Below are positions 1 to 41,032 of a DNA stretch of 41,032 nucleotides, in pieces. This stretch comes from Myxococcales bacterium (GTDB lineage: Bacteria; Myxococcota_A; Polyangia; Polyangiales; Houyiibacteriaceae). A program made the position numbers and the translations under genes. Numbering within the stretch: the stretch's first letter is position 1; each line of letters starts with the position of its first letter. Where the stretch lies: NCBI GenBank assembly GCA_020351445.1, contig CP070713.1, positions 2,609,060-2,650,091 on the forward strand, given 5' to 3'. The notes below the pieces were generated by a model. The model saw only the letters and a program-made list of their open reading frames with translations. It was not told the origin of the DNA and did no database searches.

Positions 1-996
1 CTGAGCTCATATGAGTACGAGGACGAGTCGCTCTATCACAACCGAAGCTTCGTTCACCACACGGGCACTCGAGGGGGGCTCCTGAAGCTCTTTGGCGGCG
101 AGCCTGCGGACTTCGACATCGCTGCGATCGCCCCCAGCACCGCGGATCTCGTTTGGGAACAGCAGCTCGATCTTCGTGTGCTGCTCGATGTTGTGCGTTC
201 GCTTGGCGAGCTCGGCGTCGGGATGAGCCCCGAAGAGCTTGACCAGGCCCTCAACGAACGCGTGCTCGAGCTCGATATGACGCTCGGTGCGCTCGTCGAG
301 CGTTTGGACACCACCGCGGGACTCATCCTCGCTGTCGACGAAAGTCGTCCGCTAGGGATTCCTGGGGAGTCCTTTTGGTTTCCGTACACCGATTTCCTTC
401 TCCGCATCGACGGGCTTTCGGACCTGGCGGATGCGATCGCAAAAAAGGCTGCGCTCGATCCGTTCATCGCTTCGGAGCGGACAGATGAGTGGGTGATCAT
501 CAAGCCCGCGATCAGCCTTCCGCCCCCATGGAATGCATACGAGCCTTCCGTGGCCAAAGAGGTCGCGACTGGGCGCATGTATATCGTCAGCTCTCCGGCT
601 TTCCTCGAGCGGTGTATTTCGACGATCGAAAGCGTGGCACAAAGCTCTGATTTCATCCGTGCCTTCCGACAGCTTTCGCCGGATGGAAATGGGCTGACGT
701 ATCTCTCGCCACGGATGACCCGGCAGATGCACGGGCTGCTCGACCGCGTGATCGAGGCCAATGGTTCATCGGTGACGACGACCATCGCGCGTTTCTTTCT
801 GCCGGACATCGGGTACCCCGTGGGATGGGTCGTCACGAACCGCGATGACGGCATCCTCTTCACATCGAATACACCGTCCTCGCACAAGTCGACGCTCCTC
901 ACGCTCGGGTATGCGGCTTTGCTCCCTGCCCTTGCCGTGGTGGGTACTTCAATGCTCGCCCCGGAACCCAGTGCGACGCAAAGTCCGTTCGATTGA
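1..996 (+). CDS. Unrecognised protein, 5' end cut off by the window
   Basis: The reading frame is open from the first base to a TGA at 994-996, so at least 331 residues are present and the true start lies upstream. The visible part is acidic and soluble-looking, with repeated helical stretches such as DLRVLLDVVRSLGELG. It has a hydrophobic segment close to the C-terminus (LGYAALLPALAVVG), followed by a short polar tail. It resembles the loosely defined DUF3352-like hypothetical proteins that often carry one membrane segment, but this is a pattern impression only and I assign no function. A GTG at 178 could serve as an internal start, but the frame upstream of it has the same composition and is probably coding. 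The next gene follows after 80 bp in the same direction. Confidence 0.75.
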   Translation: MSSYEYEDESLYHNRSFVHHTGTRGGLLKLFGGEPADFDIAAIAPSTADLVWEQQLDLRVLLDVVRSLGELGVGMSPEELDQALNERVLELDMTLGALVERLDTTAGLILAVDESRPLGIPGESFWFPYTDFLLRIDGLSDLADAIAKKAALDPFIASERTDEWVIIKPAISLPPPWNAYEPSVAKEVATGRMYIVSSPAFLERCISTIESVAQSSDFIRAFRQLSPDGNGLTYLSPRMTRQMHGLLDRVIEANGSSVTTTIARFFLPDIGYPVGWVVTNRDDGILFTSNTPSSHKSTLLTLGYAALLPALAVVGTSMLAPEPSATQSPFD

Positions 997-1076
997 AGCG
1001 TCACCACAGTTGCAGGTCCGAAAGCCGCCAGCAATGCGTTGGGATCGGCCTTAGGCTCCGATTCGGAGGTGCAGTC

Positions 1077-1571
1077 ATGACCCTTTTCATCACGAAGCGC
1101 GCGACGCCGGTAGGAGAGGTCGTCGCTTGGCGAAGCGAGCTCGGGCTCGTTCGCATGGGATTTTCCGATGGAATGGATCAGCCCGAAGCAGCGCTGGCGG
1201 ATCCGAGCCCCACGATCGGTCGCGAGATCGATCGCTACTTTTCCGGCTCGACCGAAGCGCTCGATCGCCTCGACGTCGACCTTCGAGGAACCGCGTTGCA
1301 GCGGCGCATCTGGGGGCTGCTACGGACCATTCCAGCAGGCGAGACGAAGGGGTATGGCGAGCTTGGCACGTTGGTGGGTACGTCGGGCCGAGTGGTTGGC
1401 AACGCGATGGCGGCCAACCCGGTGTGCCTGGCCCTGCCCTGCCACCGCGTGATTCGCCGCGACGGCACTTGGCACGGTTATGCCTACGGCAATCATCGTA
1501 AGCGGTGGCTTCTAGAGCACGAAGCCAAAAGAAAAGCGCCGAGTGGACCGTCAGACCCACTCGGCGCGTAA
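1077..1571 (+). CDS. ogt: Methylated-DNA--protein-cysteine methyltransferase (Ogt/MGMT type)
   Basis: This is a 164-aa single-domain suicide repair protein that moves the alkyl group from O6-alkylguanine (and O4-alkylthymine) to its own cysteine. The family signature PCHRVI is at residues 121-126, with acceptor Cys122. Upstream are the helix-turn-helix part of the fold (GYGELGTLVGTSGRVVGNAM, residues 92-111) and the conserved asparagine region. The C-terminal NHRKRWLLEHE stretch is also typical. There is no Ada-type N-terminal regulatory domain, so this is a constitutive or independently regulated Ogt. I chose ATG 1077 because GGAGG at 1065-1069 lies 7 nt upstream. A longer frame back to 993 has no ribosome site and an atypical N-terminus. 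The last codons overlap an inverted repeat that serves as terminator for the opposite strand. Confidence 0.95.
   Translation: MTLFITKRATPVGEVVAWRSELGLVRMGFSDGMDQPEAALADPSPTIGREIDRYFSGSTEALDRLDVDLRGTALQRRIWGLLRTIPAGETKGYGELGTLVGTSGRVVGNAMAANPVCLALPCHRVIRRDGTWHGYAYGNHRKRWLLEHEAKRKAPSGPSDPLGA
1527..1567 (-). terminator. Intrinsic terminator of the gltBD transcript, inside the 3' end of ogt
   Basis: There is a perfect 11-bp inverted repeat: GCGCCGAGTGG at 1536-1546 and its complement at 1557-1567, with a 10-nt loop. On the minus strand the stem is followed directly by TTTTCTTTT (1535 down to 1527), a classic Rho-independent terminator. On the plus strand no U-run follows. It lies 223 bp downstream of the gltD stop codon and is the only terminator-like structure between the convergent genes, so I infer that it ends the leftward glt transcript. 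Confidence 0.8.
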
Positions 1572-1655
1572 GCAAGTTTCGACCGCTAGTTGCGCTGGTA
1601 GCGGCGAATCCCCAAGCACAAGGCAAGCATCAGAAAAAGAACAGGTCTCCCATGT

Positions 1656-1676
1656 CTCCCGGGCAAAACCCGGGAG
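1656..1676. other. Perfect 8-bp hairpin in the ogt-gltD intergenic gap
   Basis: CTCCCGGG at 1656-1663 pairs with CCCGGGAG at 1669-1676 around a CAAAA loop. Neither side carries a U-tract, so it is not a standard terminator. It would be part of the gltD 3' untranslated RNA on the minus strand. Nothing else in the 1572-1789 gap looks coding. Confidence 0.5.
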
Positions 1677-1726
1677 CCCCGGTTGCCACTATGACACACT
1701 AGCAACGGATAAGTCCAGTTCTACCG

Positions 1727-1758
1727 GATAACCTAGAAAACGGACTGCAGAGGTTATC
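1727..1758. other. 8-bp inverted repeat near the gltD stop codon
   Basis: GATAACCT at 1727-1734 pairs with AGGTTATC at 1751-1758, with a 16-nt loop. It lies 32 bp downstream of the gltD stop. It has no U-run, so its function is unknown. It could be an RNA stability element in the gltD 3' untranslated region or a chance repeat. Confidence 0.3.
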
Positions 1759-1789
1759 AGTGAAGAAAACGCTGTGATTCCGGGATCTA

Positions 1790-3262
1790 CTAGTCGGGAG
1801 CTGGTAAGTCCGAGCGTCCCATCAGGAAGGTGTCCACCGACCTCGCGGCGCCCCGGCCCTCGGCGATCCCCCAGACCACCAGCGACTGACCGCGGCGGCA
1901 GTCCCCGGCTGCGAAGACCCCCTGGGTGTTGGTCGCGTATTTGCCGTATTCCGCCTTGAAGTTACTGCGTGCATCGCGCTCGAGGCCCAGCTGCTCTGCC
2001 AGCGTGTCCTCCGGACCGAGGAATCCCATCGCAAGGAAGATCAGATCGGCTTCGAAGACCTCGTCGGAGCCCGGCACTTCACTCATCTGCCACTTGCCTT
2101 CGGCGTCTTTCGTCCATTCGACACGTACCGTCTCGACGCCGGCAACGTTTCCGTTGCCGTCATCGATGAAGCGCTTGCTGAGCACGCGGTACTCGCGCGG
2201 ATCTTTACCGAACTTCGCAGCAGCTTCTTGGTGGCCGTAGTCCACCCGAAAGATGACCGGCCACTCAGGCCAAGGGTTATCGGCAGCGCGCTCGGCCGGC
2301 GGCTTTGGCAAGAGCTCGAAGTTGACCAGCGATGTACATCCGTGACGAATCGACGTACCAATGCAGTCGGTCCCGGTGTCACCGCCCCCAATGACGATCA
2401 CTCGCTTGCCCTTGGCGCTGATGTAGGCGCCGTCTTCGAGCTTGCTGTCCATGAGGCTTTTGGTGTTCTTCAGCAAGAACTCCATCGCGAAATGAACGCC
2501 CCTGAGCTCGCGGCCAGGTATGGGCAGATCACGGGGGCGCGTGGCGCCGCAGGCGAGGACCACAGCGTCATTTTCGCTCCGAATCTTCCGCGCATCTTTG
2601 TTCACGCCAACGTGTGCGTTCGTTATGAAGTTCACGCCCTCGGCACGCATGATGTCGAGGCGCCGATCCACGATGCCCTTGTCGAGCTTCATGTTCGGAA
2701 TGCCGTAAGTCAGGAGACCGCCTATCCGGTCGTCGCGCTCGTAGACTGTGACGGTGTGACCGGCCCGGTTGAGCTGCTGAGCAGCGGTAAGCCCCGCGGG
2801 ACCGCTGCCAATAACAGCCACCTTTTTGCCAGTCCGCTCGTCGGGCGGCTCCGGCTGAATCCATCCCTCCGCGAACCCCTTGTCGACGATCGCGCACTCG
2901 ATGTTCTTGATGGTGACGGCAGGCTCATTGATGCCGAGGACGCAGGCGCCCTCACACGGGGCCGGGCAGACTCGGCCGGTGAATTCGGGAAAGTTGTTCG
3001 TCTTGTGCAGGCGGTCCAACGCCTCCCGCCAACGTCCGCGGTAGACGAGGTCGTTCCACTCGGGGATCAGATTGTCGATCGGGCAGCCGGTCGCCGATTG
3101 GCAAAACGGAACGCCGCAGTCCATGCAGCGCGCACCCTGGGTTCGAAGGTGCCCCTCGGGCACGTCGACCATGAACTCGTCCCATCCTGAGACTCGCTCC
3201 AAAGGGTCGCTGTAAGGAACGGTTTCTCGCGGAAACTCTTTGAAACCTGTTGGCTTACCCAT
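1790..3262 (-). CDS. gltD: Glutamate synthase (NADPH) small subunit
   Basis: This 490-aa beta subunit passes electrons from NADPH through FAD to the large subunit for the reductive transfer of the glutamine amide to 2-oxoglutarate. The N-terminal Fe-S region has cysteines at 46, 49, 54 and 60 (CMDCGVPFC...GC) and at 99, 103 and 107 (CPAPCEGAC). The FAD-binding motif VIGSGPAG is near residues 150-157, and the NADPH-binding motif [11 protein letters not shown] is at 290-300. The FAD C-terminal motif [19 protein letters not shown] is also present. ATG 3262 gives the canonical start MGKPTGF, and a longer frame to 3319 would run into the end of gltB. The gene starts 4 bp after the gltB stop, so the two are surely co-transcribed. 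Length and motifs are intact. Confidence 0.97.
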
Positions 3263-3266
3263 CGTC

Positions 3267-6200
3267 CTACTCCGCTGCCGGAAGGCCCTGTGGTTGAGCG
3301 ATCTCGGGCCCGGGTACACCCACCGAAAGGTCGCCCTTGTCCCGAAGCACGCGCTTGTAGTCGGTGGGCATCACTTTCACGAACGTCTTGACGGTGTTCG
3401 ACCAGTCCTGCAGCAAACGCTCGGCAACAGCAGAGCCGGTGTACTCGAAGTGTTCTTCGATGAGCCGCTTCACAACGGCGATCTCTTCTTGGTACTCGAG
3501 TCGCTCGAGCTCGACCATCTCTTGGTTGCACTTCGTGTGGAAGTTGCCTTCGGTGTCGAGCACGTAAGCGACGCCGCCGCTCATGCCCGCACCGAAGTTG
3601 CGGCCGGTGTCACCGAGAATCACCGCTCGTCCGCCGGTCATGTACTCGCATCCGTGGTCACCCACACCTTCGATGACGGCCCATGCGCCCGAGTTGCGAA
3701 CACAGAAGCGCTCTGCCGCGCGGCCTCGGAAAAACGCCTTCCCCTTGACCGCGCCGTATAACACGACATTGCCGATGATCATGTTCTCGGCCGGGACGAA
3801 CGTGGCCTTCTTGGAGGGGTAGACGATGAGCTTGCCACCGGACAACCCCTTGCCGACGTAGTCGTTTGCGTCGCCTTCGAGCTCGAGGGTCACACCTTTG
3901 GCGAGCCAGGCGCCGAAGCTCTGCCCGGCCGAGCCTTCGAGCTTGAAGTGAACCGTCCCATCCGGAAGAAGCTCTTCACCCCACGCCTTGGCGATTTCGT
4001 GGCTGAGCATCGTGCCCACGGTGCGGTTGGTGTTCTTGATCTTGAGCTCGCTTCGAACCGGTTTGCCTTCGGTGATCGCGGGCTGAGCCAACTCGATGAG
4101 CCGATTGTCGAGCGCCTTGTCGAGCCCGTGGTCTTGCGGCCTGGTGCAGTAGACCTCGGTGACCGCGTTTTTCTTCTTGGCTGGCGTGAGGATCGGAGTG
4201 AGGTCGATTCCTTGTGCCTTCCAATGCACGATGGCCTCGGCGGTGTCGAGCATATCGACGCGGCCAATCATCTCGTTGAAGGTGCGGAAGCCGAGCGAAG
4301 CCATGATCTCGCGCGCTTCCTCCGCGACCATGAAGAGGTAGTTGATCACATGCTCGGGCTTGCCTTTGAACTTTCTGCGCAGCTCCGGGTCCTGCGTAGC
4401 GATGCCGACTGGGCAGGTGTTGAGGTGACATTTGCGCATCATGATGCAGCCCATCGCAATGAGCGGCGCCGTGCTCAGACCGATCTCTTCGGCGCCGAGC
4501 AAACCACCGATGACAACGTCACGTCCGGTCTTCATCTGGCCGTCCGTCTGCAAGACGACACGGCTTCGAAGGTCGTTCATCACCAATGTCTGGTGAGTCT
4601 CGGAAATGCCGAGCTCCCAGGGAAGACCGGCGTGCTTGATCGACGTCAGCGGTGAAGCGCCGGTGCCGCCATCGTGACCGCTGATGAGAATGTGATCGGC
4701 GTGCGCCTTCGAGACGCCCGCAGCAATCGTGCCGACACCCACCTCGCTCACCAGCTTGACACTGATGCGCGCCGAGGGGTTGCTGTTCTTGAGGTCGTGA
4801 ATCAGCTGCGCCAAGTCCTCGATCGAGTAGATGTCGTGGTGCGGCGGCGGGCTGATCAAGCCGACGCCCGGAGTCGAATGACGCACCGATGCGATCTTCT
4901 CGTCCACCTTGCGGCCGGGAAGCTCGCCACCCTCACCGGGCTTGGCGCCTTGGGCCATCTTGATTTGAATCTCGTCGCTGTTGGTGAGGTAGTTGATGGT
5001 GACGCCGAAGCGACCTGAAGCGACCTGTTTGATCGCCGAGCGCATCGGGTTCATCGACCCGTCCTGCAGCGGCTTATAGCGCTCGGGATCTTCGCCGCCC
5101 TCGCCCGTATTGGACTTGCCCCCTAGCTCGTTCATCGCGATGGCGAGCGTCGAATGCGCTTCCATCGAAATCGAGCCGAAGCTCATCGCCCCGGTGGCAA
5201 AGCGCTTGACGATCTCACTTGCGGGCTCGACTTCGCTGAGCGGAATCCTGTTGCCTTTTTTGAAGCGCATCAGGCCCCGGAGCGTGCACCGATCGCGAGC
5301 GCTGTTGTTTGCGTGGTCAGCGAAGCGCTTGTACGCGTCGTGGCTGTTCGCCCGCGCCGCCACCTGCAGGTTGGCGATCGTATCCGGGTTCCACATGTGC
5401 CGCTCGCCGTTCGCGCGCCAATGGAACTGGCCGTCATTCGGAAGCATCGGAAGCCGGAATTCGTCTTCGTCCGGGTAGCCGAGCGCGTGTCGCTCGACGA
5501 GCTCCTCGGCGATGACGTTGAACCCGACGCCCTGAATGCGGCTCGCGGTCCCAGCAAAGCACAGGTCGACGACGGAGCTGTTCAGGCCCACCGCCTCGAA
5601 GATCTGCGCGCCCTTGTACGACTGAAGCGTCGAGATCCCCATCTTGGCGAAGACCTTGAGCATGCCCTTGGCAACGGCCTTGCGATAGCCAGCCACGATG
5701 CTGTCATCGTCTGGGAACGTCTCGGCATCGAGCGTGCCGATGCGGCGCTCTTGCCACAGCGCCTCGAACGCGAGATATGGGTTGATCGCATCTGCACCGT
5801 ATCCGACGAGACAACAGTGATGGTGCACTTCGCGTGCCTCGCCGGTTTCCACGACGATTCCGACGCGCGTACGCTTCTCGGTCCCCACCAAGTGGTGATG
5901 GGCCGCGCCGGTTGCAAGGAGCGCGCTCATGGGAATGCGGTCCTTGCCGGCAGCACGGTCGGTCAGCACGATGAGGCTGTAGCCGTCGTCCACCGCTTGC
6001 TCGGCTTCCTGTCGAATGCGCTGGAGCGCAGGTTCGAGCCCATCGGCGCCCTCGCTTCGGGACCAAGTGATGTCGATGATCTTGCTGCGCCACCCGCGCT
6101 CGCTAATCGTCTTGAGCGCGGTGACCTCTTCGTTGGTCAAGATCGGGTGCGGAACGCGAAGCCGATGCGCGTGCTGCGGGGTCGTGTTGAGCAGGTCTTG

Positions 6201-7865
6201 CTCCGGCCCGATGTAGCACTCGACAGCCATGATCACTTCCTCACGAATCGAATCGATCGGCGGATTGGTGACCTGAGCAAACAGCTGCTTGAAGTAGTCA
6301 TATGCGAGTCGCGGCTGATCGCTCAGAACGGCGAGCGCCGAGTCGTTGCCCATGGACCCGACCGGATCGCGCTTCTGCTCGATCATTGGCCGCAACATGA
6401 ACTGCATCGTCTCGGTGGTGTAACCAAAGGACTGCATGCGCGGAAGAAGTGTGTCGGGGTTGAAGCCGTGCGCGTCCTCGTTCACTGGAAGCTCGGTCAG
6501 CTTGAGGCGCTGCTCGTTGAGCCACTGGCCATAGGGAAGGCGCGACGCGATGTCATTCTTGAGCTCTACGTCGGGGATCATGCGCCCCTGCTCGAAGTCG
6601 ATGAGGAACATGCGGCCGGGCTTCAGGCGGCCCTTGTGCTTCACCGTCTCGGGTGCAACTGGGAGCACGCCGACCTCCGACGCCATGATCACGCGGTCGT
6701 CGTGAGTGAGATAGTAGCGACTCGGACGAAGACCATTACGGTCGAGAACCGCACCGATGATGGTCCCGTCCGTGAAGGCAATCGAGGCAGGGCCGTCCCA
6801 CGGCTCCATCAGGCAGGAGTGGTACTCGTAGAAGTCACGCTTCACCTGCGGCATGTGGGCGTGCTTCTGCCAGGCCTCGGGGATCATCATCATCGCGGCC
6901 TCGGGCATCGAGCGCCCGTTCATGTACAAGAACTCCAGGACGTTATCGAACGTGCCAGAGTCCGACAGGCCCTCTTCCGCGACGGGGAAGAGCTTGCGGA
7001 GGTCTTCCCCGAAGAGCTCGCTTTGCACCACTCCCTGCCGGGAGTGCATCGCGTTCTTGTTACCGCGGAGGGTATTGATTTCGCCGTTGTGGCTGAGGCA
7101 ACGAAGCGGTTGCGCGCGCTCCCAGGTCGGGAAGGTGTTCGTCGCAAAGCGCGAATGCACCATCGCGAGGTGGGTCTCGAAGTCCGGGTCGGTCAGATCC
7201 CCGTAGAAGGGCAGCACTTGCTCGCAGGCAAGCATGCCCTTGTAGATGATCGTCTTGCTCGATAACGAGCACGCGTAGAGCATCCCACGCTGCTTCAGGC
7301 TCTCGTCACGGCGAAGCGGGCTCGCCGCGCTTTTGCGGATGATGTAGAGCTGCCTCTCGAACGCCTCTTGGTCGAGGCCGTCAGCCGCACCGATCAGTAG
7401 TTGCTCGATGCGCGGCATCGCCTCGAGCGCGGTCGGCCCGAGATTCGCGCCGTCGGGGTCTGTGGGCACCACGCGCCAGCCGAGAAATCGCTGCCCCTGC
7501 ATTTCGATAGCCTTCACGAACGCAGCCTTGCAGTACGCGCGCTCCTCGCTGTCGGTTGGGAGGAAGATGTTGCCGACGCCGTACTTGCCGGACTCGGGAA
7601 GATCGATGCCCAGCTCCTCTTTGGCGGCACGACGCAACAGCTTGTCCGGAACGGCGGTCAGCATGCCGGCCCCATCGCCCGTATTGGTCTCCGAGCCGCG
7701 CGCGCCGCGGTGGTCCATGTTGCAAAGAATACGGTTGGCGTCCTTGACGATTTGATGGGACGCCACGCCCTTGATCTGGGCAACGAATCCAACGCCACAC
7801 GCGTCCTTTTCGTTCGCGGGGTCGTAGAGACCGTGTTTTTCGGGGAGTCCGTACTGCATCTTCAC
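3267..7865 (-). CDS. gltB: Glutamate synthase large subunit
   Basis: This 1532-aa alpha subunit (GOGAT) makes two glutamates from glutamine and 2-oxoglutarate in the cytoplasm. The N-terminal class-II glutaminase begins at Cys23 (ACGVGF), preceded by a short propeptide that is removed in the family to free the nucleophile. The central and FMN-binding synthase domains follow, with [10 protein letters not shown] in the FMN region. The 3Fe-4S cysteines are at about 1140, 1146 and 1151 ([12 protein letters not shown]). The C-terminal GXXGXXXG beta-helix domain is present ([13 protein letters not shown]). The start is either GTG 7865 or ATG 7859. Neither has a visible Shine-Dalgarno sequence, which is odd for such a highly expressed gene. 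A strong palindrome ends 20 bp upstream. The family is regulated by Lrp in enterobacteria, and an Lrp-type gene sits just upstream here. Confidence 0.97.
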
Positions 7866-7885
7866 GTGGTCTGTAGAGGTTGGGA

Positions 7886-7930
7886 TTAACCCTTTTCAAA
7901 AGGGGACTGTCCCCTTTTGAAAAGGGTTAA
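7886..7930. repeat. 45-bp perfect palindromic repeat, copy 1 (GGGGACNGTCCCC core)
   Basis: A 21-bp stem (7886-7906 with 7910-7930) closes a 3-nt loop with no mismatch. The inner part, AAAAGGGGA-CTG-TCCCCTTTT, is a symmetric hairpin flanked by A-run and T-run, so it could terminate transcription in either direction. A related copy is at 21521-21555. The outer TTAA provides the stop codon of the lrp-type gene (TAA at 7929-7927, minus strand). It fills most of the 61-bp gap between that gene and gltB, leaving little room for a gltB promoter or ribosome site. It resembles REP-like dispersed palindromes, but no transposase is in view. Confidence 0.85.
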
Positions 7931-8466
7931 GAGGCTTTTTGGGTTTCGGGGGGGTCGGGTGTGCGGCGGGGGCGTTTGCGGCGCCGCGCATCGGAGGGGG
8001 GCAGGGCGATTTCTGCCCTCTCGGTGTGCGTCGACAGCACCACCATGGTCTCGGTGCTGGCGACGCCCTGCATGGACCGGATGCGACTGATCAGTCTCTC
8101 CAGATCCTCGGTGTTCTGCGTCTTTACCTTGAGAAGTAGGGTGTGGCCACCGGTCACGTGGTGACATTCCAGGACCTGCGCGACCGAATCCACCCACTCC
8201 TCGAAGGCGGAAAGCAGCTGAGGATCGCTGATCGACACCCCAATGAAAGCCGAGATGTCGAGCCCGACTTTGCGGGCGTCCAGAAGCGCGTGGTAACCCC
8301 TGATGATTCCAGCATTTTCGAGCTTGCGCACCCGCTCCATGACCGAGGGCGCGCTCAGGCCTACGGCGGCGCCGATCTCCTTGAGAGAGCGCTTGCAGTC
8401 GCCCTGCAACTCGTTCAAAAGCTGCCGATCAATTCCATCTAGAACGTATGTTTCTCCTAAATTCAT
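7927..8466 (-). CDS. Lrp/AsnC-family transcriptional regulator
   Basis: This 179-aa DNA-binding regulator of amino-acid metabolism has an N-terminal winged helix-turn-helix around residues 27-55 (SLKEIGAAVGLSAPSVMERV). The C-terminal RAM ligand/oligomerisation domain covers about residues 70-150, including GGHTLLLKVKTQNTEDLERL. The last 27 residues are unusual: a basic, proline-rich tail (RRRKRPRRTPDPP) beyond the usual family length of about 150-165 aa. Its position directly upstream of gltB on the same strand suggests that it controls glutamate synthase, as Lrp does in E. coli. That link is inference. The divergent upstream region carries CCTAA/TTAGG half-sites that could be its own operator. 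The stop codon lies inside a palindromic repeat. Confidence 0.93.
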   Translation of the reverse strand: MNLGETYVLDGIDRQLLNELQGDCKRSLKEIGAAVGLSAPSVMERVRKLENAGIIRGYHALLDARKVGLDISAFIGVSISDPQLLSAFEEWVDSVAQVLECHHVTGGHTLLLKVKTQNTEDLERLISRIRSMQGVASTETMVVLSTHTERAEIALPPSDARRRKRPRRTPDPPETQKAS

Positions 8467-8492
8467 TAGGCCATAACCTCAGGAAGCCTAAT
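8456..8492. promoter_or_regulatory. Candidate Lrp-type operator: three CCTAA/TTAGG half-sites
   Basis: CCTAA at 8456-8460, TTAGG at 8466-8470 and CCTAA at 8487-8491 alternate in orientation. Their centres are 10 and 21 bp apart, that is one and two helical turns, so all three face one side of the helix. The outer pair extends to ATTAGGC/GCCTAAT (8465-8471 and 8486-8492). The array straddles the start codon of the Lrp/AsnC gene, as expected for autoregulation by an oligomer that wraps DNA. Binding is inferred, not shown. Confidence 0.45.
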
Positions 8493-8545
8493 AGATAGGG
8501 TGTATCGGCCGGGAAGTCAAACGATGATTGAACCATCAAAATGGG

Positions 8546-8572
8546 TTGGAAATTGAATCTTGAGTGTAATAC
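8546..8572 (+). promoter_or_regulatory. Possible sigma70-like promoter of the kinase gene
   Basis: TTGGAA at 8546-8551 and TAATAC at 8567-8572 are separated by 15 bp, short for a sigma70 promoter. Transcription would begin near 8579, at the first possible ATG. That would leave either a leaderless message or a 45-nt leader for an ATG at 8624. The surrounding 8500-8578 is clearly more AT-rich than its neighbourhood. Confidence 0.3.
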
Positions 8573-8578
8573 TTTGAT

Positions 8579-9874
8579 ATGGACGGCTTAGGGAGGCCTG
8601 ATCCGTCCCTTATCGGGAGCCTGATGGAGGATTCGAGTGCCGAGCAGATGCAGTTCGTTCGCCCCGACCGTCCGCGGAGGCGGTCGGTAGGCTCTCGCGA
8701 ACCTACGCCTGCCCCTCCGGAGAAAATCGGCCGGTACGAGCTGTGCTTCGAGCTGGCATCGGGAGGCATGGCGAGCGTGTACCTGGCACGCGTCGACGGC
8801 ACCCCGGGCTTCCAGAAGCTGGTCGCGCTCAAGCGTATCCATCCGCATCTCGCAAACGAGAAGGATTACGTGGAGATGTTCCTTGATGAGGCCCGAATCG
8901 CATCGCGGATCACTCACGCCAACGTCTGCAGTGTGTTCGACTTCGGCGAAGTCGACGGCGAGTACTACATCGCGATGGAGTATCTGGTCGGGGAACCGCT
9001 TTCGCGCGTTCACCGCCGAGTGGTTGCTAACGCGGATCAGCGATGCTCGCCATTACTGCCCGCGCGTATGGCGCGCGTCATCGCACAAGCGTGCGAAGGA
9101 CTTCACGCTGCGCACGCGCTCAGAGACGCCGATGGCGAATCGCTGCACGTCGTTCACCGTGACGTTTCTGCGGAAAACCTCTTCGTGACGTACGACGGCG
9201 CCACACAAGTGGTCGACTTCGGCATTGCACACGCGCGGCAACGCGTTCACCACACCGAAGCAGGTCAAGTCAAAGGCACGTTCCCGTACATGGCGCCCGA
9301 GCAGATGACCGCAGCAATCGTCGATCGGCGAGTCGACGTGTGGGCGTTGGGAGCGGTGCTCTGGGAGCTGCTCACGCTGCGGCGGCTCTTCCTGCGCGAT
9401 ACGGACGTAAACACGATGTACGCCGTTCTCTCGGGCGAGATTCGTCCGCCGTCCGACTACCGAAGCGACGTGCCTGCGGAGCTAGACGAGATCGTGCTGA
9501 AAGCCCTGCGACGCAGCCCTGATGAGCGATGGCAAAGCGCCCGAGAGATGGGCAAGGCGCTGCGCCGTTTCCTGGCGAAGCAAGATGACTTGGTGGGTCC
9601 TGCAGAGCTGGCAGATTGGATGGCAGAGCTCTTCCCGAACGGTGAGGTGCGAAAGCAGCGACTCATGGAAATCGCCCGAACGAGCGATGCATCCCTCGCG
9701 TCGGACCCGCCCGGTCGCGCGCGGGACAAGAGCGGCCGGCGAGGCATCCAGATTCCGACGACCGCGGGGCGTCGCGCCCCGCCCGCACCGCCCCTGCCTG
9801 CAAGCTTGTTGGTGATGGTGATCGGTGTTGCGACCGTGCTAACCGTCGTCGCGCTCGACTGGCTCCGGCAGTAA
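8579..9874 (+). CDS. Eukaryotic-type Ser/Thr protein kinase, tail-anchored
   Basis: This 431-aa Hanks-type kinase has its domain at about residues 51-335. The glycine loop is LASGGMASVYLA (59-70), the ATP lysine is Lys85 (VALKRI) and the helix-C glutamate is Glu104. The catalytic loop HRDVSAEN gives Asp195 and Asn200, the DFG motif gives Asp213, and GTFPYMAPEQ forms the activation segment. All catalytic residues are present, so it should be active. A Pro/Arg-rich linker leads to one membrane segment at about 407-427, leaving only four residues beyond it. The kinase is thus anchored by its tail with no external sensor domain, unlike PASTA kinases. Start choice is open: ATG 8579 has no ribosome site, while ATG 8624 (residue 16) has GGGAG 4 nt upstream. 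The 3' end overlaps the convergent protease gene by 36 bp. Confidence 0.93.
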   Translation: MDGLGRPDPSLIGSLMEDSSAEQMQFVRPDRPRRRSVGSREPTPAPPEKIGRYELCFELASGGMASVYLARVDGTPGFQKLVALKRIHPHLANEKDYVEMFLDEARIASRITHANVCSVFDFGEVDGEYYIAMEYLVGEPLSRVHRRVVANADQRCSPLLPARMARVIAQACEGLHAAHALRDADGESLHVVHRDVSAENLFVTYDGATQVVDFGIAHARQRVHHTEAGQVKGTFPYMAPEQMTAAIVDRRVDVWALGAVLWELLTLRRLFLRDTDVNTMYAVLSGEIRPPSDYRSDVPAELDEIVLKALRRSPDERWQSAREMGKALRRFLAKQDDLVGPAELADWMAELFPNGEVRKQRLMEIARTSDASLASDPPGRARDKSGRRGIQIPTTAGRRAPPAPPLPASLLVMVIGVATVLTVVALDWLRQ

Positions 9875-10606
9875 CGTCATCAAGCCGAATGCGAAGTACG
9901 GCGGCCCCCCCGCGTGAACGAGGCCTCGGAGACGGCCCTCGCGATCGAGCACTGGCGCCCCGGAGCTACCCTGGCGAATCGGGCAGGACGAAAGGACTCG
10001 AATCCAAGGTGATGGAGCGGCGCTCCATGCCGATAGCCGACGATTGTCGTCGACTACGCAACGTCGGCTACGCACCTCGTGGATGTCGTCGTAGAAGCGA
10101 TCCGCAGTGACCGAAACCATTCGAACGACTTCGCCCGATGCGACCTGCCCTTCGCCGAGGGGGATCGAAGGGCGCGCGGTAACCTCGTTGAGCTCCAAGA
10201 CGGCATAATCTGGTGAAAGCAAGGTATCGCCGGGCGCCGACATCGACGAGATTCGGTCGCAGCCGATCCACTGGGGCGGACGGCCGTCGGTTCGCGCGAA
10301 TCCGAGCCATACACCGTCGCAGGTACCTCCGTGCGACAGCTGCCAAGCCACGCAATGCCCCGCGGTGACCGCGGTGCGCGGTCCGATCAGCGCGGCGGTG
10401 CAACGGGTCGGTTCGCTGGGTGCTGAAAGTCCGACCAGTAACGCGACAGACTCGTTGCAGTCTTCACCTGCAGCACACGAAACGTCGTAGCGGGGTGGTC
10501 CAGATTCGATGTAGCGTGCGGTCCGTGAAGAACTCGCTTGGCAAGCCGTCAACGCAACAAGTGCCGCCATGCAAGTTACGGCGACGGGCCATCCGCTCCC
10601 ACCCAT
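9839..10606 (-). CDS. Trypsin-like (S1) serine protease, predicted lipoprotein
   Basis: This 255-aa protein has a lipoprotein signal peptide (LTAC lipobox, lipidated Cys22), so it is probably anchored to the cell envelope. The chymotrypsin-fold triad is visible: His84 in TAGHC, Asp133 in PDYAVLEL and Ser215 in QGSSGAP. Several extra cysteines (44, 50, 69, 85, 96, 116, 183, 208) suggest disulfides in the periplasm or outside. The domain is about 200 residues, a minimal S1 protease without PDZ domains, so it is not DegP/HtrA. ATG 10606 gives the complete signal peptide. It diverges from the LysM endopeptidase gene (95 bp apart) and overlaps the kinase gene tail-to-tail. The substrate is unknown. 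Confidence 0.88.
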   Translation of the reverse strand: MGGSGWPVAVTCMAALVALTACQASSSRTARYIESGPPRYDVSCAAGEDCNESVALLVGLSAPSEPTRCTAALIGPRTAVTAGHCVAWQLSHGGTCDGVWLGFARTDGRPPQWIGCDRISSMSAPGDTLLSPDYAVLELNEVTARPSIPLGEGQVASGEVVRMVSVTADRFYDDIHEVRSRRCVVDDNRRLSAWSAAPSPWIRVLSSCPIRQGSSGAPVLDREGRLRGLVHAGGPPYFAFGLMTLLPEPVERDDG

Positions 10607-10701
10607 CCGATCAAAATACCAGGCTTGGTCGACGGCGCCACATCCTGCGGTTTTCGCCTGTTTCTTGGTCTAAAGAGCGAATTTCGATACACCGGATCGG
10701 G

Positions 10702-12036
10702 ATGCTCCGCACGCTCGGGATCGCACTCGTGTGCCTCGGCGCGTTGGCTCCGTCCCGAGTGGAGGCCGAGGCGCCTGTCGTGATCGTGAGGCAGGGCGAC
10801 GCGCTTAGCTTGATCGCGCAGCGCGCCGGCGTGTCGGTCGAACAGATCAAAGACTGGAACGGTCTGAACGGTGACCTGATTCGAATCGGGCAGAAGCTCA
10901 TCGTCGGACCGAACACGAAGAATCCGCAAGCCAGAGCCGCCAAAGCCGACGCGCCAACCGCGAAGCCGAACGCTACGAGCTCGGTAGACGATGACATCGA
11001 TTGGACGCCGCCATTCGACTATGCTTCGGCCGCTCCCGATGTTCGGGATGATCCTTCTCAGCGGATTGCCGCACGCGATCCCTCTACAGCGGTCGCCGCA
11101 CGGAAGTCCGACGAGCCGGTGAAGAAGAAGCGTGGACGAACCTACCGTGTACAGAAGGGCGACACTCTCACTGGCATCGCGCTGAGGCACGACACGACTG
11201 TTGCCGAGCTGCTTACAGTCAATCCGGGTCTCGAGGCCGATCGGATCCACCCAGGACAGACGATCGACGTCGGCGAGCCCAGACCGGAGGTCGTCTTCAA
11301 GCTCGAGCGCGGAGACACGCTGCTAGCGGCCGCCAGTCGCTATGGCGTCAGCGCGCGTGACCTGGCTCGCTGGAACCCCAAGCTAGCCCATCGCGATCCG
11401 CGGCCTGGCACCGATATTCGGATCTATACCCGGGCTCCCGTGAGCCGATCGGAGGCGGTCGGACCCACCAACCGGGGTCGCCTCGAACATGGCGTGCAGC
11501 TGCCGCCCCATCGGGGCTACGTGATCCGAACGCCGGCACGGGCATACGGGACCGAGGAAACGACGCGGTGGATCGTGAGCGCTTTCGATGGGGTGGACAG
11601 GAAGTTCAAGCACACGAAGGTGGTCCGCATTCACGACATCAGCGACCGCAACGGTGGCCGGATCCGCGACCACAAGAGCCACCAGAACGGGCGCGACGCA
11701 GACATCAGCTATTACCAGAAGGAGTGCAGCTCTAACGGGTGCCGCTTCGAAGACTTCAGGTCCTCCGAGCTCGACGTCGCCCGGCAGTGGGCCCTGCTCG
11801 AATACTGGCTCCGCAACGGACAAGCCGAGATGATCTTCGTCGACTATCGGCTGCAGGCGAAGCTCTACCGCTACGCGAAGCGAAAAGGGGTAACCAAAGC
11901 GCAGCTGGACCGGTGGATTCAATATCCACGCGGCAAGTACGAGCCCAGGGGCGTGATCCGTCACTTCCCAAACCATGAAGATCACCTCCACGTTCGGTTC
12001 GTATGCCCCTACTCCGACCTCAGGTGCCGGCCCTAG
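10702..12036 (+). CDS. LysM-repeat protein with MepA-like (M74) murein endopeptidase domain
   Basis: This 444-aa exported peptidoglycan hydrolase has a signal peptide at residues 1-22. Three LysM peptidoglycan-binding repeats follow at about 25-69, 147-191 and 197-242, the first two separated by a low-complexity Ala/Lys/Asp linker. The C-terminal half resembles penicillin-insensitive murein endopeptidase: SHQNGRDADISYY places probable zinc ligands His327 and Asp334, and HEDHLHVRF places His430. MepA-type enzymes cut D-Ala-meso-DAP cross-links. E. coli MepA has no LysM repeats, so this is an enlarged, wall-tethered version. I chose ATG 10702 because it begins a proper signal peptide. The frame is open back to 10420 but there it encodes an Arg-rich non-signal sequence antisense to the protease gene. 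It overlaps rdgB by 17 bp tail-to-tail. Confidence 0.88.
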   Translation: MLRTLGIALVCLGALAPSRVEAEAPVVIVRQGDALSLIAQRAGVSVEQIKDWNGLNGDLIRIGQKLIVGPNTKNPQARAAKADAPTAKPNATSSVDDDIDWTPPFDYASAAPDVRDDPSQRIAARDPSTAVAARKSDEPVKKKRGRTYRVQKGDTLTGIALRHDTTVAELLTVNPGLEADRIHPGQTIDVGEPRPEVVFKLERGDTLLAAASRYGVSARDLARWNPKLAHRDPRPGTDIRIYTRAPVSRSEAVGPTNRGRLEHGVQLPPHRGYVIRTPARAYGTEETTRWIVSAFDGVDRKFKHTKVVRIHDISDRNGGRIRDHKSHQNGRDADISYYQKECSSNGCRFEDFRSSELDVARQWALLEYWLRNGQAEMIFVDYRLQAKLYRYAKRKGVTKAQLDRWIQYPRGKYEPRGVIRHFPNHEDHLHVRFVCPYSDLRCRP

Positions 12037-12642
12037 CGCGGGCTGGGCCAAAGAAGGCTTCCTTTAGCTTGCGCATCGCGGCGGCGCGGGCGTTAACCCT
12101 CAGCCGTTGTTGCGGTGTCATTTCGCCGTACGTGATCGCATAGCCATCAGGCAGGAACATCGGCTCAAAGCCGTGACCCAAGTCGCCGCGAATCGGCCAC
12201 ACCAACGTTCCGGGCGCCTCGCCGCGAAAAGTCCGCGTGCGCCCACCGGGCCATGCCACGCACAGAACACAGACGTAGGTGGCGCGGCGACTCACCTCTG
12301 GACCGATTTCGGTAAGGCGCTCATGGACGCGGCGGCGGGCGATATCGAAGTCACGTTCCGGGCCTGCCCATCGCGCGGTATGGATCCCCGGCTCACCGCC
12401 GAGAGCGAGAACCGCAACGCCCGAATCATCAGCTAGCGCGGGCTGACCCGCAGCGGTCGCGGCGGCCAACGCTTTGAGCTCCGCATTGGCCTCGAACGTG
12501 GTGCCCGTCTCTTCGGGCTCGGGCAGGTCGAGGTCCTCAGCGGTGCGAAGACGAACCGGCAGCGCAGCAAAAAGCGCGTTGAGCTCTCTCACCTTGCCCG
12601 CATTGTGGCTAGCCAAGATCCACTCATCGGGCAACTCGTCCA

Positions 12643-12643
<1 letters not shown>
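12020..12643 (-). CDS. rdgB: XTP/dITP diphosphatase (RdgB/HAM1 family)
   Basis: This 207-aa house-cleaning enzyme hydrolyses deaminated purine triphosphates (dITP, XTP) to monophosphates and so keeps them out of DNA. Family motifs in order are SHNAGKVREL near the N-terminus (nucleotide binding), ETGTTFEANAELKA, ADDSGVAVLALGGEPGIHTARW (active-site region) and GHGFEPMFLPDG near the C-terminus. The usual family length is about 195-205 aa, so it is intact. ATG 12643 overlaps the stop of the upstream DUF255 gene as TGATG, so translation is probably coupled. The 3' end overlaps the LysM endopeptidase gene. Confidence 0.94.
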
Positions 12644-15045
<2,402 letters not shown>

Positions 15046-15211
15046 TCTGCCTAAACCCTAATGAGAACGGGAGGTTGCGGAGAGTTGCTCCTAGGGCTAC
15101 ATCATCGGGATCGCAACCGGATGCAAGCGCACCGGGTCCGTGATACACGACGTGCTCAATTTTCCGAGGCCCAGGGCCCGCTTCTACCCGATTTTCGAGG
15201 AACTGTAATCG

Positions 15212-16174
15212 ATGCCAGAGACGACTCCTTCCGTTCCACCGCGAGTTTTCGAGCACGTTAGCCGTAAGGACTGGGGCCGCTCGGTGCTCCTGCAGGAGAT
15301 CCCGGACAAGCGCACCTTCCTGTTCGAAGACGGCGCAGAGCGCAGCTTCCGCCCCGATTACTGGCACAAGATGGAGATCATCGACGTACAGGCCAACGAG
15401 GCGGTGCGGATCGACCGCCTCGCCCGCCGCAATCAGGTGCCGGCGCCAGGCTCCGCGCGCAAGTCCAAAGCTCCGCCCAAGAAGCCGGACATCACATTCG
15501 AGCAACAGGTGGCGTACTTCATGAAGCTCTACCCGGTCGGCTTCGAGGACGAGGCCTACGTCAAGGCCGAGCGGGGCGAGCCCGGCACCAAAGGTGCCGA
15601 GAAGCTCAAGGAAGCCGCGCTCGAACGCGCGGAGGACCTCCTCGGCCAGAAGAATCTCGACGACATGATCAGCGGCGGGAGCTACGAAGAGATCCACCAG
15701 ATGATCTACGAGTTGCTCACCAGCACGAAGAGCACGACACAGAAGGCCGAGGCGACTCGTTTCAAGAACATGCCGGAAGACGCTCGCGAGAGTGTGGCGC
15801 AGGCGCTTCGAGAGCTCCTCTATGGCGACCGGTCGTACCCGATTCGCTTCGACTCGTTCGTCGCGGCTCTCGACGTCGAGGACGGCGCAACATGGCCGCT
15901 TTCGACATTGCTGCAAGCGTTGGTCTACCCCGCCGACCATCTATTCGTGAAGCCAACCTTCTTCAAGAAGCAGGCGCTGATCTTGGACATCGATCCCAAG
16001 TACGACACGACACCGAACGCAACGACGTATGAGCAGTTCCTGCAGGCTGCCAGGAAGACGATGGAGCTTCTGCAACAGGCCGGGCAGCGCCCACGCGACC
16101 TATGGGACGTGCACGTGTTTGTCTGCAAGACGCTCAGCCCCAAGGCGATCAAAGAAGCTACCGGCGCCGAGTAG
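15212..16174 (+). CDS. Unknown protein with DUF3553-like N-terminus
   Basis: This 320-aa cytoplasmic protein has no signal peptide and no membrane segment. The first 55 residues (FEHVSRKDWGRSVLLQEIP, then EDGAERSF) resemble the small beta-barrel DUF3553/CarD-like pattern, in which an H-x(4-5)-DWG motif is followed by beta strands. A Pro/Lys linker follows at about 84-92, then a helical middle. The C-terminal part (WPLSTLLQALVYPADHLFVK, then a TTYEQFL segment and PRDLWDVHVFVCKTL) recalls a domain of hypothetical proteins with a P..H.F.KP...D..D...F pattern. I cannot name it with confidence. GAGGA lies about 12 nt before ATG 15212. It is followed after 9 bp by the dipeptide epimerase, so they share a transcript. 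Confidence 0.85.
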   Translation: MPETTPSVPPRVFEHVSRKDWGRSVLLQEIPDKRTFLFEDGAERSFRPDYWHKMEIIDVQANEAVRIDRLARRNQVPAPGSARKSKAPPKKPDITFEQQVAYFMKLYPVGFEDEAYVKAERGEPGTKGAEKLKEAALERAEDLLGQKNLDDMISGGSYEEIHQMIYELLTSTKSTTQKAEATRFKNMPEDARESVAQALRELLYGDRSYPIRFDSFVAALDVEDGATWPLSTLLQALVYPADHLFVKPTFFKKQALILDIDPKYDTTPNATTYEQFLQAARKTMELLQQAGQRPRDLWDVHVFVCKTLSPKAIKEATGAE

Positions 16175-16183
16175 CCCAACGCG

Positions 16184-17167
16184 ATGAGGGCCGTAGTCCG
16201 AGCGGAATCGTGGCCGATTCGAGGTGGGTTTCGAATCGCGCGCGGGGCTCGGGCGCAAGCGGACGTCGTGGTGGTGGAGGTGCATGACGGTCGGCGGGTC
16301 GGGCGCGGCGAGTGCGTACCCTACGCGCGGTACGAGGAGTCGATCGAAGCGGTATCCGCCGAGATCGAAGCGGGCTGCCGGGCGCTGAGAGGAACCGATC
16401 CCCGCAAGCAGGTGCAAGCGATGCGTGCAGGCGCAGCACGAAACGCGATCGACTGTGCGCTTTGGGATTTGGAGGCAAAACGTATGGGCAAGCCGGCTTG
16501 GGAGCTGGCGGGCCTCGATGGACCGCCTGGCCCCGCGCTGACGATGCGTACGGTGAGCGTCGACTCCGAGGGGAACATGAAGAGGGCCGCTGCGAAGCTC
16601 GCAGCCGCGAACGTGATCAAGGTCAAGGTAGACGGTGGTGCGGACCTGGACCGGATCGCCGGAGTGCACGAAGCCGCGCCGGGGGCCGAGCTGGTCATCG
16701 ATGCCAACGAGGCATGGTCGGTGAAGCAACTCGTCGAGTGGTTGCCGATGCTCGCGAACCTGGGTGTTGTGGTCGTCGAGCAACCCTTACCGGCTGGCAA
16801 CGACGCGGCCCTCGAGGGGCTCGAACGCGCGGTGCCAATTTGCGCCGATGAATCGTTTCACGATCGCAGGTCATTTTCGACTATCGAGGGGCGCTACGAC
16901 ATGGTCAACATCAAGCTCGACAAGGCGGGCGGCCTTACCGAAGCGCTCCACTGCGCGGACGAAGCGCAGCGGCTAGGTCTCCGGGTCATGGTGGGATGCA
17001 TGGTCGGCACTTCGCTGGCCATCGAGCCCGCCATGCTGCTTACGACGAGTGCCGACTACGTAGACTTGGATGGCCCTCTGCTCCTCGAAACCGATCGAGA
17101 GGGCGCGCTTCACGACCGGGAGGCTGGCCTGCTGCGCCCCTCAGCGTTGATTTGGGGTGCCGCCTAG
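16184..17167 (+). CDS. L-Ala-D/L-Glu (dipeptide) epimerase, enolase superfamily
   Basis: This 327-aa enzyme of the muconate-lactonising subgroup probably epimerises L-Ala-D-Glu released from murein peptides to L-Ala-L-Glu, so that the peptide can be hydrolysed and reused. The N-terminal capping domain is at about 1-105. The barrel carries the KxK base pair (IKVK, Lys146 and Lys148), metal ligands Asp173 (VIDANEAW), Glu199 (VVEQPLP) and Asp222 (CADESFH), and the opposite catalytic lysine in NIKLDKAGG (about 244-247). The family normally spans 320-360 aa. Substrate specificity within the superfamily cannot be proven from motifs, and other dipeptides are possible. Context fits wall recycling, with a murein endopeptidase 4 kb away. 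Its 3' end overlaps the convergent hydrolase gene by 27 bp. Confidence 0.88.
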   Translation: MRAVVRAESWPIRGGFRIARGARAQADVVVVEVHDGRRVGRGECVPYARYEESIEAVSAEIEAGCRALRGTDPRKQVQAMRAGAARNAIDCALWDLEAKRMGKPAWELAGLDGPPGPALTMRTVSVDSEGNMKRAAAKLAAANVIKVKVDGGADLDRIAGVHEAAPGAELVIDANEAWSVKQLVEWLPMLANLGVVVVEQPLPAGNDAALEGLERAVPICADESFHDRRSFSTIEGRYDMVNIKLDKAGGLTEALHCADEAQRLGLRVMVGCMVGTSLAIEPAMLLTTSADYVDLDGPLLLETDREGALHDREAGLLRPSALIWGAA

Positions 17168-17929
17168 GAACGAGATCGCGCCCCGGATCACGGCCGGGTG
17201 GTTCATCACGAACGTATGGATGGCGGGCACGACGTGATGCTCGTCCGTGCCCTCCAACCGCGTCTCATCGACGGTCACCAAGCCGTCACCCCGTACGCCC
17301 GCCGCATCTCCCGCGAAGATCGCCACCGGAACGTCCGGCACCGGGAGCGTCGCGGCATAGCCTTCCGCGATTTGGCCGTAGGACGGGCCTAAGATACCGC
17401 GCATCACGCCGCCCCTGTCGAGCGAGGCGGCAAGCGACGCGCCGCGGTTCGGCGGAGCGATCATCACGATTCGTTCGACGGCCGAACGCCAGGGTGCGTC
17501 ATAGCCGAAGAGCTTTCGAACGATGAGGCCGCCCAGGCTGTGGGATGCGAACGAAAGCTTCGTCGGCGCGGGCACATGGTCGAGCAGGTCGGCAACCGTC
17601 GCCGTGTGCTCTTGAATCGGCCCTCGCGTGCTCGGGTAGTCGAGGCGAGCGGTCGTGAATCCGTTTTGCGCGAGAGCCCTGTCCAAACGGGCCATGGATC
17701 GACGCGTTCGGCCGAGACCGTGCAACAGCACGACGAGGTGGTCGGCCGGAGTGGGCGAGGGTTGCGCTCTATCGAGAGCCCGTTCGCAGTCCGCGAATGA
17801 GCCCCGATGCACGACGCGACCCGCGGGATCGAGTAGCCGATGCGCCTCCGCGTCCCAGCGACGCTGCACGCGCCAACCATCGCGCCACCGCGTATCGGCC
17901 CACAATTGCGTGCCGGCGGGCTCGATCAT
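17141..17929 (-). CDS. Alpha/beta hydrolase (lipase/PGAP1-like)
   Basis: This 262-aa protein has a unique N-terminal stretch of about 60 residues (WRVQRRWDAEAHRLLDPAGR) followed by an alpha/beta hydrolase core. LLHGLGR (68-74) forms the oxyanion strand, SHSLGG gives nucleophile Ser131, PPNRGASLAA follows the lipase pattern, and a late His in AIHTFVMNHP fits the triad. There is no signal peptide, so it acts in the cytoplasm. It probably cleaves an ester or lipid, but the substrate is unknown. ATG 17929 overlaps the upstream stop as ATGA, so the two genes are translationally coupled. The 3' end overlaps the epimerase gene. Confidence 0.87.
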   Translation of the reverse strand: MIEPAGTQLWADTRWRDGWRVQRRWDAEAHRLLDPAGRVVHRGSFADCERALDRAQPSPTPADHLVVLLHGLGRTRRSMARLDRALAQNGFTTARLDYPSTRGPIQEHTATVADLLDHVPAPTKLSFASHSLGGLIVRKLFGYDAPWRSAVERIVMIAPPNRGASLAASLDRGGVMRGILGPSYGQIAEGYAATLPVPDVPVAIFAGDAAGVRGDGLVTVDETRLEGTDEHHVVPAIHTFVMNHPAVIRGAISFLGGTPNQR

Positions 17930-19131
17930 CCGCCGAGGTCTTCGCGGAGCCGATCCTGGATCTTGTCGTCGCTCGGGTAGATCTCTTCGACATGGTCCGA
18001 GTCGACCAGCGTCGAGGTCAGCTTCTTGAGCATGTGCTTGACCGAGCGCGCATCGGAGCCGGCCGTGACGAGCTCGATCAGCAGGGCTTCTTTGCGGTCC
18101 GGGTCGAGCTCCAGCTCGCCCTGCTCCACCATCCGGTCGAGCGAAACCGACAGGGCCTGCATGAGCTTGCGCGTAAACGGGGTGTGCTGAAACGGGGGTG
18201 GCTCATCGACGAAGGCATCCACTTCGTCCGGCGCTGGGACGCTGGCCGCGGTGCGCCAACTGTCGTACCGCTCCATCCATGCGAACGCCAGCGCGGCGAG
18301 CTTCGAGTCCTCTCCCGCCGCGGTTTCGTCGATGATTCTCGGGACCTCACCGGCATGGATCGCCTGTTCGAAGTCGATCAGATGATCGACCAGTGCCCGG
18401 TGAACGGCATCCATGTCGGAGACCCCAATGTCCTCCGGCAGCTCGAGGGTGCGTGTCGCGAGGAACCTTCGTGTGAGCCAAAGTGACAAGCGCCGTTGCC
18501 ATCCGTCCTCACGGTCGACCGGAGTGCTGCTGCCGTCCGACTCGACGAGCGGCCATTGACCGCGGGATATCGCGTCCCACGCTTCGAACAAGGGCGTGTC
18601 GAGAAGCTCTTCGACGATGTAGAGGCCGGAGGTCGGCCCTTTCTCCCAATCATCATCGAGCAGTGCGGACGCGGCGCTTTGGATCTCCTGGAGCTCCGCA
18701 TCGTCGTGCTCACCCTTTGCGTGCCGCACCTGTGCAGTCATCCATCGAAGCACTCCCGTCAGATCGGAAAACTCGAGGTCACCTCGCATGCCGTCCTTGA
18801 TCGTGTAGACGCGATGGCAGCCATCCGGATCCGCGATCGTGTCCGCGAGGAAGATCAAACCTTCCAACCCAGGAGCGACAAACGGTTCGACCTCGCCAAC
18901 TTGGATCGCCCAATGCAATCGCCAAGGACGCTTGTCGTCGCCAACGGCGATCCCCGCGTACGGCGAATCGAGCAATTCCAAAAGTCGGAAACCATGGTCG
19001 GCGCCCGAGGTCATGTGCAGAAGATCGACGAACGCATCGATTCGAGACCCGCCGAGCTCGGGAGGATCCCCGGGCTGGCCGAGGGCCTCCCAGTACGCTT
19101 GTACACCCTTTAGAAACGCCTGCTGCGGCAT
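17926..19131 (-). CDS. Unrecognised acidic protein
   Basis: This 401-aa acidic, soluble protein has no signal peptide, membrane segment or catalytic motif that I can name. The N-terminal 140 residues (SGADHGFRLLELLDSPYAGI, then LEGLIFLADTIADPDGCHRV) look like an SMI1/SUKH-type alpha/beta sheet region, though the match is weak. The remainder is helical, with clusters of Asp/Glu and Trp, and a helix-rich C-terminus (DRKEALLIELVTAGSDARSV). ATG 19131 is the only upstream start in frame. It is coupled by ATGA to the downstream alpha/beta hydrolase, which suggests a joint role. The gap of 92 bp to the divergent flavin reductase must hold both promoters. Confidence 0.8.
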   Translation of the reverse strand: MPQQAFLKGVQAYWEALGQPGDPPELGGSRIDAFVDLLHMTSGADHGFRLLELLDSPYAGIAVGDDKRPWRLHWAIQVGEVEPFVAPGLEGLIFLADTIADPDGCHRVYTIKDGMRGDLEFSDLTGVLRWMTAQVRHAKGEHDDAELQEIQSAASALLDDDWEKGPTSGLYIVEELLDTPLFEAWDAISRGQWPLVESDGSSTPVDREDGWQRRLSLWLTRRFLATRTLELPEDIGVSDMDAVHRALVDHLIDFEQAIHAGEVPRIIDETAAGEDSKLAALAFAWMERYDSWRTAASVPAPDEVDAFVDEPPPFQHTPFTRKLMQALSVSLDRMVEQGELELDPDRKEALLIELVTAGSDARSVKHMLKKLTSTLVDSDHVEEIYPSDDKIQDRLREDLGG

Positions 19132-19223
19132 AGGGGCCGGAAACTAGCCCAATTTCGCCAAGGTGACAGCCCGCCGTCTACTTGAAACACGTTCTATTTT
19201 TGCCTAGACCCGTTTGATACACG

Positions 19224-19709
19224 ATGCCTATCGATCAAGAAGCATTCAAAGATGCCCTGCGGGGCTGGGCGAGCGGCGTCACGGTCGTGACCTCGCGTAG
19301 CGGCGACCAGAGGCATGGCATGACGGTGTCCGCGTTTTCCAGCGTATCGGCCGACCCACCCCTGGTTCTCGTGTGCGCAAACCGGTCGTCGACCACCCAC
19401 GGCGTCATCGAAGAAGGCGGCGTATTCGCCGTGAACATCTTGGCCGCCCACCAGCAAGACGTATCAGACGTATTTGCCTCCTCAAAGCATGAAAGCTCGC
19501 GCTTGGACCGGGTGAGCTGGACCGAGGGCGAGACGGGCGCGCCGCTGATTGACGAGGCGGTGACGTCCCTCGAGTGCAAGGTCGCGAGTGCGCATCGAGA
19601 GGGCAGCCACACAATTTACGTCGGCCAGGTCGAAGCGGTTCATACGACCGAGGCGGAGCCGCTACTCTACTACAAGGGCGGCTACCGTTCGTTGCTCTGC
19701 GATGATTAG
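19224..19709 (+). CDS. Flavin reductase domain protein (HpaC/RutF-like)
   Basis: This 161-aa member of the FMN-binding split-barrel flavin reductase family would use NAD(P)H to reduce FMN or FAD, usually for a partner monooxygenase. The family pattern is clear: FKDALRGWASGVTVVTSR at the N-terminus, HGMTVSAFSSVSADPPLVLV, then FAVNILAAHQQDVSDVFAS and a C-terminal GQVEAVHTTEAEPLLYYKGG. Length is typical (150-180 aa). No two-component monooxygenase lies nearby, so its partner must be elsewhere or it acts as a general flavin or iron reductase. No Shine-Dalgarno sequence is evident before ATG 19224. It overlaps the convergent phosphatase gene by 4 bp. Confidence 0.92.
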   Translation: MPIDQEAFKDALRGWASGVTVVTSRSGDQRHGMTVSAFSSVSADPPLVLVCANRSSTTHGVIEEGGVFAVNILAAHQQDVSDVFASSKHESSRLDRVSWTEGETGAPLIDEAVTSLECKVASAHREGSHTIYVGQVEAVHTTEAEPLLYYKGGYRSLLCDD

Positions 19710-20392
19710 CTCTCGCTGAACTGGCGCCAGAGCATCTCGAATGTGGTTTCGTGCATTCCGGCCTTGGTCGCGTTGTACGGAGTGAAGTTCATCAGACGCA
19801 CGTATGCCACCCGCGCGGCCTGCCCTTGTCCATCGATGTCCAGCACATTGATGCAGCCGGCATCTTGCTCGATCCGGCGGTAGATCTCGGGGCCGGTTCC
19901 GAGCGCCTGCGCGAGAATGGTTCGGTTGACGACGCCGTGGCAGGCGACGAACACATGTGTCCAATCGTCCCGAGCCAGGAGCCCGCGCCATGCGGCGGCG
20001 ACCCGGTCCCAGAGCTCCACGTAGGACTCGCCGGTGAGAAAGCGTGCCCCAGGCTCTTCTGCGTGGTCGAAGGCCCCAACGAAGAGGGCCTCCATCGCCT
20101 CCGCGCTCTCGACGTCCTCGAAGGTGCCCGTTCTTGCTTCGGCCAGGTCCTCGATGACGTCGATCTTCAGCTCCCTCGGCCCGATCGCCAGCTCGGCGGT
20201 CTGGAGGGTTCGGCGAAGCCCTGTGCACACGGCCGAATCGATTGGAGCCTCGGCCAGAAGCAGCGCCAACGCCTCGGCCTGAGCGATCCCCGTATCGCTG
20301 AGAGCGGGATCGTGATCGCCAAGGCCTTGGCCCCTCCCGAAGTAAGACACGTCTCCGTGCCTCGCTAGATATACTCTGCGCCTGTTTTTCAC
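19706..20392 (-). CDS. Histidine phosphatase (phosphoglycerate mutase-like)
   Basis: This 228-aa branch-1 histidine phosphatase carries the RHG motif at residues 11-13 (nucleophile His12), a TGLRRTLQTAE segment, the acid region EARTGTFE and the second catalytic His152 in VACHGVVNR. Such proteins dephosphorylate small phosphorylated metabolites or proteins by a phosphohistidine intermediate. The exact substrate cannot be read from sequence, and the glycolytic mutase signature (RHGxSxWN) is absent, so it is not a canonical GpmA. The start is GTG 20392, since the codons immediately after it lead into the RHG strand. It diverges from the cytochrome c peroxidase gene with 57 bp between them. Confidence 0.9.
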   Translation of the reverse strand: MKNRRRVYLARHGDVSYFGRGQGLGDHDPALSDTGIAQAEALALLLAEAPIDSAVCTGLRRTLQTAELAIGPRELKIDVIEDLAEARTGTFEDVESAEAMEALFVGAFDHAEEPGARFLTGESYVELWDRVAAAWRGLLARDDWTHVFVACHGVVNRTILAQALGTGPEIYRRIEQDAGCINVLDIDGQGQAARVAYVRLMNFTPYNATKAGMHETTFEMLWRQFSES

Positions 20393-20449
20393 CGGCGCGC
20401 AGCATAGCAGCGGGTGCCCAGGTGCGCTCGACCTGCTACCGTTTGCGCC

Positions 20450-21478
20450 ATGTCTCAGATGAAGTGGGCGCTGGTCATCCTCGCGGCCGTCGCGGTCGTG
20501 GGTTGCACGAAGAAGGAACCCCCCCCTCCGGCTGCAGAAGAAGCGGCCGCCGTGGAGGAGGAGAAACCGACCATACCAGAAGTCGAACCGATCAAACCGC
20601 TTCCCAACTCAGTCGACGTCAACATGGAAAAGGTGTTGCTCGGAAGAAGCCTCTACCACGACACGACGCTTTCCGGTGACGGGACGATTTCGTGCGCGAC
20701 GTGCCACATGCTGGACCACGGCGGCGCGGAACCCCGCAAAACATCGACTGGCATCCGCGGTCAGATCGGGCCGATCAACTCGCCTACGGTGTTGAACTCC
20801 GGATACAACTTCGTGCAATTCTGGGATGGGCGCGCGAAGGACTTACAGGAACAAGCAGCCGGTCCCGTCGAGAACCCGATCGAGATGGGCGCCAAATGGG
20901 AAAAGGTGGTCGAGCGCCTCGGGAAAAACAAGGAGTACGCTGCGGCCTTTGCGAAGCTCTACGAAGACGGTGTGACGAAAGACAACGCGACCGACGCGAT
21001 CGCGGAGTACGAGAAGTCGCTGATCACGCCCTCTCGCTTCGACAAGTACCTCCTCGGTGACGAAGCCGCGATAACCGACGCCGAGAAGAAGGGTTACGCG
21101 ACCTTCAAAGAGACTGGCTGCACGGCATGCCACACGGGGATCATCGCCGGCGGCACGATGTTCCAGAAGATGGGGCTCGTAAAGGACTACTTCGCCGACC
21201 GCGGCACGCCGATCACCGAGGCGGACCTCGGCCGATTCAACGTCACCAAAAACCCGGCCGACAAGCACTTCTTCAAGGTCCCCACGCTGCGCAACATCGA
21301 GCTCACTTCGCCGTATCTGCACGACGGCTCCCGCGCAACGCTTGAGGAAACCGTGAAGGTCATGGGCAAATACCAACTCGGCAAGGACCTCAACGACGCG
21401 CAGATCAACAGCATCGTCACTTTCCTCAAGAGCCTCACCGGCGAGCTCCCCGCGCACGCGAAGCCAACAGACACCTAG
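20450..21478 (+). CDS. Di-haem cytochrome c peroxidase, lipoprotein
   Basis: This 342-aa enzyme of the CcpA/MauG family reduces hydrogen peroxide with electrons from small c-type cytochromes in the periplasm. Two c-haem sites are present: CATCH (Cys82, Cys85, His86) and CTACH (Cys224, Cys227, His228). Family segments such as LGRSLYHDTTLSGDGTISC, INSPTVLN, FWDGRAKDL and VPTLRNIELTSPYLHDGS are intact. The N-terminus is a lipoprotein signal (VVGC, Cys19) followed by a Pro/Glu-rich spacer, so it is tethered to a membrane instead of being free. ATG 20450 is preferred, and an in-frame start at 20414 would add a non-signal extension. It implies c-type cytochrome maturation and a respiratory, oxygen-exposed lifestyle. 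Confidence 0.94.
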   Translation: MSQMKWALVILAAVAVVGCTKKEPPPPAAEEAAAVEEEKPTIPEVEPIKPLPNSVDVNMEKVLLGRSLYHDTTLSGDGTISCATCHMLDHGGAEPRKTSTGIRGQIGPINSPTVLNSGYNFVQFWDGRAKDLQEQAAGPVENPIEMGAKWEKVVERLGKNKEYAAAFAKLYEDGVTKDNATDAIAEYEKSLITPSRFDKYLLGDEAAITDAEKKGYATFKETGCTACHTGIIAGGTMFQKMGLVKDYFADRGTPITEADLGRFNVTKNPADKHFFKVPTLRNIELTSPYLHDGSRATLEETVKVMGKYQLGKDLNDAQINSIVTFLKSLTGELPAHAKPTDT

Positions 21479-21520
21479 ACGCTCGCGTGGGTCAGGCCCT
21501 GGGGCACGAAAGACTGCTCG

Positions 21521-21555
21521 AGAAAAGGGGACAGTCCCCTTTTCTGAAGGGTTAA
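21521..21555. repeat. Palindromic repeat, copy 2 (GGGGACNGTCCCC core)
   Basis: An 11-bp perfect stem (21521-21531 with 21535-21545) closes a CAG loop. The core AAAAGGGGACNGTCCCCTTTT is shared with the copy at 7886-7930. Read on the minus strand, the first 22 bases, starting at TTAACCC, match copy 1 at 19 of 22 positions without gaps. The TAA inside it is the stop codon of the minus-strand gene that starts at 23453. It sits in the 73-bp gap between two convergent genes and has U-runs on both strands, so it could act as a bidirectional terminator. The far arm present in copy 1 has degenerated here. Confidence 0.8.
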
Positions 21556-23453
21556 TTCACCACCTGGAGACGAACGGTCTCCGGATCGGGATCGGTCCGA
21601 GGCGTCGGGGCCGGGATGTATTCGTGGCTCGCCGGGATCGATGCTTCGACACTCTCTTCGGCGCTCGGGACGGTACGTCGCATGAGCGTTTGCCACACTT
21701 CTTTTGGCGCCGGGAGCTTCTCTTTCAGCTCCACGTAGAGGAGGCGCCCGAGCGACGGCAAGTAGGGGGCCATCTTGTCGAAGGTCTGCTTTGCGTGCGG
21801 AAGGTCCTTGGTGAGCAATCCCTTCGCGCGCGTCACCGCACGCGTGGTGTGCACCTTGGCCCGCCCTAACCGCCCTTTTCCGATGAGAGGCCCGATTTCG
21901 TGGATGAGGTCAGCGCCTGTGCCCGCAGCGACGTGAGGCGCTTTGTGGAACGTTTTTGCATACCGAGTACCCTTCAAAAACTCGCGGGCCTGCTCCTCAG
22001 TGATGCCATATTGGTCGAGCGCTGCTTGGTACTCTTGGCGTGCACGCTCGCGGGCCTTGAACATGTACATCTGCACGCGAGAGTAGAAGTTCACCGCGCC
22101 GTCACCGCTGGTTTCGACCGGGCAGTAGATGGCGTCGGGGTGAAGCTCGGTGATCACGGTTTGGATCCCGTCGGAAACGCCGGAGCTCGGCATGCACCCG
22201 AACGGTTTCACGCTCAGCGTCATGTGCGCCTTTTGCTTCGCCACATTGAGGACGAGCTTGGCAACCTCCATGTGTCCTTCGCCGCCACGAAGCTCGTTGT
22301 TGTAAAAGCTGTGCCCGACCTTGGCGATCTCGTCCATGTCGGGGAGCTTGTGGCGCTTGAGGCCGCCAATCGCGGAGAACGTGGCAAATGTGGCGCGCAA
22401 CGCCAGCTCACCAAGCCAGACGCCGGCCATCTTGTAGCCGACGTCGGAGCCTTCGAGACCATAGTACGACTCGTCAGTACCACGAAGCGTCATTCGCCGC
22501 TCGGTGTCATGCCGCATCTCCCACAGGGTGTAGAGCAGCCAGTTGACCAACGTCTGGATGTCGTTTTCGCCGCCTTCCGATTCGACGAATCGCTGGAGAT
22601 GGTAGTTGCCGTCGCCCTCTGTGGTCATCGCCCAAAACTCGCCAATGATCGCGACCTTCGGTTTTGCGCGAAGGCGATCGACCTCGACCGCTTGGAGGTG
22701 CCTCCGGCTGCGCCACAACGCGCGCAGGACGCTGTTGTTCTGTTCTAGGGCCTCGCGAACCTCTCGCTTCACCTCGGCGATCGCTCGATCGGTCGCGCCG
22801 TCTTCCACCTCATAGGGCCGGATACGATAGCTGAGCACGTTGATCACGTCGCCGGCGAACAGGCCACGTGCCAGTGCCATGAAGAACTGCGGATTGAGCA
22901 CGAGGCCGAGCTCTTCGCCGGTCGCCTGCTTGAACCCGGACTGCTGCTGAAAGAGCACGACGCGGAAGCCGTCGAAGCCAGCGTCGCGCAGCGCCTTGCG
23001 GTACTCCGTCACGTACATGCCAAACCTGCAGGGACCGCAGGCGCCGGCCGTCAGAAAGACGTAGTTGTCGATGATCTCCTGGGCCGAAAGCCCCTCTTCA
23101 TCGCGTAACCGGCTGAGCTCTTTGACGAGATTCCCGACCGTGAAATAGGTGGGATTACATTGCGCCTTGTTGCCGAACTCTTTGCCATAGCGGAGCGCCG
23201 CGACGTCCGCGCACTCCATGGAACGCGTGTTGTACCCGATTCCCTTGAGCGCAGAAGCGACGAACTCGTCGTGGGCCATCGTCAGGCCGCCATTGAGAAT
23301 CGTCGTCGTCGGGCGCTCTTTGGCTGAGAAGAACGGGTTGACCATGGAATCGGTCCACTGCTCCCGGTTGTCGTCGAGCCCAAGTCGTGCCCGCTCTTTC
23401 GCCTCGAATGCGGCGAGCTCTTTATCGATGTCGATTTCGAAACCATCAGCCAT
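21552..23453 (-). CDS. 2-hydroxyacyl-CoA dehydratase-related Fe-S protein (COG3581 type)
   Basis: This 633-aa cytoplasmic protein is of the family that in many anaerobes is fused behind a double activase and DUF2229-type domain. Conserved-looking cysteines are Cys81 (MECAD), Cys99 (AQCNP), Cys139 and Cys142 (AGACGPCRFGMY), Cys420 (KPFGCMPSSGVSDG) and Cys444 (IYCPVETSGDG). The set is suited to bind one or more Fe-S clusters as in HgdA/HgdB dehydratase subunits. The C-terminal 130 residues (helical, then Pro-rich) are an extension of unclear role. I chose ATG 23453 because AAGGGG lies 6 nt upstream. A GTG at 23468 would overlap the previous stop. It follows the activase gene by 11 bp and is surely its partner. 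The substrate is unknown, and the assignment to COG3581 is from memory of motifs. Confidence 0.85.
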   Translation of the reverse strand: MADGFEIDIDKELAAFEAKERARLGLDDNREQWTDSMVNPFFSAKERPTTTILNGGLTMAHDEFVASALKGIGYNTRSMECADVAALRYGKEFGNKAQCNPTYFTVGNLVKELSRLRDEEGLSAQEIIDNYVFLTAGACGPCRFGMYVTEYRKALRDAGFDGFRVVLFQQQSGFKQATGEELGLVLNPQFFMALARGLFAGDVINVLSYRIRPYEVEDGATDRAIAEVKREVREALEQNNSVLRALWRSRRHLQAVEVDRLRAKPKVAIIGEFWAMTTEGDGNYHLQRFVESEGGENDIQTLVNWLLYTLWEMRHDTERRMTLRGTDESYYGLEGSDVGYKMAGVWLGELALRATFATFSAIGGLKRHKLPDMDEIAKVGHSFYNNELRGGEGHMEVAKLVLNVAKQKAHMTLSVKPFGCMPSSGVSDGIQTVITELHPDAIYCPVETSGDGAVNFYSRVQMYMFKARERARQEYQAALDQYGITEEQAREFLKGTRYAKTFHKAPHVAAGTGADLIHEIGPLIGKGRLGRAKVHTTRAVTRAKGLLTKDLPHAKQTFDKMAPYLPSLGRLLYVELKEKLPAPKEVWQTLMRRTVPSAEESVEASIPASHEYIPAPTPRTDPDPETVRLQVVN

Positions 23454-23464
23454 GTCTAGCCCCT

Positions 23465-27058
<3,594 letters not shown>

Positions 27059-27207
27059 CCGTGCGTTTGTACCCTTCCCTCGTGCGCGAAGCGAGGTAAA
27101 CACAAGCTTCGCTGAAAGTCACGCGACTTGACTTGCAAATCGGGGACGTCGACGTCACACCACGCTCTGCGGGCTGCACGGTCCTGAGCCACCCCGCGGA
27201 GGATTCG

Positions 27208-28394
<1,187 letters not shown>

Positions 28395-28395
<1 letters not shown>

Positions 28396-29546
28396 TGCTC
28401 GCTTGTCAACAGCTGGATCTCAGTCGAGTCGATTCGCCCACCCACGTGATCGACCTTGCCGCCTTGGAGCGCAATTTGGAGCTTTTGGCGCATGCCCGCC
28501 GCGCTGCGGGCTGCGGAATTCTGCTCGCGCTCAAAGGCTTCGCAACCTGGTCGACGTTCCCGCTGGTAGCCAAATATCTGGATGGTGTGGCCGCAAGCGG
28601 TCCCGACGAGGCGCGACTCGGCGCTGAGGAGCTGGGCAAGCAAGTCCACACCTATTGCCCGGCGTTCGACGAGACCTCGCTCCGCGAGACCATTCGCTAC
28701 TCCGATCACGTCATCTTCAACTCACCGTCGCAAATCGACCGCTTTCGCTCGATCGTCGACGAGCACGCATCGGATACGAGCTTCGGCCTGCGAATCAATC
28801 CCCAGCACTCCGAAGTCCACGTCGCTCTCTATGACCCCTGCGCGCCGGGGTCGCGACTAGGCGCGACCAGAGCGGCGCTTGTCAAAGCCAACCTGCGGGG
28901 CATCGAGGGCCTTCACTTTCACACCCTCTGTGAGCTCGGCGCCGACGCTCTTCAACGGACGCTCGCCATCCTCGAAGACCGCTTCGCGCCGTGGCTGGAC
29001 GAAGCCAAGTGGGTGAACTTCGGGGGCGGCCATCACATCACGCAAGCCAACTATGATGTGGGCCTTCTGATCGACCTGGTCCGGGACTTTAAGCGGCAGC
29101 ACCGCGTCGAAGTATTCCTCGAACCCGGAGAGGCGATCGGGCTGAACGCGGGCGTTCTCGTCGCCTCGGTGCTCGACGTGATCGAAAACGACGGACCGAT
29201 CGCGGTCCTGGACATCTCCGCAACCGCCCACATGCCCGATATCCTCGAGATGCCGTACCGCCCGCAGATTCGGGGCGCAGGACAACCCGGACAGCTCCGC
29301 CATACCTACCGTCTGGGCGGCCTCAGCTGTCTCGCGGGCGACGTGATCGGGGAGTACTCGTTCCCGGAGCCCTTGCAGGTCGGTGACCGCTTGATCTTCG
29401 AAGACATGGCTCACTACACGATGGTCAAAAACACCACCTTCAACGGGGTCCGGCTGCCGTCGATCGCCCTGTACGACCCGCGCGACGACTCATACCGCGT
29501 CCAACGGCGCTTCGGCTATGAGGACTATCGAAACCGCCTCTCCTGA
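28395..29546 (+). CDS. nspC: Carboxynorspermidine/carboxyspermidine decarboxylase
   Basis: This 383-aa PLP enzyme of fold type III (alanine-racemase-like) decarboxylates the product of the preceding gene to spermidine or norspermidine. The PLP lysine is Lys47 in LLALKGFATWS. Other family landmarks are GLHFHTLCELGADALQRTL, the phosphate-binding FGGGHHITQ, LEPGEAIGLNAG, DISATAHMPDILEMP and the late GLSCLAGDVIGEY with the active-site cysteine. Length is standard. The GTG start at 28395 shares one base with the previous stop (TAGTG), so translation is coupled. Together these two genes form the alternative polyamine route used in place of SpeD/SpeE. Confidence 0.94.
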
Positions 29547-29583
29547 GGCTTGAACTTCGATCCAAAGGAGTAAGACTGGCGCG

Positions 29584-30096
29584 ATGAACGCCTTCTCCGA
29601 TTTCACAACGTACGCTAAGGAAACGGGCTCACGCTTGACCGACCAACCGCTGCTCGTCGAGAAGACACGACACCTCAACGCGACGCAACACGAGCTGTTC
29701 AACTACACGAGTGACTTCGATCGGTCGAGCGAGTGGCTTTGGGGCGCGAAAAAGACCTGGGCTGACGACACCAAGGCCGAAGCTCCAGGTCAAGTCGGAT
29801 CGGTGCGCATGATTCAAGGCTCGGCGGGCAAACCGATACGAGAGGTAGTCAAGGCCTACGAAGCGCCACGGATGCTTGCGTACTCAGCGAACGACGGGGC
29901 TTTTTTCGGACTCTGCACCGACCACCTCGGGGTGCTCACCTGCGAGCCCCATCCCGACGGCGGGACCGTGGTCTGCTGGCTCGCCTACGGACGGCTCGCA
30001 TCCTCGCCAGCCAAAGCGTGGGCCGGCAAAAAGCTGTTCCAAGTCGCTTTGGGGAACGGTATGAAGAACCTAGAGCGAAAGTTTCCGCCTCGCTGA
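29584..30096 (+). CDS. SRPBCC-fold (START/polyketide cyclase-like) protein
   Basis: This 170-aa soluble protein has the SRPBCC pattern: an N-terminal strand with RHLNATQHELFNYTSDFDRS, a central SVRMIQGSAGKPIREVVKAY, and a final long helix (AKAWAGKKLFQVALGNGMKN). This fold makes a cavity for a hydrophobic ligand. Members are lipid or polyketide binding proteins or cyclases, and the ligand cannot be told from sequence. AAAGGAG lies just before ATG 29584, giving a strong ribosome site. It is 37 bp after nspC and only 4 bp before recC, so it sits within the same transcript as the recombination genes. I see no reason in its sequence for that linkage. Confidence 0.85.
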   Translation: MNAFSDFTTYAKETGSRLTDQPLLVEKTRHLNATQHELFNYTSDFDRSSEWLWGAKKTWADDTKAEAPGQVGSVRMIQGSAGKPIREVVKAYEAPRMLAYSANDGAFFGLCTDHLGVLTCEPHPDGGTVVCWLAYGRLASSPAKAWAGKKLFQVALGNGMKNLERKFPPR

Positions 30097-30100
30097 GCGC

Positions 30101-33100
30101 ATGGAGCTCATCCGTAGCAACCGAACCGAAAACCTAGCGGATGCCCTGGCATCGCTCGTGCGCGATAGGCCTCTCGGGCCGTTCGAAAAAGAGGCGATCG
30201 TCGTTCAGAGCCGCGGGATGGAGCGTTGGCTGACACTTGCGCTAGCCGAGCGACTCGGCATCTGGAGCAACCCATCTTTTCCCTTCGCGCAATCGGCGAT
30301 CGAGCAGATCCTCGATGACCTCGCGGGGGGGGCCTCCGAAGACGCCAACGCATATTCTCCCGGTCGGTTGAAGTGGACGATTGCCGAGCTGCTATGTGAA
30401 TCCGTCCCCACGGAGCTCGAGACCTACCTAGGGAGCCCATCGGATGCGGATAGGGTCCTCGGGCTTTCGACGACTGTCTCCAAGGTGTTCGAGCGCTACA
30501 TCGTGCATCGCCCGGACTTTTTGAAACGATGGGCGCAAGGCCAAGGGACGGGCTGGCAGGCAGAGCTCTGGCGGCGCGTCGTACGCAAGCTCGGTCCGCA
30601 CGACCTGGCAACGCGCATCCAGGATGCGCTGGAGGCACTTCACTCGAGGCGCGAGGTTGCCGACGTTCGTTTCCGCCGCCTTCATTTGTTCTCGCTCGAA
30701 ACGCTACCCCCCCTGTTTCTTCGATTTTTTGGGGTCCTTTCGCGAGAGATACCTACGACGTTGTACCTGCTCGAGCCCTCGTCCGAATACATCGGGGACG
30801 TCCAGCTGACGGCCCGGGCAGCGCATCGAGTGGGTGCTCCCTGTGATGGCCACACATTTCTCTCGAACCTTGGGCGCCTTTCGCGCGACTTCCAGCAACT
30901 CTTGCTCTCGGTCGACGAGAACGTGCAACGAAGCATCGACCTGTTCGAAACCCCCGCTCGGCGGAATCTACTGAGCTCGTTGCAGGCGGACATCCGGGAG
31001 TTTCGAATCGCTCCCGAAGATGCCGACCGCGATGCCATCGACCCAACCGATCAGTCGATCTCGATCCATGCGTGTGCCGGGCCGATGCGTGAAGCGCAGG
31101 TGCTTCACGACCTCGTACGAGCCGCTCTCGAGGATGACCACTCGCTCGAGCCGGAAGACATTGTCGTCATGACGCCCGACCTCGAAACGTATGCGCCTGC
31201 TTTTCGTGCCGTATTCGGACAGGACGAGGCCCACCGGATCCCGTACGAGGTACATGACCGCAAGACTCGCGACGACACGTCGTTCTACGATGACTTCCTG
31301 GCGGCGCTCGAAGTGCTCGATTCCCGCTTCTCGGTCCTCGACGTCGCTCGGCTGATGGATGCGAGCTCCATGAGGGGGGATTTCCGATTCACTCCGGACG
31401 AGCGAGCGCGCGTCACGGAGTTGCTCGCCGCGGCAGGAGTTCGCTGGGGGGTCGATGCCGAGCATCGAGAAGAGCTCGAGTTTCCAGCGGAGGCTCTTCA
31501 CACCTGGCGCGCCGGTCTCGGACGCCTCTTTCTCGGGTTCGCTTCGATGCCAGAGGCGACTCGAGCGTTCGAGGGACTGCTGCCGCGCGGCGCACCGACG
31601 CTTGGCGATGCCGAGCTGGTGGCGCGCTTGTCGCGGCTCTGCGAGGTCCTGTTCGATTTCCACCAACACACCCGCCTACCGCTCGATGTGGGCGCCTGGG
31701 TACCCTTCCTCGAGCGACTCGCGCGGTTGCTGTTCGAGGAGGACGATGAAAGCAGCGCCGCGGTACGCAGCCTTCGGGAAGCACTCTACGGATTGCGGGA
31801 GCTAACCGCGCTCAGCGGGTACACCGGGCTGATTTCGCTCAAGACCCTGCGGAAGGAGCTGAGCGCTCAGCTGCTCGAAAAAACGCCTGCGGTCGGATTC
31901 TTGCGACGCGGCGTGACACTCACCGAGCTCGTGCCTTTGCGCTCGATTCCTTTTCGCGTCGTGTGCCTGGTGGGAATGAGCGAGGATTCGTTTCCGCGCG
32001 CCGATGACCGTCCAAGCTTCGATCTGACGCGAACACAACACCGGCCTGGAGACCGGAACAAGAGATACGACGACCGTCATTCGTTTCTGCAGGCGCTTCT
32101 GTGTGCGCGCGACCGAGTCATCATCACGTACAGCGCGCCGCCTATCAGCCCTCGAACGGGCGCGAACCCATCCCCGGTTGTCTGGGATCTCTGCGAAACG
32201 ATCAACCGATACTACCAACTGCCCAAGGGCAAATCCGTGCTCGAAGCGACAACCCACCCCTTTCATGCATTCGACCCGAAGTATTTCGAAGACCGCGGTT
32301 TACCGCAGAGCTTTTCGCGGAGGTATCTAACCATCGCTCGGGCACTGGCGGCTCCCTCGGAGGAGCCTTCGCGGGTCGAGCTACGCGCCGAGGCGGAGGA
32401 CCCAGAGATGACTGTGTCAGTGGGCGAGCTGGCGCGCTGGCTCTGGAATCCTGCCACCGCGTTCATCGACGAAGTCCTACGCGCCCGCTTTGATCGGTCC
32501 GAGCTCTACGAGCCGACCAGCGCTCTGACGGAAATCGGTCCGCTCGCGGCTTCCGTAATCGGGAACGGCGCCCTGCGAGCTGGTCTTCGAGGCAACGCGC
32601 TCGAGGAATACCTGTCCGCGGCGCCCGAGTTCCCGGATGGAAATCGAGGCGCTCTTCAAAGGCAGGCGCTCGCGCAGGAGATCCGTGCGGTTAACGCGCG
32701 AAAGGCGGAGCTCGAGATCGATCCGGGTGCCGCTTCAATGCTTCTGTCGACTCAGGTCGGCGACTTCGTCTTGGAGGGCCGCCTCGACGGCTTGTACCCA
32801 AAGCATCGGGTGCTTAAACGCTTCACGAAGGTAGGCGGCAGAGCGGAGCTCGCCGTCTGGATCGAACACCTGCTCATGCAGACCGCCGCTTCCTCGGCGC
32901 TGCCGCACGAGACGCATCTCGTGCTCCGAAAAACCCAAACGAGAGCGAGCCTCGTGTCGTTCGCCCAGGTAAACGAGCCAAGAACGGTGCTCGAAGCTCT
33001 GCTCACCACGTATCGCAGATGCCAAGAAGCACCGCTTCCCTTGTTCGAGAAGTCGTCCCGGGCATTCGCTGAGCGGTATGCTGGGGACGACACGACTCGC

Positions 33101-33271
33101 GCAATCAAGGCGGCGAAGAACGAGCTGAGCAAGCAACGCAGATGGGACTCTCGCCTCGAGTACGTGCTAGGCCCCGATGATCCGTTTCAGGATCCCGAGT
33201 GGTCCGAGGCATTTCAGCGCACTGCACTCACTGTCTACCAGCCGCTGTTCGCGCATCGGAGTGAGCGATGA
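30101..33271 (+). CDS. recC: Exodeoxyribonuclease V subunit gamma
   Basis: This 1056-aa RecC subunit of RecBCD holds the complex together, splits the duplex and scans for Chi. The N-terminus has the family segment EAIVVQSRGMERWLTLALAE with LGIWSNPSFPFA. Later come FSLETLPPLFLRFFGVLS, LGRLSRDFQQLL, VSIHACAGPMREAQVLHD-like text and RSIPFRVVCLVGMSEDSFPR. E. coli RecC is 1122 aa, so this is near full length. RecC has a dead nuclease-like C-terminal domain, so no catalytic residues are expected. The stop overlaps recB by 4 bp. Gene order recC-recB-recD is as in enterobacteria but without ptrA between. Confidence 0.95.
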   Translation: MELIRSNRTENLADALASLVRDRPLGPFEKEAIVVQSRGMERWLTLALAERLGIWSNPSFPFAQSAIEQILDDLAGGASEDANAYSPGRLKWTIAELLCESVPTELETYLGSPSDADRVLGLSTTVSKVFERYIVHRPDFLKRWAQGQGTGWQAELWRRVVRKLGPHDLATRIQDALEALHSRREVADVRFRRLHLFSLETLPPLFLRFFGVLSREIPTTLYLLEPSSEYIGDVQLTARAAHRVGAPCDGHTFLSNLGRLSRDFQQLLLSVDENVQRSIDLFETPARRNLLSSLQADIREFRIAPEDADRDAIDPTDQSISIHACAGPMREAQVLHDLVRAALEDDHSLEPEDIVVMTPDLETYAPAFRAVFGQDEAHRIPYEVHDRKTRDDTSFYDDFLAALEVLDSRFSVLDVARLMDASSMRGDFRFTPDERARVTELLAAAGVRWGVDAEHREELEFPAEALHTWRAGLGRLFLGFASMPEATRAFEGLLPRGAPTLGDAELVARLSRLCEVLFDFHQHTRLPLDVGAWVPFLERLARLLFEEDDESSAAVRSLREALYGLRELTALSGYTGLISLKTLRKELSAQLLEKTPAVGFLRRGVTLTELVPLRSIPFRVVCLVGMSEDSFPRADDRPSFDLTRTQHRPGDRNKRYDDRHSFLQALLCARDRVIITYSAPPISPRTGANPSPVVWDLCETINRYYQLPKGKSVLEATTHPFHAFDPKYFEDRGLPQSFSRRYLTIARALAAPSEEPSRVELRAEAEDPEMTVSVGELARWLWNPATAFIDEVLRARFDRSELYEPTSALTEIGPLAASVIGNGALRAGLRGNALEEYLSAAPEFPDGNRGALQRQALAQEIRAVNARKAELEIDPGAASMLLSTQVGDFVLEGRLDGLYPKHRVLKRFTKVGGRAELAVWIEHLLMQTAASSALPHETHLVLRKTQTRASLVSFAQVNEPRTVLEALLTTYRRCQEAPLPLFEKSSRAFAERYAGDDTTRAIKAAKNELSKQRRWDSRLEYVLGPDDPFQDPEWSEAFQRTALTVYQPLFAHRSER

Positions 33272-36200
33272 GCGCTGTCGCCCCAGAGCTGGTTTCTCTG
33301 GATGCTCCGACGCTCGTGGAAGCTAGCGCCGGTACGGGAAAGACGTACACGATCACCACGTACTTCGTTCGCGCGATCCTCGAACGCGGGCTCATGCCGG
33401 AACAGATTCTGGTGGTCACTTACACCAAGGCCGCCACCGCCGAGCTACGCGTACGCTCGCGGAAGCGAATCCTGCAGGCGATCGCGCTTCTGGACGATCC
33501 CTCAGAGGAACCGGACGCGTTGCACGAGGTCGTTTCCAAAGCAGTAGCACGTTTGGGCCGGCACGGGGCGGAGGACCGGCTGAGAAACGCGCTCTCACAG
33601 ATGGACCAGGCGTCAATCATGACGATTCACGGTTTCTGCCAACGCCTGCTTCAGGACCACCCGCTATTGTTCGGGATCGATTTCGACTTTGAAGTCGCAC
33701 AAGACGTCGCATCGATGTACTCCGAGCTCGCGGTCGACTTCTGGGCAACCGATCTCTACGATAAACCAGACTGGCTGCTCCGCACGCTCGATGCAAAGAA
33801 CGTCGGGACCGACCATCTTGCCAAGCTCGCCAACGTGGCGATGATGCCAGGCACCGAAATCATCGGACCTCAGTCCCGCAACGCGAGCGAGGAGGCAGTG
33901 GGCAAGTGGTTGGTTTTGCGGCGCGAAGCGGCAAAGCTATGGGCGGCGGAGCGCGAAACGATCTGCGAGATCCTGTTGACCTACCAGGGCCTCAACAAGC
34001 GTTCCTACAACCCCAAAACCCTGAACAGGACTTGGCGACCCGATCTCGATGACTTCTTCTCCGAGGCCGGCTTCCGGTCCCTGCCTGAGTTCTTTTGCAA
34101 GCTCGCCCAAGGCCGAATGGTGATGAAGCGAGGGTTCGAAGAGCCGAGGCATCGGTTTTTCGAGGCGTGCGCGCTCCTGTCTGATGCGGACGAAGCGCTT
34201 GCGCCAGCGCTTAACCATGCGGTGTTCGCGTTCCAGCAGCGCTTTCTCGATTTCGCCCGGAGCCGGACCTGGAGGCGCCGCGAAGAGGCGGCCGTTCTCA
34301 CGTATGACGATTTGTTAACCACGGTGTATGCACCCTTCGATCCTTCACGAGCGAGCGCGTCGCCGTTCGACCGGGATTTGATCGCGCGAACGATATTGAA
34401 CGAGCACCCGCTTGCCCTCGTCGACGAGTTCCAGGATACCGACTCGGTCCAATACGGAATTTTTCACGCGATCTACGGAGACGGTTCGGCGGTCTACGTG
34501 GGGGATCCCAAACAAGCGATCTACGCGTTTCGAGGAGCAGACGTATTCTCCTACATCGGCGCAGCGGCCGACGTCGGTGAGCGCAAGCACAGTTTGAAAA
34601 CCAATCGACGATCCGATCCAGGGGTCGTCCGCGCAGTGAATGCGCTTTTCTCGTCGAGGAAGCCAGCGTTCATCCTGGAGGACATTGGCTTCGAACCCGC
34701 GGTAGCTCACGAGAAGAAGAACCGCTCCAGCTTCGACCCATCCATGGAGGTGGTCTTCCTGGGGGAGCGCGAGCTGCAAGGCCCGATCGCGCAGGCGGTG
34801 GCCCCCATCGTGGCCAACGAAATCGCACATCTCCTCCGTTCCGACGCAAAAATCGAAAAACGCCCGGTAGAAGCTGGCGACGTCGCGGTGTTGTGCCGCA
34901 GCAACAACCAAGCCATCGAGGTGACCAAAGCCCTACGCGCGCGGGGTATTGCAGCGTCGCTCGACGGGGATGCGAGCGTGCTGAACACGGACATCGCTTC
35001 CGACCTACGGGCGGTGCTCGAGGCCACCTTGATGCCAGGCGATTCCCGAGCGGTCCGCCGCGCCCTTCTCACATCGCTCCTCGGTATCTCCCCATACGAG
35101 CTTGCCACCATCAGCGACGAGATGTGGTCCGAGTGGATGTCACGATTTCGAGATTGGAACGAAACCTGGCACAGCCAAGGCGTGCTGCGTTTCCTCGAGG
35201 ACATGCTTCGCAGCACTGGTGCGGAGATCAGAATCGCCAGCCAGCCGACGGCGCGCCGGCAACTGACCGACCTCATTCATATCGAAGAGCTCTTGCTTCG
35301 GGGGGAACGTGAACGGCGGCGCGATCCGATTGCGCTGATGCAGTGGTTCCGACGTTTGGACGAGGGCACGCCGGACCAAGGCGCCGTTGCCTCCGAAGAT
35401 CTCCAGCAACGACCCGATGCGCAATCGGGCGCCGTCCGCATCTCCACGATCCACAAGAGCAAAGGGCTCGAGTACGGCATCGTCTATTGTCCCTTCACGT
35501 GGAACGACGCGAGCCTTTGGAAGTTCGACAAGGTTGCGGTGAAGTTCCACGACGAGCATGGAAACGTCAAAATCGACCTCGGCTCCGCGGATCGAGACGC
35601 CCACCTGCAGGCAAGCGAGCAGGAAGCGCTTTCCGAAGCGCTACGACTGCTCTACGTGGCGGTGACGAGGGCGAAGTATCGCTGCACACTTTTCTGGGGC
35701 CCTGGGTCGAATTGGAAGAGTTCGGCACTCGGCTATCTCCTCCATGGTTCCGAAGCACTGGGCAAGCTCGACCAAGAGGAGATGCGCAAGGACGTCGTCG
35801 CCCTGGCCACCGCCTCGTCGGGAGCGATCGGCTGCCGGTCATCGCATGGCGAGCAGGCAGCTCCACCTGAGCACGAGCCTTCGGCGGCTGTGCTTATGGC
35901 GCGGGCGCAAACCCGACGATTCGGACACGCACCACGGATCGCGAGCTTCACGAGCCTCACGGGGCACGATGAGAAGACGCCGGGTCCTCGGGGTATGGCT
36001 GCGCTCGCCGATTCGGAGTCCGCTCTCTTTACAGACTTGCCCGGCGGTGTGCGCACCGGCTTGTTGCTTCATTCCATTCTGGAGCATGCCAACTTTCAGA
36101 AGCTCGACGGCGATGAGACCAAGCGGCTGATCGAACGACAGCTGCGGGGCTTTGGCTTCGATGCGTCGTTGGCGCCGACGGTCCAACGAGACCTCCAATC

Positions 36201-36765
36201 GGTGGCCGCGACCCCCCTCACCGGCGAACCAGGTGCGCCCCGACTAGTCGACCTGTCGCCAAACCAACAGCTGCGGGAGCTCGAGTTCACCCTTTGCGTC
36301 GACCGGCCCAGTCTCACGGATCTCGCCAACCTCATGAAGCGGTACGGCGCGCCGGCGGCCGCTCCTCACTACTACGAACGCCTCACCGAAGCCAGCTCGA
36401 CCGCGTTGCAGCGGTTCCTGCGCGGTTACATCGACTTGATGTTCGAGTGGCAGGGCCGATGGTACGTTGCAGACTACAAATCCAACACCCTCCCTGCGTA
36501 CACGCCGAACACCGTCAACGAAGCGGTCCAACGCGAGCACTACGTGCTCCAGGCGCAGCTCTACACCGCCGCGGCACAGCGCTACCTCAAACAACGAGTC
36601 AGCGGCTACGACCCTCGGACCCACTGGGGTGGTTCGCTGTTCCTATTCTTGCGTGGAATGCAAGGCCCGGACCGCGCGGGCTCGAGCGTCTTCTTCGATC
36701 GTCAGCCTGCCGAGCTCCTGAGCGCGGTCGATTCCTGGTTAGGAGGGGGCAATGAGCCTCGCTGA
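33268..36765 (+). CDS. recB: Exodeoxyribonuclease V subunit beta (helicase-nuclease)
   Basis: This 1165-aa RecB is a 3'-5' SF1 helicase with a C-terminal nuclease that processes DNA double-strand ends and loads RecA after Chi. Helicase motifs are motif I ASAGTGKTYTI (Lys25), motif II VDEFQDTDS, motif III VGDPKQAIYAFRGAD, motif V STIHKSKGLEYG and motif VI LLYVAVTRAK. The nuclease site is complete: His935 (LLLHSILEH), Asp1056 (YIDLMFEW), Asp1069 and Lys1071 (ADYKSN), with the same 13- and 2-residue spacing as in E. coli. It should therefore be an active nuclease. It starts inside the recC stop (ATGA) and overlaps recD by 14 bp. Confidence 0.97.
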   Translation: MSAVAPELVSLDAPTLVEASAGTGKTYTITTYFVRAILERGLMPEQILVVTYTKAATAELRVRSRKRILQAIALLDDPSEEPDALHEVVSKAVARLGRHGAEDRLRNALSQMDQASIMTIHGFCQRLLQDHPLLFGIDFDFEVAQDVASMYSELAVDFWATDLYDKPDWLLRTLDAKNVGTDHLAKLANVAMMPGTEIIGPQSRNASEEAVGKWLVLRREAAKLWAAERETICEILLTYQGLNKRSYNPKTLNRTWRPDLDDFFSEAGFRSLPEFFCKLAQGRMVMKRGFEEPRHRFFEACALLSDADEALAPALNHAVFAFQQRFLDFARSRTWRRREEAAVLTYDDLLTTVYAPFDPSRASASPFDRDLIARTILNEHPLALVDEFQDTDSVQYGIFHAIYGDGSAVYVGDPKQAIYAFRGADVFSYIGAAADVGERKHSLKTNRRSDPGVVRAVNALFSSRKPAFILEDIGFEPAVAHEKKNRSSFDPSMEVVFLGERELQGPIAQAVAPIVANEIAHLLRSDAKIEKRPVEAGDVAVLCRSNNQAIEVTKALRARGIAASLDGDASVLNTDIASDLRAVLEATLMPGDSRAVRRALLTSLLGISPYELATISDEMWSEWMSRFRDWNETWHSQGVLRFLEDMLRSTGAEIRIASQPTARRQLTDLIHIEELLLRGERERRRDPIALMQWFRRLDEGTPDQGAVASEDLQQRPDAQSGAVRISTIHKSKGLEYGIVYCPFTWNDASLWKFDKVAVKFHDEHGNVKIDLGSADRDAHLQASEQEALSEALRLLYVAVTRAKYRCTLFWGPGSNWKSSALGYLLHGSEALGKLDQEEMRKDVVALATASSGAIGCRSSHGEQAAPPEHEPSAAVLMARAQTRRFGHAPRIASFTSLTGHDEKTPGPRGMAALADSESALFTDLPGGVRTGLLLHSILEHANFQKLDGDETKRLIERQLRGFGFDASLAPTVQRDLQSVAATPLTGEPGAPRLVDLSPNQQLRELEFTLCVDRPSLTDLANLMKRYGAPAAAPHYYERLTEASSTALQRFLRGYIDLMFEWQGRWYVADYKSNTLPAYTPNTVNEAVQREHYVLQAQLYTAAAQRYLKQRVSGYDPRTHWGGSLFLFLRGMQGPDRAGSSVFFDRQPAELLSAVDSWLGGGNEPR

Positions 36766-38458
36766 CCTTCGCGAACGGGGCCTCATCGACCTGCTCGACC
36801 TTGAGCTCGCGCGCGCCCTCGGCCGCATGACCGGCTCCCCGAACCCCGACGTCGAGCTGGCGATCGCACTCACGAGCCGTAACGTCCGTCGGGGCCACAC
36901 CTGCTTTCCTGTCGGGATGTCGGCCGCAGACATCTGGCCCCGCGACGCGGTGCCCCCGGACGCGCTACCTGACACAGAGCACTGGAAAGACGCACTGACG
37001 AACAGCCGACTTACGCAGGAAGGGCCACTGGTGCTGGATTCCGTCGGCCGCCTCTACCTCCGACGCTATTGGCAGCTCGAGCAGGACATCGCAGAAGAGC
37101 TTGCAGCGCGATCCGCCATTCCTCCCGCGATCACAGGCGATCTTGATGCTTCGCTCGGTCGGTTGTTTCCGGGAGCTCCTGACTCCCCGCAACGCCGCGC
37201 TGCGCACAATGCGCTGAACCATCGCGTCTCCCTCCTTTGCGGTGGGCCGGGCACGGGCAAGACGACAACCGTAGCAGCGATTGCGGCGCTCATCATCGAA
37301 GCAAGGCTGCTCGAGACGGGAACCTTACCTCGAGTGGCGTTGCTCGCCCCGACTGGCAAGTCTGCCGCGCGATTGGGGGAAGCGGTGCGCGAAGCGAAGA
37401 GCCGAATTCAAGCCTCGGCCGAGGTACTCGAACAGATCCCGGAGCAGGCCATGACCATGCACCGCGCGCTCGGGATGCAACGAGAAGGCATGCGCTTTCG
37501 GCGCAACGCCGACTTTCCGCTCGAAGCCGATGTAGTCGTCGTCGATGAAGCCTCTATGATCGACCTCGGCCTGATGCGACAGTTGCTGCACGCCACATCA
37601 CGCGAAGCCACACTTCTTATCGTTGGCGACCCCGATCAGCTCACGTCCGTCGAAGCGGGCTCGGTTCTTCGCGACCTGGTCAGCGCCAGCACGGAGACTT
37701 GGTGGCACGGGCGAGTCTCCCACTTGAGCAAGACCTATCGATACGACGAGAGACAAGCTCTCGGTCAGCTGGTTGCGGCAATCCGAAACGGCGAAGCGGC
37801 GACGGTCGCGGCCTTGCTCGAAGATGAAGAGGCCGATGATGTCGCCTGGGTGTCGCTCGAAGGCTTGCAGCCTGAGCTCGATCGTGCGGCCAAGCACTGG
37901 TGCAACGTGCTGCGCACGCGCAAGCCAGAGGAGCATTTCGAGCTTCGAAGCGGTTTCGTGGTGCTCAGCCCGTTCCGAAGAGGCCCGGTTGGCACTCGGC
38001 AGCTCAGCGCGGCGATTCGGGATAGGTTGCTAGGCCTGGACGGCAGTGCACTAGATACGACGCCGATCATCATCGAGGAGAACAGTCACGAGCTTCGCGT
38101 GTACAACGGAGATTTCGCCATGTTGGTCGACGGCGAGCCACGCACTGCCGTGGTGCAGAGCGATCCGGGGGAGCCTCGCCGGATCGCCGAAGCGAGGCTA
38201 CCGCGGTTCTCCGATGCGTTCGCGCTGAGCGTCCACAAAGCTCAGGGTTCGGAGTTCGACGAAGTGCTGATCGTTCTTCCGGAGCAAGACGCGCCGATGT
38301 TGACCCGCGAGCTTCTGTACACGGCCGTGAGCCGCGCTCGGAAACGCGTACGACTCGTTGGCCCCCAAAGCACCGTCGCGGCGGCCCTCGCACGACGCGC
38401 GCAGCGTCACTCCGGACTGCAAGACGCGATCAAGAACGCGATCAGAAACCCGAGCTAG
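36752..38458 (+). CDS. recD: Exodeoxyribonuclease V subunit alpha (5'-3' helicase)
   Basis: This 568-aa RecD is the fast 5'-3' motor of RecBCD. Motifs are Walker A GGPGTGKTTTV (Lys170), Walker B VVVDEASMIDLGLM, motif III VGDPDQLTSVEAGSVLRDL, HLSKTYRY, and the late SVHKAQGSEFDEVLIVLP and LLYTAVSRARKRV. The N-terminal domain (about 1-120) contacts RecC. Length is close to E. coli RecD (608 aa), and lacking the longer N-terminal extension of RecD2 it is the RecBCD-bound type. ATG 36752 lies within recB, preceded by GGAGG a few bases upstream. The stop codon overlaps that of the small gene on the opposite strand. Confidence 0.96.
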   Translation: MSLADLRERGLIDLLDLELARALGRMTGSPNPDVELAIALTSRNVRRGHTCFPVGMSAADIWPRDAVPPDALPDTEHWKDALTNSRLTQEGPLVLDSVGRLYLRRYWQLEQDIAEELAARSAIPPAITGDLDASLGRLFPGAPDSPQRRAAHNALNHRVSLLCGGPGTGKTTTVAAIAALIIEARLLETGTLPRVALLAPTGKSAARLGEAVREAKSRIQASAEVLEQIPEQAMTMHRALGMQREGMRFRRNADFPLEADVVVVDEASMIDLGLMRQLLHATSREATLLIVGDPDQLTSVEAGSVLRDLVSASTETWWHGRVSHLSKTYRYDERQALGQLVAAIRNGEAATVAALLEDEEADDVAWVSLEGLQPELDRAAKHWCNVLRTRKPEEHFELRSGFVVLSPFRRGPVGTRQLSAAIRDRLLGLDGSALDTTPIIIEENSHELRVYNGDFAMLVDGEPRTAVVQSDPGEPRRIAEARLPRFSDAFALSVHKAQGSEFDEVLIVLPEQDAPMLTRELLYTAVSRARKRVRLVGPQSTVAAALARRAQRHSGLQDAIKNAIRNPS

Positions 38459-38634
38459 GCAGCCTGAGGCGGCCAGGGTCGGCGAATCTTGCCCGCCACC
38501 TGGGCGGCTGTCTCATCATCGATCGGTTGCGTCGGGTCCTTGCCGAGCTGTTTCAGGATCACCTTGCAGTGAGCCGGATTCCAGTTGAGAAGCTTCGCGA
38601 GCTCCCTGAGTTCGTAAGTCTCGGTAACAACCAT
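38455..38634 (-). CDS. Small 59-aa protein, IF2-N/winged-helix-like
   Basis: This short gene is missed by a 60-codon cut-off. The protein begins MVVTETYELRELAKLLNWNP and continues with a CKVILKQLGKDPTQPIDDET segment before a Pro-rich end. The YELxELAKxLxxxxxxxxxxLKxLG layout resembles the small helical IF2 N-terminal domain, used for protein or RNA contacts. This is a pattern match only. Support for a real gene is as follows: GGAAG lies about 6-8 nt before the ATG, and a sigma70-like promoter (38661-38689) sits in the short AT-rich gap behind it. Codon use also looks normal. Its stop overlaps the recD stop by 4 bp tail-to-tail. No function is assigned. Confidence 0.7.
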   Translation of the reverse strand: MVVTETYELRELAKLLNWNPAHCKVILKQLGKDPTQPIDDETAAQVAGKIRRPWPPQAA

Positions 38635-38660
38635 GGTGCGCTTCCTTTACTAACCGTAAA

Positions 38661-38689
38661 TTTATAGCGCAAAACCGCGGCGAGTCCAA
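38661..38689 (-). promoter_or_regulatory. Sigma70-like promoter of the 59-aa gene
   Basis: On the minus strand TTGGAC (38689-38684) and TATAAA (38666-38661) are separated by exactly 17 bp. Transcription would start near 38654, about 20 nt before the ATG at 38634, leaving room for the ribosome site only. The 58-bp gap (38635-38692) is strikingly AT-rich against its neighbours. Confidence 0.6.
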
Positions 38690-38692
38690 GCC

Positions 38693-39049
38693 TTATTTGC
38701 CATTCAGTAAATAAGCCACAACTCCGAGCAAACTCAATAATATCAGCGTGATGAGCAACCAACCTGGTCCGCGGACCCCCGGAGCGGGGCTAGAATCCGG
38801 TGGAGGCGCAATTGGCGGCCCTTCCACGGGCTGGGCGGCCAGGAATTCCTCGATGAGTCGGGTCGCCTTTTCGACCTGGTCGAGCTCTACACGAATTTCC
38901 GTTCCATGCCGCAGCCGGTCGGTGATGCCCGGGTAGGCGGTGTCGCGGTGATTGACCAGGACTGCGGCGATCCCCTCCGACTCCAAGGCTTCCTGCAGGG
39001 CCAGAGCCTGCACCTCGTCGTCGGTCTCGTAGACGTTTCGTGTCTCCAT
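38693..39049 (-). CDS. DUF2007-type small membrane protein
   Basis: This 118-aa protein has an N-terminal domain of about 70 residues of the putative signal-transducing DUF2007 kind (VYETDDEVQALALQEALESE, GIAAVLVN, TEIRVELDQVEKATRLIEEF). This is an alpha/beta ferredoxin-like fold whose role is not known. A Pro-rich linker follows, then one C-terminal membrane helix (WLLITLILLSLLGVVAYLL, about 96-114) with a tiny tail, so the domain faces the cytoplasm from a tail anchor. ATG 39049 has GAGGTAG upstream, and a longer frame to 39166 runs back into the protease gene. It starts 4 bp after the M48 protease stop, so the two are co-transcribed and may form a membrane pair. Confidence 0.85.
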   Translation of the reverse strand: METRNVYETDDEVQALALQEALESEGIAAVLVNHRDTAYPGITDRLRHGTEIRVELDQVEKATRLIEEFLAAQPVEGPPIAPPPDSSPAPGVRGPGWLLITLILLSLLGVVAYLLNGK

Positions 39050-39053
39050 GCTG

Positions 39054-41006
39054 CTACCTCGATTGCACAAAAGGCGGCACGGGACAATCGAGCGCATCGC
39101 CGATGGCACGAATGAGCTCGGCCTCGCGATCGGTAACGTTGTCGTCAGCCATGACCGTCGCTGCACAGGCCAAGATGAGATCCCGCTTCAGTGCGGGTGC
39201 TGCCGCATCGTAGCGTTGAAGGGCGCGATCAACCGCGGCCAAGGTGCATCCGCCCGAAGGCAAGAGCACTCCTGCGGATTCCTTTAGCTGGAGGGTCTGC
39301 GCACCGTGCCGAAAGGCGTGCTCTGCTTCGTCTTCGGTCCGGCTACCTACCCGTGCCAGCGTCGCAATCAGCACGCGCGCGTCGGGTATGAGAGTACGCA
39401 GCGAGCGATACCGAACCGGCGTCGGACCAGCGCCTTCGAAGTGCCGGGCGAGATGGCGCTGGATCATCCGGCTCAGCGTGTATTCGAACAAATCGATTCG
39501 TCGGTCGCTCTGCATCAAGACGTCGACCACTTCGGCAAAACGCCGGTACTCGTCGACCGACAAGCCGCGCAACGTTGGCATCGCCATGTCGACCAGCGCG
39601 ATCTTCTCGCCTGACGAACGGTCTCCTGCCTCCGAATGAAAGCGAAGCGCCAGGTCGGCAGTCTGCGGATCGGTCAGTTCGGCCAGACGTAGCAGCTCGG
39701 TCCCACGTAGCACCTCGTCGTGCGCGAGCAGGAGGCCAAACACCATCGCCTGCGCCATCGGCGCTTGGTGAACGGCATGGATCCAGAGCTCGGGCAGCGC
39801 CGCATGAAGAGAGCGCGCAAACGTGATCTGCTCTGGACGAGGGCTCCCGATGTGTTGGATGGCTTGGCTCACCGCTTCTTCGGTCGGGGCTTCGGCAAAG
39901 GCGTTCAGCTCGTCCGGGGGCGCATCGGGCGGCGTGCTCATCCCGTCGGCGATCTCGGGCAGGGCCACCTCGGTGAACTCGCCGTCCCACTGGGGCTCCA
40001 GCTTGCGAATGCGATCCCCCAAGCGGGGATGCGTGCGGAAGACCCCGGTGAACAACCGCAAACGACGAATCGCATCCGAAAAAAAGATGTGGCTCGCTTC
40101 GTCGGCCTTTGGAGTGTCGAGGTACGAGTGAGGCGTCGCGCCGCCGATCTTCTTGAGGGCACCGACCAGGCCGTCGGTGTCGCGCGTGAACTGCACCGCC
40201 GATGCATCGGCGAGAAGCTCCCGCTGTCGCGAAATCGCACTCTGAATCATGCGTCCGAAGAAAACGCCAATGGAGCCTATCGCGAGCAAACCGAGGCCGA
40301 TCAGCACCACGCCGCTGCTTTCCTTCCGGCTTCTGTACATGGAGCTGCGGGTCAGAAATCGACCGATTAGAGCCACGAGAAAGATCCCGTGAAGGAGCCC
40401 GATGGCGCGAAGATTGATGCGCGAGTCTCCGTTCAGGATGTGGCTGAATTCGTGTGCGATCACGCCCTGCAGCTCGTCGCGGCGGAGCAAGTGCAGGGTC
40501 CCGTGCGTGACGCCGACGACGGCATCGCTGGTCGTGTTCCCCGCGGCAAACGCATTGATGCCGGGCTCCCGATCGAGGACATACACATCGGGAACGGGCA
40601 CGCCGGATGCAATTGCCATCTCCTCGACAACATTTAGCAGGCGGCGCTCCTCGAGCTTGGTCGAGTCAGGATCCACCTGGCGCCCCCCGAGGCTCAGGGC
40701 GACGGCGGATCCGCCGTCCCGCAGCTGCGCCACCTTGTAGAGAGACCCCAAGCCGACGACGATGACAGTGCCGCCAAGCGCGGCAAGGAACACGCCGGGG
40801 TTCCAGAAAGAGAGAGCGAGCTCGCGTACGTTGTCGTAGTCGCCAACCATGTACGCGAGCCCGGGGGCTTCATTTGCAACGGCGGTGTACAAGATCATTG
40901 CGAGGACATAGACCGCGGCGATGACGCCGACTACGGCAACCGCGAAGAGAAGCACCAACTGTAGGGTGCGCTTGCGGGCCAGAGCCTGCTCCTCGAAAAA
41001 ATCCAT
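39054..41006 (-). CDS. M48-family (HtpX-like) membrane zinc metalloprotease with large C-terminal extension
   Basis: This 650-aa integral membrane protease has membrane helices at about 14-40 and 70-90, then a cytoplasmic catalytic domain. Its HEFSH motif gives His185, Glu186 and His189, and the third zinc ligand is Glu263 in RELLADASA. Two more helices lie at about 203-217 and 232-252. Up to about residue 330 it follows HtpX, which degrades misfolded membrane proteins. HtpX is only about 290 aa, and this protein has some 300 extra cytoplasmic residues. The last 60 residues (LILACAATVMADDNVTDREA, ELIRAIGDALDCPVPPF) look like a TerB-type helical domain. ATG 41006 begins the first amphipathic segment. 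It is followed after 4 bp by the DUF2007 gene. Confidence 0.92.
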   Translation of the reverse strand: MDFFEEQALARKRTLQLVLLFAVAVVGVIAAVYVLAMILYTAVANEAPGLAYMVGDYDNVRELALSFWNPGVFLAALGGTVIVVGLGSLYKVAQLRDGGSAVALSLGGRQVDPDSTKLEERRLLNVVEEMAIASGVPVPDVYVLDREPGINAFAAGNTTSDAVVGVTHGTLHLLRRDELQGVIAHEFSHILNGDSRINLRAIGLLHGIFLVALIGRFLTRSSMYRSRKESSGVVLIGLGLLAIGSIGVFFGRMIQSAISRQRELLADASAVQFTRDTDGLVGALKKIGGATPHSYLDTPKADEASHIFFSDAIRRLRLFTGVFRTHPRLGDRIRKLEPQWDGEFTEVALPEIADGMSTPPDAPPDELNAFAEAPTEEAVSQAIQHIGSPRPEQITFARSLHAALPELWIHAVHQAPMAQAMVFGLLLAHDEVLRGTELLRLAELTDPQTADLALRFHSEAGDRSSGEKIALVDMAMPTLRGLSVDEYRRFAEVVDVLMQSDRRIDLFEYTLSRMIQRHLARHFEGAGPTPVRYRSLRTLIPDARVLIATLARVGSRTEDEAEHAFRHGAQTLQLKESAGVLLPSGGCTLAAVDRALQRYDAAAPALKRDLILACAATVMADDNVTDREAELIRAIGDALDCPVPPFVQSR

Positions 41007-41032
41007 GACCTAGAATTGAACTTTGACCGGCG

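Follow-up and report, generated by a model that had tools for sequence, protein, structure and literature searches.

Several described systems lie close to the gene studied here. BldC, RacA and the DNA-binding domain of pSK1 Par are MerR-type or small single-domain winged helices, and in MerR-type proteins the winged helix at the N-terminus is followed by a dimerisation helix and an effector domain. A similar N-domain (IF2_N, PF04760) is carried by the translation factor IF2 together with its GTPase domain. CbpM acts on CbpA by protein contact. With regard to gene context, the nearest parallel is the KstR regulon, whose core motif in actinobacteria is given as TnnAACnnGTTnnA (PMC1995591).

The locus compared with these systems is found in a 41,032-nt stretch of the genome of a Myxococcales bacterium (contig CP070713.1), referred to here as the window, and consists of a 59-codon open reading frame (sORF) at the end of recD. 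The product of the sORF resembles BldC, RacA and pSK1 Par in its predicted beta-H-H-beta-H arrangement (structural alignment Z 4.1-6.7), but it is 8-21% identical to them over the aligned part and has no effector or coiled-coil domain. Its structural elements are predicted to follow the order found in IF2_N, to which it gives weak profile matches and Z values of up to 6.3; it differs in being a stand-alone protein of 59 aa that falls below the Pfam cut-off, ends in an RxWPP tail and is present in three genera only. Like members of a KstR regulon, the sORF copies of sister genera have a KstR motif upstream and sit beside steroid or lipid genes, whereas the copy in the window has no KstR site within 300 nt upstream and KstR itself is, unlike the sORF product, a TetR-type repressor. 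The features of the locus are listed in Table 1.

Table 1. Features at the sORF locus, in window coordinates
Feature	Position	Strand	Evidence
recD, convergent neighbour outside the sORF unit	36752..38458	+	RecD_N and AAA domains; adjacency broken in 8/17 loci
59-aa protein-coding gene (small winged-helix-like protein, predicted; conserved RxWPP tail)	38455..38634	-	ORF, 18/18 other genus genomes, dN/dS, models
Conserved 26-nt block TATAAATTTACGGTTAGTAAAGGAAG: -10, probable transcription start region, ribosome site	38641..38666	-	91% identity, 19 loci
Ribosome site AAAGGAAG	38641..38648	-	
Candidate operator TTTACGGTTAGTAAA, an imperfect palindrome lying between -10 and ATG	38646..38660	-	TTWACNGTTAGTAAA once per genome, 5/5 searched
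TATAAA, -10	38661..38666	-	
TTGGAC, -35-like hexamer (3/6 consensus positions)	38684..38689	-	TTGG 17-18 nt from TATWA in 17/19 loci
DUF2007 protein gene, co-directional neighbour; hydrophobic and probably membrane segment at the C-terminus	38693..39049	-	PF09413 E 1.1e-8; adjacent in 19/19 genus loci
M48 peptidase gene, upstream, co-directional	39054..41006	-	PF01435 E 1.2e-29; syntenic

Coding status of the sORF

The sORF begins with ATG and encodes MVVTETYELRELAKLLNWNPAHCKVILKQLGKDPTQPIDDETAAQVAGKIRRPWPPQAA, a protein of approximately 6.5 kDa. At their stops the sORF and recD overlap by four bases (38455-38458), the two genes lying tail to tail, and the clean frame described in an earlier, sequence-only reading of this DNA is found as stated. 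The homologue comparison proposed in that reading was run, and the frame is conserved in all 18 other genomes of the genus. For every one of the 171 pairs that the 19 genus sequences form, pS is larger than pN, with a pooled pN/pS of 0.25 and a median dN/dS of about 0.14 (0.135, from the 166 pairs that give a finite value). Variable codon columns number 52 of 58 at third positions compared to 23 of 58 at second positions, while the frame itself is open in 19/19 loci and every other frame is interrupted by stops, either in all loci or in a part of them.

The very strong nucleotide conservation immediately upstream could point to a chance frame lying across a conserved non-coding element, but the excess of change at third positions, the uniform direction of pS over pN and the single open frame make this a scarcely credible explanation. 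Because the sORF is present in every other genome of the genus and displays a coding-type substitution pattern, it is counted as real; judged by these comparisons it is a genuine protein-coding gene under strong purifying selection. The earlier reading is supported in that the small, easily overlooked gene is real, provided with its own promoter and independent of recD.

Across all 22 members identified, the products range from 59 to 66 aa with pI values from 6.0 to 9.6. Their alignment shows Y7, L9, L12, L16, A43, V46, A47, R52 and W54-P56 to be invariant, and positions 24 and 28 to be occupied by Lys or Arg in each of the 22.

Promoter and leader

Reading toward the start codon, the promoter consists of TTGGAC, a 17-nt spacer and TATAAA, followed by the ribosome site, which had been correctly recognised from the sequence. 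The same reading had called the promoter near-ideal. Its elements are indeed present and conserved in 17 of the 19 genus loci, but the promoter is not near-ideal, since TTGGAC agrees with the consensus TTGACA at only three of six positions and a sigma-70 scan of positions 37500-40000 reported no sites, with 0.5 expected.

The 26-nt leader, from TATAA through the ribosome site, has a mean pairwise identity of 91% with 19 of its 26 columns invariant, compared to 57% at the third positions of the sORF codons and 74% across the end of the DUF2007 gene. This block has one copy in its own genome at up to three mismatches, and TTWACNGTTAGTAAA (up to one mismatch) is likewise single, always at the sORF, in the five genus genomes searched. 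A regulon of such leader elements was rejected, as there is one copy per genome in those searched. The sequence fits a compact promoter-leader possessing a dedicated candidate operator. An RNA hairpin at TTTAC-n5-GTAAA, judged by eye, was also rejected; the left arm reads TTAAC in 9 of the 19 loci with no matching change in the right arm, and so pairing is not preserved.

It should be mentioned that the end of the DUF2007 gene (38693-38760), directly upstream of the -35 hexamer, contains AT-rich leucine codons. This AT-rich stretch could double as an UP element.

Distribution of the family

A single-protein search of 57 related genomes identified the sORF at E 2e-23 or better in all 19 genomes of the genus, its own included, and at E 5e-7 or better in three further genomes of the same family. 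Some match was obtained in 37 of the 57, the remaining weak ones (E above 0.02) being discarded. With a profile of the 22 members, 22 of 183 genomes of the order gave a match at E 0.001 or better, these being the same 22 as before, and of 377 genomes sampled from the phylum 14 matched at E 0.01 or better, of which 12 were already known and two were marginal (G311 and G346, E 0.007-0.01). The latter two were not accepted as members, as their matches sit within frames of over 800 aa; at a guess they are IF2. The viral contigs and plasmids searched hold no relative of the sORF, and a phage or plasmid origin was rejected on this basis. Within the genomes covered, the sORF is restricted to three genera of the family.

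An NCBIfam search returned only single weak matches (best E 0.018) and nothing convincing was found on comparing the profile with PDB sequences (best E 0.1). A literature search at the level of titles and abstract openings found no paper on the 59-aa protein. As a family the sORF product is new, while it is a known kind of protein.

Predicted fold and relation to known families

Structure prediction, also proposed in the earlier reading, was performed with AlphaFold for the window protein (pLDDT 79.6, pTM 0.57) and for the homologue of the sister-genus genome G021 (pLDDT 86.1, pTM 0.65). Both models have the order strand-helix-helix-strand-helix, a predicted nucleic-acid-binding fold. Foldseek gave no match at E 0.001 or better with either. 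With VIA-align the highest score was obtained for the DNA-binding domain of pSK1 Par, with Z 6.5 (rmsd 2.4, 48 aligned) for the window protein and 6.7 (rmsd 2.4, 49 aligned) for the G021 homologue, and not far below it came IF2 (6.3 and 5.9), RacA (5.2 and 5.9), NmlR (3.7 and 5.8), BldC (4.1 and 4.5) and other MerR-type domains; the best rows are mostly DNA-binding winged helices, and all Z values are under 8, which according to the tool may reflect just a common arrangement. The product is likely a winged helix (beta-H-H-beta-H) similar to those of MerR, RacA and IF2-N, but with scores so close together and all below 8 no single family is favoured. The predicted fold would fit the N-terminal winged helix of the MerR family (Z up to 5.8). 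No MerR Pfam match was found, and at 59-66 aa all 22 members lack the dimerisation helix and effector domain that follow it in MerR-type proteins.

The IF2-N-like pattern noted earlier from the sequence was overstated. Weak matches to IF2_N occur in 13 of the 22 members (best E 0.00078), but the window protein (E 0.013) scores 15.7 bits against a curated Pfam cut-off of 25.3 and its membership in IF2_N was rejected. Alignment by hhalign to the N-domain of the genome's own IF2, which is encoded elsewhere, extends over 49 columns with a probability of only 14.5%. A protein consisting of the IF2 N-domain fold alone, and binding the ribosome or RNA, would account for these matches and for the place of IF2 chains among the VIA-align results. 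Yet the sORF is a free-standing frame with no IF2 G domain, and its clade-restricted distribution and the regulon context described below suit a regulator more than a general translation factor, so that this alternative is considered unlikely. An RNA- or ribosome-binding factor independent of recD had also been proposed; its independence stands, while the RNA or ribosome role is less favoured, given the missed IF2_N cut-off and the equal scores of DNA-binding winged helices.

Gene neighbourhood within the genus

In each of the 19 genus loci the DUF2007 gene precedes the sORF on the same strand, and the M48 gene lies ahead of DUF2007 in all but L008, where the contig ends inside DUF2007. Between the stop of DUF2007 and the start of the sORF there are 58-60 nt in 18 loci, and in L007 the alignment indicates the usual spacing. 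This adjacent, co-directional and almost fixed arrangement would suit an adaptor or inhibitor working by protein contact, for instance with the M48 protease or the DUF2007 protein, and the presence of CbpM among the Foldseek and VIA-align matches and the conserved RxWPP tail are in keeping with it. Such a role nevertheless appears improbable, as the sORF is kept in sister genera outside any M48-DUF2007 neighbourhood and a search at E 1e-5 detected DUF2007 in none of the 14 other genomes of the family, the sister genera among them.

On the other side, recD directly adjoins the sORF in 9 of the 17 loci that are named, and this convergent placement had led to the suggestion of a link to RecBCD. 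Against a role as an accessory of RecBCD recombination or repair, the sORF is encoded on the strand opposite to recD, and in the other eight loci (L034, L036, L038, L040, L043, L044, L046 and L047) a gene for a GMC oxidoreductase, identified by a Pfam run on one of the eight, separates the two. In L043 the M48, DUF2007 and sORF genes are kept while RecD is recognisable only by its C-terminal part, residues 427-563 (6814-7224), and RecB and RecC were not found in the 10-kb locus; this finding is weak by itself, since the genome is rated 66% complete. No match to RecB, RecC or RecD was detected in the roughly 3 kb that surround the sister-genus copies (three loci) or in 16 kb of G021, and the sORF neighbours there are different. 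The link was rejected by synteny, the intervening GMC gene and the differing sister-genus neighbours leaving it a minimal likelihood, and to judge by the tail-to-tail position beside recD alone would have been misleading. The GMC oxidoreductase gene itself (at 5267-6886 in L034) varies in presence within the one genus.

Sister genera and KstR-type sites

In two of the three sister-genus copies (G021 and G029) the sORF and a 3beta-hydroxysteroid dehydrogenase gene meet tail to tail, and in the third (G026) the sORF and an acyl-CoA dehydrogenase gene are divergently oriented. A match to the KstR core begins 30 nt (G021) and 26 nt (G029) upstream of the sORF start codon, and in G026 a match with one mismatch is found 61 nt upstream. 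None of the 19 genus copies has such a site within 300 nt upstream (263 nt covered for L008), and by this test the steroid tie does not extend to the sORF of the window. As judged from sites and neighbouring genes, a steroid or lipid tie of the sORF is shown for the sister genera only. In G021 (L049, 8120-8330) the KstR-like site at the sORF promoter sits between the inverted-repeat arms CTCGAAGT and ACTTCGAG.

Allowing one mismatch and counting palindromic sites twice, TNGAACACGTTCTA is matched 28 times in G021 (reversed control 1), 12 times in G026 (control 4) and 10 times in G029 (control 2). Five genus genomes together have 59 against 20, the window's own genome having just 10 against 6, and 11 genomes of the family without the sORF have 34 against 41. 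The motif TAGAACACGTTCTA is seen ahead of KshA and other steroid or lipid genes in G021, G026 and G029 (L071-L097) and in the window's own genome (L118-L120), in the latter at two KshA genes, an FAD/2Fe-2S reductase gene and an NMO gene. A survey of 20 proteins picked from 14 of 27 site loci found KshA, nitronate-monooxygenase-like, acyl-CoA dehydrogenase, GMC oxidoreductase, P450, FAD_binding_2, WS/DGAT and AMP-ligase proteins; others had no Pfam match or were seemingly unrelated (peptide deformylase, PRA isomerase, isocitrate dehydrogenase, TPR, 7TMR-DISM). From these sites, a KstR-type steroid catabolism regulon seems to be present in these Myxococcota. A term search of PMC4810484 returned no mention of Deltaproteobacteria or myxobacteria. 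Within the window, a KstR-core site TGAAACACGTTCTA occurs at 19183-19196, upstream of a 401-aa ORF (17926-19131, minus strand) with no Pfam match.

KshA_C is detected in 28 of 33 genomes of the family at E 1e-10 or better, and at E 2.6e-38 or better in 22/22 sORF carriers and none of the 11 non-carriers (best 2.2e-34). As the carriers may be one clade, this co-occurrence may reflect shared ancestry.

A possible small DNA-binding regulator

The best reading of the sORF product is that of a small single-domain DNA-binding transcriptional regulator, to which an even chance is given, its DNA binding and targets being inferred. The protein would bind DNA by its second helix, with the basic positions 24 and 28, probably as a dimer. 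Ancestrally it may have served steroid or lipid catabolism and in this genus would have been rewired to its own promoter beside the M48-DUF2007 pair, with TTWACNGTTAGTAAA as the first candidate operator, for autoregulation. The regulator reading draws on the presence of the gene throughout the genus with its low dN/dS, on the agreement of the two AlphaFold models, on the lead of DNA-binding winged helices in VIA-align and the Lys or Arg at both basic positions, on the conserved promoter and a leader element unique in each of five genomes, and on the KstR-type sites upstream in sister genera and the co-occurrence of KshA_C with carriers. It is weakened by the lack of a Foldseek match, the Z values under 8 and the wide range of pI, as well as by the absence of KstR-core sites from the genus copies and the small excess of the motif in the window's own genome.

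A fuller account, offered as speculation and unlikely, is that of an undescribed micro-regulator family in a steroid-degrading myxobacterial clade, which would have begun as a KstR-controlled, DNA-binding protein tuning steroid or lipid catabolism and in this genus would later have come under an autoregulated operator, present in a single copy, next to a membrane-protease pair. If the sORF product is a regulator, the single-copy leader element offers a direct and cheap test of autoregulation. The sORF represents a small, selectively maintained protein family of an uncultured myxobacterial clade, unrecognised by the Pfam and NCBIfam libraries.
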